Part shown: piece after piece, positions 1 through 64,000 of the stretch | Layout of the letters: each line of letters begins with the position of its first letter | Numbering within the stretch: position 1 is the stretch's first letter | Source of the DNA: Sphingobium sp. HWE2-09 | Lineage (GTDB): Bacteria; Pseudomonadota; Alphaproteobacteria; Sphingomonadales; Sphingomonadaceae | Reading direction: 5' to 3' | Assembly (NCBI RefSeq): GCF_035989265.1 | Contig: NZ_JAYKZX010000003.1 | Coordinates: 992,001-1,056,000 of the forward strand | Length of the DNA stretch: 64,000 nt | Translations under genes and position numbers: made by a program | Notes under the pieces: model-generated | Databases searched by the model: none | Seen by the model: only the letters and a program-made list of their open reading frames with translations | Told to the model about the DNA's origin: nothing

Positions 1-28
1 GTCTCTCCGGCGGCTGGTGCGCGCATGA
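1..28 (+). CDS. 3' end of an upstream gene (partial)
   Basis: The frame beginning at base 2 reads eight codons (S-L-R-R-L-V-R-A) and stops at the TGA at 26-28. This stop overlaps the ATG of the next gene as ATGA. The same ATGA overlap recurs at the next junction, so this is probably the last residues of an upstream gene in the same polysaccharide operon. Nothing can be said about its function. Confidence 0.4.
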
Positions 29-1170
29 AGGTCGCCATGCTCGATCCCTCGCTTTTCACCGGGCGTTATGACGACAGCCTGTGCGCCGCGCTGGCGGGGG
101 AGGGCGCGGCCGTGACCCTGCTTGGCCGCCCGATGCGCGATACCGATGCCATCACGCCACAAAACTATGCCTACTACCCCCACTATTTCCGCCGCAGCGA
201 AGCGTTGCGCATGCGCCTGGGCGAAGGCCGCACCTTCCGCCTGACCAAGGCAGCGGAATATGCGCTGGCTTGTGCCGTGGGCGACATCAGGCCGCTCACA
301 AACGCCGACATCGTCCATATCCAGTGGCTCCCGCTCGCCCCCGCCGACGCCCTGCTGCTCAAACGCCTCAAGGGCCGCACAGCGCTTGTCCACACCGTCC
401 ACAATGCTGACGCCTATCATGCCGACGCGGGCGTGCAGGGGCGCGGCTATCGCGCGTTGCTAGACCAGTTCGATGCGCTCATCGTCCATGGCGACACCAC
501 CGGCGCGGCGCTTATGGGGCAGGGGATCGACCCCGCCCGCATCCATGTGACGCCGCACCCGCCGATGCGCCTCGCCGCCGCGACCCCTGCCGATCTCGCC
601 TCTATCCCCGCATCTACAATTCCGCGTCTGCTCTTCTTCGGGACGATCCGCCCCTATAAAGGCGTCGACGTCCTGATCGAAGCCTGCCTTCTGCTCTGGT
701 GCGCAGGCCATGTTTTCGAACTCGCCCTGGCGGGTAAGCCGTTCATGGACACCGCCCCCTTGCTCGACCCCGTCCACCAAGCCGGTTTCGCTGACCGCCT
801 CGTCACCGACTTCGGCTTCCTCACCGAACCGCGCCTCGACGCCCACATGCTCCGCGCCGACATCATCGTCTTTCCCTATCGCCACATCAATTCGAGCGGC
901 GCCTTCCTCTCCGCGCTCCACCATGGCAAGGCGATGGTGACCTCGGACGCGGGCATGTTCGGCCAGTTGCCCGCAGGCGTCGCCGTCCGATCCGCAGCGG
1001 GAAATGCGCCCGCTCTCGCCCAAGCCCTCTTGCCGCTGATCGAAAGCGCGGCCATCAGGCAAAGCCACGGCACGCAGGCGCGCGCCTATGGACAGGCAAT
1101 GGGGACTTGGAAGGACATGGCCGTGGCGACGATCGGCATCTATAAAACCGTGCTTGCGGCACGCGCATGA
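25..1170 (+). CDS. Glycosyltransferase, GT4-like (GT-B fold)
   Basis: The 381-residue protein looks like a cytoplasmic GT-B glycosyltransferase transferring a sugar from a nucleotide-sugar donor. The N-terminal half opens with the strand MKVAMLDPSLF and contains HTVHNAD near residue 127. The C-terminal half starts at about residue 200 with LLFFGTIRPYKGVDVLIEA, the usual start of the GT4 donor-binding domain. It continues to ADIIVFPYRHINSSGAF near residue 285, where family 1/4 enzymes bind the donor. It overlaps both the preceding frame and the FkbM gene by ATGA, so it is in an operon that probably decorates an exopolysaccharide or lipopolysaccharide. The substrate cannot be inferred. Confidence 0.85.
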   Translation: MKVAMLDPSLFTGRYDDSLCAALAGEGAAVTLLGRPMRDTDAITPQNYAYYPHYFRRSEALRMRLGEGRTFRLTKAAEYALACAVGDIRPLTNADIVHIQWLPLAPADALLLKRLKGRTALVHTVHNADAYHADAGVQGRGYRALLDQFDALIVHGDTTGAALMGQGIDPARIHVTPHPPMRLAAATPADLASIPASTIPRLLFFGTIRPYKGVDVLIEACLLLWCAGHVFELALAGKPFMDTAPLLDPVHQAGFADRLVTDFGFLTEPRLDAHMLRADIIVFPYRHINSSGAFLSALHHGKAMVTSDAGMFGQLPAGVAVRSAAGNAPALAQALLPLIESAAIRQSHGTQARAYGQAMGTWKDMAVATIGIYKTVLAARA

Positions 1171-1913
1171 ACCGCTATCGTCGTGAACTCAGCGACCGCG
1201 TCCTGGCCCTGCGGCTCGCCGCTACCGGACGCGTCCACCAATATCCCGAAATCCAGGCATTGAAGCGCTTCCTGTCGGCCTTCGCGGTCGATTGCCTGTT
1301 CGACGTCGGCGCCAATCGCGGCCAATATGCCACGATGGTCCGCAAGGATGCAGGCTATAAAGGCCTGATCCTCTCCTTCGAGCCGAACCCGGACATCTTC
1401 GCCATCCTGTCCAAACAGGCGGCCTCCGACCGCCACTGGCATGTCTTCAACATGGCACTGTCGGACTTCGACGGCACCGCCAGCTTCAACATCATGGCCG
1501 CCGACCAGTTCAGTTCGCTCGAAAAGCCATCGGATGCGCAGGACGCGATCTTCGCCGACCGCAACAAGGTGACGAAGACCGTGCAGATGCAATGCCGCCG
1601 GATCGACACGCTGCTGCCTGAACTGGTGGCGCAACATGGTTTCGCGCGCCCCTTCCTGAAAATGGATACGCAGGGCCACGACCTGTCGGTCTGCGAAGGC
1701 GCAGGCGACGTCCTGTCCACGATGCTGGGAATCCAGACCGAACTCGGCGTCCGCCCCATCTATGAAGGCGGCACCGGCTATCGCGCGATGATCGACTGGC
1801 TCGAAACGCGCGCCTTGGTCCCCTCCGCCTTCTTCGCCAATAATAAGGGGCATTTCCCCTTGCTGGTCGAAATGGACGGCATCTTCGTCAACCGGACCCT
1901 GGTTCGGGATTGA
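1167..1913 (+). CDS. FkbM family methyltransferase
   Basis: This 248-residue SAM-dependent O-methyltransferase is of the FkbM type. The SAM-binding motif DVGANRGQYA lies at residues 46-55 and is followed by the acidic FEPNPD at about 71-76. The family-typical KMDTQGHD is at 165-172. FkbM proteins commonly methylate hydroxyls on sugars of glycans, and the glycosyltransferase immediately upstream (ATGA overlap) fits a glycan target. The downstream gene overlaps or abuts its TGA, supporting co-transcription. The precise acceptor is unknown. Confidence 0.88.
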   Translation: MNRYRRELSDRVLALRLAATGRVHQYPEIQALKRFLSAFAVDCLFDVGANRGQYATMVRKDAGYKGLILSFEPNPDIFAILSKQAASDRHWHVFNMALSDFDGTASFNIMAADQFSSLEKPSDAQDAIFADRNKVTKTVQMQCRRIDTLLPELVAQHGFARPFLKMDTQGHDLSVCEGAGDVLSTMLGIQTELGVRPIYEGGTGYRAMIDWLETRALVPSAFFANNKGHFPLLVEMDGIFVNRTLVRD

Positions 1914-3658
1914 CGATGGGCGGGGGGACCGGCTTCGTCAGCGCACGCCGCCTGTTCCTGGCGGGCGCGATCGGTCTGGCGCTGTGGCTGGGCGCGACCT
2001 TTCTGTGGCACGTCACCTATCGGCAAGGCGTCAGCCTGGCCGTCATCCTGCTGCTGGACCAGGATTTTCCCGCATTGCTGGGATCGCTGCTGCTGCTGGC
2101 GCTCGCCGCGCCCTGGGCGGAAGGGAAGGGGATCGCGCTACCGCGCCCGACCGCCCGGATCGTCGTCCCCCTGATCGTCCTGCTGGGCATGGCCGCCTGG
2201 GCAGGGCATTATGCGCTGTTCCAGGATTATGCGATCAGCCGCGACGAAGAAGTCGCCCGCTTCGCCGCCGCCTATATGCGCGAAGGGCTGTTCGCCCGCC
2301 CGATTCCGATCGAATGGGAACCCTATCGCCGGGCGATCATGCCCGAATTTTTCTCCCCCTTTGGCGCTGCGGATTACTGGACGGCGGCCTATCTGCCGGT
2401 GAACAGCGCGATCCAGGCGCTGTTCTGGCAATTGGGCGATCCCAATCTGGCCGGTCCGGTGCTGTTGATGGCGGGCCTCTTCGCGCTCTGGCGGGTAGCG
2501 TTGCACCTGATGCCCGATCGCCCCGACGCGGTATGGGTGACGGTGCTGCTGGGCTTTTCGTCCAGTCAATTGTGGGTCACGGCGATGACCCCCTATGCGA
2601 TGACCGGCCATTTCGCGCTCAACATGGTCTGGCTGGCGCTGGTGTTGCGGGGCGGCGTGATCGGCCATGTCACCGCGGGCCTGGTCGCACTCATCGCCGC
2701 GGGCCTGCACCAATGGCATTTCCCGCCGATCTTCATCGCGCCATTCATCCTGTGGATGCTGCTCGCCCGGCGCTGGACCGTCGCGGCCTTCCATGCGCTG
2801 ACGCTGGTGGCGATCGTTATCATCTGGGCCAAGCTCTGGCCCGGCTTCCTGCTCCACGCGCTGGGCGCACCCGCCGACATCCGCCCCGCGGCCGGTGTCG
2901 CGGACAAGGTCGGCAGCCTGTTCGAACGGCTGGGCGACCGCTGGCAACCGCTCGTCAACCTCACCCGCTATGTCGCCTGGAACAACATCCTCATGGTCCC
3001 GCTGGCGATGCTTGGTATCGCCGCGATGCGCTGGCGCGCGATGATCCGGGGGCAGGAAATCGCGCTACCGCTCGCGCTGGGATGCTTGGCGGGCTGCATG
3101 TTGGCCCTGGCGCAAGGCTATGGCTGGGGCTTCCGCTACGCCCATGGCTTTATCGGTCCCTTCTGCCTGTTGGCGGGCCTTGGCTGGGCGCGCTTCCGCC
3201 CGAAGGACGCTTTGCGGCCCCTGCTGATCGGGCTGGTCATTACCGCGCTCGCCAGCACCTATCTCGTCTGGCGCATCCACGTCTTCGTCGGTCCCTATGC
3301 CGCCAGTCACCGCCTGATCGATTCGAGCGAGGCGGACGTCGTCCTGGTCGATCCGCGCGGCGGCCTCTACGTCACCGACCTGGTGCGCGGGCGCAATGGC
3401 GTGCCCGGCAAGCCGATGGTGATGAACCTTGCGATGTTGTCGCTGGATCAGGTCGATACGCTGTGCGAATCCTATGTCGTCGAATTGTTCGACCGCGCCG
3501 AGTTCCGCCCGCTGGGCGTGCCGCTCGCGCGCTGGAATCTCGGTCGCATGGACGCCTTGCGTGCGCATATGAAGGAAGAAGGCTGCGACCGCCCGGTCCA
3601 GCCGCCGCTACCCGAAACCTTCGAAGACGCGCTCAGCATCGCCGACAACGCGATGTAA
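1910..3658 (+). CDS. Large polytopic membrane protein, possible GT-C-type transferase
   Basis: The protein has 582 residues from the TTG at 1910 (overlapping the FkbM stop) or 580 from the ATG at 1916; either start is possible. It has roughly a dozen hydrophobic segments. An acidic SRDEE motif lies near residue 110, in the first large non-membrane loop, followed by an aromatic-rich region to about residue 160. An acidic residue in the first extracytoplasmic loop is characteristic of GT-C glycosyltransferases using lipid-linked sugars, so that role is inferred, not shown. It is the last gene of the polysaccharide operon and converges on fecR. I do not recognise a closer family. Confidence 0.7.
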   Translation: MTMGGGTGFVSARRLFLAGAIGLALWLGATFLWHVTYRQGVSLAVILLLDQDFPALLGSLLLLALAAPWAEGKGIALPRPTARIVVPLIVLLGMAAWAGHYALFQDYAISRDEEVARFAAAYMREGLFARPIPIEWEPYRRAIMPEFFSPFGAADYWTAAYLPVNSAIQALFWQLGDPNLAGPVLLMAGLFALWRVALHLMPDRPDAVWVTVLLGFSSSQLWVTAMTPYAMTGHFALNMVWLALVLRGGVIGHVTAGLVALIAAGLHQWHFPPIFIAPFILWMLLARRWTVAAFHALTLVAIVIIWAKLWPGFLLHALGAPADIRPAAGVADKVGSLFERLGDRWQPLVNLTRYVAWNNILMVPLAMLGIAAMRWRAMIRGQEIALPLALGCLAGCMLALAQGYGWGFRYAHGFIGPFCLLAGLGWARFRPKDALRPLLIGLVITALASTYLVWRIHVFVGPYAASHRLIDSSEADVVLVDPRGGLYVTDLVRGRNGVPGKPMVMNLAMLSLDQVDTLCESYVVELFDRAEFRPLGVPLARWNLGRMDALRAHMKEEGCDRPVQPPLPETFEDALSIADNAM

Positions 3659-3894
3659 TCAGCGTCATACCAGAACCTATGGCGCCTTGTTCCCCGGCGA
3701 ACGCCGGGGTCCAGTTCCGCGCTCTGGAATTAGCCCCGGCCTTAGTCGGGAACGTGCCGAATAATTGGAGCCTGACGAAAACTCGTTCCGTTCGTTTCAG
3801 GCGATGTCGAAAGGTCGAGCAACGGGGCAACGCCGAGTTCATCGGCTCACATGGCGCGCTACCTGCTTCCCGACCACGCGCGAAGCGAACGGTT
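3659..3894. repeat. Intergenic region with a REP-like GC palindrome
   Basis: This gap lies between convergent genes. It holds a hairpin with stem CCCCGGCG (3692-3699) and CGCCGGGG (3702-3709), followed by GTCCAG. The same hairpin-plus-TCCAG unit recurs at 14039, 41186 and 45964, and in variant form at 36307. No gene is evident. The hairpin may also slow transcription between the converging genes, but it has no T-tract. Confidence 0.55.
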
Positions 3895-4941
3895 TCAGTT
3901 GACCGCGTCGGCCACCACGACAGGCGCGTCGTCGCGATACAACAGCATGACCGATCCGTCCTCGCCATGCACCGCGCGGATCGGCAGGCTGGTTTGCAAC
4001 GCGGCCAGAAACGCCCCGCTGGCGCTGGTGCGAAACCGCCCGTCGATGCGCAAGGCGGACACCCGCGTGTCGCCGATCAGGATCGGCGCGGCGCGATAGC
4101 GGTTGAACTCGCTTGCGGCTTGCTCGACCGTCTCGCCATCCAGTTCCACCATCTTTTCGCGCCAGGCGGTGCGCTGGTCGATCAGCTTCGACCCCAGATG
4201 CGTCAGCGCGATATTGCGCGGCTGGATCACCGCGCCGCTTCCGGCCGCAACCTTCTGCGCCGATCCGCCGCTGCAATGGACCGTCACCGCCCCCTGCGTC
4301 ACCGTCAGTTCCACGATCGACGGGCGCATCCGCACGTTGAAGGCCGTGCCCACCGCGCGGATCGCCGCCGAGCGGACTTCCACGTCGAACGGGCGCTTGT
4401 CATCATGCGCGATGTTGAAGGACGCCTCGCCCTTGATGATGCGAACCTTGCGGCCATTGGCGGTGAAGCGTGCTTCGGCTTCGCTGTCGCTGTTCAAATG
4501 GAGGATCGACCCATCTTCCAGGGCCACGTCGCGCATTTCGCCGACGCCCGTCTGATAACGATCGACCCCGCTGAACGTGCGTACGGTCACGATGGCTGCG
4601 ACGATGAAGAAGAGTACCGCAATGGCTGCGGCGATCATGATATTGCGGGACAGGCGGCGCTGCTGTTCTTCGCTGACGATCTGCGCCATGGGCGGCAGGG
4701 TGACGTCGGCTGCCGCGCTCTTGAGCCGTTCGGCGGCTTCCCACGCGGCTTCGGCGCGGGCAAAGGCGACACCGTGGCGCGGGTCGCTCTCGACCCAGGC
4801 GCAGATGCTGGCTTCGTCTTCGGGGCTGGGGTCGTTATAGAGCCTGGCCAGCAGGCGCGCGGCTTCCGCCTCTGTCGCCTCTCTGCCCTCTAGGCTCGAA
4901 CTTGGTTCCAACACCTGCACGCTCGAAGTCCGTTTCCTCAC
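3895..4941 (-). CDS. FecR-type anti-sigma factor
   Basis: The 348-residue inner-membrane protein has a DUF4880-like cytoplasmic N-terminus at about residues 20-75 (AARLLARLYND onward). One transmembrane segment lies at about 100-120, followed by a periplasmic FecR domain at about 125-220 containing GEASFNIAHD and AVGTAFNVR. A C-terminal DUF4974-like domain lies at about 270-330. FecR proteins hold an ECF sigma factor in check and relay signal from an outer-membrane receptor. The GTG start at 4941 lies 107 nt inside the sigma gene. A later GTG at 4920 is possible, but the DUF4880 region begins at about residue 20, so much of the overlap is real. No receptor gene follows it. Confidence 0.85.
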   Translation of the reverse strand: MRKRTSSVQVLEPSSSLEGREATEAEAARLLARLYNDPSPEDEASICAWVESDPRHGVAFARAEAAWEAAERLKSAAADVTLPPMAQIVSEEQQRRLSRNIMIAAAIAVLFFIVAAIVTVRTFSGVDRYQTGVGEMRDVALEDGSILHLNSDSEAEARFTANGRKVRIIKGEASFNIAHDDKRPFDVEVRSAAIRAVGTAFNVRMRPSIVELTVTQGAVTVHCSGGSAQKVAAGSGAVIQPRNIALTHLGSKLIDQRTAWREKMVELDGETVEQAASEFNRYRAAPILIGDTRVSALRIDGRFRTSASGAFLAALQTSLPIRAVHGEDGSVMLLYRDDAPVVVADAVN

Positions 4942-5443
4942 GTTCCGCCCAAGCCCGCATAACTATCGCGATGGCTTTAGCCAGATGTTTTTCAACAGTA
5001 GAAACGGATAGCGACATCTCCTCCGCTATTTCCAGCATCGATTTTTCGTGAATCCGGCGCAGGATGAACACGCGGCGGCATTGCGACGGTAGCGACTCGA
5101 CGATCGCCTCGACCTGGCGCAGCGCTTCGCGGGCATAGAGCTGGGACTCGATATTATTCTCGCCGCCCAGCAATTCCAGATCGGCGATGGTTTCGAAGCT
5201 GACCACTTTGTTGCGGCGGGCGGTGTCGATCACCAGGTTGCGGGCGATGGTGAAGAGATAGGCGCGGCCCGTCGTCACATTTTCCCAATTTTCCGTGGCA
5301 TAGGCGCGGGTCATGACCTCTGCGACCATATCCTCCAGCTCATGGGTGGATGGCAATATCCTGCGGAGACGACCGCGAAGCGCGGCTTCCTGCGGCAGGA
5401 TAACCGTCTTGAACCATTCCAGTTTAGCGCGAACCCTGTGCAC
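4835..5443 (-). CDS. ECF RNA polymerase sigma factor, FecI-like
   Basis: The protein has 202 residues. Sigma region 2 lies at about residues 20-80 and contains DMVAEVMTRAYA and FTIARNLVIDTARR. Region 4, with its helix-turn-helix, lies at about 110-165 (RRIHEKSMLEIAEEMSLSVS). It pairs with the downstream FecR-type anti-sigma gene. After region 4 it has an Arg/Gly-rich tail of about 35 residues that overlaps fecR in another frame. A TGA in the third frame overlaps the fecR GTG as GTGA, so a small indel near the end could have lengthened this frame. The regulon is unknown. Confidence 0.85.
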   Translation of the reverse strand: MHRVRAKLEWFKTVILPQEAALRGRLRRILPSTHELEDMVAEVMTRAYATENWENVTTGRAYLFTIARNLVIDTARRNKVVSFETIADLELLGGENNIESQLYAREALRQVEAIVESLPSQCRRVFILRRIHEKSMLEIAEEMSLSVSTVEKHLAKAIAIVMRAWAEREETDFERAGVGTKFEPRGQRGDRGGSRAPAGQAL

Positions 5444-5650
5444 GACGACCCCCTGTTTTTTTCAGCCGGGCCTCTCCATGTTTCTTTTCTATGTCACATT
5501 TCAATCATGCTTGCAGGGGGCTGTCTATACGCTGGGCGGACATATTTCGGGCGAAAGACTAAAAAAGTTCCCGGCGTTGCAAAAATATTGTGGATAAGGG
5601 GCGGCGGCCGCACATTTCTATCCCGCCGCCCATTATCATCGATCAACTTC

Positions 5651-5848
5651 TCAATCGGGCGGCGGCGGCAATTCCGTCGGCGCGCTGTCGGGCTGGTCAT
5701 AATCGGGACCGACCGGCACTACCTCGTCCGGTTCGGTCATCGGCGTTTCGGCCGGATGATCGGGCGGCGGCATCTCGTCGGGCGATTGCGGCTGAATCGT
5801 GTCGGGCGGCGGCACGCCATCTGGGCCGGTGTCGGGGCGGGTAGCCAT
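5651..5848 (-). CDS. Small proline/aspartate-rich hypothetical protein
   Basis: The 65-residue protein is very rich in Pro, Asp and Glu, with no hydrophobic segment, and is probably disordered. The start is supported by an AAGGAG ribosome-binding site seven bases before the ATG. It is a single gene upstream of the sigma gene on the same strand. A GC hairpin (5598-5606 with 5623-5631) lies just past its stop, without a T-run. I do not recognise a function. Confidence 0.55.
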   Translation of the reverse strand: MATRPDTGPDGVPPPDTIQPQSPDEMPPPDHPAETPMTEPDEVVPVGPDYDQPDSAPTELPPPPD

Positions 5849-5979
5849 GGCATTTCTCCTTATGGTCTGCCATGGTTACGCGCGGTGGCACGCCGCGGTT
5901 CCCATCGCTTTGCGCGACCCCGCACTATCCCTTGCCTCTTCCCATGCTTTTCTCTATGCCGCGCCGACCGGCGACCGAT

Positions 5980-6064
5980 GCGGGCGTGGCGAAATTGGTA
6001 GACGCACCAGATTTAGGTTCTGGCATCGCAAGATGTGGGGGTTCGAGTCCCTTCGCCCGCACCA
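5980..6064 (+). tRNA. tRNA-Leu (anticodon UAG)
   Basis: This is an 85-nt class II tRNA. The acceptor stem pairs GCGGGCG (5980-5986) with CGCCCGC (6054-6060); the discriminator is A and CCA is encoded. The anticodon stem pairs CCAGA with TCTGG around the loop TTTAGGT, giving anticodon TAG at 6014-6016. The long variable arm (CATCGCAAGATGTG) and the T-loop GTTCGAGTC are typical of tRNA-Leu. It lies 60 bp upstream of tig. Confidence 0.97.
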
Positions 6065-6123
6065 GTGCGCCGATCGCGGGAACGCCACCGAAATTCAGCT
6101 GAAGAAAGCGTTTGAGAGAAGAG

Positions 6124-7728
6124 ATGCAGACTGTCGAGACGTTGAACGAGGGCCTTAAGCGCGCCTACACCGTAACCATCACGTCGAAGGATATCGACGC
6201 CCGTGTCGACAAGGAAGTGAAGGCGATCGCACCCCAGGTGCGTATGCCCGGCTTCCGCGCCGGCAAGGTGCCCGTGAACCTCGTCAAGAAGATGCACGGT
6301 GAATCGCTGCAGCGCGACGCCCTCAACAATTCGATTCAGGAAAGCATCCAGAAGCTGATTGCCGATCAGAAGCTGCGTCCTGCCATGCAGCCGTCGGTGG
6401 AACTCGATGAAGGCTTCGAATTCGGCAAGGATGCCGAAATCAAGGTCGAACTCGAAGTGCTGCCCGAAATCGCAGCGCCCAGCATCGAAGGCTTGAAGCT
6501 GGAACGACTGACCGTCGACGTCGCCGACGCGCAGGTCGATGAGGCCGCTGGCCGTATCGCCAGCCAGCAGGGCGCGCTCGAAGAACATGACGCAGATCAC
6601 GCCGCGGCGGACGGCGACACGCTCAAGATCGATTTCGTCGGCAAGGTCGATGGCGAAGTCTTCGAAGGCGGTTCGGCCGAAGGCGTCAATCTCAAGATCG
6701 GCGCGGGCCAGTTCATCCCGGGCTTCGAAGAGCAGCTGACCGGCGTCAAGAAGGGCGAGGAAAAGACCATCGAGGTCACCTTCCCGGAAGATTATGGCGC
6801 AGAGCATCTGGCTGGCAAGGCCGCGACCTTCGACGTTACGGTCCAGGCGATCCTGAACGCCGACAAGCCCAAGCTGGACGACGAATTCGCCAAGTCGCTG
6901 GGTCTGGAAGGTCTCGACAAGCTGAAGGAACTGCTCAAGGGGCAGATCGAGCAGGAACATAACGGCCTGACCCGCACGCACATGAAGCGCAAGCTGCTCG
7001 ACCAGCTCGCCGCCGCTCATGATTTCGACGTGCCGCCCAGCATGGTGGAAGCCGAATTCAACCAGATCTGGCAGCAGCTTCAGCATGAAGCCACCCATGA
7101 GGAAGATCCGGCCGCCGCGATCGCCGAAATGGAAGCCGAAAAGGAAGACTATCGCGCCATCGCCGTGCGCCGCGTCCGCCTGGGCCTGCTCCTCTCGGAA
7201 ATCGGCCAGGCCAATGGCGTCATCGTCAACGACCAGGAAATGAACCGCCTGATCATGCAGGCCGCGCAGCAGTACGGCCCGCAGGACCGCGAACGCTTCG
7301 TCCAATATGTCCGCCAGGACCCGATGGCCGCCGCCCAGCTGCGCGCGCCCCTTTATGAGGACAAGGTCGTCGATTTCCTGTTCGACAAGGCCGAAGTCAC
7401 CGACCGCGCCGTGACCAAGGAAGAACTGGAAGCGGCGATCGAAGCCGAAGACGGTGACCTCAAGCCGCACGTCCATGGTCCCGACTGCGGTCACGACCAT
7501 CATGACGAAAAGCCCAAGGCCAAGAAGGCTGCGCCCAAGAAGAAGGCTGACGAAGCCGCTGAACAGGCGCCTGCAGACGTAGCCGCCGAGGAAGCCGCAC
7601 CCGCCAAGAAGGCCGCGCCCAAGAAGGCCGCCGCCAAGAAGGACGAAGCGGTAGCCGAGGAAGCGACCGCCGAGGAAAAGCCCAAGAAGAAGGCCGCTCC
7701 CAAGAAGGCGGCCGCCAAGGCCGAATAA
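6124..7728 (+). CDS. tig: Trigger factor, ribosome-associated chaperone/PPIase
   Basis: Trigger factor binds the ribosome exit tunnel and folds nascent chains. The ATG at 6124 follows a GAGAGAAGAG ribosome-binding site; an in-frame TTG at 6112 is less likely. The ribosome-binding domain contains MPGFRAGKVP, the FKBP-like PPIase domain lies at about residues 160-245, and the helical chaperone domain follows. The protein has 534 residues, about 100 more than the E. coli protein. The surplus is a tail from about residue 449: a His/Cys cluster (HVHGPDCGHDHH) and then Lys/Ala repeats of KKAAPKK type. It is followed by a terminator, and tig-clpP-clpX is the common arrangement. Confidence 0.97.
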   Translation: MQTVETLNEGLKRAYTVTITSKDIDARVDKEVKAIAPQVRMPGFRAGKVPVNLVKKMHGESLQRDALNNSIQESIQKLIADQKLRPAMQPSVELDEGFEFGKDAEIKVELEVLPEIAAPSIEGLKLERLTVDVADAQVDEAAGRIASQQGALEEHDADHAAADGDTLKIDFVGKVDGEVFEGGSAEGVNLKIGAGQFIPGFEEQLTGVKKGEEKTIEVTFPEDYGAEHLAGKAATFDVTVQAILNADKPKLDDEFAKSLGLEGLDKLKELLKGQIEQEHNGLTRTHMKRKLLDQLAAAHDFDVPPSMVEAEFNQIWQQLQHEATHEEDPAAAIAEMEAEKEDYRAIAVRRVRLGLLLSEIGQANGVIVNDQEMNRLIMQAAQQYGPQDRERFVQYVRQDPMAAAQLRAPLYEDKVVDFLFDKAEVTDRAVTKEELEAAIEAEDGDLKPHVHGPDCGHDHHDEKPKAKKAAPKKKADEAAEQAPADVAAEEAAPAKKAAPKKAAAKKDEAVAEEATAEEKPKKKAAPKKAAAKAE

Positions 7729-7750
7729 GCCTGTCCCACCGGACATGACG

Positions 7751-7785
7751 AGCGCCCGGCTTCCCTGCGAAGCGCGGGCGCTTTT
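7751..7785 (+). terminator. Rho-independent terminator of tig
   Basis: The stem AGCGCCCG (7751-7758) pairs with CGGGCGCT (7775-7782) and runs into a short T-tract. It lies 23 bp after the tig stop. Confidence 0.75.
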
Positions 7786-7878
7786 CATGTCGGGGGCGGC
7801 ATGGCAGATGAAATATTAAGGATGATGCGCCATCAGCATGGCTGATTATGGCGCATATCTGACAGGGCGTGAGCGGCG

Positions 7879-8868
7879 ATGAAGGAATATCCCCCGGTGA
7901 ACCTCGCGACAAATAGCGAAACGGCCATCGCGACCCCGCGCGTCGCGGTGATCCTGCCCTGCTATAATGAAGCCGGCGCGATCGTGAAGACGGTGGAGGA
8001 TTTCCGCCGCGCCTTGCCCGCCGCCGACATCTACGTCTTCGACAATAACAGCACTGATGGCAGCCGCGATCTGGCCGCCGGGGCAGGGGCGATCGTCCGC
8101 CGCGTCGGGCAGCAGGGCAAGGGCCATGTCGTCCGCCGCATGTTCGCCGATGTGGACGCCGACATCTATATCATGGCCGATGGCGATGCGACCTACGAAG
8201 CCGCCGCCGCCCCCGCGATGATCGCCGCCATGCTGCAGGACAATCTCGACATGGTGGTCGGGTGTCGCCGCGACCAGGTGGAGGCCGCCTATCGCCGCGG
8301 CCATCGCTTCGGCAACTGGGCGCTCACCAGCCTGCTGAAACAATTGTTCGGCCGCAGCTTCACCGACATCCTCTCGGGCTATCGCGTCTTCTCCCGCCGT
8401 TTCGTCAAGAGTTTCCCGGTCCTGTCCGCCGGGTTTGAGATCGAAACGGAAATCAGCGTCCACGCGCTGGAACTCGCCATGCCGGTCGCCGAAGTGATGA
8501 CCGCTTACGGCGCCCGCCCCGAAGGATCGGTCAGCAAACTCAGCACCTATCGCGACGGCTTCCGCATCCTGCGCACGATCATCACCCTCTACCGCATAGA
8601 GCGGCCGATCCTCTTCTTCGGCATCATGGCCGCCTTCCTCGTCGCGCTGGGCCTCGGCCTCGCGGCACCGCTAATCGTCACCTATATCCACACCGGCCTC
8701 GTCCCGCGCTTCCCTACGGCAATCCTGGTGACCGGCCTCATGATCCTGGCGACCCTGTCGGCCATGTGCGGCCTCATCCTCGACACCGTCGTGCGGGGCC
8801 GTCGCGAAGTGCGACGGCTCGCCTATCTCGCCTTCCGCGCACCGTCCGATTTCGCCCGTCGCGACTGA
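7879..8868 (+). CDS. GT2 glycosyltransferase, dolichol-phosphate-mannose synthase-like
   Basis: The 329-residue protein has a GT-A catalytic domain: VAVILPCYNEAGAI near residue 23, DNNSTDGSRDL near 55 and the DxD-type MADGDAT near 95. A LSGYRVFSRRF motif follows near 172. The C-terminal third (about 240-310) has two hydrophobic segments anchoring it to the membrane. This architecture matches polyprenyl-phosphate sugar synthases (GtrB/DPM1). The lipid-linked sugar would feed cell-surface glycans, possibly including GT-C enzymes such as the candidate ending at 3658. The function follows from the family; the substrate is unknown. Confidence 0.87.
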   Translation: MKEYPPVNLATNSETAIATPRVAVILPCYNEAGAIVKTVEDFRRALPAADIYVFDNNSTDGSRDLAAGAGAIVRRVGQQGKGHVVRRMFADVDADIYIMADGDATYEAAAAPAMIAAMLQDNLDMVVGCRRDQVEAAYRRGHRFGNWALTSLLKQLFGRSFTDILSGYRVFSRRFVKSFPVLSAGFEIETEISVHALELAMPVAEVMTAYGARPEGSVSKLSTYRDGFRILRTIITLYRIERPILFFGIMAAFLVALGLGLAAPLIVTYIHTGLVPRFPTAILVTGLMILATLSAMCGLILDTVVRGRREVRRLAYLAFRAPSDFARRD

Positions 8869-8945
8869 CTCGCCTTCCCCCTTGAACCATCCGCCATTTG
8901 TGCCGATGTAGGGGCTGGGCAAAAGCACCTGACCGAAAGAGTATA

Positions 8946-9581
8946 ATGACCAACATCATGCATGATCCCATGGCCGCGCTGGTTCCTATCGTCATCGAAC
9001 AGTCGAACCGTGGCGAGCGCAGCTTCGACATTTTCTCGCGCCTCCTGCGCGAACGGATCATCTTCGTGACCGGCCAGGTGGAGGATCACATGGCCTCGCT
9101 GATCGTCGCGCAGCTGCTGTTCCTCGAATCGGAAAATCCTAAGAAGGACATCTGGATGTATATCAACTCGCCCGGCGGCGTGGTGACGTCCGGCATGGCG
9201 ATCCACGACACGATGAAATATATCCGGCCCAAGGTCGGCACCCTCTGCGTGGGCCAGGCCGCCTCGATGGGCAGCTTCCTGCTCGCCGCAGGGGAGCCGG
9301 GCATGCGCTTTGCGACGACCAACAGCCGGATCATGATCCATCAGCCGTCCGGCGGCGCACAGGGCATGGCGTCCGATATCGAGATCCAGGCCAAAGAAAT
9401 TCTGCGTATCCGTCGCCGCCTCAACGACCTCTACGTCAAATATACCGGGCGTTCGCTCGAAGAGGTCGAACGGGCCATGGATCGCGACACCTTCCTCGAA
9501 GCGGACGAAGCCAAAGCCTTCGGTCTGGTGGACGAAGTGTTCGATCGTCGCCCGACCGCCCCGGAATTGGCGGACGCTTAA
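8946..9581 (+). CDS. clpP: ATP-dependent Clp protease proteolytic subunit
   Basis: The 211-residue serine peptidase forms the ClpP tetradecamer that degrades substrates unfolded by ClpX or ClpA. The catalytic triad is visible as Ser107 (GQAASMGSF), His132 (RIMIHQP) and Asp181 (DRDTFL). The ATG at 8946 follows GAAAGAG; an in-frame upstream extension to 8898 lacks family sequence. The hydrophobic patch and handle helix are intact and the length is normal. clpX follows 139 bp downstream with its own candidate promoter. Confidence 0.97.
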
Positions 9582-9616
9582 AGACTATCTTTACCGGGTC
9601 GCGCCACTTTCTTCCC

Positions 9617-9646
9617 TTGTGGAACGAGCGCGCCCCGGTCTAATAT
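9617..9646 (+). promoter_or_regulatory. Candidate promoter of clpX
   Basis: TTGTGG (9617-9622) and TAATAT (9641-9646) are separated by 18 bp in the clpP-clpX gap. The TTGT sits in a CCCTTGTGGAA context, which also partly resembles a heat-shock -35 box. This is a visual match only. Confidence 0.35.
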
Positions 9647-9720
9647 GGCCTTTGGACCAGAAAATCCCCGGCCAAACGCGGTTCTTATGATCGCGCGCGG
9701 AGGGGAAGAGAGAATGGCGA

Positions 9721-10989
9721 ATGACTAAGCTTACCGGTTCGGATTCGAAAAGCACGCTTTACTGCTCCTTCTGCGGCAAGTCGCAGCATGAGGTGCGTAA
9801 GCTGATCGCGGGGCCGACCGTGTTCATCTGCGACGAGTGCGTGGAACTGTGCAACGACATCATCCGGGAGGAGACCAAGGGCGGTCTCGTCGGGCGGAAG
9901 GATGGCGGCGTACCGACTCCGCAGGAAATCTGCGATGTGCTCGACGATTATGTGATCGGCCAGAAGCGCGCCAAGCGCGTCCTGTCGGTCGCGGTCCACA
10001 ATCATTACAAGCGCCTCAACCACGGCTCCAAGCCTGGCGAGGTCGAACTTGCCAAGTCGAACATCCTGCTCGTCGGTCCCACCGGCTGCGGCAAGACCCT
10101 GCTGGCGCAAACGCTGGCGAAGACGTTCGACGTGCCCTTCACCATGGCCGACGCGACGACCCTGACCGAAGCCGGCTATGTCGGTGAGGATGTGGAAAAC
10201 ATCATCCTCAAGCTGCTCCAGGCGTCGGATTACAACGTCGAAAAGGCGCAGCGCGGCATCGTCTATATCGATGAGATAGACAAGATCAGCCGCAAGGCCG
10301 AAAACCCGTCGATCACTCGCGATGTATCGGGCGAAGGCGTGCAGCAGGCGCTGCTCAAGCTGATGGAAGGCACTACCGCCTCCGTGCCCCCGCAGGGTGG
10401 CCGCAAGCATCCGCAGCAGGAGTTTCTGCAGGTCGACACGACGAACATCCTGTTCATCTGCGGCGGCGCCTTTGCTGGCCTGGAAAAGATCATCGGCGAC
10501 CGTCTGGAAGCCAAGTCGATCGGCTTCGGCGCCTATGTCGCCGCGCCCGAAGAGCGCAAAACGGGCGAACTGCTCCGCTCTAGCGAGCCGGAAGATCTGC
10601 TCAAATTCGGCCTCATCCCCGAATTTGTCGGTCGTCTGCCTGTCATCGCGACGCTGGAAGATCTGGACGTGTCCGCGCTGGTGAAGATCCTGGGCGAGCC
10701 CAAGAACGCGCTGGTCAAGCAATATGGCAAGCTGTTCGACATGGAAAATGTCGAACTCAGCTTCACCGACGACGCGCTGGTCGCAATCGCGAAGAAGGCG
10801 ATCGAGCGCAAGACTGGCGCCCGCGGTTTGCGTTCCATCATGGAAGCGATCCTGCTCGACACCATGTTCGACCTGCCCTCTATGGAGGGTGTCGGCGAAG
10901 TCGTGGTCGACAAGGATGTCGTCGCCGGCAACAAGGAACCGATTCGCGTCTTCAGCGAAAAGGAAAAGCGGGCCGAAGACGCGGCCTGA
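9721..10989 (+). CDS. clpX: ATP-dependent Clp protease ATP-binding subunit ClpX
   Basis: This 422-residue AAA+ unfoldase docks on ClpP. The N-terminal zinc-binding domain has the four cysteines in CSFCGK and CDECVELC (residues 15-40). Walker A is GPTGCGKT near residue 120 and Walker B is VYIDEIDKI near 180. The sensor/arginine-finger region and the IGF-type ClpP loop (KSIGFGAYV) follow. In alphaproteobacteria ClpXP degrades CtrA and other cell-cycle proteins, which links it to chpT at 19948. A strong terminator follows. Confidence 0.98.
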
Positions 10990-11019
10990 TCCAGACCCTG
11001 TTTTAATCCGTTTTTTAAG

Positions 11020-11048
11020 GGGCCGACGCGCGATCGTCGGCCCTTTTT
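11020..11048 (+). terminator. Rho-independent terminator of clpX
   Basis: GGGCCGACG (11020-11028) pairs with CGTCGGCCC (11035-11043), followed by TTTTT. It lies 30 bp after the clpX stop. Confidence 0.9.
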
Positions 11049-11358
11049 CGTTTCGGTTGCGTGCACTGCACAAAAATTCCTGTTGCGTTGCAAAATTGCA
11101 CCACCGTCAAACTACTGTTTGACGGTGGGAGTTTGTCACGAAAATTCAATATTTTAACGTCACAGGCTGGCCGTCCCCAAGCATCAGCGAAGGGGGCAGG
11201 GGAGAATTATGACAGTCCTGTGGGTGCATTGTAACATAAATGCAATCGACGCATCACAGGGGCGTCGTCAGAGGCCGCCACGAGCGGCGTCGGCTTGAAA
11301 GAGCAGACAGTTTGCAGGGGGCGTGAACGCGCCACTCTTGAAAAGGGACAAGGGTCAC
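11049..11358 (+). promoter_or_regulatory. Long leader region before the TonB receptor, with a perfect palindrome
   Basis: This is about 310 bp without a gene. It is AT-richer than its surroundings. It contains a perfect 12-bp inverted repeat (CCACCGTCAAAC at 11101-11112, GTTTGACGGTGG at 11117-11128) with a 4-nt loop and no T-tract, so it is an operator or mRNA hairpin candidate. Further down, CATTGTAACATAAATGCAATC (11228 region) is an AT-rich stretch of a kind often seen upstream of such receptors. I do not see a clear Fur box or a confident promoter. Confidence 0.4.
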
Positions 11359-13935
11359 ATGAAGAATTTTCTGATGGGCAGCGCCGCGATCTTCGCGCTC
11401 GCCGCCCCCACCGCCGCGTTCGCACAGTCGACCGGTTCGTCGGACTTTGAAGACAGCATCATCGTTACCGGCGCGCGCGCCGATCAGGGCGTCGGCGGCG
11501 TCAAGATCCCCGATTCGCCCAAGGCGAAGGTCGTTCTGGGTCAGGAAATCATCCAGGCGCAGCGCCCCGGTCAGACGATCAACGAAATCATCAACTTGGT
11601 TCCCGGCGTCAGCTTCACCAACAACGATCCCTGGGGTTCTTCGGGCGGCAGCTTCACCATCCGCGGCTTCAGCTCGGATCGTATTTCGCAGACGTTCGAC
11701 GGTATCCCGCTCAATGACTCTGGTAACTATGCGGTTTACACCAATCAGCAGGTCGACGCCGAACTGATCGAGAACGTCAACGTCAACCTCGGTTCGACCG
11801 ACGTGGACAGCCCGACCGCAGCAGCCGTCGGCGGCACCGTCAACATCAAGACGCTCGAACCGAGCGACGAATATGGCGTCCTGGCCAGCGTCAGCTACGG
11901 CAACATCCTGGCCGACGGCGCGGGCGATCGTCCCTATTTCCGCATGTTCGGCGTGGTCAACACCGGCGACCTGACCGGTCATGGCACCAAGGCTTGGTTC
12001 TCAGCATCGCGCCTGAAGAACGACGCCGCCTTCGCCAACTATGGCAAGGTGTATAAGCAGCAGTATAACGCCAAGCTGTGGCAGGACATCGGCGACAACG
12101 GCGATTTCATCGCTCTGTCGGGTCATTACAACCAGAACCGCAACAATTTCGGCGGTTCGCCGCTCCGCGCCAACGCCATCACGGGCGACAAGTCAGGCCG
12201 TTTCTACAACATCGGAAGCGCCGCCACCGGCGGCGGCTATCCCTGCACGATCAGCCAGAACAGCACGCCTAACACCTGCGGCACCGAATTTGAGCGTCGC
12301 TATAACCCCTCCAACACGGGCAATGTCCGCCTGAACTCGAAGTTCACGCTGACCGATCGCCTGACCTTCTCGGTCGATGGCGCTTATCAGTGGGTAAAGG
12401 CCAATGGCGGCGGTACGACCAGCGCCAACGAAACCTTTTTCACGGACTCGACGGGCTTCCGCGGCACCGGCAACTATGGCGGCAGCTTCTACTTCGGTCG
12501 CGATCTGAATGGTGACGGCGTTCTGGGTCGCGTTACCTTGGTACAGCCCAGCCAGACCAATACGCGCCGTTGGGTCGGTATTGCCAACCTTGCCTATGAG
12601 ATCAGCGACGCTCATCGCGTTCGCTTGTCCTACAGCTACGATCGTGCGCGTCATCGTCAGACGGGCGCGGCTGGTTTCCTCGATCGGAACGGCGAACCGT
12701 TCGACGTTTTCCCGATCAACGATCCGGTAACCGACGCGGCGGGCAATGTCCTGCAGAAGCGTGATCGCAAGTCGATCGCCGAACTGAACCAGATTGCCGG
12801 TGAATATCGCGGTCAGTTCTTCGAAGACAATCTGACCGTTCTGATCGGCGGCCGCTTGCCTTTCTTCAAGCGTGAACTGGACCAGAATTGCTTCACCACC
12901 AGCTCGGGCGGCTTCGTCAACTGCGTGCCGGAAGACCAGCAGGCTGCCTACATCGCGACCCATCCCTACAGCTATAACGCGACCACTGGCCGCGCGACCG
13001 GTTCGGCCCTGCCGCAGGAACGGAAGCTGAAGTACGACAAGTTCCTGCCGAACGTCGGCGCGACCTTCAAGATCACGCCGGAAATCAGCATCGCGGGCAG
13101 CTATGCGAAGAACATTTCGGTGCCCAGCACCGACGCGCTGTACAATGCTTTCGTCTTCCCGGCGGACAGCGACTCGGCCTATCGCGTTGCCGAAACATCT
13201 GACAGCTTCGACGCCAGCATCCGCTACAATTCGTCGAAGGTGCAGGCGGCTGTTACCGGCTGGTATTCCAAGTATAAGAATTGCTTGGTTACCGCCTATG
13301 ACATCGACGGCAACGGCACCGACACCAACCTGGGTCCGGTGAAGAAGTATGGCGTCGATGCCAGCTTCTCCTACAGCCCGATCAAGGAAGTGACGGCGTA
13401 TCTGTTCGGCTCGTACATCAAGTCGGAAATTCAGAATGATGCCGTGACCGCTAGCTGCGCTCTCGACAGCGACATCCAGCTGGCCGGCCTCTGCTACGTG
13501 CAGAACGGCGTCGCCTATCTGCGCACGTCCGGCAAGCGGGAACGCAGCGCGCCGAAATATCTGTTCGGTGGCCGTCTGCAGGGCAATCTGGGCGACTTCA
13601 CCATGGGCGTTCAGGCGAAGCGCACCAGCTCGCGCTTCATGAACGACATCAACGGCGACGTTCAGATTGCGACGACCAGCACGGGCGTCACCAAGCTGAT
13701 CGCCCCGGGCGCCAAGTTCGCGGCCTATACGGTTGTCGATCTCGACATCCGTTATTCGCTCGCCAGCCTCGGCATGGAAAAGGGCGCGATCCAGCTCAAC
13801 GTCAGCAACCTGTTCGACAAATTCTATGTCGGCTCGTTCAGCGGCGGTCTGGACGTGCTTGCCAGCTCGTCTTCGGCGTTCGTGAACTTCGGTTCGCCGC
13901 GCGCCATCAGCGCCTCGCTGATCATCGGCTTCTAA
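11359..13935 (+). CDS. TonB-dependent outer-membrane receptor
   Basis: The protein is an outer-membrane beta-barrel importing a siderophore or other large ligand using TonB energy. From the ATG at 11359 (AAAAGGGAC ribosome-binding region) it has 858 residues. A signal peptide ends at AFA-Q, and the plug (about residues 30-165) contains IINLVPGVSF and FTIRGFSSDRI. The 22-strand barrel ends in Phe (SASLIIGF), the usual assembly signal. It lacks the N-terminal STN signalling domain, so it is not the partner of the FecI/FecR pair at 3895-5443. It is a single gene with its own terminator. The substrate is not evident. Confidence 0.93.
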   Translation: MKNFLMGSAAIFALAAPTAAFAQSTGSSDFEDSIIVTGARADQGVGGVKIPDSPKAKVVLGQEIIQAQRPGQTINEIINLVPGVSFTNNDPWGSSGGSFTIRGFSSDRISQTFDGIPLNDSGNYAVYTNQQVDAELIENVNVNLGSTDVDSPTAAAVGGTVNIKTLEPSDEYGVLASVSYGNILADGAGDRPYFRMFGVVNTGDLTGHGTKAWFSASRLKNDAAFANYGKVYKQQYNAKLWQDIGDNGDFIALSGHYNQNRNNFGGSPLRANAITGDKSGRFYNIGSAATGGGYPCTISQNSTPNTCGTEFERRYNPSNTGNVRLNSKFTLTDRLTFSVDGAYQWVKANGGGTTSANETFFTDSTGFRGTGNYGGSFYFGRDLNGDGVLGRVTLVQPSQTNTRRWVGIANLAYEISDAHRVRLSYSYDRARHRQTGAAGFLDRNGEPFDVFPINDPVTDAAGNVLQKRDRKSIAELNQIAGEYRGQFFEDNLTVLIGGRLPFFKRELDQNCFTTSSGGFVNCVPEDQQAAYIATHPYSYNATTGRATGSALPQERKLKYDKFLPNVGATFKITPEISIAGSYAKNISVPSTDALYNAFVFPADSDSAYRVAETSDSFDASIRYNSSKVQAAVTGWYSKYKNCLVTAYDIDGNGTDTNLGPVKKYGVDASFSYSPIKEVTAYLFGSYIKSEIQNDAVTASCALDSDIQLAGLCYVQNGVAYLRTSGKRERSAPKYLFGGRLQGNLGDFTMGVQAKRTSSRFMNDINGDVQIATTSTGVTKLIAPGAKFAAYTVVDLDIRYSLASLGMEKGAIQLNVSNLFDKFYVGSFSGGLDVLASSSSAFVNFGSPRAISASLIIGF

Positions 13936-13959
13936 GCCGGACTAACATTGGAAAAAAGC

Positions 13960-13991
13960 AAAGGGCGCGGAGCAATCCGCGCCCTTTGTCT
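13960..13991 (+). terminator. Rho-independent terminator of the TonB receptor
   Basis: AAAGGGCGCGG (13960-13970) pairs with CCGCGCCCTTT (13977-13987) around AGCAAT, followed by GTCTTT. Confidence 0.85.
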
Positions 13992-14246
13992 TTGCCTACG
14001 GGCCTTACCGCAAAGACGTACGACCAAAGCACGACGTGCCCCGGCGTAGGCCGGGGTCCAGGGACATCGGCACAGCACTCCCATCGCAGAATGCCTGGCG
14101 CAAATCCGGGCTAACGCACCGCTGTCCTACTCCCGCCGTTCCTCCTACTATGACCGACACAAAACCGGCCACACTTTCCGATAGGACCACTCCCACGAAA
14201 CAATATGTCAAAATCAGCAAGAAATATGCGAAGTTAACGGATCAAC
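13992..14246. repeat. Gene-free gap with a REP-like hairpin
   Basis: This region lies between the convergent TonB receptor and mtgA. It holds one copy of the CCCCGGC-loop-GCCGGGG-TCCAG repeat (14039-14056). Beyond that I see no gene, RNA or clear regulatory site. Confidence 0.5.
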
Positions 14247-14939
14247 TCACCGCAGGCAGCTATCCAGCCCATCCCGCCGCACCGACCCGATCCGCGCGGC
14301 GATCGTATTGCCATGACGCCGGGTGAACCCGGCAGGCGCGACCGCCGCCCGCTTCTTGGGCAGCGGCAACACCGCGGCGATGCGCGCGGCTTCCGCCTTC
14401 GTCAGCCTGCCCGCGCCATGATGGAAGTAACGGATTGCCCCGGCCTGCACGCCATAAGTGCCGATCCCCGTCTCCGCGACGTTCAGATAGACTTCCATGA
14501 TGCGCTTCTTGCCCCAGATCGCCTCGATCAGCACTGTGAACCACGCCTCCAGCCCTTTGCGCACGAACCCGCCGCCCTGCCACAGGAACACATTCTTCGC
14601 CGTCTGCTGACTGATGGTCGATCCGCCGCGAATGCGCCCGCCGCTGGCATTATGGATCGCCGCCTTGGCGATGGCGTCGACGTCGAAGCCATGATGGCTG
14701 CAGAATTTCCCGTCCTCGCCCGCAATCGCCGCCCGCGCCATATTCGGATCGATATCGTCCAACGCCGTCCAGTCCTTGGTGATGCCGTTGGGGTCGAACA
14801 GCATCGTCAACGTGACCGGCGGCGGCACGAAGCGATAGAGGACGACCATCAGCAGGGACAGGGCGATGAAGCCCAACAGGATTTTGATCGGGATCAGTAT
14901 CAAGCGGAAGCGGCGGCGCGAAGCGGTATGGGCTGTCAT
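14247..14939 (-). CDS. mtgA: Monofunctional biosynthetic peptidoglycan transglycosylase
   Basis: The 230-residue GT51 enzyme polymerises lipid II into glycan strands in the periplasm, anchored by one N-terminal membrane helix (about residues 12-36). The family motifs are present: the catalytic Glu75 in EDGKFCSHHGFD, GGSTISQQTAKN near 105, RKGLEAW near 127 and KKRIMEVYLN near 144. It has no transpeptidase domain and is of normal length for MtgA. It lies 33 bp after the MFS gene on the same strand, possibly co-transcribed but functionally unrelated. Confidence 0.95.
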   Translation of the reverse strand: MTAHTASRRRFRLILIPIKILLGFIALSLLMVVLYRFVPPPVTLTMLFDPNGITKDWTALDDIDPNMARAAIAGEDGKFCSHHGFDVDAIAKAAIHNASGGRIRGGSTISQQTAKNVFLWQGGGFVRKGLEAWFTVLIEAIWGKKRIMEVYLNVAETGIGTYGVQAGAIRYFHHGAGRLTKAEAARIAAVLPLPKKRAAVAPAGFTRRHGNTIAARIGSVRRDGLDSCLR

Positions 14940-14972
14940 GCCGCCCGTGGTAGCGCGCCCGGCTTGCCCGTT

Positions 14973-16268
14973 TCAAGCGGTCGCGAGCGTCCCGCGCCGC
15001 TGATCGCGATTGATGAGCAGCACCAGCCCCGCACCGACCAGGCACAACAGGCCCGCGCCGATGAAGGCGGGCATATAGCTTTGCCACATCGTCCGGGCCA
15101 AGCCACCGCCCAATGCCGCGCTCGCCGCGCCCAGTTGATGCCCGGCAAAGATCCAGCCGAACACGATGTTCGTCTTCTCCGGCCCGAACCGCTGCGCCGT
15201 CAGCTTGACCGTGGGCGGCACCGTCGCGATCCAGTCCAGACCATAGAAAACCGCGAAGATCGACAGGCTGTAGAGCGAAAAGTCGCTGAACGGCAGGTAG
15301 AGCAGGGACAGGCCGCGCAGCCCGTAATAGACGAACAGCAGCCAGCGATTGTCGAACCGGTCGCTCAGCCATCCCGACCCCAGCGTCCCAAAAAAGTCGA
15401 ACAGGCCCATCATCGCCAGCATCGACGCCGCACCCACCGCGGCCAGCCCATAATCGCCGCACATCGCGATGAAATGGGTCTGGACCAACCCATTGGTGCT
15501 CGCGCCGCAGATGAAGAAGGAAAAGAACAATATCCAGAATGTCGGCACCCGCGATGCGTCGCGCAACACCCGCAGCGGCGTGAGCAGCAGCGCACCCAGG
15601 CTGGCGGGCTGGGTCGGGGAGGGCTGTATCTCCACATCGCCATAGGGAGCCAAGCCCAGGTCCGCCGGGCGATCGCGCATCAGCAGCACGACGACGCCCC
15701 CCGCGATCACGATGGCGCCGCACACCAGCAGCAATGCCGTGCGCCAGCCATGACTATCGGTCAGCCCGGCAAGCAGCGGCAGGAAGGCAAGCTGCCCGGT
15801 GGCGGTGCTGGCGGAGAGCAGCCCCATCACCAATCCGCGGCGATGGTTGAACCATCGCGTCGCGACCGTCGCGCCCAGCACCATGGCGGTCATGCCCGTA
15901 CCGATACCGATGACCACGCCCCATAGCAATACCAACTGCCACAATTGCGTCATGCCCAGCGAGAGTAGCAGGCCGCCCACGACGATCGACAGCGAAATCA
16001 GCATCATACGACGCACGCCAAAGCGATTCATGAAGGCCGCCGCAAACGGTCCCATGCCACCGAACAGCAGAAAACGAATAGCGAGCGCCCCGCCGATGTC
16101 GGCCGCGCTCCACCCAAATTCCTTCTGCAACGGCACGATGAACACGCCCGGCGCGCCGACCGCACCCGCCACCACCAACATGGTAAGGAAGGTCGCCGCG
16201 ACCACTGCCCAGCCATAATGGACATTGCGGGCCGACAAACGGGCGGCAATAGCAATCGACAACATCAC
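14973..16268 (-). CDS. MFS transporter (OFA-like)
   Basis: The 431-residue protein has 12 predicted membrane helices and a signature-like loop 2-3 (MNRFGVRRMM). The N-terminal VHYGWAVVAATFLTML and the long central loop resemble oxalate/formate-antiporter-type and monocarboxylate-type MFS permeases. The start is GTG 16268 or ATG 16265 behind AAAGGGG. It is divergent from a tetR gene with a palindrome between them, so it is probably repressed by that regulator. The substrate is unknown. Confidence 0.88.
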   Translation of the reverse strand: MMLSIAIAARLSARNVHYGWAVVAATFLTMLVVAGAVGAPGVFIVPLQKEFGWSAADIGGALAIRFLLFGGMGPFAAAFMNRFGVRRMMLISLSIVVGGLLLSLGMTQLWQLVLLWGVVIGIGTGMTAMVLGATVATRWFNHRRGLVMGLLSASTATGQLAFLPLLAGLTDSHGWRTALLLVCGAIVIAGGVVVLLMRDRPADLGLAPYGDVEIQPSPTQPASLGALLLTPLRVLRDASRVPTFWILFFSFFICGASTNGLVQTHFIAMCGDYGLAAVGAASMLAMMGLFDFFGTLGSGWLSDRFDNRWLLFVYYGLRGLSLLYLPFSDFSLYSLSIFAVFYGLDWIATVPPTVKLTAQRFGPEKTNIVFGWIFAGHQLGAASAALGGGLARTMWQSYMPAFIGAGLLCLVGAGLVLLINRDQRRGTLATA

Positions 16269-16305
16269 CGTCCCCTTTTGTCAGTCACGATCGGACTGGT
16301 GTTAA

Positions 16306-16319
16306 ATGATATACATCAT
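16306..16319. promoter_or_regulatory. Candidate TetR operator between the MFS and tetR genes
   Basis: ATGAT (16306-16310) and ATCAT (16315-16319) form an inverted repeat around ATAC in the 87-bp divergent intergenic region. The stretch is AT-rich, so it could also overlap promoter -10 elements of either gene. Position and symmetry fit a self-regulated TetR site. Confidence 0.45.
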
Positions 16320-16355
16320 ATATAAGGTCAAGAGGCCACTTGAAGGATACAGGAT

Positions 16356-16919
16356 ATGAAGGTCAGCCGCGATCAGGCAGCGCGCAATCGGGAAATGGTG
16401 ATCGACGCGGCCTCGCGCCTCTTCCGTGCGCGCGGCGTCGAGGGCGTGGGCATCGGCGAGGTCATGCGCGCCTGCGGCCTTACCCATGGTGGCTTCTACA
16501 ATCAGTTCGATTCGAAGGAAGCACTTGCCGCCGAAGCCTGCGCCTTGTCGCTCGCGAACAGCGCGGATCGCTGGCGCGATGTCGCGGTTCAGGCTGGAGA
16601 TCGGCCCGCCACAACCGCCATAGCCGCCGATTACCTCAGCGATCGCAACCGCGATGCACCCGAAACCGGCTGCGCTCTAGTGGCGTTGGCGCCGGACGCG
16701 GCGCGCCGGGGCGGGGATTTGGCAGACGCGTTTCGCCATGGCTTCGAAGGCCTTGCCGCCGTCCTGCAACAGGCCGGGCCAGATATGGATCGCTCGGCGA
16801 CCTTGGCGCGCATGGCGCAGATGGTGGGCGCGATGGTGCTGGCGCGCGGGGTTGCCGATTCCGCGCTATCGGACGAGATACTGGCCGCGACGCGCCAGGC
16901 GCTGGGCGTGTCAGCATGA
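16356..16919 (+). CDS. TetR/AcrR family transcriptional regulator
   Basis: The 187-residue protein has an N-terminal TetR helix-turn-helix at residues 8-55, including VGIGEVMRACGLTHGGFYNQF. An all-helical ligand-binding domain follows. It probably represses the divergent MFS gene and itself. The next gene (GNAT) overlaps its stop as ATGA, so tetR and the acetyltransferase form an operon. The ligand is unknown. Confidence 0.92.
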   Translation: MKVSRDQAARNREMVIDAASRLFRARGVEGVGIGEVMRACGLTHGGFYNQFDSKEALAAEACALSLANSADRWRDVAVQAGDRPATTAIAADYLSDRNRDAPETGCALVALAPDAARRGGDLADAFRHGFEGLAAVLQQAGPDMDRSATLARMAQMVGAMVLARGVADSALSDEILAATRQALGVSA

Positions 16920-17404
16920 ACGGTTGGCGGCCCATGAAGGAAGCGGACATAGCGGCGGTCAGCACGATCTCCGACGCGGTCCATGGCGCCTATACCGAAG
17001 GCGCACCTATCTATGCCGAGCGGCTGCGGCTTGATCCCGCCGGATGCTGGCTGCTGGCGCATGATGGAACCGCCATGGGTTATTGCATCAGCCATCCCTG
17101 GCAGGGCGACGCGCCGCCGCCGCTCGATGCGCTGCTGCAGGCGATCCCGACCCAGCCGGACCGCTATTATCTGCATGACTTGGCCTTGTTGCCACAGGCG
17201 CGCGGCACCGGTGCGGCAGCTGATGCCGTGGAACTGGTCCTTACGCAGGCCCGTCGCGCGGGTTTCAAGCGGATCGCACTCACGGCCGTCAATGGCGCGG
17301 AGGCCTTCTGGCGCAAACATGGTTTTGCGCCTTCGCGTAAACGGGATGCCGCCTATGGCATCGGCTCCATCATGATGGATCGCCCAACCGCTAAGTCACC
17401 CTGA
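16916..17404 (+). CDS. GNAT family N-acetyltransferase
   Basis: The 162-residue protein starts at the ATG overlapping the tetR stop. The acetyl-CoA-binding motif A is seen as LHDLALLPQARGTGAAADAV near residues 82-101 (R/Q-x-x-G-x-G/A form). The C-terminal motif NGAEAFWRKHGF near 127 is typical of GNATs. The acceptor is not known. Co-transcription with tetR and proximity to an exporter hint at small-molecule detoxification, which is inference only. Confidence 0.88.
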   Translation: MNGWRPMKEADIAAVSTISDAVHGAYTEGAPIYAERLRLDPAGCWLLAHDGTAMGYCISHPWQGDAPPPLDALLQAIPTQPDRYYLHDLALLPQARGTGAAADAVELVLTQARRAGFKRIALTAVNGAEAFWRKHGFAPSRKRDAAYGIGSIMMDRPTAKSP

Positions 17405-17437
17405 TAGGCGCTGCCGCCAACGCGTAGCGGCAACAAA

Positions 17438-17467
17438 AAAAGCCCCGGAGCGCGATCCGGGGCTTTT
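17438..17467. terminator. Bidirectional terminator between the GNAT gene and rpoH
   Basis: AGCCCCGGA (17441-17449) pairs with TCCGGGGCT (17456-17464). An A-run precedes it and T-residues follow, so it can serve both convergent genes. Confidence 0.85.
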
Positions 17468-17490
17468 CTCTTCGTTGCGGGGCGATCCGA

Positions 17491-18402
17491 TCAGGCCAGC
17501 GCGAACCGCGCCATCTTGCCCAATTTATCGCCAGCGATGCGCATCATAGCCTTTTGCAGCTTCTCGAACGCCCGCACCTCGATCTGGCGCACACGCTCGC
17601 GCGACACGCCATAAACCTGCGACAGTTCCTCCAGCGTCTTAGGTTCTTCGGCCAGACGCCGTTCGGCCAGGATATGCTTCTCGCGATCGTTAAGGTCGGT
17701 CATCGCCTCCACCAGCATCTCGTGCCGCTGGGTGCGTTCCTGCTCTTCAGCAACGCGCTCGTCCTGCAGGGGATCATTATCCTGCAACCAATCCTGCCAC
17801 TGACCTTCGCCATCTTCGCGCATAGGCACATTCAACGACGTGTCGCCACCCATCGCCATGCGGCGGTTCATGGACACGACGTCCTGTTCGCTCACGCCCA
17901 GATCGGTGGCGATCTTCGTCACATCCTCGGGACGCAGGTCGCCATCCTCGAACGCTTCTATATTATTTTTCATGCGGCGCAGGTTGAAGAAAAGCTTCTT
18001 TTGCGACGCGGTCGTGCCCATCTTGACCAATGACCAGCTGCGCAGAATGAATTCCTGGATCGAGGCCCGGATCCACCACATGGCGTAGGTCGCCAAGCGG
18101 AAGCCGCGCTCGGCCTCGAACTTCTTCACGCCCTGCATCAGGCCGATATTCCCTTCGGAAATCAGCTCGCTGACCGGCAGGCCATAGCCGCGATAGCCCA
18201 TCGCGATCTTCGCTACCAGGCGCAGATGCGACGTCACCAGCTGGGCGGCGGCCTCAGGATCCTGATGTTCTTCATACCGCTTCGCAAGCATATATTCCTG
18301 CTCAGGGGTCAACAGCGGAAATTTGCGAATTTCCGACAGATAGCGGTTGAGGCTGGCTTCACCGCCCAGCGCCGGAACCGAAGGGACATTGCTCTTGGCC
18401 AT
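17491..18402 (-). CDS. rpoH: RNA polymerase heat-shock sigma factor (sigma-32)
   Basis: The 303-residue sigma factor directs transcription of heat-shock genes. The start at 18402 (MAKSNVPS) follows AAAGGGAAAGG; an in-frame extension to 18423 is less likely. Region 2 includes LISEGNIGLMQGVKKFE and TYAMWWIRASIQEF. The RpoH box is seen as QKKLFFNLRR near residue 131, and region 4 ends with YGVSRERVRQIEVRAFEKL. Its likely targets include clpP/clpX. It is transcribed away from rluD. Confidence 0.96.
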   Translation of the reverse strand: MAKSNVPSVPALGGEASLNRYLSEIRKFPLLTPEQEYMLAKRYEEHQDPEAAAQLVTSHLRLVAKIAMGYRGYGLPVSELISEGNIGLMQGVKKFEAERGFRLATYAMWWIRASIQEFILRSWSLVKMGTTASQKKLFFNLRRMKNNIEAFEDGDLRPEDVTKIATDLGVSEQDVVSMNRRMAMGGDTSLNVPMREDGEGQWQDWLQDNDPLQDERVAEEQERTQRHEMLVEAMTDLNDREKHILAERRLAEEPKTLEELSQVYGVSRERVRQIEVRAFEKLQKAMMRIAGDKLGKMARFALA

Positions 18403-18478
18403 GTCGTTACCTTTCCCTTTCATTGCGCGGCGGGACCCAGAAGAGGCGTCACAGGCGCCGTCGCAAACTTGTCGAACA

Positions 18479-19432
18479 CTATACGTGGAGCTGGCTTAAC
18501 AGTTCCTGCATGTCGGCAGGCAGTGCACTTTGGAACATAAGCCGTTCGCCCGATACCGGATGTATGAACCCCAGGCTTTTGGCGTGCAATGCCTGCCTTT
18601 TGAAACCCAGCGTTTCCAGTATTGATTTGAAACCTTTTCTTTGTGTGCCGTAAGTCGGATCACCGATCAAGGGGTGTCCGATATGATGCATATGCACGCG
18701 GACCTGATGGGTGCGGCCGGTTTCCAGCTTGCATTCCACCATCGCCGCGCCCTGCAACCGTTGCACCGTGCGATAATGGGTAACGGCGTGTTTGCCCCGA
18801 CCTTCCCGATGAATCGCCATCTTCTTTCGATCGGCGTCGGATCGCCCGACCCAGGCATCCACCGTCCCGGTTGCAGGGCTAGGCACGCCATAGACGATCG
18901 CGGCATAGAGCCGGTCGATACTATGGTCCTTGAACTGTTGCGCCAGCCCTTCATGCGCCTTGTCGGATTTGGCAACGACCAGCAGGCCGGATGTGTCCTT
19001 GTCGATCCGATGGACGATGCCGGGCCGCGCGACCCCACCAATCCCCGACAACTGCCCTTCGCAATGATGCAGCAGGGCATTGACCAATGTCCCGTCCAGA
19101 TTACCGGCGGCCGGATGGACGACCAGGCCCGCAGGCTTGTCGATCACGATCAGGTCGGCATCTTCATGAACGATGGTCAGCGGGATGTCCTGCGCCACCG
19201 TGTCCAGCGGCAACGGGGCGGGCAGGGTGATGGTGAAGCGCTGTCCTGCCACCACCTTCATCGAACCGCTGATCTTGGTTGCGTGGGCGGAAATCACCTG
19301 TCCCTCACCGATCAACCCCTTCAGCCGCTCGCGCGACAGGTCGGGCAGCAGGTCCGCCAGCGCGCGATCCAGACGCCAACCGTCCTGCGCGTCGCTAATG
19401 ACTGTTTCGATGATGGAAACCCCCGGACCCAT
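18479..19432 (-). CDS. rluD: RluD-type 23S rRNA pseudouridine synthase
   Basis: The 317-residue protein has an S4 RNA-binding domain at about residues 17-75 and an RluA/RluD catalytic domain from about 85. The catalytic Asp144 lies in HRIDKDTSGLLVVAK. The supporting motif RTHQVRVHMHHIGHPLIGDP lies near residues 240-260. The family isomerises uridines in helix 69 of 23S rRNA. The start overlaps the beginning of the divergent JAMM gene region, and the promoters must be intertwined. Confidence 0.94.
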   Translation of the reverse strand: MGPGVSIIETVISDAQDGWRLDRALADLLPDLSRERLKGLIGEGQVISAHATKISGSMKVVAGQRFTITLPAPLPLDTVAQDIPLTIVHEDADLIVIDKPAGLVVHPAAGNLDGTLVNALLHHCEGQLSGIGGVARPGIVHRIDKDTSGLLVVAKSDKAHEGLAQQFKDHSIDRLYAAIVYGVPSPATGTVDAWVGRSDADRKKMAIHREGRGKHAVTHYRTVQRLQGAAMVECKLETGRTHQVRVHMHHIGHPLIGDPTYGTQRKGFKSILETLGFKRQALHAKSLGFIHPVSGERLMFQSALPADMQELLSQLHV

Positions 19433-19449
19433 TGGTTAGGGATGTAGGA

Positions 19450-19851
19450 ATGCGGGTCGAAATTTCAAGCACGCTATTGGAGCGTATCTTCGCCTTGGCG
19501 GCGGCCGAAGCCAACGAGATATGCGGCTTGTTGCTGGGGGTGCCGGGGCGGATCGACGCGATCTTGCCCGCGGCCAATATGGCCGCCAATCCGGCGCGCC
19601 ATTTCGAACTGGACCCGGCCGTCCTGATCGCGGCGCATCGGGCGGCGCGGGCAGGTGGGCCGACGATATTGGGCCATTATCATTCGCACCCCTCCGGCGT
19701 CGCCGCGCCATCCGCGACCGATGCCGCCTGCGCTGCCCCCGACGGAAGTTTGTGGATGATCGTCGCGGGGCGCGAAGCCACTTTATGGCGCGCCGGGCCG
19801 GACATGGTCGTTAACGCGACTTTCACCAAAATTCATCTCGACAGTCGGTGA
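19450..19851 (+). CDS. JAMM/Mov34 metallopeptidase family protein
   Basis: The 133-residue protein starts at ATG 19450 (M-R-V-E-I). The zinc metalloprotease signature is complete: Glu23 in NEICGLLLG, then His78-x-His80 and Asp91 ten residues later (HSHPSGVAAPSATD). Bacterial JAMM proteins of this size cleave isopeptide-like bonds, for example in sulfur-carrier protein processing (Mec/RadC-like fold). No sulfur-carrier gene is adjacent, so the substrate is unknown. It is followed by chpT in the same orientation, 96 bp apart. Confidence 0.88.
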   Translation: MRVEISSTLLERIFALAAAEANEICGLLLGVPGRIDAILPAANMAANPARHFELDPAVLIAAHRAARAGGPTILGHYHSHPSGVAAPSATDAACAAPDGSLWMIVAGREATLWRAGPDMVVNATFTKIHLDSR

Positions 19852-19947
19852 TGGAAAGGCGGCAGCCCGGGCTTGCATCGACGCACCGCGCGGCGCATTA
19901 GCCAAGGATACGCTTGTCCCCATCCTAATCCGGCGATCCATATCCGC

Positions 19948-20604
19948 ATGACAAACCCGACCGACAGCATCGAATTTGCCAGCCTGCTTTGCTCGCGCCT
20001 GTGCCACGACCTGCTCAGCCCGGTCGGGGCGCTGAACAACGGCCTGGAGTTGATGGCGGACGAAACCGACCCGGAAATGCGCCAGCGCTGCCTGGACCTG
20101 CTGGGCGACAGCGCGCGCACATCGGCCAACAAACTGAAATTCTTCCGTCTCGCTTTCGGCTCGGCGGGCGGCTTCGGTGACGCCGTACCTCCGCACGAAG
20201 CCCGCGTGGCGATAGAGGGCATGTTCGCGACCGCCGGGCGGGTCAAGGTCGGCTGGCTGGTCGAAGAACAGATGCTCGACAAGCTGCCCGCCAAGATATT
20301 GCTGAATCTCGCACTGATCGCGGGCGACGCGCTGGTGCGTGGCGGACAGCTCGACATCGGCGCGGAAAAGCGGCCTGGCCTGACCGAAATCGTCGTGCGC
20401 GGCGAAGGACCGAAGGTCGTGCTCGACCCCGACCTGCGCGCCGCGCTGGCGGGCACGCTGCCGATCGAAGGACTGGCATCGCGCACCGCCGCCGCCTGGA
20501 TGACGCGCCAGATGGTGGTCGAATCCGGTGGCGAAATTGCCCTGTCGGCTCCTGGCGAACCGGTGCTGCTGTTCGGCGCCTCCATCCCCGACCGCAAGCG
20601 ATAA
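19948..20604 (+). CDS. chpT: Histidine phosphotransferase ChpT
   Basis: The 218-residue protein starts at ATG 19948. The dimerisation/phosphotransfer helix carries His20 in RLCHDLLSPVGALNNGLELM, the hallmark of ChpT. A degenerate GHKL-like C-terminal domain lacks catalytic ATP-binding boxes. In alphaproteobacteria ChpT passes phosphate from CckA to CtrA and CpdR, which ties it to cell-cycle control and CtrA proteolysis by ClpXP. A terminator follows. Confidence 0.9.
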   Translation: MTNPTDSIEFASLLCSRLCHDLLSPVGALNNGLELMADETDPEMRQRCLDLLGDSARTSANKLKFFRLAFGSAGGFGDAVPPHEARVAIEGMFATAGRVKVGWLVEEQMLDKLPAKILLNLALIAGDALVRGGQLDIGAEKRPGLTEIVVRGEGPKVVLDPDLRAALAGTLPIEGLASRTAAAWMTRQMVVESGGEIALSAPGEPVLLFGASIPDRKR

Positions 20605-20649
20605 TCGCCCACAACTGTCGCAGTCGCTGTCTCAGCGGCTGATTTTGAA

Positions 20650-20686
20650 CGGCCCTTGGCGCGATGGATAGCGCCAAGGGCCGTTT
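20650..20686 (+). terminator. Terminator-like hairpin after chpT
   Basis: CGGCCCTTGGCGC (20650-20662) pairs perfectly with GCGCCAAGGGCCG (20671-20683), followed by TTT. It is a 13-bp stem with only a short T-run. Confidence 0.7.
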
Positions 20687-20830
20687 CGCGTGGATCGATG
20701 AACGTTTGATCGGACGGCCCATGCGCCCGCTCACACGGTCATGTGGCGGACAAAAAGACAGTCTCTGCCATCGATCATAGGGTAGCCGTGATCAGGCCCA
20801 TTCCGCGCCACACAGAAGCCGTCCCGCTAA

Positions 20831-20869
20831 AAGAAAAAGGCCCGCCCGCTACTGAAGCGACCGGGCCTG
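20831..20869 (-). terminator. Terminator of glnA
   Basis: Read on the minus strand, AGGCCCG (20868-20862) pairs with CGGGCCT (20844-20838), followed by TTTTTCTTTT. It lies 24 bp past the glnA stop. Confidence 0.75.
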
Positions 20870-20892
20870 TTCCCAAATCAGCGCTGAAAGGA

Positions 20893-22305
20893 TCAGCTGC
20901 TATAATACATGTCGAATTCGACCGGCGACGGCGCCATTTCCCAGCGATACACTTCCGGCCACTTCAGCTCGATATAGGCATCGATCTGGTCCTTGGTGAA
21001 CACGTCGCCCTTCAGCAGGAAGTCGTAATCGGCTTCCAAGCTGTTGAGCGCTTCACGCAGCGAGGCGCAAACGGTCGGCACCTGGCTGAGTTCTTCGGGC
21101 GGCAGGTCGTACAGGTTCTTGTCCATCGCGGCGCCCGGATGGATCTTGTTCTCGATCCCGTCGAGGCCAGCCATCAGCAGCGCGGCGTAGCACAGATAGG
21201 GGTTGGCCATCGCGTCGGGGAAGCGGAACTCCACGCGCTTCGCCTTAGCGCCCGCGCCATAGGGAATGCGGCACGATGCCGAACGGTTGCGCGCCGAATA
21301 GGCCAGCAGAACTGGCGCTTCGAAGCCCGGCACCAGGCGCTTGTAGCTGTTGGTGGTCGGGTTGGTGAAGGCGTTCAGCGCCTTGGCATGCTTGATGACG
21401 CCACCGATGAAGTACAGGCACATGTCGGACAGGCCGGCATAGCCTTCGCCCGCGAACAGCGGCTTGCCACCGTCCCAGATCGACATATGGGTGTGCATGC
21501 CCGACCCGTTGTCCTGCGCGATCGGCTTGGGCATGAACGTCGCGGTCTTGCCATAGGCCTGCGCAACCATCTGCACGACATACTTATAGATCTGCATACG
21601 GTCGGCGGTCTGCACCAGCGTACCGAAGGTCAGGCCCAGTTCGTGCTGCGCGGCGGCGACTTCATGGTGATGCTTGTCGCAGGGCAGGCCCATTTCGAGC
21701 ATGGTGGTGACCATCTCGGCGCGGATGTCGGTGCACGGATCGACCGGCGCGACGGGGAAATAGCCGCCCTTGGCGCGCGGGCGATGGCCCAGATTGCCGC
21801 CTTCATATTCCTTGCCGGTGTTGGTCGGCAGTTCGATGTCGTCGATCTTGAAATAGCTCTGCGAATAGTCGTTTTCGAAACGCACATCGTCGAACATGAA
21901 GAATTCGGCTTCCGGGCCGACATAGACGGTGTCGCCGAAACCGGCCGACTTGACGAAGGCTTCCGCGCGCTTCGCGGTCGAGCGGGGATCGCGGCTGTAC
22001 AGTTCGCCGGTGTCCGGCTCCACGATGTCGCAGAAGATGATAAGCATCGGCGTGGCGCTGAACGGATCGACATAGACGGCGTCCAGGTCGGGCTTCAGGA
22101 TCATGTCCGATTCGTTGATCGCCTTCCAGCCTTCGATCGACGATCCGTCGAACATCAGACCCTGGGTCAGCTCATCTTCGCCCAGCACGCTCGACACCAT
22201 GGTCAGGTGCTGCCACTTGCCCTTGGGATCGGTGAAGCGGACATCGACCCACTCGATCTCCTTTTCCTCGATCATCTTCAGGATGTCTTTTGGCGTGTTG
22301 GCCAT
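20893..22305 (-). CDS. glnA: Glutamine synthetase type I
   Basis: The 470-residue enzyme makes glutamine from glutamate, ammonia and ATP, as a dodecamer. Beta-grasp and catalytic domains are complete, with DGSSIEGW near residue 54 and [16 protein letters not shown], the ATP-binding region, near 260. The adenylylation site is Tyr399 in NLYDLPPEE, so activity is probably controlled by GlnE. It lies 84 bp after glnB on the same strand. A short C-rich hairpin followed by TATTTT (22331-22344) lies between them and may attenuate read-through. Confidence 0.98.
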
Positions 22306-22389
22306 GTAAACTTGCCCTTCTGTTAAAATACCCCCCCGAAGGGGCAGTTGAAGTCCATTCCCACCTGGCTCGGCGGAAAATTCATGAAA

Positions 22390-22806
<417 letters not shown>

Positions 22807-22843
22807 TCATGCCCCCCAAAGGCTGGCGCCGCTCCTCTCGCTA

Positions 22844-22860
22844 ATCAATTACCGTGCCAA
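22844..22860 (-). promoter_or_regulatory. Candidate sigma-54 promoter of glnBA
   Basis: On the minus strand the sequence TTGGCACGGTAATTGAT matches the -24 element TTGGCACG exactly. The -12 region is TTGAT instead of TTGCW. The spacing is canonical. It lies about 115 bp before the glnB start. Confidence 0.6.
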
Positions 22861-22908
22861 ATGGCGAATTGCTAAGACATGCTTTCGGCGATGCAGCAAT
22901 CTTTGTCC

Positions 22909-22961
22909 ATATTGCCCGGATTCCGGGCAATATCCTAACGTCCTGCCCGTTTTTTGGGCAG
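22909..22961 (-). promoter_or_regulatory. Two tandem NtrC-like enhancer palindromes
   Basis: Two palindromes share the form TGCCC-N7-GGGCA. The first is ATATTGCCCGGA (22909-22920) and TCCGGGCAATAT (22922-22933), a perfect 12-bp repeat with one central base. The second is CTGCCC (22943-22948) and GGGCAG (22956-22961). Their centres are 31 bp apart, about three helical turns, and lie roughly 90 and 120 bp upstream of the inferred start. NtrC sites have the same GCAC-N7-GTGC geometry, but here the half-sites read GCCC/GGGC. Confidence 0.5.
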
Positions 22962-22972
22962 TCTTCCCATGA

Positions 22973-23803
22973 TCAACGCTGATAAGGCGGACAGTCCATG
23001 CCGGTCGGGCTTTTGGTAAATATCTCGCAGCCGGTTTCGGTGATGCCGATACTATGTTCGAACTGCGCCGACAAAGTGCGATCGCGCGTCACCGCCGTCC
23101 AGCCATCGTCCAGCATCTTCACGCCGGGCTTACCGATGTTGATCATCGGCTCGATCGTGAAGAACATGCCGGGGCGCAATTCGGGGCCGGTGCCGGGGCG
23201 GCCGACATGGACGACCTCCGGACTGTCATGGAACACCTGGCCCAGGCCATGGCCGCAAAAATCGCGCACCACGCCATAGCGATGCTTTTCCGCATGGCGC
23301 TGGATCACATGGCCGATATCCCCCAGATGATTGCCGGGCTTGGCCTGCTCGATGCCCAGCATCAGGCACTCATACGTCACTTCGACCAAGCGGCGAGCCT
23401 TGATCGGCGCCTCGCCGACGATGAACATCCGGCTGGTGTCGCCATGCCATCCATCGACCAGCGGGGTGACGTCGATATTCAGGATATCGCCGTCCTTGAG
23501 CTTATAGTCGCCCGGAATACCGTGGCAGATCACATTGTTGAGCGAGATGCAGCAGCTATGGGTATAGCCGCGATAGCCCAGCGTCGCGGGCACGCCGCCG
23601 CCATCCAGCGTCATGCGGCGCACGATGTCGTCCAGTTCGCCGGTCGTCACGCCCGGCACGGCATGGGGCACCAGCGCGTCCAATATCTCGGCCGCCAAGC
23701 GGCCCGCCTTGCGCATACCGGCAAAGCCCGCCTCGTCATACAGCTTGATCGCGGTGGAGCGGGTAATCGGCGCATCGGCCGTCATCGTCATATAGTCGGT
23801 CAT
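22973..23803 (-). CDS. map: Methionine aminopeptidase type I
   Basis: The enzyme removes N-terminal Met from nascent proteins using two metal ions. All five ligands are visible: two Asp in NIDVTPLVDGWHGDTSR, His in DFCGHGLG, and Glu in FFTIEPM and in QFEHS. The start at 23803 (MTDYMTM) gives 276 residues; ATG 23791 is also possible. A perfect TATAAT box lies six bases before the 23803 ATG, so the mRNA may be leaderless. It lies upstream of glnB on the same strand. Confidence 0.95.
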   Translation of the reverse strand: MTDYMTMTADAPITRSTAIKLYDEAGFAGMRKAGRLAAEILDALVPHAVPGVTTGELDDIVRRMTLDGGGVPATLGYRGYTHSCCISLNNVICHGIPGDYKLKDGDILNIDVTPLVDGWHGDTSRMFIVGEAPIKARRLVEVTYECLMLGIEQAKPGNHLGDIGHVIQRHAEKHRYGVVRDFCGHGLGQVFHDSPEVVHVGRPGTGPELRPGMFFTIEPMINIGKPGVKMLDDGWTAVTRDRTLSAQFEHSIGITETGCEIFTKSPTGMDCPPYQR

Positions 23804-23809
23804 CACCCG

Positions 23810-23815
23810 ATTATA
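23810..23815 (-). promoter_or_regulatory. -10 box of map
   Basis: TATAAT on the minus strand is separated from the ATG at 23803 by exactly six bases, placing the expected transcription start on the A of the ATG. The -35 region is poor (CTCGCA at 18-bp spacing). Confidence 0.45.
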
Positions 23816-23859
23816 GGCGCACCTGTCGGATAATGCGAGAGGGCGGCTAGGCACGGCGC

Positions 23860-24645
23860 ATGGCGCAGGCTATGGGCGGACGCATGGCCGATCCGACACG
23901 CATATGGACCGCAGCGCTGATCGTGATCGGCGACGAAATCTTGTCTGGCCGCACCCATGACAAGAATATTCCGCAAATCGCCAGCTGGCTGGGCGTGCAA
24001 GGCATCCGCTTGCGGGAAGTCCGCGTGGTCGCCGACGATCAGGATGCGATTGTCGAGGCGGTCAATACGCTGAGGGCGCGCAACGACTATCTCTTCACCA
24101 CCGGCGGCATCGGTCCCACCCATGACGATATCACGGTCGATGCGATCGCGGCGGCGCTGGGCGTCGATGTGGAAGTGCATGAGAACGCCCGCGCCATGCT
24201 GGCCGACTATTATGAGACGCGTGGCAGACTGACGGCGGCACGGTTGCGGATGGCACGGGTGCCTGCCGGATCGGACCTGATCGAAAATCGCATGTCGGGC
24301 GCGCCCGGCATCCGCCATGGCAATATCTTCATCATGGCCGGCGTGCCGCATATTACCGCAGGGATGCTGGACAGCCTGACCGGAACGTTGGAGGGCGGCC
24401 TGCCTCTGCTGTCGGCAACGATCGGCTGCTGGGTGGCGGAAAGCGAAATCGCCGATCTGCTCGGCGCCACCGAACGCGCGCATGGACAGTGCCAGATCGG
24501 CAGCTATCCGTTCTTCCGGGAGGGGCGCACCGGCGCCAATTTCGTGGTGCGCTCCACCGATGCAGACGCGATGAACGCCTGCACCGCCGATCTCAGCGCC
24601 GCGCTGGAACGCGGCGGCTGGACCGTGACGGCAGGCGGGATTTAA
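23860..24645 (+). CDS. CinA N-terminal-type (molybdopterin-binding-fold) protein
   Basis: The 261-residue protein consists of the MoCF/COG1058 domain: ALIVIGDEILSGRTHDKN near residue 20, TTGGIGPTHDDIT near 80 and MAGVPHI near 158. Full-length CinA has an additional C-terminal nicotinamide-nucleotide amidase domain, which is absent. Single-domain members hydrolyse ADP-ribose-type nucleotides in some bacteria; the role here is inferred. The start may be ATG 23860 or 23884. It is divergent from map. Confidence 0.87.
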   Translation: MAQAMGGRMADPTRIWTAALIVIGDEILSGRTHDKNIPQIASWLGVQGIRLREVRVVADDQDAIVEAVNTLRARNDYLFTTGGIGPTHDDITVDAIAAALGVDVEVHENARAMLADYYETRGRLTAARLRMARVPAGSDLIENRMSGAPGIRHGNIFIMAGVPHITAGMLDSLTGTLEGGLPLLSATIGCWVAESEIADLLGATERAHGQCQIGSYPFFREGRTGANFVVRSTDADAMNACTADLSAALERGGWTVTAGGI

Positions 24646-24652
24646 GCCGCTC

Positions 24653-25036
24653 TTACTTCGCTTCCGCCTTGAGATAGGCGATCAGATTAGCGCGGTCGGC
24701 CGCGTTGGGTACGCCCGCAAACGCCATACGATTGCCCGGCACCAGTCCGCTCGGCTTGGTCAGGAACGTGTCGAGGCTCTTGGCGTCCCAGCGAATCTTG
24801 GCGTTCTGCATGGCAGGCGAGTAGGCGAAGCCCGCCACCGTGCCGGACGTCCGTCCAAACAGCCCTGCGAGCGACGGGCCCATCTTCTTCGGACCGGGTT
24901 TCACATCATGGCACAGCGCACAGCGCGCAAACACGGCTTTCCCTTTCACCGCATCGCCCTGCTGCGCCAGCGCAGGGGCGCTCGCGGCGCAGAGGATGGT
25001 CAAGGCCAATGATCTGAATATCCACGCGGACGACAT
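24653..25036 (-). CDS. Periplasmic class I cytochrome c
   Basis: The 127-residue precursor has a signal peptide ending ALA-QQ at about residue 25. The haem attachment site C39-A-L-C42-H43 and the distal ligand Met104 (GNRMAFAG) give a c2-type fold. It is a soluble electron carrier in the respiratory chain. The start follows AGGGGAAAG. It converges on the CinA-like gene, and the stops are seven bases apart. Confidence 0.93.
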   Translation of the reverse strand: MSSAWIFRSLALTILCAASAPALAQQGDAVKGKAVFARCALCHDVKPGPKKMGPSLAGLFGRTSGTVAGFAYSPAMQNAKIRWDAKSLDTFLTKPSGLVPGNRMAFAGVPNAADRANLIAYLKAEAK

Positions 25037-25241
25037 GCAGCTTTCCCCTAATATGACGAGGCGACGAGACTATGGCCTTTCGGCCTCACATACGCCTCTA
25101 TGACATATAATCTGAATGGCGCTTTAAGGGTATAGGCTGTGCCGGTGCGATTTATAGTCATACCGCCATTTGGTTTAGGCCAGCCCTGCGCATGATGTGC
25201 CCCGACGATAGCGACGCGCACTTCACAGATATGAGAGGAAA

Positions 25242-25317
<76 letters not shown>

Positions 25318-25423
25318 ACTTCGGTGCGGCAAGCGCTCCGTCGTGGGCGGGCAGTTAGCAGCCGCTTGGCGGTTTGCAAACCTTAAATCGCCGACATCCC
25401 GGAAATTTTTCGCTGCCTGTCGC

Positions 25424-26536
25424 TCAGCCCCAGTTTCCCGTACCCACACGCCGTTTGCCAGCGCGGTCGATCGCCATGATGATCCCGACGCACAGCATGA
25501 CGGTCAGCATGGATGATCCGCCATAGGACATGAAGGGCAGAGGAATGCCCACCACCGGCGCCAGCCCCATGACCATCATCAGGTTGATCGCGACGTAGAA
25601 GAAGATGGTCGTCGTCAGGCCCGCCGCCGTCAGGCGCGCGAACTTGTCCTGGGTGCGCATCGACACCCTGATGCCCCAACGAAACAGCAGCATGAACGCG
25701 ACGATCAGCAGCGCACCGCCCAACAAACCCCATTCTTCGGCCATGGTGGCGAAGACGAAGTCGGTATGACCTTCGGGCAGATAGTCGAGATGACTTTGCG
25801 TGCCGTTGAGGAATCCCTTGCCCCAGAAACCGCCCGATCCGATTGCGATCTTGGACTGGCTGATATGATAGCCCGCGCCCAGCGGATCGCTTTCCGGGTC
25901 CATGAAGATGAGCACGCGGTTCTTCTGATAATCGTGCAGGAAACTGAAAGCGATCGGGATCGCGCAGGAGCCGACCAGCGCCGTGCCGATGAACAACCGC
26001 AACGGCAACCCAGCCAGAAACATCACGGTCACCCCGCCCGCCGCGATCATCGTCGCGGTGCCAAGGTCCGGCTGGATCAGCACCAAGGCCCAGGGCAGGC
26101 CGATCAACACCAGCGCCGGCCAGATGGCGTTCCACCGTCGGATCTCACCGACCGGCAGCATTGCATAGAAGCGCGCCACCGTCAGGACGATGATCGGCTT
26201 CATGAACTCGGACGGTTGAAGCTGCATGAAGCCCAGGTTGATCCAGCGCTGGCTGCCCCCCGCGACGCCGCCGATCAGTTCCACCAGAAACAAGGCCGCC
26301 AGTACCGCTCCATAGGCCGGGAAGGCAAAGCGCGCGAATACCGTCACCGGAATGCGGCTGAGACCCAGCGCCATGGCTGAGAAGATGCAGAACCGCACCC
26401 CCTGGTTGACGGCCCAGGGAAAGATATTCCCGCTCGCGGCGCTATAGAGCACGACCGTCCCGAAACCAGCGATCGCCAGTAGCAGTGCCAGGATGCGCCA
26501 GGGGAAATCGGTCAGGGGCTGCGGAATGATGCTCAT
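25424..26536 (-). CDS. rodA: Rod-shape-determining SEDS glycosyltransferase RodA
   Basis: The 370-residue polytopic SEDS protein polymerises lipid II for the elongasome, paired with PBP2 (MrdA). The start at 26536 (MSIIPQPLTDFPWR) lies inside the 3' end of mrdA as sequenced. SEDS motifs include LIQPDLGTA near residue 160, EEWGLLGG near 275 and PFMSYGGSSM near 335. It is the last gene of mreBCD-mrdA-rodA. With the mrdA frame corrected, the junction would be an ATGA overlap. Confidence 0.95.
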   Translation of the reverse strand: MSIIPQPLTDFPWRILALLLAIAGFGTVVLYSAASGNIFPWAVNQGVRFCIFSAMALGLSRIPVTVFARFAFPAYGAVLAALFLVELIGGVAGGSQRWINLGFMQLQPSEFMKPIIVLTVARFYAMLPVGEIRRWNAIWPALVLIGLPWALVLIQPDLGTATMIAAGGVTVMFLAGLPLRLFIGTALVGSCAIPIAFSFLHDYQKNRVLIFMDPESDPLGAGYHISQSKIAIGSGGFWGKGFLNGTQSHLDYLPEGHTDFVFATMAEEWGLLGGALLIVAFMLLFRWGIRVSMRTQDKFARLTAAGLTTTIFFYVAINLMMVMGLAPVVGIPLPFMSYGGSSMLTVMLCVGIIMAIDRAGKRRVGTGNWG

Positions 26537-28607
26537 GGAGCGCCCGCCGCATTGGCGCCGGGGGCAGGGGCACGTCATCCTCATCGCCTGCCTGCGCCGG
26601 TGGAGCGGCCGGAGCCGATGGCGGCGTATCCGTTGTATTGCTCGCGGCATTGTCGGCGGGCGGTGGCGCCTCGCCCTTCTCGATCGCCTTGGCAAGGCGG
26701 AAGGCCGCCATCTGGCGCGCCTGCCGCTCGGCGGGCGTCCCGCCCCAGCCTTTCTCCAGCGTTTCCAGCTTCTCCATCGCCTTCTTCGGATCGAACAGAT
26801 AGGACAGCGTGTCGCTGGCGATCATCGGCGCATCTTCGTTGCGGATCATATGACCGCCATGCTCGATGATGCAGGCGATGGCATAGCGCGGATTGTCGAA
26901 CGGCGCGAAGCCCTGGAACAGGGCGTGGTCGCGCAGTTTGAACGCCAGCGAACTGTTGCCGCGTACGCCGCCTGCACGTTCCGCCATGGTGATGCGCCGC
27001 ACCTGCGCGGTGCCGGTCTTGCCCGCAATCATCACGCCGGGAATGGAACTGCGCGCCGCGCCGCCCGTGCCGCCGCCATTGACGACCGCATTCATCGCGT
27101 CGCGGATCACGACCAGATGCTCCTGCGTCGCGCCGACCAATGCCGGTTCCGGTCGCTTGGCGCCATGAATGAAATTGGGCATCAATTGTTTGCCGGTCGC
27201 CAGGCGCGCCGCCATCACCGCCATCTGCAACGGATTGATCAGCATATAGCCCTGACCGATGGTGGCGTTCACCGTGTCATAAACCTGCCATTTCTGCTTA
27301 TATTTCCGTTCCTTCCATTCCGGGTCTGGCACGGTGCCGTAACTTTGGCTGGGGAAGGGCAGGTCGAACTTCTGGCCCATGCCAACGCGATGCGCCATGC
27401 TGGCGATCCGGTCCATGCCGATCCGCTGGGCCATCTGGTAGAAATAGATGTCGCAACTCTGGGCAATGGCACCGCGCATGTTGAGCGGGCCATGGCCGCG
27501 CCGCTTGTGGCAGTGGAACAATGTGTTGCCCACCCGGATCGCGCCGCCGCAACTGACCGTCTCCTGCGGCCCGATCCCCGCCTCCAGCAGCGCGAGCGCG
27601 ACCATCGGCTTGACCGTCGATCCAGGCGGATAAAGCCCTTGCAGCGTCTTGTTGCGCAGCGGGACATGATCGTCCTTCGACAGCATCTCATATTCCAGAT
27701 GGCTGATGCCGTCGGAAAAGCTGTTGGGATCGAAACTGGGCATGGACGCTAGCGCCAGCACGTCGCCATTCTGGCAGTCGATCACCACCACCGACCCGCT
27801 CTGGGTCGCCAGGCGGCGTCCGGCATATTCCTGCAAGCCTGCATCGATCGTCAGCTTGATCGCATTGCCCGGCGTGTCGGGACGTGTCGTCAATTCCCGC
27901 ACTATCTTGCCGCGCGCCGTCACTTCGACCCGCTTCGCGCCAGCCTTGCCGGTCAGATGCTGGTCGAACGCCTTCTCCAGCCCGTCCTTGCCCAGCTTAA
28001 ACCCTGGCGTGATCAGCAGCGGGTCTTTCCGCTTCTTATAATCCTCCGCCGTGGCCGCGCCGACATAGCCGAGCAAATGGCCCACCGTCGCCCCGGCCGG
28101 ATAATTGCGCGAAAAACCCTGGCTGGGCGCCACGCCCGGCAAGTCGGGCAGGCGCACGCTGATCGCGGCATATTGGTCGTAGGTCAGCTTGTCGGCGACC
28201 TGCACCGGCCGGAATCCGGCCGACTTCTCCAGATCCTCACGGATGCGATCGACCTCGTCCGGCTCCAGATTGAGCAACTGGGCCAGGTGCTTGATCGTCG
28301 CATCGGCATCGACCACCCGCTGCGGGATCAGGTCGACGCGGAAATCGGTGCGGTTATTCGCCAGAGGCCGCCCGTTGCGATCCACGATCCACCCACGCCG
28401 CGGCGGAATGAGCGTCAGGTTGACGCGGTTGCTTTCTGACAGCAGCGTGTATTTTTCATTCTCCGCCACGCTGATCCACGCCATGCGCCCGACCAGCAGC
28501 GCGCCGATCGCGCCCTGAATGCTGCCGACGACCATTGCGCGGCGGGTGAAGGTGAAGGACTGGGCGGCTTCGGTAATGATCTTGCGCTTGGGAGTGAGAA
28601 ATTTCAT
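26442..28607 (-). CDS. mrdA: Penicillin-binding protein 2 (elongasome transpeptidase)
   Basis: The 721-residue class B PBP cross-links peptidoglycan with RodA. The order is a membrane helix (about residues 20-40), a pedestal domain, then a transpeptidase domain with the active-site serine in SxxK (PPGSTVKP), SxN-type SCD in AQSCDIYFYQ, and AGKTGTAQV. A Pro/Ala-rich tail follows. The start (MKFLTPK) overlaps the mreD stop as ATGA in a shifted frame. As sequenced the frame runs 95 nt into rodA, ending in Arg/His-rich sequence. The alternate frame reads A-N-A-A-G-A-P-stop right at the rodA ATG, suggesting a lost base in the C5 run at 26560-26564. Confidence 0.93.
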   Translation of the reverse strand: MKFLTPKRKIITEAAQSFTFTRRAMVVGSIQGAIGALLVGRMAWISVAENEKYTLLSESNRVNLTLIPPRRGWIVDRNGRPLANNRTDFRVDLIPQRVVDADATIKHLAQLLNLEPDEVDRIREDLEKSAGFRPVQVADKLTYDQYAAISVRLPDLPGVAPSQGFSRNYPAGATVGHLLGYVGAATAEDYKKRKDPLLITPGFKLGKDGLEKAFDQHLTGKAGAKRVEVTARGKIVRELTTRPDTPGNAIKLTIDAGLQEYAGRRLATQSGSVVVIDCQNGDVLALASMPSFDPNSFSDGISHLEYEMLSKDDHVPLRNKTLQGLYPPGSTVKPMVALALLEAGIGPQETVSCGGAIRVGNTLFHCHKRRGHGPLNMRGAIAQSCDIYFYQMAQRIGMDRIASMAHRVGMGQKFDLPFPSQSYGTVPDPEWKERKYKQKWQVYDTVNATIGQGYMLINPLQMAVMAARLATGKQLMPNFIHGAKRPEPALVGATQEHLVVIRDAMNAVVNGGGTGGAARSSIPGVMIAGKTGTAQVRRITMAERAGGVRGNSSLAFKLRDHALFQGFAPFDNPRYAIACIIEHGGHMIRNEDAPMIASDTLSYLFDPKKAMEKLETLEKGWGGTPAERQARQMAAFRLAKAIEKGEAPPPADNAASNTTDTPPSAPAAPPAQAGDEDDVPLPPAPMRRALHEHHSAAPDRFPLAHPGTATGDRWFRDGRAL

Positions 28608-29132
28608 GCCATAACGCGCCATCTGTCGATCCGCGCGCATTGCCGGACGAAGAAGGGGAAAAGCAATATCGTCCACAATATCTGCGGCGCGATCAGAAAG
28701 AGTTCTCACATTGCCTCCACCGGCGATCCGGGCGAAGAACAGCCCGCCGGAAATGCAGACAATAATCGCCAGCGCCGCGATTAGCCAGTCCTGCCGATAA
28801 CTGCGCCATACCATGCGATGTTCGATCGCATCGATGCCGATCAGCGCCACGGTCCACAGAAACATGGCCGACCCGATCGGCTGGCCGCTCGCCATATCGT
28901 CGAACAGGCCAAGCGGCAGGCCGATCCAGGCGCGCCACAGATCCGGCCGCAGCAAGCGCCAGGACAGCAGCAGCAACAGGCCGAAGGGCGGCATGACCGG
29001 CGACTGGGCGATCACCGGCAGCGCCGTCAGGAAAGAGCCGAGCATCACCGTGATGACGGGTGTCCCGGCCAGGCGAAAGCGGGACGGATGCCGTCCCAAC
29101 CGGGGCACATGGTGCAAATGCGGGTCGATCAT
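28604..29132 (-). CDS. mreD: Rod-shape-determining protein MreD, frameshifted near its 3' end
   Basis: MreD is a small inner-membrane elongasome protein. The frame from 29132 (overlapping mreC as ATGA) encodes the expected helices as far as FFARIAGGGN (about residue 142). It then becomes hydrophilic and reads without a stop into mrdA. In the +1 frame the DNA encodes ELFLIAPQILWTILLFPFFV and then a basic end and TGA at 28606-28604, which overlaps the mrdA ATG. That is a typical MreD C-terminus. The shift point is close to GTGAGAAC at 28708-28701; loss of one GA from a GAGAGA run would explain it. It is a real mutation, a sequence error, or recoding. Confidence 0.85.
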
Positions 29133-30049
29133 GGCTGGGCGACGTTGCCAGCCGCTGCCTCGTCCTCCACGCTGGGCGCGGTCGGCCTTGGTCCCGGCCG
29201 CGTAACCGCTTCCTCGAACGCCCGCTCGACCACTACGGCATCGACCCTCGCCGGGTTGGCGAGCGGCACGCCATAGGCGATTTCGCCCTGCGCGCGAACA
29301 ACGACCGCGACAGGTATATTGGGTTGATAGACGCCGCCGATCCCGGACGTGACGAGCAGGTCACCAGGCTTGAACGGATTGCGTCCGGCCGTCAGCGCGC
29401 GGATTTCCACCGATCCATCGCCAAGGCCGGTCGAAATGGCCGGAATATTGTCGTTCGCCCGGCGCACCGGCACGATATTGGCGGTATCGGTCAGCAGCAG
29501 CACGTCCGAACTATTGGGCGTGGTGATATGGATGCGGCCGATCAGCCCTTCGGGCGCGCGCACGGGCATACCGGGGCGCACACCCTGCCAGCGCCCGGCG
29601 TTAAGACGAGCAAAGCGCCGGGCGCTGCTGGCGGAAGAGGCGATCAACCGCGCGGTCAGCACTTCGCTGGCATCGGAATCAACCAGCTTGAGCAATTTCT
29701 TCAAGCGCAGATTTTCCTGCGCCACGCCCTTGGCTTCGATAATACGGTTGCGATCCGCCTCCACCTGTCGGCGCAGCGCGACATTCTGCGATCCCGCGCG
29801 CCAATAGGCGGCCAGAACCTCATCTACCGACCCGACGCCGCTGACCATCGTCTTGAGCGCGGTGGAGACGGGGCGACCGGCTTCGGACGAGGCGATGCGA
29901 ATGGCGGCAAAGCCGGTGGGATCGAAGATCGCGACTATGACCAGCAGCAAGCCGACGGCTGCACCGGTGACCGCCACGACATAGCTGGCGAACAGGCTAT
30001 ATTGCGCCTTCCGGTTGATACCGGGGCGACGGCTGGGTGGCCGCGCCAT
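29129..30049 (-). CDS. mreC: Rod-shape-determining protein MreC
   Basis: The 306-residue protein has one N-terminal membrane helix (about residues 17-42). A coiled-coil follows (about 85-125, NVALRRQVEADRNRIIEAKG), and then the periplasmic beta-domain with FARLNAGRWQGVRPGMPV and GLIGRI. It links MreB filaments to PBP2. It starts 17 bp after mreB and overlaps mreD by ATGA. Confidence 0.95.
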   Translation of the reverse strand: MARPPSRRPGINRKAQYSLFASYVVAVTGAAVGLLLVIVAIFDPTGFAAIRIASSEAGRPVSTALKTMVSGVGSVDEVLAAYWRAGSQNVALRRQVEADRNRIIEAKGVAQENLRLKKLLKLVDSDASEVLTARLIASSASSARRFARLNAGRWQGVRPGMPVRAPEGLIGRIHITTPNSSDVLLLTDTANIVPVRRANDNIPAISTGLGDGSVEIRALTAGRNPFKPGDLLVTSGIGGVYQPNIPVAVVVRAQGEIAYGVPLANPARVDAVVVERAFEEAVTRPGPRPTAPSVEDEAAAGNVAQP

Positions 30050-30066
30050 CTAATCGTCCTTCTCGA

Positions 30067-31116
<1,050 letters not shown>

Positions 31117-31274
31117 TTATCCTGTATCGCCCGCCGTCCCCGCGACGCGATAGGGGGACCGGTCGGAAAGCTGTTCTGCTGGTGCCGCTAATCTCTTCCT
31201 TCTTGCGCTTTGCAGTGCAAAAAATTCCGGTTCACGGCTCGCGGAAAGCGCTCGATTGGGCTAGTCCCTAATCA

Positions 31275-33065
31275 ATGTCAATACGCCGTCTGCCCGAACA
31301 TCTGGTCAATCGTATCGCTGCCGGTGAAGTGGTCGAAAGACCCGCCAGCGCGCTGAAGGAAATCGTCGAAAACGCTTTGGACGCTGGCGCGACTCGCATC
31401 GCGATCCGCCTGTCCAATGGCGGGCTGGACCGCATCGAGGTCAGCGATGATGGCTGCGGCATGGATTCGACCGACATGGCTCTGGCGCTCGAACGCCATG
31501 CCACGTCCAAACTGCCCGACGATGCCATTGAAAATGTGGCGACATTGGGCTTTCGCGGTGAAGCCCTGCCATCGATCGCCAGCGTGTCGCGCCTGTCCAT
31601 CGACAGCCGTCCGCGTGGGGCGGATGGCTGGAACCGCACAGTCGACAACGGACAGTTAGTGGCGGAAGGACCAGCGGCGCTGCCCCCCGGTACGCGGATC
31701 ACCGTGGAACAATTATTCGGCAAAGTGCCCGCGCGGCGCAAGTTCCTGCGTTCGCCCAAGGCCGAATATGCCGCCTGCATCGACATCATCCGTCGTCTCG
31801 CAATGGCACATCCAGCCGTCGCCTTTTCGGTCGAGCATGACGGCCGCCGCGTATTGGGCGTGCAGGCCGATGAGGCGCGGGAGGAGCGGGTGGCGGCGCT
31901 GACCGACCGGGCGCTGGCGGAAAACCATGTGGTCGTCAGCCTGGAGCGGGAAGGCGTCCGTCTGTCCGGCGTGGCGTCGATCCCGACCTACAATCGCGGC
32001 GTTGGCGATCATCAATATCTGTTCGTCAACGGTCGCCCCGTGCGCGACCGGCTGCTGATCGGCGCGTTGCGCGGCGCCTATGCCGACATGCTGGCGCGCG
32101 ACCGGCATCCTGTGGTCGCCCTGTTCCTGGACGTGCCGCCACTGGAAGTCGATGTGAACGTCCACCCCGCCAAGACGGAAGTGCGCTTTCGCGATCCGGT
32201 GATGATCCGGGGCATGATCGTCTCCGGCCTGCGTCGCGCCCTGGATGCGGAAGGCTTTCGCGCCGTGCAACATGCCGACCCGTCGGCCCTGTCCGCCTGG
32301 AAGCCCGAACCTATTTCGCCTACGCCGATCGGCGATATGCCGATCTTCGAGGCGGTGGCGTCCTCTCCGGCGAGTTACAATCAGTTCGCACCATCCTCTT
32401 TTGCGGATCGTCGCTCGTCCTTCCTCACGCCCCCGCCACAGGCCCGGGCCGAACCCGCCGCCGCGCCCATGCCCGAAGGCACCAGTTTCCCGCTTGGCGT
32501 GGCGCGCGGCCAGGTGGCGCGCACCTATATCGTTGCAGAGGCAGAGGACGGCCTGGTGATCGTGGACCAGCACGCCGCGCATGAACGCTTGACACTGGAA
32601 CGGATGCGCCGCGCGATGGAAGGGCAGGGCGTCGCGTCCCAGGCGCTGCTGCTGCCCGAAGTGGTGGAACTGGAAGAAACGGCGTGCGACCGGTTGGAAG
32701 CGCGCATCGCCGAACTCAAGGATTTCGGCCTCGATCTGGAGCGGTTCGGTCCGTCGGCCATGCTGGTTCGGTCGGTCCCGGCGATGCTGGGGCAGTCGGA
32801 CGTACAAGGGCTGGTCACGGACTTGGCCGACGACTTGGCTGCCTATGACAGCGCCTTGTCGCTCAAGGAACGGCTCGATCTGGTCGCCGCCACCATGGCC
32901 TGCCACGGATCGGTCCGCGCAGGCCGGGTGCTGAGTGTCGCGGAAATGAACGCCCTGCTGCGGGAAATGGAAGTGACCCCCCGCTCGGGCCAGTGCAATC
33001 ACGGACGGCCGACCTGGGTGAAACTGGGTCATGGCGACATTGAGAAATTGTTCGGAAGGAAATGA
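31275..33065 (+). CDS. mutL: DNA mismatch repair protein MutL
   Basis: The 596-residue GHKL ATPase couples MutS to downstream repair. N-terminal motifs are present: EIVENALDAGAT, DDGCGM and TLGFRGEAL. The C-terminal domain has the endonuclease metal motif DQHAAHERLTLE (DQHA-x2-E-x4-E), so this MutL probably nicks DNA itself, as in organisms lacking MutH. The final region includes CHGSVRAG and GQCNHGRPT. The next gene begins five bases later. Confidence 0.97.
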   Translation: MSIRRLPEHLVNRIAAGEVVERPASALKEIVENALDAGATRIAIRLSNGGLDRIEVSDDGCGMDSTDMALALERHATSKLPDDAIENVATLGFRGEALPSIASVSRLSIDSRPRGADGWNRTVDNGQLVAEGPAALPPGTRITVEQLFGKVPARRKFLRSPKAEYAACIDIIRRLAMAHPAVAFSVEHDGRRVLGVQADEAREERVAALTDRALAENHVVVSLEREGVRLSGVASIPTYNRGVGDHQYLFVNGRPVRDRLLIGALRGAYADMLARDRHPVVALFLDVPPLEVDVNVHPAKTEVRFRDPVMIRGMIVSGLRRALDAEGFRAVQHADPSALSAWKPEPISPTPIGDMPIFEAVASSPASYNQFAPSSFADRRSSFLTPPPQARAEPAAAPMPEGTSFPLGVARGQVARTYIVAEAEDGLVIVDQHAAHERLTLERMRRAMEGQGVASQALLLPEVVELEETACDRLEARIAELKDFGLDLERFGPSAMLVRSVPAMLGQSDVQGLVTDLADDLAAYDSALSLKERLDLVAATMACHGSVRAGRVLSVAEMNALLREMEVTPRSGQCNHGRPTWVKLGHGDIEKLFGRK

Positions 33066-33069
33066 AGCG

Positions 33070-33576
33070 ATGACGGTTCTTGCGGCTCTTCTGATGGCGG
33101 CGTCGGCAGCCATTCCTGCTGCCGATCCGGCTTGCACGACAGCAGCGCCGCTCGCGGAACCCTGGACCAGTTGGCCCCAGAGCGGACAGGCCAAGGCTGG
33201 TATCCAAGCGCAGGACGCCGCGCCGCTGATCCTGGGCAAGCCCGTCACCGCCACTTTGACGCCTGCCGCCTATGTGCACTTCGTCAAGCCCCCGGCAAAG
33301 GGCGCGACGGATGGTTATGGCGGGCTATTGTCCCTGTCGCTCAAGCAGGCGGCGCGGGTAGGGGTCGCCTTGGACGGCCCTGCATGGGTCGATCTTTTTA
33401 CAAGCCGAACTGCGCAGACGTCGGTCGATCACGGCCACGGTCCGGCCTGTTCGGGCATTCGCAAGATCGTGTGGTTCGATCTGCCGGCAGGACGGCATAT
33501 CGTCCAGATCGCGGGATCGAAGGCTATGACGATCCGGGTGATGGCGGCAGATGCGCAGGCGAACCAGCCCCGATAA
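33070..33576 (+). CDS. Hypothetical secreted protein downstream of mutL
   Basis: The 168-residue protein starts at ATG 33070 behind GGAAGG, five bases after the mutL stop. The N-terminal hydrophobic segment (MTVLAALLMAASAAIPAAD) looks like a signal peptide. The mature part has beta-rich sequence and two Cys (about residues 22 and 120). I do not recognise a family. The tight spacing implies co-transcription with mutL. Confidence 0.7.
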   Translation: MTVLAALLMAASAAIPAADPACTTAAPLAEPWTSWPQSGQAKAGIQAQDAAPLILGKPVTATLTPAAYVHFVKPPAKGATDGYGGLLSLSLKQAARVGVALDGPAWVDLFTSRTAQTSVDHGHGPACSGIRKIVWFDLPAGRHIVQIAGSKAMTIRVMAADAQANQPR

Positions 33577-33618
33577 TGCAATCGAGTGTGTTCCCGCGCA
33601 GCCGCTGCCAAATTATAG

Positions 33619-34089
33619 TCAATCCGTCCGCGTCCGCCACATGGCGATCGGGATCATCGTCAGCACCGGTTGGTCGTCCTGATTGACGATCGTCACCTTG
33701 CTGCGGACGATGCCCATTTCCGGGCGGCTTTGCGACGCCTTCTTGTCGATGACCTCGCTGCGACCACGTAACGTGTCGCCAGGCCGGACCGGGCGCAGCC
33801 AGCGCAGTTCGTCCGCCCCCATCGCACCTAGGCTGGCGGCCTGCCGACCCGGATTCTTCTGCATTTCGGCAACGAACATTTTCATGAACAAGGCGGTCGT
33901 GTGCCAGCCGCTGGCCGACAGCGTGCCGAAATGGGTGGTCGCGGCCGCCTCGTCGGACAAGTGGAAAGGCTGGGGGTCGAACTCTGCGGCGAAGGCAATC
34001 GTCTCTTCGCGCGACACGGTGAGCGGGCCGAAATCGAAGCTGTCGCCGATTTCGATATCCTCGAAATAGAGAATGTCGTCCGCCATCAT
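33619..34089 (-). CDS. MaoC-like (R)-hydratase/dehydratase
   Basis: The 156-residue single hot-dog-fold protein has the hydratase motif around AAEFDPQPFHLSDEAA (catalytic Asp/His region, about residues 35-50) and FGTLSASGWHT near 55. MaoC-type enzymes hydrate trans-2-enoyl-CoA esters to (R)-3-hydroxyacyl-CoA in fatty-acid or PHA metabolism. The actual substrate is unknown. It is a single gene. Confidence 0.88.
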   Translation of the reverse strand: MMADDILYFEDIEIGDSFDFGPLTVSREETIAFAAEFDPQPFHLSDEAAATTHFGTLSASGWHTTALFMKMFVAEMQKNPGRQAASLGAMGADELRWLRPVRPGDTLRGRSEVIDKKASQSRPEMGIVRSKVTIVNQDDQPVLTMIPIAMWRTRTD

Positions 34090-34144
34090 CCGTCTCCTAT
34101 TGCAACGGATGATGGCTTAAGGCGACTTTCCGTTTACGTCAATG

Positions 34145-35698
34145 TCAGGTGATGCTGATCGAGGGCCGTCCATGCGGCACGGTCAGCGTCGCGCGCGTGC
34201 CGATCGCGCCGCCGGGCGTCGATACCTGGTCCATCACCCGCATCTTCGTGGTCCAGGCGTCCGGCGTCACTTCGCAGACCAGATAGCCGCGCTGGTCGTT
34301 GATGAACTTCAGTTCGGGGTTGTTCTTGAGGATCACGTCGCTGCCTGCGCGCAGGTCCGACCCGTCGCCGCCTGACGATATTGACGTGGAGACGAACTCG
34401 ACTGCCACCGTTTTATCGCCATCGTTCAGCAAACCTGCGAAATTCTGATGCTCGTCGCCGGTCAGCACGACGACATTGTCCAGCCCGCGCATCTTCGAGA
34501 GCAGCCGCGCGCGCGGCTTGGCATAGGCGGCCCAGCTGTCGATATTGTAGATTTTCTGCTTCTCGTCGGCATAGCGCCGCCGGTCGAGCGACATCATCAT
34601 CACCTGCTGCGCCACGCAATTCCACCGGGTCTGCCCGCGCGTCAGGTTGCGCACCAGCCAGCTTTCCTCTTCGGGCGATAGGACTTGCGCCTTGTCATCA
34701 TCGATGTCCTTGCAATAGGGCTTGAACCCGTCGTCGCATGGCTGGTCGGTGCGGAAGGATCGGGTGTCGAGGAAATCGATCGACAGCAGATTGCCGAAAC
34801 GCGCCTCCCGATAGGCATTGGTGATGATGCCGTTGCGGGGCAGCATCGCGGCGCGGACCGGCATATATTCATACCAGGCCTGCAGCCCGGCCTGGCGGCG
34901 CAGGCGGAAAATCTCGTTAGGGGCCAGGCCTTTGCCGGAAATATCGCCGACCCAATTATTCTCGATCTCATGATCGTCGAAGGTCGGGAACCATGTGTGC
35001 TTCGATCTGGCGGCCTGCAGATCGTAATCGCTCAGATATTGGGCATAGCGCAGGCGATAGTCGGCCAGGTCGAAACAATCCTGGCCGATATGGTGGCGGA
35101 CCTGATCGACCGGCAGCCCGTCCTTGTCATAATCTGGGGGCCGCTGACTATATTCGTAGATGAAGTCGCCATAGTGATAGACGAAGGCCAGGTCGTCCTC
35201 CCGCGCCAGATGGCGGAAGGCGGTGAAATAGCCGTCCTCATAAAATTGGCATCCCGCGACACCGAATTTGAGCGCGGTCGGGTTGGACGAGGCCAGCGGC
35301 AGGGTTCGGGCGCGGCCTTGCGAGGATTTGTCGCTGCCCAGGAAGAAGCGATACCAATAGGGCCGGTCGGGTTGCAGCCCCGCGACTTCGACATGGACGC
35401 TATGGCCCAGTTCCGGCCGCGCCTGTTCTTCGCCGCTGGCGACGATCGTCTTGAACCGGTCGTCGCTGGCGACTTCCCACTTCACCGGCAGCGGCACCAT
35501 GGGCATCCCGCCATGCGGTTCGAACGGCTTGGGCGCCAGCTTGGTCCAGATGACGAAGCCGTCCGGCGCCGGATCGCCCGACGTCACGCCCAGCGAGAAG
35601 GGATAGCCCGCGAACCAGCTTTGCGCCTTCAGGATGGCGGGCGACCCGATGGCGGGCGCGATGGTGGCGGCGGTCAGGAACTGGCGGCGGTTAAACAT
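34145..35698 (-). CDS. phoD: PhoD-family alkaline phosphatase/phosphodiesterase
   Basis: The 517-residue precursor has a Tat-type signal (NRRQFLTAATIAPAIG). A fibronectin-like N-domain (about residues 30-140) precedes a metallophosphatase domain. Metal-binding motifs are visible: GVAGCQ, YHYGDFIYE, TFDDHEIENNW and LTGDEHQN. PhoD enzymes release phosphate from mono- and diesters in the periplasm using Ca/Fe. No clear Pho box is evident upstream. Confidence 0.93.
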   Translation of the reverse strand: MFNRRQFLTAATIAPAIGSPAILKAQSWFAGYPFSLGVTSGDPAPDGFVIWTKLAPKPFEPHGGMPMVPLPVKWEVASDDRFKTIVASGEEQARPELGHSVHVEVAGLQPDRPYWYRFFLGSDKSSQGRARTLPLASSNPTALKFGVAGCQFYEDGYFTAFRHLAREDDLAFVYHYGDFIYEYSQRPPDYDKDGLPVDQVRHHIGQDCFDLADYRLRYAQYLSDYDLQAARSKHTWFPTFDDHEIENNWVGDISGKGLAPNEIFRLRRQAGLQAWYEYMPVRAAMLPRNGIITNAYREARFGNLLSIDFLDTRSFRTDQPCDDGFKPYCKDIDDDKAQVLSPEEESWLVRNLTRGQTRWNCVAQQVMMMSLDRRRYADEKQKIYNIDSWAAYAKPRARLLSKMRGLDNVVVLTGDEHQNFAGLLNDGDKTVAVEFVSTSISSGGDGSDLRAGSDVILKNNPELKFINDQRGYLVCEVTPDAWTTKMRVMDQVSTPGGAIGTRATLTVPHGRPSISIT

Positions 35699-35797
35699 GG
35701 ACGAGCGACCCTTGGACTTTGCTGTTTTACATATGTGTCTTAGCCCGTCCCCCTAGCGGCGCAATATGACAGGATGGTGCAGCCGGATGATTTGGGA

Positions 35798-36292
35798 TCA
35801 GGCGATCGCGTCGCGCAACGCCATCCACGCTTGCCGCTTGGCCTCCCGCGACAGGCTGGCATAGGCGCCGCTGGAGGAGGGGAGGTCGATCAGCGCCAGC
35901 CCCGGCCGATCGCCCAATTGCCGCCGCCCGTGCAAGCTCGCGGTCTTGCCGTTGAAGCCGATCGCTCGCAGCGCAGGCAACCGGTCCACAAAGGCGCCCA
36001 GGTCGCGCAATTCCGCCCCCCGGATGCTGCTGTCCAGACTGCCGGGCCGCTCGGCGCTCTCGATCACGTCCCACAGGCCCACGCCCAAAGTTCGCAGTCG
36101 TTTCAGCCGCATCGCATAAGGCGCGCCGCGCAAATCTTCGTCCAGCACGCTACCCAGCAAGTCCCAGAAGGCGTTGCCGCGATGGGCATAATATTCGCCC
36201 TGCTTGATCGACGCATCGCCCGGCAGGCTGCCCAGGATCAGCAGGCGGGTGCCCGCATCGACGCTGGGCGGAAAGGCGAATTTCAGCGGCAT
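35798..36292 (-). CDS. Hypoxanthine-DNA glycosylase (UDG family 6)
   Basis: The 164-residue uracil-DNA-glycosylase-superfamily protein has motif 1 as LILGSLPGDASIKQGEYY and the catalytic region RGNAFWDLL (residues 17-46). The final loop is LPSSSGAYAS near 138. This layout fits family 6, which excises deaminated adenine (hypoxanthine). Upstream lies a perfect 27-bp inverted repeat separating it from ychF. Confidence 0.85.
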   Translation of the reverse strand: MPLKFAFPPSVDAGTRLLILGSLPGDASIKQGEYYAHRGNAFWDLLGSVLDEDLRGAPYAMRLKRLRTLGVGLWDVIESAERPGSLDSSIRGAELRDLGAFVDRLPALRAIGFNGKTASLHGRRQLGDRPGLALIDLPSSSGAYASLSREAKRQAWMALRDAIA

Positions 36293-36306
36293 TATCCTGG
36301 TTCCAC

Positions 36307-36372
36307 GTGCTCCCGCGAAGGCGGGAGCCCAGTTCGAACTGTGGGACTGGGCTCCCGCCTTCGCGGGAGCAC
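36307..36372. repeat. Perfect 27-bp inverted repeat (paired REP)
   Basis: The arms 36307-36333 and 36346-36372 are exact reverse complements with a 12-nt loop. Each arm is itself a hairpin of CTCCCGC-GAAG-GCGGGAG type followed by CCCAGT. It sits between ychF and the glycosylase gene, both on the minus strand, and could stop or stabilise transcripts. Confidence 0.85.
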
Positions 36373-36378
36373 ACTATG

Positions 36379-37479
36379 TCAGACGTTGAACCGGAACAGC
36401 ATGATATCGCCGTCCTGCGTCACATAGTCCTTGCCTTCGGACCGCCACTTGCCCGCTTCCTTGGCGCCTGCTTCGCCGTTATATTGGACATAGTCGGCAT
36501 AGGCCATGGTTTCGGCGCGGATGAAGCCCTTTTCGAAATCGGTATGGATCGCGCCGGCCGCCTGGGGCGCCTTCGATCCCTTCGCCACGGTCCAGGCGCG
36601 CGCTTCCTTTGGCCCCACGGTGAAGAAAGTGATGAGGCCCAGCAATTCGTAACCCGCGCGGATGATGCGGGCGAGGCCTGCCTCGGTCAGGCCCAGCGCT
36701 TCGAGATATTCGGCGCGTTCCTCGACCGGCATGGTCACCAGTTCGGCCTCGATCGCGGCGGACACGATGACGGCGCTGGCATTTTCCGCCTTCGCCTTTT
36801 CGAACACGCGGGCGGAAAAGGCGTTGCCTTCGGACGCGGCGTCTTCCTCGACATTGCAGACGTAGAGAACCGGCTTGGCCGTCAGCAGCTGTGCCTGCGC
36901 GAAAAGCCGCTCTTCCTCGACATCGCGTGGCACGGTGAGGCGGGCGGGCTTGCCTTCGCGCAGCAGGTCGAGCGCCTGACCCAGCACGGCAGCGGCGGCC
37001 TTGGCTTCCTTGTCGCCCTGTGCGGCCTTTTTGGCGAGGTTGGGGACGCGCTTTTCCAGGCTTTCCAGGTCCGCCAGCATCAATTCCATCTCGACCGTCT
37101 CGGCGTCGGCGATCGGATCGACCTTGCCCTCGACATGGGTGATGTCATCATCTTCGAAGCAGCGAAGGACGTGCACGATCGCGTCGGTTTCACGGATGTT
37201 GGCCAGGAACTGGTTGCCCAGCCCTTCGCCCTTGGACGCGCCGCGCACCAGGCCCGCGATATCCACGAAACTCAGCTGCGTTTCGATGATCTTCGCGCTG
37301 CCACCGATCTTGGCGATCGTGTCGAGCCGGTCGTCGGGCACGGCGACGCGGCCTTCATTCGGCTCGATCGTGCAGAAGGGATAGTTGGCCGCCTGCGCCG
37401 CCTGCGTTTCGGTCAGCGCGTTGAACAGGGTGGACTTGCCCACATTGGGGAGGCCGACGATACCGCAACGAAAACCCAT
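36379..37479 (-). CDS. ychF: Ribosome-binding ATPase/GTPase YchF
   Basis: The 366-residue Obg-family protein binds ATP preferentially. G1 is GIVGLPNVGKST at residues 6-17 and G3 is DIAGLVRGASKGEG near 69. The altered G4, N-V-E-E (CNVEED), is the hallmark of YchF's ATP preference. The C-terminal TGS domain contains DFEKGFIRAETM. It has roles in translation and stress response. Confidence 0.97.
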   Translation of the reverse strand: MGFRCGIVGLPNVGKSTLFNALTETQAAQAANYPFCTIEPNEGRVAVPDDRLDTIAKIGGSAKIIETQLSFVDIAGLVRGASKGEGLGNQFLANIRETDAIVHVLRCFEDDDITHVEGKVDPIADAETVEMELMLADLESLEKRVPNLAKKAAQGDKEAKAAAAVLGQALDLLREGKPARLTVPRDVEEERLFAQAQLLTAKPVLYVCNVEEDAASEGNAFSARVFEKAKAENASAVIVSAAIEAELVTMPVEERAEYLEALGLTEAGLARIIRAGYELLGLITFFTVGPKEARAWTVAKGSKAPQAAGAIHTDFEKGFIRAETMAYADYVQYNGEAGAKEAGKWRSEGKDYVTQDGDIMLFRFNV

Positions 37480-37617
37480 TTGACTGCCTTATAAGATCGG
37501 AAAGATTTGCGCGCCCGATAGCGCCTTGTGCGCACAAAGGCCAGCCTTGGCCGACATAGGGGGGGTAGGACAAAAGGCGCGATTGATAAGCGCCGCGCTT
37601 TGGCGGCATAAAGGATC

Positions 37618-38076
37618 ATGACCTACGAGATGATCGAACCGAACCGCGAAACCCACTGGATCGACCAGCAGGGCCGCGCGTGGCAAAAGCGTCCCGCGCA
37701 TGAAACCGGCCCGTTCGGCCGCTGCCCGCGGTGCGGGGAAGGGCATATCTTCACCGGTTTCCTGACGATGCGCGACCGTTGCGAGGTGTGCGCCCTAGAC
37801 TATAGCTTCGCCGATCCGGCCGATGGCCCGGCGGTGTTCGTGCAACTCTTCGCCTGCGTGCCGGGCGTTATCTTCATCATCATGCTGGAAATCATCGCGC
37901 GGCCGGGCCTTTGGGTGCATCTGGCCGTCGGCGTGCCCGTGCTGATCCTGACGACTTTGCTGCCGATGCGGCCGATCAAGGGCTGGCTGATCGCCGCTCA
38001 GTTCACCAACAGCGCGCAGGAAGCCGGGACTGGCGCGCTATGGGCCAAGCTGCATGGCGGAGAGCCACGCAGCTAA
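37618..38076 (+). CDS. DUF983 family membrane protein
   Basis: The 152-residue protein has an N-terminal zinc-ribbon-like C36-P-R-C39 and C55-E-V-C58, then two membrane helices (about 75-95 and 100-120). The start is behind AAAGGA. The DUF983 family is widespread in alphaproteobacteria, often near cytochrome oxidase genes; its function is unknown, and no oxidase genes are adjacent here. Confidence 0.85.
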   Translation: MTYEMIEPNRETHWIDQQGRAWQKRPAHETGPFGRCPRCGEGHIFTGFLTMRDRCEVCALDYSFADPADGPAVFVQLFACVPGVIFIIMLEIIARPGLWVHLAVGVPVLILTTLLPMRPIKGWLIAAQFTNSAQEAGTGALWAKLHGGEPRS

Positions 38077-38114
38077 GAATGATGGAAAGATGGCACAGCG
38101 CAACTTCCTTTCAC

Positions 38115-38172
38115 TTCGAGCGAAGTCGAGAAGCGACTGGCGCTGTTCCTACGTTTCTCGACTTCGCTCGAA
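38115..38172. repeat. Palindromic repeat, TTCGAGCGAAGTCGAGAA type
   Basis: The perfect 18-bp arms at 38115-38132 and 38155-38172 read TTCGAGCGAAGTCGAGAA and its complement, with a 22-nt loop. It belongs to the same family as the repeats at 38950, 43277, 46628 and 53071. Confidence 0.75.
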
Positions 38173-38202
38173 ACGAATGGACAAAGGCGAGAGCGCTAAA
38201 TC

Positions 38203-39042
38203 TTACGGCTTGGGCGTGACCTTTATCTCGAACAGTTTCGGCCAATATTTGCCGGTGATGAAGACGCGATCCTTCGCCGTGTCATAGGCGATGCCGTTGG
38301 CGACCGCTTCGCTGTCCCGCACGCCCGCCGCCTTGCGCAGGGGCGCCACGTCGATCCAGTCGATCACCGCGCCGGTCGCCGGGTTGATCCGAGCGATGCG
38401 GGTGTCGTACCAGATGTTCGCCCACACCTCGCCCTTCACATATTCCAGTTCGTTCAGCCGATCGACCGCGCGGCCGTTCCAGGTCACGGTAATGCGCCGT
38501 TGTTCGGTCAAGCTGTCGGGATCGAGGAAGCGCAACTGCGCAGTGCCGTCGCTCATGATGAGGCTGCGGCCGTCCTGCGTCAGACCCCAACCTTCGCCTT
38601 CATAGCGGAAATCGGACACCGGCGCGAAGCCGCTCAGCGTCCAGACGAACCCCTTGCGATGACGCCAGGTCAGGCTGACCAGCTTGCCGCCCCAATTGAC
38701 GATGCCTTCACCAAAATAGGGCGGGTCGATCACGCGGCTTTGCAGCACCTTGCCGGTCTTGAGCGCGACCTTGCGGATGTCCGATTGCCCCTCCAGCCCG
38801 GTGCTCTCGTATAGCGCACCGTTGTGATAGAAGAGGCCTTCGGTGAAGGCGCCCGCGTCATGGGGATGGGTGGCGACCAGCTTCCAGGGCGTGTCCGCAG
38901 CGGCGGGAGTCGCAAAAAATACTATAAAAAGCAGCCACCCCCACCACAGCCGTTCGGTTCGAGCTTGTCGAGTACCCTCACGCAAGGGTTCTCGACAAGC
39001 TCGAACCGAACGGAGTGTGTGTGACGAAAATTGCGTCCTCAT
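38203..39042 (-). CDS. Glutaminyl-peptide cyclotransferase (plant-type fold)
   Basis: The 279-residue protein is a secreted five-bladed beta-propeller that cyclises N-terminal Gln to pyroglutamate. Family motifs are THPHDAGAFTEGLFYHNG, LYESTGLEG, RLNELEYVKGEVWAN and NGIAYD. It starts at an ATG overlapping the ygfZ stop (ATGA). Residues about 11-31 (Arg-rich) are encoded by an inserted palindromic repeat, so the signal peptide (WWGWLLFIVFFATPAAA) is now preceded by foreign residues. No other start codon lies between repeat and signal. Confidence 0.88.
   Translation of the reverse strand: MRTQFSSHTLRSVRACREPLREGTRQARTERLWWGWLLFIVFFATPAAADTPWKLVATHPHDAGAFTEGLFYHNGALYESTGLEGQSDIRKVALKTGKVLQSRVIDPPYFGEGIVNWGGKLVSLTWRHRKGFVWTLSGFAPVSDFRYEGEGWGLTQDGRSLIMSDGTAQLRFLDPDSLTEQRRITVTWNGRAVDRLNELEYVKGEVWANIWYDTRIARINPATGAVIDWIDVAPLRKAAGVRDSEAVANGIAYDTAKDRVFITGKYWPKLFEIKVTPKP
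38950..39013. repeat. Palindromic repeat inside the glutaminyl cyclase start
   Basis: The perfect 23-bp arms at 38950-38972 and 38991-39013 (core TTCGGTTCGAGCTTGTCGAG) have an 18-nt loop that also contains a small hairpin. It encodes part of the N-terminus of the cyclase gene. Confidence 0.85.
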
Positions 39043-39776
39043 TCCGCCGCCTGTCCTTCGATCGCCTCGGCCAGCCAGGCGGGCAGGGTAGCGAGGTCTA
39101 TAGCCTCCACCCGATGCAATTCGATCGACAGGCCTAGGTCCGTCAGGGCCGCGCGCTGGCGCTTTTCGTCGGCTTGGGCCAGCGGCACGGCGATCAGGCG
39201 GCGGTTCACCTTGTTGCGATAATGCATCCGCGCGGTATTTTCCTGCCCGACATAGCAGCCCTTGTCATAATCGACGCCCTGCAGTTCTTCTGCATTGGTT
39301 TCCAACCACAATGTCTGGTCCTGCCCCAGTTCCTGCGCGCCTTCGAAGATGCCCAGCGCAAGCCTGTGGGCGCGGAAGGCCGCCGCCGCATCGCCATCCG
39401 TCGCAGTCGCGATCCAGCGATGGCCGAGCGCGGGCAGGCGCGGATCGAGCGGCTTGTCCGTGGTTGTCAAAGACCAGTGCACCGCCAGCCCATCCTCACG
39501 GGCAATCGTCACCTTGCGACGCAAACGATAGATGGTCAGCCGCTTGGCAAGCGCATCGACCTGCGCCGCTTCGCAATCGATCAGCACATCGTCGCCATCC
39601 CCCCAAAGGATGAAATCATAGAGCGCCTTGCCCTGCGGCGTCAGCAGTCCGGTCCAGCGCGGCTGGTCCGGCTGGAGCGTCAGCACGTCGCGGGTCAACA
39701 GGCCTTGCAGGAAGGGTTTCGCCTCCTCGCCGGAAATTCTCAAAATCGCGCGGTCGCTTAGGGTGGTGCCGGTCAT
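39039..39776 (-). CDS. ygfZ: YgfZ/GcvT-like folate-binding protein
   Basis: The protein has 245 residues from the ATG at 39776 (MTGTTLSDRAILRISG). The diagnostic motif KGCYVGQENTARMHYR near residue 185 carries the conserved Cys. The YgfZ family binds tetrahydrofolate and supports assembly or repair of some Fe-S clusters. An ATG at 39800 would add eight residues. It overlaps the cyclase gene by ATGA, so the two are co-expressed. Confidence 0.92.
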   Translation of the reverse strand: MTGTTLSDRAILRISGEEAKPFLQGLLTRDVLTLQPDQPRWTGLLTPQGKALYDFILWGDGDDVLIDCEAAQVDALAKRLTIYRLRRKVTIAREDGLAVHWSLTTTDKPLDPRLPALGHRWIATATDGDAAAAFRAHRLALGIFEGAQELGQDQTLWLETNAEELQGVDYDKGCYVGQENTARMHYRNKVNRRLIAVPLAQADEKRQRAALTDLGLSIELHRVEAIDLATLPAWLAEAIEGQAAE

Positions 39777-39845
39777 CGGCTTTAGGTAGGACGGCAACAC
39801 GACTTAGCCAAGCCGTCTGCGCGAACGGAACATAGGAATATCGTC

Positions 39846-41177
39846 ATGACCCAGACCTTCGACATGATCCTCAAGAACGGCACCGTCCATACGCCGGGCG
39901 GCGCGGACAGCGTGGATGTGGGCGTGCGCGGCGGAAAGATCGTGGCGATCGGCACGTCCCTGGGCGATGCGGGCGAGGTGATCGACTGCACCGGGCTGGA
40001 CGTGCTGCCCGGCTGTATCGACAGCCAGGTCCATTTCCGCGAACCGGGGCTGGAGCATAAGGAAGACCTCGAATCGGGCAGCCGCGCCGCCGTGCTGGGC
40101 GGCGTGACCGCTGTGTTCGAAATGCCCAACACCAATCCCAACACCGACACCGCCGATCGCGTCCATGACAAGCTGAAGCGCGCGCATCATCGCATGTGGT
40201 GCGACCATGCCTTCTATGTCGGCGCGACCGCGGACAATGCCGAGCAGCTTCGCGAACTGGAACGCATACCCGGCACGTCGGGCGTGAAGATCTTCATGGG
40301 CGCATCGACCGGCAGCCTGCTGGTGGACGATGACGACGCCCTGTCGCGCGTGCTGGCCAGCGGCACCCGCCGCGTCGCCATCCATGCCGAGGACGAAGCG
40401 CGGATGAATGCGCGCAAGATCTATGCGGAGGAGGGCGATCCGTCGACCCACCCCGTCTGGCGCGACGATGAAAGCGCGATGATCGCCACGAAACGCATCA
40501 TCGCGCTGGCACGCAAGGCGCGCCGCCGCATCCACATCCTGCACATCACCACGCCCGCCGAGCTGGAATATATCGCCCAGAACAAGGATATCGCGACCTG
40601 CGAAGTGACGCCGCAGCATCTGACGCTGGCGGGGGAGGATGCCTATCCGCGCCTGGGCACCTATGCGCAGATGAACCCGCCGATCCGGTCGGGCGCGCAT
40701 CGCGACGGCCTGTGGTTCTGGCTCAATCAGGGCGTGCCCGACGTGCTGGGCAGCGATCATGCGCCGCACACGATCGAGGAAAAGGCGAAAACCTATCCTT
40801 CGTCACCCAGCGGTATGCCGGGCGTGCAGACTTTGGTGCCGTTGCTGCTCAACCATGTGGCGGAAGGGCGGCTGTCGCTGCGCCGCTTCATCGAATTGAC
40901 CAGTTCCGGGCCGCAGCGCGTGTTCGGGCTGGTCGGCAAGGGGCGGATCGCGCTGGGCTATGACGCCGACTTCACCGTGGTCGATTTGAAGAAGCGCTGG
41001 ACCGTGGGCAGCGACTGGCTCGCGTCGCGCTGCAACTGGTCACCCTTTGAGGGTGATCAATTGACCGGCAAGGCGATCGGCACGATCATCCGCGGCAACA
41101 TGGTGATGTGGGAAGACGCGCTGGCGAACGCAGCGATCGGTGAAGCCGTGCGGTTCGAAGCGACGCAGTTCAACTGA
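39846..41177 (+). CDS. pyrC: Dihydroorotase
   Basis: The 443-residue amidohydrolase closes carbamoyl-aspartate to dihydroorotate in pyrimidine synthesis. Motifs: SQVHFREPGLEHKED (residues 60-74), the carboxylated Lys in SGVKIFMGAS near 157, HAEDEARM, HILHITTP and the catalytic Asp in GSDHAPHT. The first metal motif reads Q61-x-H63 rather than the usual HxH, as in one known subgroup. It is divergent from ygfZ. Confidence 0.93.
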   Translation: MTQTFDMILKNGTVHTPGGADSVDVGVRGGKIVAIGTSLGDAGEVIDCTGLDVLPGCIDSQVHFREPGLEHKEDLESGSRAAVLGGVTAVFEMPNTNPNTDTADRVHDKLKRAHHRMWCDHAFYVGATADNAEQLRELERIPGTSGVKIFMGASTGSLLVDDDDALSRVLASGTRRVAIHAEDEARMNARKIYAEEGDPSTHPVWRDDESAMIATKRIIALARKARRRIHILHITTPAELEYIAQNKDIATCEVTPQHLTLAGEDAYPRLGTYAQMNPPIRSGAHRDGLWFWLNQGVPDVLGSDHAPHTIEEKAKTYPSSPSGMPGVQTLVPLLLNHVAEGRLSLRRFIELTSSGPQRVFGLVGKGRIALGYDADFTVVDLKKRWTVGSDWLASRCNWSPFEGDQLTGKAIGTIIRGNMVMWEDALANAAIGEAVRFEATQFN

Positions 41178-41225
41178 CGAAGGTTCTCCGGCGCAGGCCG
41201 GGGTCCAGTCTTTGCGTGAGAAACG
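41178..41225. repeat. REP-like hairpin between pyrC and rarD
   Basis: CTCCGGC (41186-41192) pairs with GCCGGGG (41197-41203) and is followed by TCCAG. It belongs to the same family as 3692 and 14039. Confidence 0.6.
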
Positions 41226-42128
41226 CTACGCCGCCACGCGATCACGACGCCGCGCATGGGCGATGCTGTCGGTGGCGAACAGGATGAGGCCGACCCAGAT
41301 CAGCCCGAAACTCGCCGTCTGACCGGTGCTGAGTCGTTCGCCAAAGAAGAGTATGCCGCACAGGAACTGGAGCGTCGGGGCGAGATATTGCATCAGGCCC
41401 AGCGTCGCCATCGGTAAGCGCTGCGCCGCCACGGCGAACAACACCAGCGGCACGGTCGTCACTGCGCCCGACAGGATGAGCAGGGCGGATGTCGGCACGT
41501 CTTGCCCAAAGCCCACGCCGCCATGGCCCGCTTCCCAAAATAGATAGGCGACGGCAAAGGGTGCCAGCAGCGTCGTTTCGACGCCCAGGCCGGTCATCGG
41601 CGCCACCGGCGTCATCTTGCGCAGCAGGCCGTAGAAGGCGAAGGTGAAGGCCAGGCTGAGGCTGATCCACAAAGTCGTGAGCGCAGACGTCGCCAATATG
41701 ACCACGCCGATTGCCGCCACGCCGATCGCCAGCAACTGCGCGCGGCGCAGCTTTTCCTTGAACACGATCACGCCCAGCGCGACCACGACCAGAGGATTGA
41801 GGAAATAGCCCAGGCTCGCCGCGACGACATGGTCTTCGTTGACCGCCCAGACATAGGTCAGCCAGTTGAGGCCGATCATCAGCGCCGACCCCGCCAGCGG
41901 CACCAGCAATTGCCGGTTACGCATCGCCGCCAGGAAAGCGGGCAGTCCCTTGCGCGCCGCCAGCAGGCCCAGGATCAGCAGCAGCGACCATAATATGCGC
42001 TGCGTCACGATCTCCACCGCATCGACATGATGCAACAGGCGGAAGAACAGCGGCAGCAAGCCCCACATGGAATAGGCCGCCAGCGCCGCGATCAGCCCCT
42101 TGCGTGCTTCGGGCGACTCTTGGTTCAG
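41226..42128 (-). CDS. rarD: RarD/EamA-type drug/metabolite transporter, probable CTG start
   Basis: The 300-residue protein has ten predicted membrane helices. The RarD-like start region reads GLIAALAAYSMWGLLPLFFR, with duplicated EamA repeats (second repeat around residues 150-290). No ATG, GTG or TTG lies in frame between the neighbouring gene and the first helix. The best start is the CTG at 42128 (CTG-AAC-CAA), which overlaps the upstream TGA as CTGA and is preceded by GGGCGGGGG. A one-base error nearby is the alternative. The substrate is unknown. Confidence 0.85.
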   Translation of the reverse strand: MNQESPEARKGLIAALAAYSMWGLLPLFFRLLHHVDAVEIVTQRILWSLLLILGLLAARKGLPAFLAAMRNRQLLVPLAGSALMIGLNWLTYVWAVNEDHVVAASLGYFLNPLVVVALGVIVFKEKLRRAQLLAIGVAAIGVVILATSALTTLWISLSLAFTFAFYGLLRKMTPVAPMTGLGVETTLLAPFAVAYLFWEAGHGGVGFGQDVPTSALLILSGAVTTVPLVLFAVAAQRLPMATLGLMQYLAPTLQFLCGILFFGERLSTGQTASFGLIWVGLILFATDSIAHARRRDRVAA

Positions 42129-42346
42129 AGGATGCCCCCGCCCAGGAACAGCCGCAGCGCGCCGAACGCCGCGACGATCAGGCAGAAATTGCGCCCGCCA
42201 TTCCGGGAAGAGATCATGCCGATGAACGCGCCGAACAGCGCCATCGGCACGAATATCCAGTTGAGCGCGCCCAAAAGCGGGATGACCGCCGGGATCATGA
42301 GGATAAGGGTGACAAGGCCGATCAGGCCTGACAATATATTGAGCAT
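42125..42346 (-). CDS. Small hydrophobic membrane protein
   Basis: The 73-residue protein has two to three hydrophobic helices (residues 3-22, 28-45 and 54-70). Its stop overlaps the rarD start, so the pair is probably co-translated. I do not recognise a family. Confidence 0.65.
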   Translation of the reverse strand: MLNILSGLIGLVTLILMIPAVIPLLGALNWIFVPMALFGAFIGMISSRNGGRNFCLIVAAFGALRLFLGGGIL

Positions 42347-42451
42347 CGGTCCTATATGTCGGCAAGACTGTCCCAGAGCAAGACAATGGGCAAAGGCCAG
42401 TCAATCGACACTGGCTATCGCGCGGAATAAGCGGCAAATTCACCATAAGTC

Positions 42452-42467
42452 CTAACGCAAAATTAAC
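42452..42467. promoter_or_regulatory. Candidate CtrA-binding site upstream of a lipoprotein gene
   Basis: CTAA-N7-TTAAC (CTAACGCAAAATTAAC) lies 37 bp before the next gene. CtrA boxes are TTAA-N7-TTAA(C). One of eight core bases differs. chpT in this window shows that the relay is present. Confidence 0.35.
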
Positions 42468-42504
42468 CTTTGTTCTTCAGGGCTTGTTGACGAAGGAGTG
42501 AAGG

Positions 42505-43248
42505 ATGGCGCGTTTCCGGTCTGTGGGCATGATATCTCTGGTGCTGGCGCTCGCCGCCTGCGGCAAGGGGGACAAGGACGCCAGCCTCGCCGCGCTCGAT
42601 GCGCAACTCACCGACAATGCGGCCGACCCCGCGCTCAAGGGCGCGCTGGCCGATCCGATCGTGGTCGATCCGCAACTGGTGGGCCAGTCCAACCGCAACG
42701 CCGTTCGCCCCGCCGATCGGCCCGCCAATGGCGCGGTGCCCGTGCTGAACGGCGACGCGGCCGCGGCGCAGGCGGCGGCGGTCAAGCAGGCCGGTGGGAA
42801 GCTGCTCGCTGCCCCCACCGCCAGCCAGGGCGAAGCGATGGCCTCCACCGCCACGCTGGGCGCGGTCGCGCGCGAACAGGCGTCGGCCCGCGGCGGCAAC
42901 GCCAACTGCACCAAGTCGCTCAATTACGGCATGGAATGGGCGCAGCGGTTGCCCGAACCTTTCGGCCTTTATCCCGGCGCCCAACTCACCGAAGCGGCCG
43001 GAACGCAGGTCGCTGGCTGCACCCTGCGCGCCGCCAGTTTCGTGACCCCCGCGCCTAAACAGGGGGTGATGGACTATTATTACACGCTCGCCCGCCGCGC
43101 AGGCTATGATGGCGAGCATAAGATTTTGGGCGGCGATCATGTGCTGGGCGGCACGCGCGGATCGGACGGCAGCGCCTATTTCATCCTCTTCACCGACGCG
43201 CCCGGCGGTAAGACCAGCGTGGACATCATCGCGGATAACGGGCGGTAA
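42505..43248 (+). CDS. Putative lipoprotein
   Basis: The 247-residue protein has a lipobox LAAC with Cys19 and is therefore probably lipid-anchored. The middle (about 30-130) is Ala-rich and low in complexity. The C-terminal half (about 133-245) holds four Cys/Trp-containing conserved-looking segments such as SLNYGMEWAQRLPEPF and YYYTLARRAGYDGEH. I do not recognise a family. A possible CtrA box lies upstream. Confidence 0.75.
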   Translation: MARFRSVGMISLVLALAACGKGDKDASLAALDAQLTDNAADPALKGALADPIVVDPQLVGQSNRNAVRPADRPANGAVPVLNGDAAAAQAAAVKQAGGKLLAAPTASQGEAMASTATLGAVAREQASARGGNANCTKSLNYGMEWAQRLPEPFGLYPGAQLTEAAGTQVAGCTLRAASFVTPAPKQGVMDYYYTLARRAGYDGEHKILGGDHVLGGTRGSDGSAYFILFTDAPGGKTSVDIIADNGR

Positions 43249-43276
43249 AGCGGGGCGGGGGAGCCGTAATCCCCAT

Positions 43277-43335
43277 CCGTTCGCTTCGAGCGTAGTCGAG
43301 AAGCGGCCAACGCCGCTTCGCGTTCGACAGGCCGC
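43277..43335. repeat. Degenerate palindromic repeat, CGTTCGCTTCGAGCG type
   Basis: CCGTTCGCTTCGAGCGTAGT begins at 43277 and a partly complementary arm follows (GCCGCTTCGCGTTCGACAGG). It is a weaker copy of the family at 38115 and 38950. Confidence 0.5.
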
Positions 43336-43365
43336 ACCTCACCCCGTTCGCGCTATCGCCAATCG

Positions 43366-44049
43366 TCAATGCCGAAAGAACAAGGTCACCGACGCCACAT
43401 GATTGACGCGCGTGTTGCCCGCACGCTGGTTGATGACCTGATTGAGATACCCGACCTCCAGCGTCGAAGCGCCCGGCAGGCCCACCTCCGCCCCGACGAA
43501 GCTGCGCAACTGGTCGAACCCGCTCCGCGCGCCCCAATCGGTATCGTTGAGCGCCGCAAACCCTTCTGCATAGACCAGCGCGTTCACCGCGTCGCTGCCG
43601 GGCCGCAGCGGCTTTTCGTAGCGCAGCATTTCCCGCACGCGCCAGCCCATATCGTCGCCATTGGACCGCCAGCGCTGTTCCAGCCGGGTGCGCGACGACA
43701 GTTCGCCGCCCCATGGCTTGCCCAGCACCCAGCTGAGCTGCTGGAAACTGCGTTCCTCATTGATATCCCGGCCGCCTTCGATCGGCGTAACCACATGGGC
43801 ATAGCCCTGATAGAGCGTGATCGTCGGCGACAATTTCCACCCCAGCGCCCCGCGAAACAGCGACTGGTCCACCCGCGACATACCATCGCCGACGCGCGGC
43901 TGGATCTCCGCGAAATAGACCAGCTTGCCCTTGATCGATCCCATTGCGGTCAGGTTGAGCCAGAATTGCTCATCCTCGCTGGTCGCCGCGTTGGCCGGGA
44001 TGGCGAACAGGGCGAGGCTGGCGGTTAGGCAGGCAAGAAGTCGGCGCAT
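43366..44049 (-). CDS. DUF2490 family outer-membrane protein
   Basis: The 227-residue precursor has a signal peptide ending ANA-A at about residue 21. The mature part is a predicted small beta-barrel with alternating strands (WLNLTAMG, LVYFAEIQPR, SSRTRLEQRW, MLRYEKPL), and the sequence ends VTLFFRH. The DUF2490 family has unknown function. It is a single gene. Confidence 0.83.
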   Translation of the reverse strand: MRRLLACLTASLALFAIPANAATSEDEQFWLNLTAMGSIKGKLVYFAEIQPRVGDGMSRVDQSLFRGALGWKLSPTITLYQGYAHVVTPIEGGRDINEERSFQQLSWVLGKPWGGELSSRTRLEQRWRSNGDDMGWRVREMLRYEKPLRPGSDAVNALVYAEGFAALNDTDWGARSGFDQLRSFVGAEVGLPGASTLEVGYLNQVINQRAGNTRVNHVASVTLFFRH

Positions 44050-44239
44050 GGATGTCCTGCGATCGGATTGGCGACCAGTCGCATGACGCGACTTTCCCGC
44101 CTCTCTAATGCGCAGTCATGTCTATCTTGTTTCCCGATCGTTAGTTTGCGTCCCGCGCGAGGGAGGCTTGCGCCATGCATTTCGCGCGCAGTCGAGAGGC
44201 CACATCCAACGCCCCGTCGCGCGATCCGCGGTTTGACCG

Positions 44240-45901
<1,662 letters not shown>

Positions 45902-45961
45902 TTATGGCCCGGCAATGTCGCCATACGCAATCAGGTTAAGACGTTCGGGCACCTAGCTCCT

Positions 45962-46027
45962 TGTTCCCCGGCGAAAGCCGGGATCCAGTTCCACGCTCTA
46001 AACTGGATCCCGACCTTCGCCGGGAAA
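45962..46027. repeat. Paired REP-like repeat between pgm and pth
   Basis: Inverted arms of about 26 bp (45964-45990 and 46002-46027) share the core GCCGGGATCCAGTT. This is the same family as at 3692, 14039 and 41186, but with both arms, like the copy at 36307. Confidence 0.75.
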
Positions 46028-46035
46028 CACCCAGC

Positions 46036-46605
46036 TCAATCCGCCAGCCGCAACGCGACCTCGTTCATGAAGCGGGCGTCGTCATTCTTCGCCAGCCATT
46101 CCGCCTCCGCGCCGATCGCGCCGAGCATGTCGAAAAGGGCGTCCATCTCGCTCTTGGCGTAATTACCTAGCACATAGCCATGGACCTTGTCCTTATGCCC
46201 CGGATGGCCGATGCCGATCCGCACCCGGCGGAAATCATTGCCGATATGCGCGTCGGTCGATCGCAGGCCGTTATGCCCCGCATTGCCACCGCCGCGCTTC
46301 ACCTTGACCTTCATGGGCACAAGGTCGAGTTCGTCGTGGAACACGGTAACGTCCTGCGGCGTAAGCTTGTAGAAGCGCATCGCTTCGCCGACCGATCGCC
46401 CGCTTTCGTTCATGAAGGTGGCGGGTTTGAGCAGGATGACCTTCTCCGCGCCGATCCGCCCTTCCTGCACCCAGCCCTGGAATTGCTTCTTCGGCGGGGA
46501 AAAGCGATGCATGTCGGCGATCAGGTCCGCGACCATGAAGCCGACATTGTGCCGGTGCATCGCATATTGCTGCCCCGGATTGCCCAGGCCCGCCCAGATT
46601 TGCAT
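46036..46605 (-). CDS. pth: Peptidyl-tRNA hydrolase
   Basis: The 189-residue esterase recycles peptidyl-tRNA. The catalytic His19 lies in MHRHNVGFM, the substrate-binding Asn in KPATFMNESGRSVG near 66, the Asp in FHDELDL near 92 and the Asn in GGGNAGHNGLRS near 110. It follows rplY on the same strand, separated by a long palindromic repeat. Confidence 0.96.
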   Translation of the reverse strand: MQIWAGLGNPGQQYAMHRHNVGFMVADLIADMHRFSPPKKQFQGWVQEGRIGAEKVILLKPATFMNESGRSVGEAMRFYKLTPQDVTVFHDELDLVPMKVKVKRGGGNAGHNGLRSTDAHIGNDFRRVRIGIGHPGHKDKVHGYVLGNYAKSEMDALFDMLGAIGAEAEWLAKNDDARFMNEVALRLAD

Positions 46606-46627
46606 GACACCAACCTTTCACAACAAA

Positions 46628-46730
46628 CCCCGTTCGCCCTGAGCGAAGTCGAAGGGCTCGCCTGAACGAAGTGAAGGCATACTTCGCTTCGCTCAGTGGA
46701 GGGCTTCGACTTCGCTCAGCCCGAACGGGG
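46628..46730. repeat. Palindromic repeat pair between rplY and pth
   Basis: The arm at 46628-46658 (CCCCGTTCGCCCTGAGCGAA onward) and the arm at 46702-46730 are near-perfect inverted copies. A third partial copy (CTTCGCTTCGCTCAG, 46682 region) lies between them. It belongs to the same family as the insertion in glyS at 53071. Confidence 0.8.
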
Positions 46731-46760
46731 CTGTTTATGCTCGTAAAGCAGAAGAAAGGC

Positions 46761-47381
46761 TTATTCGCCTTCGGCTGCTTCCTCGGCGTCCGCTTCGCCT
46801 TCGGCGCTCTTGAGCGCCGACGGGGCGACGACGGTCGCGATGGAGAAGTCCGTGTCCGCGTGCAAGGCAGTCGTGCCCTTGGGCAGCGTAACCGCGCTGA
46901 TGTGCAGCGAATCGCCGACTTCCAGGCCGGTCAGATCGACGACGACTTCATCCGGAATGTTGGCGGCATCGACGACCAGTTCGATGTCGTGCGCCACGAC
47001 GTTGAGCACGCCGCCCTTCTTCAGGCCCGGCGATGCGTCTTCATTCTCGAAGCGCACCGGCACATGCACGTGAACGGTGGCGTGTTCGGACACGCGCAGG
47101 AAGTCTGCGTGCAGCGGACGGTCGGTGACGGGGTGGAAGGCCACGTCCTTGGCGAGCGTGCGGACGGTCTTGCCGCCGACTTCGACCATGATGACCGAAT
47201 TGAAGAAGTGGCCGGTGCCGAGCTGCTTGTTGAGGAGCTTTTCCTCGACATGGATCGACAGGGGTTCTTCGTTCATTCCATAGATGACGGCGGGTACGCG
47301 GCCCTCACGGCGGAGGGCGCGGGAGGCTCCCTTGCCTGCCCGATCGCGTGCCTCGGCCGACAGCGTAAGCTGCTCGCTCAT
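46761..47381 (-). CDS. rplY: 50S ribosomal protein L25/general stress protein Ctc
   Basis: The 206-residue protein is the long TL5/CTC form. The N-terminal L25 domain has [20 protein letters not shown] near residues 17-36. A C-terminal beta domain (about 95-185) and an acidic tail follow. It binds 5S rRNA. rplY-pth is a common bacterial arrangement. Confidence 0.96.
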
Positions 47382-47505
47382 TGCGTGTCTCCAAAAGCAA
47401 AATTGATGTACTTTCCCGCCACGCCTCCAGGGATGACCATAGCGGGAGGCGGCCCTTTAGCAGAAAAGGGCAGGAATGCAAGGGTCGAGGCCGACTGTTA
47501 GTGCC

Positions 47506-47679
47506 TCAGTCTGCATCGTGGAGGCGGGCGCACGCCGCAGCGGCCTGATCTTTAGTGAAACCAACCACGACACATTCTCTGATGCATCGGTTGTAGGGCG
47601 AATTGTAAAGACGCTGCGCCACCAAGATTGCCAAACCCACGGCGATGATCGTTGCCGATACAACGTAGAAGTTTTTCAT
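47506..47679 (-). CDS. 57-residue membrane protein with three cysteines
   Basis: The ATG at 47679 follows GGAGGGG. The protein begins MKNFYVVSATIIAVGLAILV, a single membrane helix. A short soluble part follows with Cys38, Cys42 and Cys53 and a short helix (TKDQAAAACARL). The stop is TGA at 47508-47506. The ribosome-binding site, helix and gene-like composition support a real gene. It lies upstream of rplY on the same strand. I do not recognise a function. Confidence 0.6.
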   Translation of the reverse strand: MKNFYVVSATIIAVGLAILVAQRLYNSPYNRCIRECVVVGFTKDQAAAACARLHDAD

Positions 47680-47735
47680 TCAGCACCCCTCCGCTTCTTC
47701 CCGCGCCTCGACTCGGCCCGCGCGCTAGAGCATGG

Positions 47736-48626
47736 CTATTGCACCCGCGTCACCGTAAACCCCCTGGCCTCCAGCAGTTCGATCAGATTCTCCCGCCCCG
47801 TCAGGTGCCCAGCGCCCACCGCGATAAAAGGCCGCCCCTTCATCGGCTCGATCGCCTTCACCCAGTCGCGGTTGCGCGCGACCAGCACGGCTTCCTCGAC
47901 CACCGGGTCGGGCTGTTCGCCAATCTGGTCCTCCTTGGCGATCGCTTCCATGTCGCCCTTGGACCAGGCGGTCAGGATGCGGTCATACAGCGCCTTCATG
48001 CCCTTGGCCTCATGCACGGTCTGGACCAGCAGTCGCGATTGCGCCGCTTCGGGCAGCGTGTCGAAGGCAGCGAACTGGCGCTCGACCGTCTCCAGCCCGC
48101 CGATCGGCTTCCCCGCTTTCTTGAAGGTCGCGATCAATACCGGCTCGACGCCATCGTCCTGGCTGACGCCCAAGCTCTGCTGGCTGGCCGCCGACAACAG
48201 CATCGCAGCGGCCCAGCTTTCATAGCCGGACAGCAGCTGGCTGTTCGTGCCGCCATCCGCCATCGCCTTCGTCAGCGCGGCCCGTTCGCCTTCCGGCACG
48301 CGCCGTTCCAGCGGGGGCAGGCCCGGACTGCGCCCGGTCTTCTCGAACAGCGACAGAGTCTTCTGTTCGTCCTGCAAGTCCGCGGCTTCCAGCACCAAAC
48401 GGTCCGACGCCGTCATCGCGTCGCGGATGGTCGGCGTATCCCAGGCGATCCCCTTGGGCAGCACATGGATGGTGCCGAACAGCCAGCCGTTGAGCGCGCC
48501 GCGCTGCATCTGCCACAAAGCGGGACCGCCCTGCGACGCCGACTGCTTGGGTGCCGTATCCTGCCCGCAGGCCGCGACCAGCGTCAGCGTGCACAGGGCA
48601 AGCAGGCGGGTAAAGTGACGCATCAT
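47736..48626 (-). CDS. TraB/GumN family lipoprotein (second tandem copy)
   Basis: The 296-residue protein has a lipobox VAAC at about residue 19-22. The TraB/PrgY/GumN domain has LFGTIHVLPKG near residue 51 and VGAGHLTGRENL near the C-terminus; both belong to the metal-binding GxxH family signature. These proteins resemble TIKI metalloproteases. The ATG overlaps the stop of the homologous upstream gene (ATGA), so this is a tandem duplication in one operon. The substrate is unknown. Confidence 0.88.
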   Translation of the reverse strand: MMRHFTRLLALCTLTLVAACGQDTAPKQSASQGGPALWQMQRGALNGWLFGTIHVLPKGIAWDTPTIRDAMTASDRLVLEAADLQDEQKTLSLFEKTGRSPGLPPLERRVPEGERAALTKAMADGGTNSQLLSGYESWAAAMLLSAASQQSLGVSQDDGVEPVLIATFKKAGKPIGGLETVERQFAAFDTLPEAAQSRLLVQTVHEAKGMKALYDRILTAWSKGDMEAIAKEDQIGEQPDPVVEEAVLVARNRDWVKAIEPMKGRPFIAVGAGHLTGRENLIELLEARGFTVTRVQ

Positions 48627-49525
48627 GGCTTCACCCCCTTCACGCGGCGGCTCGGCACGCCGATCATGCGCAACTGATCCTGCACGCTGCCCTTGCCCGC
48701 CAGATGGCCCGCGCCCACCGCGACGAAGACCGTGCCCGGCTGCGCCAGCCGCGCCTTGATCCACTTGGCCCAATTGGCGTTGCGCCCGGTCAGCAGCACC
48801 TGCGCCAATTCGGGCGTCGCTTCGAGCGATTTGTTCATCGATTTGGCCAGCTTGTCGGGCTGTCCCGCGGACCAATAGCGCAGCAGGTCGCCAAACTCGC
48901 TCTCCATTTCCGGCAATCCGTCGACGGTGGCGTTCAGGAATTGCAGTTGCTGCGCCATTGGCAGGCCCGCGAAGAAGCCGACCTGCTGCTCCACGGTTTC
49001 GAGCGCATCGACCTTCTTGCCCGCCGCCTCCGCCGTACTACGCAAAATCTTTTCCGCGCCCAGGTCGTTCTGATAGCCCATCCGCTCCAGCGGCGCGACC
49101 GACAGCGCCAGCCCGCTCATCCACGGATTGAACATATCGAACGTCTGCCAGGGCAGGCTGTTGGCGTCCATCGCCGCCTGATATTTCGCGCGCGCCTCCG
49201 GCGTCAGCCGGTCGAACAGCTTCACCCCGTCCTTCGCGATCGCCATACCTGCTATCGTCGCGCCGATCGACTTGGGATCGTCCGGCTCGATGATTTCCAG
49301 CACCAGTTCATCCGACCGGTCGAACGCGCGCTTCACATCGCCGTCGAACCAGTCGATGCCGGGCTTCATCACATGGACGGTGCCGAACAGATAGATGGTG
49401 GTGTCGGCATCCTGCACCGCCCACAGCGCCGGGGTGGCGACAGGGGCTTTGGCCTGGGCGGCAACGCCACCGATCATCAGCAAGGCGGCGCTCAAAGCCC
49501 GCATCAGTCTAGGGAGCATGGTCAT
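48623..49525 (-). CDS. TraB/GumN family protein (first tandem copy)
   Basis: The 300-residue precursor has a signal peptide (residues 1-26, ending AQAKA) without a lipobox. It has [11 protein letters not shown] near residue 46 and [16 protein letters not shown] near 270. It is homologous to the next gene but diverged, with a secreted rather than lipid-anchored form. It is divergent from glyQ. Confidence 0.88.
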
Positions 49526-49664
49526 GGCTCCTTCAATGGGGAGAGCGCGGCGTCAGGGCAAGCGGCTTAACCCTGTTTGCGGCGGCAGTCCCTTGACCAT
49601 GATCATGCCATGCGCCAAGGCGCGGGGCAGAAATGTGCCAGATAGATACATTGAAGGACTAACC

Positions 49665-50564
49665 GTGGCCGAAGGCAAAATGCTTTCCTTCCAGGACCTG
49701 ATCCTGACCCTCCACGCCTATTGGGGCAAACAGGGCTGCGTCATCCTGCAACCCTATGACATGGAAGTGGGCGCGGGCACCTTCCACCCCGCGACCACGC
49801 TGCGCGCGCTGGGGCCACAGCCCTGGAACGCCGCCTATGTCCAGCCCAGCCGCCGCCCGACCGACGGCCGCTATGGCGAAAATCCCAACCGGCTTCAGCA
49901 TTATTACCAATATCAGGTGATCATGAAGCCCAGCCCGGCGAACCTACAGGAACTCTATCTGGGCAGCCTGGTGGAGATCGGCATCGATCCGCTGGTCCAC
50001 GACATCCGCTTCGTCGAGGATGACTGGGAAAGCCCGACGCTAGGTGCCTGGGGACTGGGCTGGGAAGTCTGGTGCGACGGCATGGAAGTCACCCAGTTCA
50101 CCTATTTCCAGCAGATGGGCGGCTACGACTGCAAGCCGGTCGCGGGCGAACTGACCTACGGCCTGGAACGGCTCGCCATGTATATTCAGGGCGTCGACAG
50201 CGTGTACGACCTCAAATTCAACGACGCCGGGGTCACCTATGGCGACGTGTTCCTGGCGAACGAACAGCAGATGTCGAAATGGAATTTCGAGGTCGCCGAC
50301 ACCGACAAGCTGTTCCGCTGGTTCAAGGATTGCCAGGCCGAATATGGCCGCTGCATCGACGCGAACGTCCCGCTCGCCGCCTATGACCAGGCGATCAAGG
50401 CCAGCCATGTGTTCAACCTGCTCCAGGCGCGCGGCGTGATATCGGTGCAGGAACGCGCCAGCTATATGAGCCAGGTCCGCGACATGGCGAAGGGCAGCTG
50501 CGAAGCGTGGATCGCCAGCAACAGCGCGGCGTGGACCGCCAAATTTCCGGGGTGGACGGCGTGA
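49665..50564 (+). CDS. glyQ: Glycyl-tRNA synthetase alpha subunit
   Basis: This is the catalytic subunit of the bacterial alpha2beta2 GlyRS. From GTG 49665 (after AAGGACTAACC) it has 299 residues; ATG 49680 would give 294. The class II core includes [39 protein letters not shown] and [19 protein letters not shown]. glyS follows, but a DUF559 gene is lodged between them. Confidence 0.96.
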
Positions 50565-50567
50565 ATC

Positions 50568-51048
50568 CTCCCGGGACGGGGAGGGGGACCGCGCCGCGCA
50601 GCGGCGTGGTGGAGGGGGCGTGCCCCAAGCGCGCCGCCCGGAAACCTACACCGCCCGGACATTGCGCCGTAATATGTCGCTGCCCGAAGTCCTGCTCTGG
50701 CAACGCCTGAGAGGCCAAGCCACCGGCCTGAAATTCCGGCGGCAACATCCGATCGGAAGCTATATCGCTGACTTCTATTGCAGCAGTTTGAAGCTGGTCG
50801 TTGAAGTTGATGGCGAAGCGCATAATCAGGGTGACAACCCGATACGCGATCTTCGTCGGGACAGGTTCATGGAAGAGAATGGATATCAGGTGCTTCGCAT
50901 AGCCGCCTCTAAGATTTTGAAGGACGCTGAAAAAGTGGCCGCATCGATCGCTGCGCTTGGGGCAAGCCCCCTCCACCATCAGCCTGCGGCTGACGGTCCC
51001 CTCGAACGGAGTCACGTGCCTCCGTTCGACCGTGCCGGGGAGGAACTG
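50568..51048. mobile_element. Inverted-repeat-bounded DUF559 cassette between glyQ and glyS
   Basis: Left repeat 50584-50631 and right repeat 50954-51001 are 48-nt inverted copies. The outer 8 nt (GGGGACCG) are identical. The inner 25 nt differ by one base (TGGTGGAGGGGGC, G or T, TGCCCC). The 15-nt centre differs in sequence but forms a 6-bp stem with a GCA loop in both (CGCCGC-GCA-GCGGCG and TCAGCC-GCA-GGCTGA). Flanking CCTCCC-GG-type sequence extends the similarity outward. The right flank also has a 10-bp hairpin (TCGAACGGAG/CTCCGTTCGA, 51002-51029). No transposase is present. Confidence 0.6.
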
Positions 51049-51054
51049 CAATGA
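50620..51054 (+). CDS. DUF559/Vsr-like endonuclease-domain protein
   Basis: The 144-residue protein (GTG 50620, with GGAGGGGG just before; ATG 50674 is possible) has ARTLRRNMSLPEVLLWQRLR near residue 12. The restriction-endonuclease-like core has PIGSYIADFYC (active-site Asp) and LVVEVDGEAH (E-x-D type). This is the DUF559 family, related to Vsr patch-repair nucleases. About the last 30 residues are encoded by the right inverted repeat, and its TGA overlaps the glyS ATG. Whether it cuts DNA, and what it targets, is unknown. Confidence 0.8.
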   Translation: MPQARRPETYTARTLRRNMSLPEVLLWQRLRGQATGLKFRRQHPIGSYIADFYCSSLKLVVEVDGEAHNQGDNPIRDLRRDRFMEENGYQVLRIAASKILKDAEKVAASIAALGASPLHHQPAADGPLERSHVPPFDRAGEELQ

Positions 51055-53459
51055 CGGATTTCCTCCTTGAACTGCGCTGCGAGGAAATTCCCGCGCGTAT
51101 GCAAATAAAGGCCAGCGAAGACCTCGCCCGCCTGTTCACCGAGGAACTGGCCAAGGCCGGCCTGACGCCCGCCGCCATCGACAGTTTCGTCACGCCCCGC
51201 CGCCTGGCGCTGATCGCGCGCGACCTGCCGCTGGAAACGGCCGCAGTCAGCGAAGAATTTAAAGGCCCGCGCACGTCCGCCCCCGCGCAGGCGCTGGACG
51301 GATTCCTGCGAAAGACCGGCCTGATCCAGGACCAGTTGGAAGACCGCGACGGCGTCTGGTTCGCCGTCGTCAACAAGCCCGGCCGCGCCACCATGGACGT
51401 CTTGGCGCAGGCCGTGCCCGCCGTCATTCGCGCTTTCCCCTGGCCCAAATCGATGCGCTGGGGCGTCGCCAGCCAGACGACCGAGAGCCTGCGCTGGGTC
51501 CGCCCGTTGAAGGGCATCGTCGCGATCCTGGGCGAACAGCGGGTCGATATCGATGTCGAAGGCGTACGCTCGGGCTATGCGACGCTCGGCCATCGCTTCC
51601 ATCACCCCGGTGAGATCACCATCGGCGGCGCGGACGACTATGTCGAAAAGCTGCGCGCCTGCCACGTGATCGTCTCCCATCAGGAGCGCCAGGCGATCAT
51701 CGCGGCAAAAGCCGACGAAGCCGCCGCCGTCCACGGTTACAGCGTGATCGAGGACAAGGGGCTGGTCGCGGAAAATGCGGGCCTGACCGAATGGCCGGTG
51801 CCGTTGCTGGGCGATTTCGATCCTGCCTTCCTGGAAGTGCCGCCCGAAGTCATCCAGCTGACGCTGCGCATCAACCAGAAATATTTCGTCCTGCGCGACG
51901 CCGCCGGGAAGCTGGCGCCCGCCTTCATCTGCACCGCGAATATCGACGCGACGGACGGCGGCGCGGCGATCGTCGCAGGCAACCGCAAAGTGCTGGCCGC
52001 ACGCCTGAGCGACGCGCGCTTCTTCTGGGAGCAGGACCGCAAGACCGCGCTGGCGGATCACGCTAAAAAGCTGGAACGCATCACCTTCCACGAGAAACTG
52101 GGCACCGTCGCCGACAAGGTCGAGCGCGTCGCCAAGCTGGCGCGCTGGCTGGTGGAAGAGGGGATTGTCACGGCAGGAACCCTCTCCCTTGAGGGAGAGG
52201 GTAGGGAGAGGGTGCTCAACGCTGATGTAGTACGCGACGCCAGCGCCGAACCCCCTCACCCCAGCCCTCTCCCCGTCGGGGAGAGGGAGCAACTTGCCGA
52301 CCTAGCCGAACAGGCCGCCCGCCTGTGCAAGGCCGACCTCGTCACCGAAATGGTCGGCGAGTTCCCCGAACTGCAAGGCATCATGGGCGGCTACTACGCC
52401 CGCGCCGAAGGCTTGCCCGATGCCGTCGCCGACGCGATCCGCGACCATTATAAGCCGGTCGGGCAGGGCGATGACGTACCGACCGCGCCGGTCACGGTGG
52501 CGGTGAGTTTGGCGGATAAGCTGGATACGCTGGTTGCATTCTTCAGTGAAGATATGCGCCCGAGCGGCTCTAAGGATCCATTTGCCCTTCGGCGCGCAGC
52601 GTTGTCGGTGCTAGCGATCATGAATACTAATCAACTTCGGCTAGCGATTTTGCCTAGTGTACTTTGCCAAGGGCTAAAATGGCTTCCATCTGACATAGTT
52701 GGTTTAGATGAAGTTTATCATCGTAGTGTTAATGAGATGCTCAACGATGCTGACAGCAATCAGGTTATGGTCGGCATTGAACAAGAAAAAGAGGCGTACG
52801 AGCATGAACGCACGCACCGTTGGCGAACGCACGACGGGCAATTCCTCGACTTCTTCGCCGACCGCCTCAAGGTCCAGCAGAAGGAAGCCGGCGTCCGCCA
52901 CGACCTGATCGACGCGGTGTTTGCGCTGGGCGGTGAGCACGATCTCGTCCGCCTACTCGCCCGCGTCCATGCGCTCCAATCCTTTGTCGCGACCGACGAC
53001 GGCGCAAACCTGCTCGCCGGCTACAAGCGCGCCGCCAATATCCTCAAGAAGGAAGCGCCGACCTCTCCATCCGTTCGCCCTGAGCCTGTCGAAGGGCCGG
53101 GCCGAGCGGAGCCGAGGCCTTCTGACGCTGCGGGCTTCGCTCACGCTCAGCCAAGTGCTTCGACTTCGCTCAGCACGAACGGGATTTCAGCCCTGTCCTA
53201 CACGCCCGAAATAGCCGAAGCTGCGCTCATCGCCGCGCTCGACACGGCCGAGCCTCGCGCGGCGCAGGCCGTTGCTGACGAGCGGTTCGAAGAGGCCATG
53301 GCCGCGCTCGCCACCTTGCGCGCGCCGATCGACGCCTTCTTCGACACCGTCACCGTCAACGACGCCGATCCGGCCAAGCGGGACGCGCGTCTGGCATTGC
53401 TGGCCCGCGTCCGCCACGCGGTCCATAATGTCGCTGACTTTTCGAAGATTACGGGATGA
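51051..53459 (+). CDS. glyS: Glycyl-tRNA synthetase beta subunit, with two repeat insertions
   Basis: The 802-residue protein is about 110 longer than E. coli GlyS. The tRNA-binding/beta-subunit fold is seen in LLELRCEEIPARMQ, GRATMDVLAQAVP, SMRWG and PLLGDFDPAFLEVPPEV. In-frame extra segments lie at about residues 377-413 and 674-711, both encoded by palindromic repeats. The region at about residues 504-588 (52560-52815) has much lower GC and rarer codons than the rest. The C-terminal anticodon-binding domain ends NDADPAKRDARLALL. The start has GAGGA from the cassette's right end. Confidence 0.94.
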   Translation: MTDFLLELRCEEIPARMQIKASEDLARLFTEELAKAGLTPAAIDSFVTPRRLALIARDLPLETAAVSEEFKGPRTSAPAQALDGFLRKTGLIQDQLEDRDGVWFAVVNKPGRATMDVLAQAVPAVIRAFPWPKSMRWGVASQTTESLRWVRPLKGIVAILGEQRVDIDVEGVRSGYATLGHRFHHPGEITIGGADDYVEKLRACHVIVSHQERQAIIAAKADEAAAVHGYSVIEDKGLVAENAGLTEWPVPLLGDFDPAFLEVPPEVIQLTLRINQKYFVLRDAAGKLAPAFICTANIDATDGGAAIVAGNRKVLAARLSDARFFWEQDRKTALADHAKKLERITFHEKLGTVADKVERVAKLARWLVEEGIVTAGTLSLEGEGRERVLNADVVRDASAEPPHPSPLPVGEREQLADLAEQAARLCKADLVTEMVGEFPELQGIMGGYYARAEGLPDAVADAIRDHYKPVGQGDDVPTAPVTVAVSLADKLDTLVAFFSEDMRPSGSKDPFALRRAALSVLAIMNTNQLRLAILPSVLCQGLKWLPSDIVGLDEVYHRSVNEMLNDADSNQVMVGIEQEKEAYEHERTHRWRTHDGQFLDFFADRLKVQQKEAGVRHDLIDAVFALGGEHDLVRLLARVHALQSFVATDDGANLLAGYKRAANILKKEAPTSPSVRPEPVEGPGRAEPRPSDAAGFAHAQPSASTSLSTNGISALSYTPEIAEAALIAALDTAEPRAAQAVADERFEEAMAALATLRAPIDAFFDTVTVNDADPAKRDARLALLARVRHAVHNVADFSKITG
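52180..52287. repeat. Palindromic repeat pair inserted in glyS (site 1)
   Basis: Hairpin 1 is CCCTCTCCC (52180-52188) with GGGAGAGGG (52193-52201). Hairpin 2 is CCCTCTCCCC (52265-52274) with GGGGAGAGGG (52278-52287). Each carries a similar G-rich or C-rich arm facing inward, so the whole is an inverted pair around about 33 nt. It keeps the glyS frame open. Confidence 0.8.
53071..53183. repeat. Palindromic repeat inserted in glyS (site 2)
   Basis: The arm at 53071-53096 (CCGTTCGCCCTGAGCCTGTC onward) and the arm at 53156-53183 (GCTTCGACTTCGCTCAGCAC onward) are inverted copies of the family at 46628. They bring about 38 codons in frame near the 3' end of glyS. Confidence 0.8.
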
Positions 53460-53599
53460 CGTAAGCAAATTTCAAAACATGCGGGAAAAGTGCGAAGTTA
53501 AGCTGTAATAATCCTATTCGATCGCACCTGATCCGGCTATTGCTGCCGGATTGTTGCAATGCACCATATCATCGGCAATCAGTGCAGGGAGAGCCGACA

Positions 53600-56302
53600 A
53601 TGACTGAGACGAAAGAGGCCATCATGACCACGACCGCGACCCGTTATGTCTATCGTTTCGGCGGCGGGGTGGATGATGGCGGGCAGGGCGACCGCAACCT
53701 TTTGGGCGGCAAGGGCGCCAATCTGGACGGCATGGCCGCGATCGGCCTGCCGGTGCCCCCGGGCTTCACCATCACGACCGCCATGTGCACCCGCTATTAT
53801 GAAGATGGCGGCACATATCCCGACAGCCTGAACGCCGAAGTCGCCAACGGCATCGCCCATATTGAGGGGATCACCGGCAAGACGTTCGGCAACCCCGCCG
53901 ACCCGCTGCTGGTGTCGGTCCGTTCGGGCGCGCGCGCGTCGATGCCCGGCATGATGGACACGGTCCTCAATCTCGGCCTCAACGACGAAACCGTCATCGG
54001 CCTGGCGACCACGTCGGGCGACGAACGGTTCGCCTGGGATAGCTATCGCCGCTTCATTCAGATGTATTCCGACGTCGTGCTGGAACTGGACCATGGCGCG
54101 TTCGAAGAAGCGCTGGAAATCGCCAAGGAAGATAATGGCTACACGCTCGACACCGAACTGACCGCCGAAGACTGGAAGGCGCTGGTCGCCGAATATAAGG
54201 CGCTGGTGCAAAAGCTGTGGAACAAGCCCTTCCCGCAGGATGTGCATGACCAACTGTGGGGCGCGATCAGCGCCGTGTTCGGCTCCTGGCAGTCGGAACG
54301 CGCGAAGGTCTATCGCCGCCTCAACAACATCCCTGGCGAATGGGGCACCGCCGTCAATGTGCAGGCGATGGTGTTCGGCAATATGGGCGAAACGTCGGCC
54401 ACCGGCGTCGCCTTCACCCGCGATCCCTCGACCGGCGAGAATGCCTATTATGGCGAATATCTGATCAACGCGCAGGGCGAAGATGTCGTCGCGGGCATCC
54501 GCACGCCGCAATATCTGACGCTGGCCGCGCGCGAGCGGGCAGGGGCCAAGCCGCTGTCGATGGAAGAGGCGATGCCGGAAACCTACGCCGAACTGGCGAA
54601 CGTGTTCCAGATCCTCGAAACCCATTATCGCGACATGCAGGACATCGAATTTACCGTCCAGCAGGGCAAGTTGTGGATGCTGCAAACCCGGTCGGGCAAG
54701 CGCACCGCCAAGGCCGCGCTCAAAATGGCCGTGGACATGGCGCATGAAGGGTTGATCACCGAAGAAGAAGCCGTCGCCCGCGTCGATCCCGCCGCGCTCG
54801 ACCAGCTTCTGCACCCCACGCTCGATCCCAGCGCACCGCGCGATGTGCTGACCAAGGGGCTGCCCGCGTCGCCCGGCGCGGCGTCCGGCGCGATCGTGTT
54901 CGACGCCGACACCGCCGAACGCCGCAACGAAATGGGCGACGCCGTTATCCTGGTGCGCGTCGAAACCAGCCCGGAAGATATTCACGGGATGCACGCGGCC
55001 AAGGGCATCCTGACCGCGCGTGGCGGCATGACCAGCCACGCCGCCGTGGTGGCGCGCGGCATGGGCCGCCCCTGCGTATCCGGCGCGGGCAGCCTGTCGA
55101 TCGACAATGCCGCCAAGACGCTGCGCATCGGCGATCGCATCCTTAAGGAAGGCGATATCCTGACCATCGACGGGTCGACCGGCGAAGTGATGGCGGGCGA
55201 AGTCCCGACCGTGCAGCCCGAACTGGCGGGCGACTTCGGCACGCTGATGGTCTGGGCCGACAAGGTGCGCCGCCTCAAAGTCCGCGCCAACGCCGAAACC
55301 CCGCAGGACTGCACGGTCGCGCGGGAATTCGGCGCAGAAGGCGTGGGTCTGTGCCGCACCGAACATATGTTCTTCGACGCGGCCCGCATCACCGCCGTGC
55401 GCGAGATGATCCTGGCCGACAGCGAAAAGGGCCGCCGCACCGCGCTCGACAAGCTGCTGCCAGAACAGCGCGACGATTTCGCGCAGATCTTCATGGTCAT
55501 GGCGGGCCTGCCCGTCACCATCCGCCTGCTCGATCCGCCGCTGCACGAATTCCTGCCCCATGGCGAAGCGGAGTTCGAGGAAGTGGCGAAGGGTGCGGGC
55601 GTCAGCGTCGACACGCTCAAGCGTCGCGCGTCCGAACTGCATGAATTCAACCCGATGCTGGGCCATCGCGGGTGCCGCTTGGGCGTCACCTATCCCGAAA
55701 TCTATGAGATGCAGGCGCGCGCGATCTTCGAGGCCGCGCTGATCGTCAAGCAGCGTGGTGGCGAAGCGCCGATCCCGGAAATCATGATTCCGCTGGTCGC
55801 CACTCGCAAGGAACTGGAGCTGATGAAGGCGATCGTCGATCGCGTCGCCGCCGAAGTCTTCGCCGAGCAGGGCAATAGCGTCGAATATCTCGTCGGCACC
55901 ATGATCGAACTGCCGCGCGCCGCGCTCAAGGCAGGCGAGATCGCGGAAGTCGGCGAGTTCTTCTCCTTCGGCACCAACGATCTGACGCAGACCACCATCG
56001 GCATCAGCCGCGACGATGCGGGCCGCTTCCTGACGCAATATGTGGACAAGGGCATCTTCGCCCGCGATCCCTTCGTCAGCATCGATGTGGAAGGTGTGGG
56101 CGAACTGATCCAGCTCGCTGCCGAACGCGGCCGGGCGACCCGCCCCGGCATCAAGCTCGGCATTTGCGGCGAACATGGCGGCGATCCGGCCTCGATCGCC
56201 TTCTGCGAACAGACCGGTCTCGACTATGTGTCGGCGTCGCCTTACCGCGTGCCGATCGCCCGACTGGCCGCGGCGCAAGCTGCGCTCGCGAACAAGGCAT
56301 GA
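53600..56302 (+). CDS. ppdK: Pyruvate, phosphate dikinase
   Basis: The 900-residue enzyme interconverts pyruvate/ATP/Pi and PEP/AMP/PPi. The N-terminal ATP-grasp part has FGGGVDDG, LLGGKGANL and SVRSGARASMPGMMDTVLNL. The swivelling phosphohistidine domain has His480 in GGMTSHAAVVARG. The C-terminal PEP-binding barrel has GLCRTEHMFF and SFGTNDLTQTT. The ATG at 53600 follows GGGAGAG. A strong terminator follows. Confidence 0.97.
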   Translation: MTETKEAIMTTTATRYVYRFGGGVDDGGQGDRNLLGGKGANLDGMAAIGLPVPPGFTITTAMCTRYYEDGGTYPDSLNAEVANGIAHIEGITGKTFGNPADPLLVSVRSGARASMPGMMDTVLNLGLNDETVIGLATTSGDERFAWDSYRRFIQMYSDVVLELDHGAFEEALEIAKEDNGYTLDTELTAEDWKALVAEYKALVQKLWNKPFPQDVHDQLWGAISAVFGSWQSERAKVYRRLNNIPGEWGTAVNVQAMVFGNMGETSATGVAFTRDPSTGENAYYGEYLINAQGEDVVAGIRTPQYLTLAARERAGAKPLSMEEAMPETYAELANVFQILETHYRDMQDIEFTVQQGKLWMLQTRSGKRTAKAALKMAVDMAHEGLITEEEAVARVDPAALDQLLHPTLDPSAPRDVLTKGLPASPGAASGAIVFDADTAERRNEMGDAVILVRVETSPEDIHGMHAAKGILTARGGMTSHAAVVARGMGRPCVSGAGSLSIDNAAKTLRIGDRILKEGDILTIDGSTGEVMAGEVPTVQPELAGDFGTLMVWADKVRRLKVRANAETPQDCTVAREFGAEGVGLCRTEHMFFDAARITAVREMILADSEKGRRTALDKLLPEQRDDFAQIFMVMAGLPVTIRLLDPPLHEFLPHGEAEFEEVAKGAGVSVDTLKRRASELHEFNPMLGHRGCRLGVTYPEIYEMQARAIFEAALIVKQRGGEAPIPEIMIPLVATRKELELMKAIVDRVAAEVFAEQGNSVEYLVGTMIELPRAALKAGEIAEVGEFFSFGTNDLTQTTIGISRDDAGRFLTQYVDKGIFARDPFVSIDVEGVGELIQLAAERGRATRPGIKLGICGEHGGDPASIAFCEQTGLDYVSASPYRVPIARLAAAQAALANKA

Positions 56303-56308
56303 GAAAAA

Positions 56309-56334
56309 GGGCGGGGATCACTCCCCGCCCTTTT
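56309..56334. terminator. Terminator between ppdK and the HHH-like gene
   Basis: GGGCGGGGA (56309-56317) pairs with TCCCCGCCC (56322-56330), followed by TTTT and preceded by AAAAA. It is usable in both directions by these convergent genes. Confidence 0.88.
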
Positions 56335-56354
56335 CGTATCACTCCACGCGGCGC

Positions 56355-56846
56355 TTATCCGAACAAGCCGCGCTTGGCTGGCTTTGTTTCCAGCGCCTGC
56401 GCCTGACCGCGCCAGTCTTCCTGCGCGATCGTGCCGGGGCTTAGGCCCAGCCGCGCTTCCAGCGTCGCTTCCTGCTCCGCGCTCAGCGTCGCGATCTGCT
56501 CGAAACGCTGATAGCCCGCCTCGTTCAGCGACACTTCCTGCGCCTGGCTGATGCCGTTGATGCGGCTCAGATCGTCGCGCACCGCTGCCTTGTCGGCAAC
56601 GGCAGCGGTTCCAGCGACCGCCGCCGTGCCAGCGCCCACCGGCACCGCATGCCGTTCCAGTTCGCGGATACGCGTTTCGGACGCTTCGATCCGGGCGTCG
56701 CGATCCTTGATCGCCTGCCGGTGCAGCAATTGTTCGTCGCGCCACGCCCGGCGATATTTGCCGCGCCCGCTCATCATCAGGCCGAAGATTATGCCGATCA
56801 CCAGCGCAATCAGCAGCAGGGCCAGGTCGTTCAGGGTAAAGCTCAT
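56355..56846 (-). CDS. Membrane-anchored helix-hairpin-helix-like protein
   Basis: The 163-residue protein starts at ATG 56846 (MSFTLNDLALLLIALVIG). One membrane helix (residues 6-24) precedes a coiled-coil-like segment (about 30-65). The C-terminal half has DLSRINGISQAQEVSLNEAG and YQRFEQIATLSAEQEATLEA, a helix-hairpin-helix-type fold (COG3743-like). Its function is unknown. Confidence 0.75.
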   Translation of the reverse strand: MSFTLNDLALLLIALVIGIIFGLMMSGRGKYRRAWRDEQLLHRQAIKDRDARIEASETRIRELERHAVPVGAGTAAVAGTAAVADKAAVRDDLSRINGISQAQEVSLNEAGYQRFEQIATLSAEQEATLEARLGLSPGTIAQEDWRGQAQALETKPAKRGLFG

Positions 56847-56984
56847 GACGGATCCTCCTGCCCATCCGAACGGCGCAGCATCGCAAAAGTTGCCGCATAT
56901 TCGTTGCGGGCCTGAAACAGGTCGCAAAAGTGCAAAAAAGGGGCTTGCCCAATCCGCCAAGCGCTTCTATCTGCGCGTCTCCAC

Positions 56985-57061
56985 GCACCCATAGCTCAGC
57001 TGGATAGAGCATCAGACTACGAATTTGAGGGTCGGGCGTTCGAATCGCTCTGGGTGCACCA
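56985..57061 (+). tRNA. tRNA-Arg (anticodon ACG), copy 1
   Basis: The gene is 77 nt. The acceptor stem GCACCCA/TGGGTGC has discriminator A and encoded CCA. The anticodon stem TCAGA/TTTGA surrounds CTACGAA, giving ACG. The T-arm is GGGCG-TTCGAAT-CGCTC. Confidence 0.96.
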
Positions 57062-57118
57062 TTTTTTCGAGGGCTTTCTGGTCCGGGCTTTCAGCCACGG
57101 TCTGCTGGTCTTTCTCAC

Positions 57119-57195
57119 GCACCCATAGCTCAGCTGGATAGAGCATCAGACTACGAATTTGAGGGTCGGGCGTTCGAATTGCTCTGGGTGCACCA
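57119..57195 (+). tRNA. tRNA-Arg (anticodon ACG), copy 2
   Basis: The gene is identical to copy 1 except for one C-to-T change at nucleotide 62 (57180). This turns a G-C pair of the T-stem into G-U. The two are 57 bp apart and probably share a transcript. Confidence 0.96.
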
Positions 57196-57211
57196 TCTTA
57201 TTGACGGCGGT

Positions 57212-57239
57212 AAAAGGGCGGCATCCGGCCGCCTTTTTT
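57212..57239 (+). terminator. Terminator after the tRNA-Arg pair
   Basis: AAAAGGGCGG (57212-57221) can pair with CCGCCTTTTTT (57229-57239) around CATCCGG. It can also serve cobQ from the other strand. Confidence 0.75.
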
Positions 57240-57248
57240 GCGTCCGCT

Positions 57249-58700
57249 TTACGCTATTGCCAAGGCGACCATCGCGTCGATGTCGCAATGGGTTTCCAGC
57301 AGCACAGCGATCTCATCCAGCGCGTCCTCGACCGACCGGTCATAGTCCGCCCCCGCAGACGCGCTGCCCAACCGCCGCAACAGCGCATCGCGCAAGGCCG
57401 TGCTGGCGAGCAAGCCATGGACATAGCTGCCCATCACCCGGCCATCGCGGCTGATCGCACCATCCGGGCGTGAACCGTCGAGCAGGGCGAAGGGGCGGGC
57501 GCAGTCCGGGCCGTGGGTTACGCCCATATGCATTTCATAGCCGCCAAAATCGGCGTCGAGCGCCCGGCCGCGCACCTGCGCCAGCGTCTTGGCTCCGGAC
57601 AGCCGCGTCTCCACGTCGAGCAGGCCCAGCCCCACCACCGCGCCCGCCGGTCCCTCTACCCCGTCGGGATCGGCAATCGTCCGCCCCAGCATTTGATAGC
57701 CGCCGCACAGCCCCAGCACAGCGCCGCCGCGGCGATGGTGGGCGCGAATGTCAATGTCCCACCCCTGTGCCACCATCGCGCGCATGTCCGCGATCGTGGC
57801 CTTCGACCCCGGGAGGATCACCAGCGCCGCGTCGCCCGGCATGGCTTGCCCCGGTCCGATCATGCGCAGGTCGATCCCCGGCTCCAGCTTCAGCGGATCG
57901 AGATCGTCAAAATTGGAGATGCGCGGCAACACAGGGCAGGCGACCACCAGCGGCGCGGCGGCAGAAAAGCGGCGCTGTTCCAGCACGACCGCATCTTCGC
58001 TGGGCAGCCGGGCGACTGCGTCCAGCCATGGCACCACGCCAAAGCCCCGCCAGCCCGATAGCGCCTCGATCTGCCTGTAGCCATCGTCGAACAGCGCCGG
58101 ATCGCCGCGAAACTTGTTGATCAGGAAACCCCGGATCATCGCCGCGTCGTCAGGATCGATGACGGCGCGGGTGCCGACCACCGCCGCGATCACGCCGCCC
58201 CGGTCGATATCGCCGACCAGGATCACTGGCACGTCGGCGGCGCGGGCAAAGCCCATATTGGCGATGTCGCCGCTGCGCAGGTTGATTTCGGCAGGCGATC
58301 CGGCGCCCTCCACCACGACGATGTCGCACTGGTCGCGTAGCCGTTCGTAACTTTCCAGTACAGCCCCCAGCAATTGCCCGCGCGCGCTGCGAAAATTGCC
58401 GGAGCCTAACACCCCGCGCACTTGCCCATGGACGATCAGTTGCGACGTCCGGTCCGCCTGCGGCTTCAACAGCACCGGGTTCATGTCGCTATGGGGTGGC
58501 ACCCCGCAGGCGATCGCCTGCAAGGCCTGCGCCCGGCCGATCTCTCCCCCATCGCTGGTGACGGCCGCGTTGTTCGACATATTTTGCGGCTTGAACGGCC
58601 GCACCCGATAGCCCCGGCGCACCAGCGCACGGCACAGGCCTGCCACCAGCACCGATTTGCCGACGTCCGATCCGGTTCCCTGCAACATGATAGCGCCCAT
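57249..58700 (-). CDS. cobQ: Cobyric acid synthase (glutamine-hydrolysing)
   Basis: The 483-residue enzyme amidates cobyrinic acid a,c-diamide derivatives in B12 synthesis. The N-terminal P-loop-like GTGSDVGKSVLVAGLCRAL is near residue 9, with FKPQNMSNNA. The C-terminal class I glutaminase has the catalytic Cys in LGLCGGYQMLG and His in GSYVHGLL. The start is at 58700 (MGAIMLQG). It follows TadG by 39 bp on the same strand. No B12 riboswitch is visible upstream. Confidence 0.95.
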   Translation of the reverse strand: MGAIMLQGTGSDVGKSVLVAGLCRALVRRGYRVRPFKPQNMSNNAAVTSDGGEIGRAQALQAIACGVPPHSDMNPVLLKPQADRTSQLIVHGQVRGVLGSGNFRSARGQLLGAVLESYERLRDQCDIVVVEGAGSPAEINLRSGDIANMGFARAADVPVILVGDIDRGGVIAAVVGTRAVIDPDDAAMIRGFLINKFRGDPALFDDGYRQIEALSGWRGFGVVPWLDAVARLPSEDAVVLEQRRFSAAAPLVVACPVLPRISNFDDLDPLKLEPGIDLRMIGPGQAMPGDAALVILPGSKATIADMRAMVAQGWDIDIRAHHRRGGAVLGLCGGYQMLGRTIADPDGVEGPAGAVVGLGLLDVETRLSGAKTLAQVRGRALDADFGGYEMHMGVTHGPDCARPFALLDGSRPDGAISRDGRVMGSYVHGLLASTALRDALLRRLGSASAGADYDRSVEDALDEIAVLLETHCDIDAMVALAIA

Positions 58701-58739
58701 AGGCTGCTCCTGACGGCGGAGCGGCCGCAACGCAAGCGA

Positions 58740-60365
58740 TCAGGCTACGATCGCCGCCATACCGCAGCGGCGCTGATGCACACGCACCTCCGCCGACCCC
58801 ACCCGCACGCCCAGCGTCGCCGTCACGCTATTGAGGATGCCGTCCAGCAAAGGGGCCGTGGTGCCCAGCACGGCGCCGACCAGCGGACTGAGTGGGCTGT
58901 TGCCGACGGTGATGCCCAGGAGCGATACCTGTATCTGCGTCTGGCTGGTCAGGCTGGCGGCGATCCCCTGCGTCACATCCCGCGTGCTGACGGTCTTGGC
59001 CTGCTGCGCGCTGATATCGGCGGGAGAGAAAAAGACGCTCTGGCTCTGCGTTCCGCCCAGACTGATATTGGCATAGCCGGTGACGCGCGTGCCGATCGTC
59101 TGCGCCAGCAGCGCGGGACGCGGATTTGCGGGGACGGAGAAATTGGTCAGGGCGTTCACATCGATGTCACCCAGCACGGCAGAGCCGACCGATGGCGTGA
59201 CCGCCAGGGTGACGCCGCCATCATTGCCGCAGCGGATATCGGATAGGCGCGCTTCCGCCGCCGCCAGTTCGATATAGAGCGGTATGCGCACCGACGCGAT
59301 GCCCGACAGGGCGGTGGCGACCGACGTCTCCAGATAGATGCGCGCCTGCCCCGTGCGCAGCACTACGTCGCGCTTGGCGGTGATGCTCATCAGCGGCGAG
59401 CGGGTCTGACCTTCGCCCGTCACCAGCATCAGCCGGGTGCTGGTCAAGCCCGGTACGGCGACATGCAGATCCATCGGCACCGATGTGCCCGATGGCGGGC
59501 TAAGTACCATGCGCAGCATTGAGAAAGCGTCGAGCAGGATATTGGGCTGGCCGGTGGCGCTGGCCGCGCCGCGCATCGGGCCAAGGTCGATGATGTCGCT
59601 CAGCCGAATCGATCGGCCGGGAATGCGGCTCGACAACGCCAGCAATGTCGCGCTGGCCGGGCCGGTCCCTGCGCCGTCCGCCATCGCGCCGAGCAGATCG
59701 GCCAGGGGGATTTCCCGGTCGAACAACGCGCCATAGGGTTCGCCGTCCCGCCCCGTCCGCACGCGCAGGGCATCGGCGACCCGCAGCAGGTCCAGGTTCG
59801 CGCTGAGCAGCCCGTTATAATCCATCACCGACAGATTGAGTTCGGTCCCGGCAAGGTTCGACAGCAGCATGTTGGGCAATCCGCCGCTAAGCGAAGCCAG
59901 GCCGGTGCCGAGCGAGAAGGCGGCGGCGTCGGATCGTGCGGCAGTCGCGCGGGCGCTCAGGTCCACGCCATCGCGGCCGACCAGCAGCCGCGCGAAGAAA
60001 AGCGGCGTGCGGCGGCGCACTTCCACCCGGATCGCGCCGCCGGTCGCATCGCCCGCGCGGAAACGCTGATCGATCGGCACGGCGGGGTCAGGCACATAGC
60101 TGCCGCTGTCGAAGGTGGCGAGGGCGACGCCGCCGACGCCGCTCCTGACCACCATCTGTTCGGCGGCGGTCCGGCCACCATCGGCGGCTGCCAGGGCGGC
60201 GGCGTCGGCCACGCCCTGCAACTGACGGCGGGCGAGATAGACCGAGCCGAGGTCGACGGCGACCGTGGCCGCGCCCGCCAGCATGAACAGCGAACTGGCG
60301 AGCATGAAGGTCACGCCGCCGCGCCGGTCCCGCGCCAGCCCCCGGCCAAGGGACGAGCGGTTCAT
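58740..60365 (-). CDS. TadG-like pilus assembly protein
   Basis: The 541-residue protein has an N-terminal hydrophobic segment after RDRRGGVTFML (about residues 20-43), then VDLGSVYLARRQLQGVADAAALAA, the usual TadG/TadE_2-type start. A long extracytoplasmic part follows and ends with Cys-containing HQRRCGMAAIVA. It overlaps the TadE-like gene by ATGA. It belongs to the Tad system that builds Flp pili, but no other Tad gene is in the window. Confidence 0.85.
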   Translation of the reverse strand: MNRSSLGRGLARDRRGGVTFMLASSLFMLAGAATVAVDLGSVYLARRQLQGVADAAALAAADGGRTAAEQMVVRSGVGGVALATFDSGSYVPDPAVPIDQRFRAGDATGGAIRVEVRRRTPLFFARLLVGRDGVDLSARATAARSDAAAFSLGTGLASLSGGLPNMLLSNLAGTELNLSVMDYNGLLSANLDLLRVADALRVRTGRDGEPYGALFDREIPLADLLGAMADGAGTGPASATLLALSSRIPGRSIRLSDIIDLGPMRGAASATGQPNILLDAFSMLRMVLSPPSGTSVPMDLHVAVPGLTSTRLMLVTGEGQTRSPLMSITAKRDVVLRTGQARIYLETSVATALSGIASVRIPLYIELAAAEARLSDIRCGNDGGVTLAVTPSVGSAVLGDIDVNALTNFSVPANPRPALLAQTIGTRVTGYANISLGGTQSQSVFFSPADISAQQAKTVSTRDVTQGIAASLTSQTQIQVSLLGITVGNSPLSPLVGAVLGTTAPLLDGILNSVTATLGVRVGSAEVRVHQRRCGMAAIVA

Positions 60366-60811
60366 TGGCTGGCGATCCGGACGACGGCGGTGCGTTCCAG
60401 CACGCTGCCAGGCATGGGAAGGGGGATCGCGGCGAATAAGGGCGCGCTCGACAGATTATAGCGCAACGTCACCGTGTAATAGCCGCCGCTTTCGCCCGTG
60501 CTGATGCCGATTGTCTGGGCGCCGGGAACGGGGAAGGCGGCCCGCGCCGCGACGATGCTCTGGTCCACCAGCGTGCGCCGTTCGGTCGCGTTCAGCCCGG
60601 CCACCGATGCGCGGGCGGCATCATTGGCGGCCTGTTGCAAGCTGTGGGCAGTCATGAACCAGCTGCTATAGCCCAATATGCCCATCAGCAGCAGAATGAG
60701 CAGCGGCAGGGCGAAGGCGGCCTCTATCACCGCACTGCCGGTCTGGTGACGTAGCAGCGCGGCCAGGGAGCGGCGCGATCGGGTGAAGGGGCGGGCGCTA
60801 TGGTTCGACAT
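60362..60811 (-). CDS. TadE-family pseudopilin-like protein
   Basis: The 149-residue protein has the TadE motif TGSAVIEAAFALPLLILLLM at about residues 24-43 and the following QQAANDAARASV. It is a membrane-anchored pseudopilin of the Tad/Flp pilus. It is the first gene of the pair with TadG. Confidence 0.88.
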   Translation of the reverse strand: MSNHSARPFTRSRRSLAALLRHQTGSAVIEAAFALPLLILLLMGILGYSSWFMTAHSLQQAANDAARASVAGLNATERRTLVDQSIVAARAAFPVPGAQTIGISTGESGGYYTVTLRYNLSSAPLFAAIPLPMPGSVLERTAVVRIASQ

Positions 60812-60982
60812 GCGGATGATGTTACGGGGCGCGCTTCAATTTCGGGTTTGGCCTCACACCCCGCTCATTCACGCGTTTTACGCAAAAGTGGGACGAGGGG
60901 CGGCGGGCCAGCACCGCCCTTTCCCGTAACGGTTGCGGGGAACCGCCCGGCATCCTCCGATATGGACGTTGTTTCCGGTAAC

Positions 60983-61867
60983 TCAGCCGACGCTGGCGGG
61001 GGTGATCACGATAACCGCCCCTTCCGTTCCGTAAATGCCATGCAGTCGCGCGATCGCCGCGTCGATCGGCGCGATGATGCCATCGTTGGTGAGCAACTGG
61101 GTCGGGAAGCGCATGTCGCCATCGCCACGCAGCACGCGTTCCATCTGCTCGCGAAAGTGGGGCCGGACGGGCAGGGCTATGAGGTCGGCGACCGGCACGT
61201 CGGCCAGCCGATCCGCCGTCAGTCCGACGATCGCGCAGAAACTGTCGTTCACTACATCGATGAAACCGCGCATCGACACGCGCACATAGCTGACGCCGCC
61301 ATGCACGCCCATGGCTTTGAGGATCGCCGATTTGACGTCGGCCAGCCGGTGGCGCTGCATATCGGCGGTAATGTCCCGCAGCAGCAGCGCAACCCCGCCC
61401 GCGAAGGGAAAGGTCTGCACATGCAGCCATACATCGTCGCGAAAGGGGGAGGGGATGTCGGCCGCGCTCGCCTCGCCGGAACTCAAGCTATGGCGGATAT
61501 GCGCTTCCGTCAGCGTGCCCGACAGTTCCGGAAAGGCATCCCATAGGGACTGCCCATCCAGATGCCGGTCCCACCGCTTCGCCATGGCGAGTGCCACGCC
61601 GTTGACATAGTCGATGGTCAAATCCGCGCGGCACAGAACCAGACCCTGATGAATGCGTGCAGCCAGTTCGGTCGTACGATCCGGTGCGGGTTGCTGGTCA
61701 TCGCCGACCGCCAGCGTGCGAAAACGGTCCATGCCCATGAAGACATGGGTTTCGCGCCCGTGATGCGTCACCATGACAGGTTCCTGCGATCCCACTTCGC
61801 GCCAATGGGCGAAATTGCGCACCAGTTCGGCGGCGGGCACGCTGCGCCTGCGTCGATCGTCCAGCAT
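60983..61867 (-). CDS. Phd/YefM-like domain fused to two PAS-like domains
   Basis: The 294-residue protein begins with SVPAAELVRNFAHWREVGSQ (residues 9-28) and EPVMVTHHGRETHVFMGMDR, which match the Phd/YefM antitoxin DNA-binding fold. Two PAS-like regions follow. The first (about 65-170) has ARIHQGLVLCRADLTIDYVN. The second (about 180-290) has RVSMRGFIDVVNDSFCAIVG. No kinase, GGDEF or toxin domain is attached. It is probably a sensory DNA-binding regulator, inferred from the domains. It lies upstream of the Tad genes on the same strand. Confidence 0.75.
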   Translation of the reverse strand: MLDDRRRRSVPAAELVRNFAHWREVGSQEPVMVTHHGRETHVFMGMDRFRTLAVGDDQQPAPDRTTELAARIHQGLVLCRADLTIDYVNGVALAMAKRWDRHLDGQSLWDAFPELSGTLTEAHIRHSLSSGEASAADIPSPFRDDVWLHVQTFPFAGGVALLLRDITADMQRHRLADVKSAILKAMGVHGGVSYVRVSMRGFIDVVNDSFCAIVGLTADRLADVPVADLIALPVRPHFREQMERVLRGDGDMRFPTQLLTNDGIIAPIDAAIARLHGIYGTEGAVIVITPASVG

Positions 61868-61963
61868 CTGTCGGCACTCCGTTATCGTGAACGGAAGGCA
61901 GGATAGATCAGGATGCGAATATGCGAAGGTCGAGTTCGATCCGTTTCGGAACGACGATGGGCG

Positions 61964-62179
61964 TCACATGCCGCGCTGATATTCGACGGCGTCCAGGATC
62001 TTGCCGCCCGCCATCAACACCGTGCCGGAACAGGCGAGCGCCAGCAGATGGCCGCCGGTGCCGGGATATTGCTGCATATAGGCATGGCCGCGCTCGGCCG
62101 CGCCCAGCGCCAGCGCATAGATCACCAAAAACGCTTCGAACTTGGTCTTGATGATGAAGAGGTTTTTGATCCGTTGCAT
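61964..62179 (-). CDS. Small membrane protein, 71 residues
   Basis: It begins MQRIKNLFIIKTKFEAFLVI and has two hydrophobic segments (about 16-30 and 42-60), with a Gly-rich turn between (YPGTGGHLLALACSG). The ribosome-binding site is GGATGG. It lies between astB and the PAS gene on the same strand. I do not recognise a function; such short proteins are common in this family of bacteria. Confidence 0.65.
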   Translation of the reverse strand: MQRIKNLFIIKTKFEAFLVIYALALGAAERGHAYMQQYPGTGGHLLALACSGTVLMAGGKILDAVEYQRGM

Positions 62180-62206
62180 GGTGATTCCATCCGGCTTGCC
62201 CCGCCG

Positions 62207-63466
62207 TCAGGGACACAAGTCGCCCGACAGCTGTAAATGGTCAACAAGGGTTAACCATGATTGTTCGATCCGGGCAATCAGCCGTGTGTCGCTCAAATCC
62301 TTGGGTTCGATCAATTCTGGCCAATATTGGGACACGATCGCCGCAATATCGTCCAGTCGCGCTTCATCGACCAGAAAGCGCGGATCGATATCGGCGGGAT
62401 CTGCCACCACGCGCAGCCGCAGGCAGGCAGGACCGCCGCCATTGGCCATGGACTGCCGCACATCGACCGGCACAAGGCGGCGGATCGGGCCGTTGCCCGC
62501 GATCATGCCTTGCAACCATGACCAGACCGTTGGCGTCTCCTGCGCTTCGGTCGGCAGCACCAGCGCCATCGTCCTGTCAGGCAGAGTGACGAGCTGTGCA
62601 TTGAAGAGATAGGATGCGATCGCGTCGGCCAGGCTGACCGCGCTGGCGGGCACCTCCACGATCTCGACGCAGGGCAGCGCCGCGCGCAGACCGGCGTAGA
62701 AAGCCTCCTTGTCGGCAAAGGCCTGTTCGTGGGTGAAGAGCACGCGCTCGTTCGCCACGGCAACGACATCATTGTGAAACGCACCCGCCGCGATCGCCGC
62801 TTCGGACTGTTCCACAAACAGGGTGCGCACCGGGTCCAGCCCGTGCAGCCGCGCCACCGCCTTGCTCGCTTCCCGATGCTGGCGAGCCGGAAATGCGCCG
62901 CCCGACCGGCCATAGACGAAGACTTCGACGCCCGGCTGGTCGTGCCGTTCGGCCAGGCGCATGTGATTGGCCGCGCCTTCGTCGCCAAAGGGCGCGGGGA
63001 TGGGATCATGCACCACAAAGGCGCGGGGGTCCGAAAAGGCGATGCGCAACTGCGCCAATGTCTGCGGCCATTCATGGCTGCGATGCGGCATGGTGACGAG
63101 GTTGGCGACGGTCAGGTGGGTGCGCCCGTCCGCCGTGTCGCTGGCAGGCGAGATGGTCGCGGCGTTGGCGGCCCACATGGACGAAGCGGACATGGCGGCC
63201 GCGCGAATATGCGGATCGGCATCGCCCACATCGGTGCCCAGCTTGGTCAGCCAGGCGACGTCTGGTCGCCATTGCGGCAGGAAGATGCCTTGGGTCAGGC
63301 CCAGCCGGATATTGCCGCGCATTTTCTCCAGCCCTTGCAAGGCCGCCGCGCGCGGGTGCGACACTGCCCCCGCATTGCGCGCCGATGCCAGGTTGCCCAG
63401 GCTAAGCCCCGCATAATTATGGCTGGGACCGATGATCCCGTCGAAATTGATTTCGCGAACGCTCAT
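62207..63466 (-). CDS. astB: N-succinylarginine dihydrolase
   Basis: The 419-residue amidinotransferase-fold enzyme converts N-succinylarginine to N-succinylornithine, two NH3 and CO2. The catalytic Cys lies in NGGGPACLRLRVV near residue 352 and the catalytic His in GAFHNDVVAVAN near 228. The N-terminal INFDGIIGPSHNYAGLSLGN is conserved. It overlaps astA by ATGA. It is part of the AST arginine catabolic route. Confidence 0.95.
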   Translation of the reverse strand: MSVREINFDGIIGPSHNYAGLSLGNLASARNAGAVSHPRAAALQGLEKMRGNIRLGLTQGIFLPQWRPDVAWLTKLGTDVGDADPHIRAAAMSASSMWAANAATISPASDTADGRTHLTVANLVTMPHRSHEWPQTLAQLRIAFSDPRAFVVHDPIPAPFGDEGAANHMRLAERHDQPGVEVFVYGRSGGAFPARQHREASKAVARLHGLDPVRTLFVEQSEAAIAAGAFHNDVVAVANERVLFTHEQAFADKEAFYAGLRAALPCVEIVEVPASAVSLADAIASYLFNAQLVTLPDRTMALVLPTEAQETPTVWSWLQGMIAGNGPIRRLVPVDVRQSMANGGGPACLRLRVVADPADIDPRFLVDEARLDDIAAIVSQYWPELIEPKDLSDTRLIARIEQSWLTLVDHLQLSGDLCP

Positions 63467-64000
63467 GCCCGCACCGCCATGGTGAAGGCGCCGCCCGCTT
63501 CCAGTCCCAGCCGCGCCGCGCTCGCGGCGTCGAGCGAGATCGCGCCGTCCGCCCCTTCCTGAACATAGCCCCAGGTGCAGCGATAGTCCGCCAACTGGCC
63601 GGTAGCGATCAGCATCTTGTCGCCGCCCTTGTCATGGGTGGCGGCCAAGGTGACGTCCCGCGCGCCCGCGATCGTCTTCAACTGGTCGATCTGCCCCACC
63701 ATGGTCGGGCCGCCGTCGAAAATATCGACATAGCCCGCATTGTCGAATCCTTCCGTCTCCAGCATCCGCATCGCCGCGCGGCCATTGGGGTGGGGCAGGC
63801 CGATGACGGCGCGCGCGCTGTCGGTCAGCATCGCGGTATAGATCGGCGTCTTGGGCATCAGGTCGGCGATGAACTGGTTGCCGTTGACCGCGTTGAACTC
63901 GTCCGCTTCCTGGAAACTCATGCCGAAGAATCGCCCCGCCAGCCCATCCCAGAAGGGCGATCCGCCCGCTTCGTCGATCACCCCGCGCAATTCGGCGATC
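63463..64000 (-). CDS. astA: Arginine N-succinyltransferase (partial, N-terminus outside window)
   Basis: The visible 179 residues are the C-terminal half of AstA, which transfers succinate from succinyl-CoA to arginine. Motifs include LRGVIDEAGGSPFWDGLAGR, FFGMSFQEADEFNAVNG, KTPIYTAMLTDSARAVIG and EGFDNAGYVDIFDGGPTM. The frame is open to the edge of the window, so the start is missing. It overlaps astB (ATGA). Confidence 0.93.
   Translation of the reverse strand, partial: IAELRGVIDEAGGSPFWDGLAGRFFGMSFQEADEFNAVNGNQFIADLMPKTPIYTAMLTDSARAVIGLPHPNGRAAMRMLETEGFDNAGYVDIFDGGPTMVGQIDQLKTIAGARDVTLAATHDKGGDKMLIATGQLADYRCTWGYVQEGADGAISLDAASAARLGLEAGGAFTMAVRA

Follow-up and report, generated by a model that had tools for sequence, protein, structure and literature searches.

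Some REP-like hairpins of bacterial genomes come without a transposase, which raises the question of how they spread. In RAYT/REP/REPIN systems (REPtrons, TIRtrons), a single mobility-type gene lies between inverted hairpins, gene-free copies occur in the genome, and the repeat type goes with the protein type. A second described system is formed by the free-standing homing endonuclease genes of phages, which encode the EDxHD enzyme I-Bth0305I as well as GIY-YIG and HNH enzymes. Different homing nucleases have been reported at the same location in relatives of phages (PMC10448857); homing endonuclease families, as presented in PMC3943268, include GIY-YIG and EDxHD. The protein itself invites comparison with VsrA (CCNA_02930) of Caulobacter crescentus, which has been studied as a Vsr-like nuclease and to which PMC12907096 attributes the SOS response seen in some of the cells without the ScmA methylase; a term search of that article for palindromes and inverted repeats was negative.

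We describe here a DUF559 nuclease gene that lies, bounded by hairpin repeats, between glyQ and glyS of Sphingobium sp. HWE2-09; the whole stretch of DNA analyzed, 64,000 nucleotides long, is referred to as the window. The hairpin ends and gene-free pairs of this cassette resemble RAYT/REP systems as portrayed in PMC3733652, and the agreement extends to the single mobility-type gene and to the match between repeat type and protein type. The cassette differs from them in encoding a PD-(D/E)XK-like nuclease, unrelated to the HUH-tyrosine transposase of RAYTs, in having no GTAG tag at its ends, and in its location at fixed junctions. DUF559 cassettes are best read as parallel but unrelated to RAYT/REP. 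With phage homing genes it shares a position between conserved genes and the occurrence of different nucleases at one location among relatives, and its predicted fold is close to that of I-Bth0305I. Unlike those genes, it resides on bacterial chromosomes, is bounded by REP-like inverted hairpins, has gene-free copies, and encodes a nuclease without a DNA-binding extension; homing is, in its case, something that we infer.

The best reading of the evidence presented below is a compact selfish element, in which a small Vsr/EDxHD-like nuclease gene is bounded by inverted two-hairpin ends. We hold with moderate confidence that the cassette behaves like a homing endonuclease gene of the free-standing sort, furnished with REP-like ends. 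Such ends, and pairs of them without a gene, add something new to what is known of free-standing homing genes. Related genes in other bacteria mostly have boundaries of this kind and return to a small set of genome sites, which suggests a selfish element that seeks out sites and has attracted little notice. DUF559 is widespread (99 of 119 sampled family genomes) yet seldom named in the literature searched, and this reading would suggest both what it does and how it persists, as a selfish gene that is bound to sites and competes for slots between core genes. In the titles and abstract openings searched, mostly outside subscription papers and bioRxiv preprints, no earlier work connected DUF559 or GIY-YIG genes with REP-like repeats at their flanks.

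A hairpin-bounded nuclease cassette between glyQ and glyS

The cassette is framed by glyQ (glycine–tRNA ligase alpha, 49665–50564, forward strand; start codon estimated, stop TGA at 50562–50564) and glyS (glycine–tRNA ligase beta, 51051–53459, forward strand), both named by NCBIfam. Between the two lies a 144-codon DUF559 (PF04480) gene (50620–51054, forward strand; E 5e-31 in the profile search) of the lineage that we call clade A; its GTG start codon falls within the left arm of the repeat. The left terminal repeat, of type A (50566–50618, forward strand), opens directly after the glyQ stop with the outer hairpin CCTCCC-GGGACG-GGGAGG, which is preceded by (T) and lies within 50566–50584; GGGGACC, an inner variable stem with a GCA loop (50588–50610), and GGTGGAGGGGG follow in that order. 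Copies of this terminal repeat were also found among the family loci.

A repeat search returned a 49-nt inverted repeat with its left arm at 50584–50632 (forward strand) and its right arm, the inner part of the right end, at 50953–51001 (reverse strand); the arms are 78% complementary and 320 nt apart. In the right end, a 28-nt palindrome (51002–51029, no strand assigned, 93% complementary) splits the outer hairpin, whose remnant (CCGTGCCGGGGAGGA, 51030–51044, reverse strand) carries a Shine-Dalgarno-like GGAGGA before glyS, with GGGGAGGA of the right end standing ahead of that gene. Each cassette end is a two-hairpin structure, reaching 50566 on the left and, as a remnant, 51044 on the right. 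The preliminary description had recognized 48-nt ends; these are indeed inverted copies, but they form only the inner part of the full ends. Its proposal that the right end supplies the glyS ribosome-binding site agrees with the GGAGGA in the outer hairpin remnant, and the same arrangement recurs in two loci from other genomes, L223 (Sphingomonadales bacterium UBA7473) and L224 (a Sphingomonadaceae MAG). The 28-nt palindrome was absent from every other copy compared by eye.

Read directly from the sequence, the nuclease gene starts in the left repeat and its stop (TGA, 51052–51054) overlaps the glyS ATG (51051) as ATGA, both as first described. The accompanying statement that the gene ends in the right repeat holds for its last codons, which come from that repeat. 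Neither end of the cassette contains GTAG, and CGTC turns up solely in the right end, within the variable stem, and not as a fixed tag. By eye, comparison with the empty TGATG site revealed no clear target-site duplication for the window cassette; ATGAC(C), the sequence with which glyS also begins, stands on both sides of some gene-free pairs at glyQ–glyS.

A gene-free inverted hairpin pair of another type (type B) lies in frame within glyS itself (52180–52287, no strand assigned; hairpins at 52180 and 52265). It corresponds to approximately residues 374–417, where six of the 10 relatives compared (L130, L131, L136, L140, L141, and L151) have a gap of ∼38 residues.

Compensatory change in the hairpin ends

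In the 48-nt register, 32 of the 33 outer positions of the two arms agree; of the 11 mismatches in all, the central 15 nt account for 10. The arm centers, CGCCGC-GCA-GCGGCG and TCAGCC-GCA-GGCTGA, nonetheless each fold into a 6-bp stem capped by a GCA loop, exactly as had been noticed at the outset. Covariation of this stem, proposed then as a check, was assessed over 76 distinct inner sequences of type A repeats: 369 of 386 stem positions pair (95.6%), against an expectation of 71.7% (s.d. 2.0%) when 3′ arms were dealt among units of equal length. Because of this excess over the shuffles, we conclude that the compensatory stem change is real and general across type A repeats.

The type A repeat exists also as gene-free inverted pairs. 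In the genome that contains the window (4.44 Mb, three contigs), the 72-nt left end had 44 matches with E ≤ 10, of which many are weak, and four matches that were read singly proved to be gene-free inverted pairs of about 120–155 bp.

Family and fold of the nuclease

The window protein matched the PF04480 profile with 107.2 bits (curated cut-off, 20.6), and 10 residues, among them E23, D51, E62, D64, H68, and D77, are invariant over 37 sequences. A structure model (mean pLDDT of 82, 37-sequence alignment) had its best Foldseek match in the DUF559-like NGO0050 of Neisseria gonorrhoeae (PDB 3HRL; E 1.1e-6), a solved structure that was also the best profile match. The homing endonuclease I-Bth0305I (3R3P) was matched with E 2.2e-4 and a target-normalized TM of 0.74, the third match was to Toxoplasma mitoribosomal proteins (RAP-domain; 2.4e-4), and PvuRts1I and Vsr gave weaker matches. 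Profile searching likewise returned 3HRL, 3R3P (I-Bth0305I; E 7.4e-5), and PvuRts1I. The modeled fold appears to resemble the catalytic domain of I-Bth0305I. The protein is without the added DNA-binding region of the phage homing enzyme sort, a point against a homing-like reading. It had first been designated a Vsr-like nuclease; we call it Vsr/EDxHD-like, and VsrA of Caulobacter has the same DUF559 domain.

Inverted repeats recur around DUF559 genes

Nine DUF559 matches were found in the genome of the window. Seven are small genes, each enclosed, by eye, by hairpin repeats, which fall into two main types; in L007 the right end is worn. The weaker matches, L008 and L009, sit inside ORFs of about 2000 codons.

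Within the sphingomonad-like family, a DUF559 match (E ≤ 1e-8) was present in 99 of the 119 sampled genomes. We scored flanking inverted repeats at 93 loci, comprising the seven of the window's own genome, 26 best-per-genome loci (29, minus three at contig ends), and 60 further loci, a nonrandom choice of 40 near the top and 20 near the bottom among the matches listed, made with their flanks not viewed. GIY-YIG genes failed as a negative control, with inverted repeats of their own in 22 of 30 loci, and for that reason neighbor genes and random windows were used instead. A score of at least 35 was reached at 76 of the 93 DUF559 loci, compared with three of 600 random windows (drawn from the 60 longer loci) and none of 161 neighbor genes; the suggestion that DUF559 genes would prove to be regularly repeat-flanked is borne out by these counts. 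Among the 17 loci below the threshold, 16 still had a match to a hairpin regex on one or both sides, an uncontrolled count.

The repeats are very G/C-rich, as they would be if they were a chance or compositional artifact of GC-rich DNA. The controls refute such an artifact (3/600 and 0/161 here, and 0/300 in the GIY-YIG survey described below); the stem covariation also contradicts it, as does the reversed type A pattern, which occurred zero times in 119 genomes, and we regard it as vanishingly improbable.

Beyond the family, a phylum-wide sample of 28 loci, one of them not evaluable, had 12 of 27 passing the threshold (controls, 1/54). The loci below it, 15 of these 27 and 17 of the 93 in the family, count against the homing-like reading. 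Among named loci found with the window protein (best 80 of 521), 51 of the 73 evaluable ones passed, an uncontrolled count. Passing loci came from Sphingomonas, Sphingobium, Novosphingobium, Erythrobacter, Caulobacter, Hyphomonas, Reyranella, and Marilutibacter, as well as from the planctomycete Adhaeretor mobilis and a Chitinophagaceae MAG. Six Bacteroidota DUF559 loci (L261, L263, L264, L276, L286, and L288) had CCCCCTAACCCCCTAAAGGGGG-like flanking repeats with a different hairpin; of these, L263 alone passed the score threshold. Phage and plasmid collections contributed three phage and 41 plasmid records, all at <60% identity.

Repeat type follows nuclease clade

We placed 89 of the 93 proteins on a tree (one of the other four was too short, and three were untyped). 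Fifteen type A loci fell inside a single clade of 16 with support of 100/99; the sixteenth member (L127) was typed as B by the script and kept as such in the count, and is type A by eye. Repeat type required two changes on this tree, against 14.1 in shuffles. At the 76 loci from which repeats were extracted, protein identity correlated with repeat similarity (rho 0.34, 0/2000 permutations). For pairs from different genomes the correlation held when labels were permuted within genomes only (0/2000), and the 55 same-genome pairs gave a rho of 0.38 (3/2000 permutations). Nuclease and repeat are inherited as a unit, and type A is one of several repeat types, each with its own nuclease clade. Linkage alone could produce such covariation between a nuclease and its flanking repeat, which weighs against taking it as a sign of homing.

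In a blind test, inverted type A pairs with 375–395 bp between units were taken from four genomes (G009, G100, G069, and G050) among the type A pattern matches listed; all four enclosed a clade A DUF559 gene.

At the level of whole genomes, the type A pattern was found in 53 of the 99 genomes with DUF559 and in one of the 20 without (Fisher 3.7e-5, ignoring relatedness). Of the 119 genomes, 38 had type A repeats as well as a clade A nuclease and 60 had neither, with five having the nuclease only and 16 the repeats only (Fisher 3.9e-13 with relatedness ignored; 21/119 discordant). Clade A was called at a cut-off of at least 117 bits, plus one shortened match (G089) counted by hand, and was scored among no more than 40 first-look candidates in each genome, so that absence is no proof. 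Type A repeat units numbered up to 118 per genome. The 6.9-Mb genome G011 had 102 type A units and no clade A nuclease among the candidates scored.

These associations could mean that DUF559 acts in a RAYT-like manner, recognizing matching hairpins and mobilizing in trans both its own cassette and gene-free pairs, as in REPINs. We consider this unlikely, and say the same of its wider form, in which REP families without a transposase would owe their mobility to DUF559. Both genome-level associations speak for such a role, as does the abundance of the repeats. So does the lack of a Y1 transposase match in the window's own genome: PF01797 (Y1_Tnp) had zero matches there at E ≤ 0.001, and we rejected a RAYT as the mobilizer on this ground. 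Against the RAYT-like role stand the 16 genomes that retain repeats without a clade A nuclease, the binding of cassettes to sites (see below), and a locus, L330, which illustrates how internal deletion can create gene-free pairs. To our knowledge, no single-strand or circular intermediate is known for this nuclease fold, which counts against it as well. The same 16 genomes argue against a strict dependence of the repeats on the nuclease and, together with the five converse cases, against the homing-like reading.

Recurrent sites, empty alleles, and replacement of nucleases

We surveyed glyQ–glyS across the genus in the 30 best-matching of 60 genome loci. Among these, 12 had a clean TGATG overlap, supplying the empty sites whose existence had been put forward as a check, and the nuclease was present in the window only. 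Another 12 had gene-free pairs of two unrelated kinds by eye (seven CATCCC..GGGAT-like, five CGTTCG/TCGA-like), two had a gene-free type A-like pair, and three were unparsed. Outside the best 30, the same kind of cassette occupies glyQ–glyS in L223 and L224. The three glyQ–glyS nucleases may form a single clade, which the tree test did not reject (p-AU 0.56).

Another site of interest lies upstream of dnaG, a gene named by NCBIfam; the gene preceding it had no NCBIfam match and is presumably YqeY-like. In the best 30 of 60 genomes, this site held DUF559 in 18, GIY-YIG in nine, an internal-deletion derivative in one, and nothing in two. The GIY-YIG genes have their own repeats (two of the nine are short remnants), and several of their cassettes are nested, by eye, between remnants of DUF559-type hairpins. 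DUF559 at this site forms three groups (of six, four, and eight), which are separate on the tree; their separation takes three changes, of which well-supported branches force only one. Median dN/dS values within the groups were 0.11, 0.155, and 0.145: the DUF559 nucleases are under purifying selection. The deletion derivative (L330, 1338–1500) is a 163-bp remainder of a DUF559 cassette with both hairpin ends kept, and it likely records the birth of a gene-free pair.

Twenty recurrent slots, defined by both flanks being shared, contain 103 of 172 loci. The slot representatives that were named lie at core operon junctions such as pntA–pntB (a slot of 18) and trpB–trpA; the representative of a slot of 13 lies between a carboxyltransferase and a biotin-carboxylase-like start, and further ones lie beside the ribonucleotide reductase alpha gene, purL, hisZ, and sufB. 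Slot labels on an 84-protein tree required 19 changes, against 59.3 in shuffles, and the most similar cross-genome nuclease pairs had flanking genes in common in 27 of 39 cases. Nuclease and host-gene distances in the three biggest slots were correlated with rho of 0.20, 0.18, and 0.49, and eight, 96, and 11 of 500 permutations, respectively, were equally high. Given the few slot changes, the sharing of flanks, and these weak-to-moderate correlations, each nuclease lineage is tied to its sites, and any vertical signal is partial at most.

Transposition accounts for such site binding less well than site-specific homing or long-lasting vertical retention does. The slot analysis weakens the case for free transposition as the chief mode, and similar nucleases, which we had expected in differing contexts, mostly share theirs. 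The cassette had been described in advance as a non-transposase mobile unit that enters operons without breaking them; it is transposase-free, hairpin-bounded, and compatible with unbroken operons, but the free movement implied by that description is not supported, with 19 slot changes against 59.3 in shuffles.

Vertical retention accompanied by losses could also yield site-bound lineages, which tells against the homing-like reading. In its full form, this alternative sees DUF559 as an old Vsr-like DNA-repair or quality nuclease at fixed sites, with the hairpins as elements of operon RNA processing or stability; we rate it unlikely. Purifying selection, sites common to several genera, and the part played by VsrA in the SOS response of Caulobacter cells without ScmA, as given in PMC12907096, are in its favor. 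It has difficulty with the patchy presence of the gene and the clean empty sites within one genus, with unrelated GIY-YIG nucleases that replace DUF559 at the same junction and bring their own inverted repeats, and with the several divergent copies per genome, the mirror-image ends on both sides, and the gene-free pairs. The attendant claim, that repeats and nuclease gene covary through linkage, we judge equally unlikely.

We prefer the homing-like reading because of the site-bound distribution, the empty alleles, the replacement of one nuclease by another, the location at junctions of conserved genes, and the fold kinship, all of them features that free-standing homing genes display in phages (PMC10448857). 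The same insertion site is occupied in different genomes and unoccupied in alleles of relatives, as would be expected of a free-standing homing endonuclease gene. On the homing-like reading, the nuclease would cut an unoccupied conserved junction (here glyQ|glyS) in an element-free genome or in incoming DNA, and repair from an occupied copy would then install the cassette at the cut junction by gene conversion. The hairpin ends would allow the cassette to sit in an operon without severing the next gene from it, the right end bringing a ribosome-binding site for the downstream gene. Gene-free hairpin pairs may be internal-deletion or non-autonomous derivatives, some perhaps moved by the nuclease.

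A parallel in GIY-YIG genes

The GIY-YIG genes that failed as a control form a parallel case. Flanking inverted repeats were found at 22 of 30 best-per-genome loci (L159–L188) and in none of 300 random windows. Typed by script, 19 of these repeats were of the CGTTCG/TCGA kind, three of a CCCGCG kind, and none of the 22 of the CCTCCC kind. With two unrelated nuclease families that have homing members, each tied to its own hairpins, the spread of REP-like hairpins becomes testable.

An alternative would make the nucleases recombination cargo: another agent spreads hairpin pairs, and DUF559 rides along when spacers are swapped between pairs. The GIY-YIG cassettes upstream of dnaG that lie, by eye, between DUF559-type hairpin remnants in several genomes are what such swaps might leave. 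The wide-spaced pairs that were opened, however, all contained DUF559 (4/4), and repeat type follows both nuclease family (0/22 GIY-YIG loci of the CCTCCC kind) and clade; we find this alternative very unlikely.

Extending the homing-like reading, we tentatively propose that, in many bacteria, each transposase-less REP-like family represents the ends of its own homing-type nuclease lineage, within a widespread class of elements. The nuclease would spread through cuts at conserved operon junctions and seed gene-free pairs over the genome. As an equally tentative assignment, DUF559 would be the nuclease for CCTCCCC/CCCTCTCCC hairpins and GIY-YIG the one for CGTTCG-TCGA hairpins. In the window, the 3′ part of glyS (53071–53183) contains a second inverted pair, which by eye is of the GIY-YIG-associated kind (CCGTTCGCCCTGAGCCTGTCGAAGGGC ... 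CACGAACGG).
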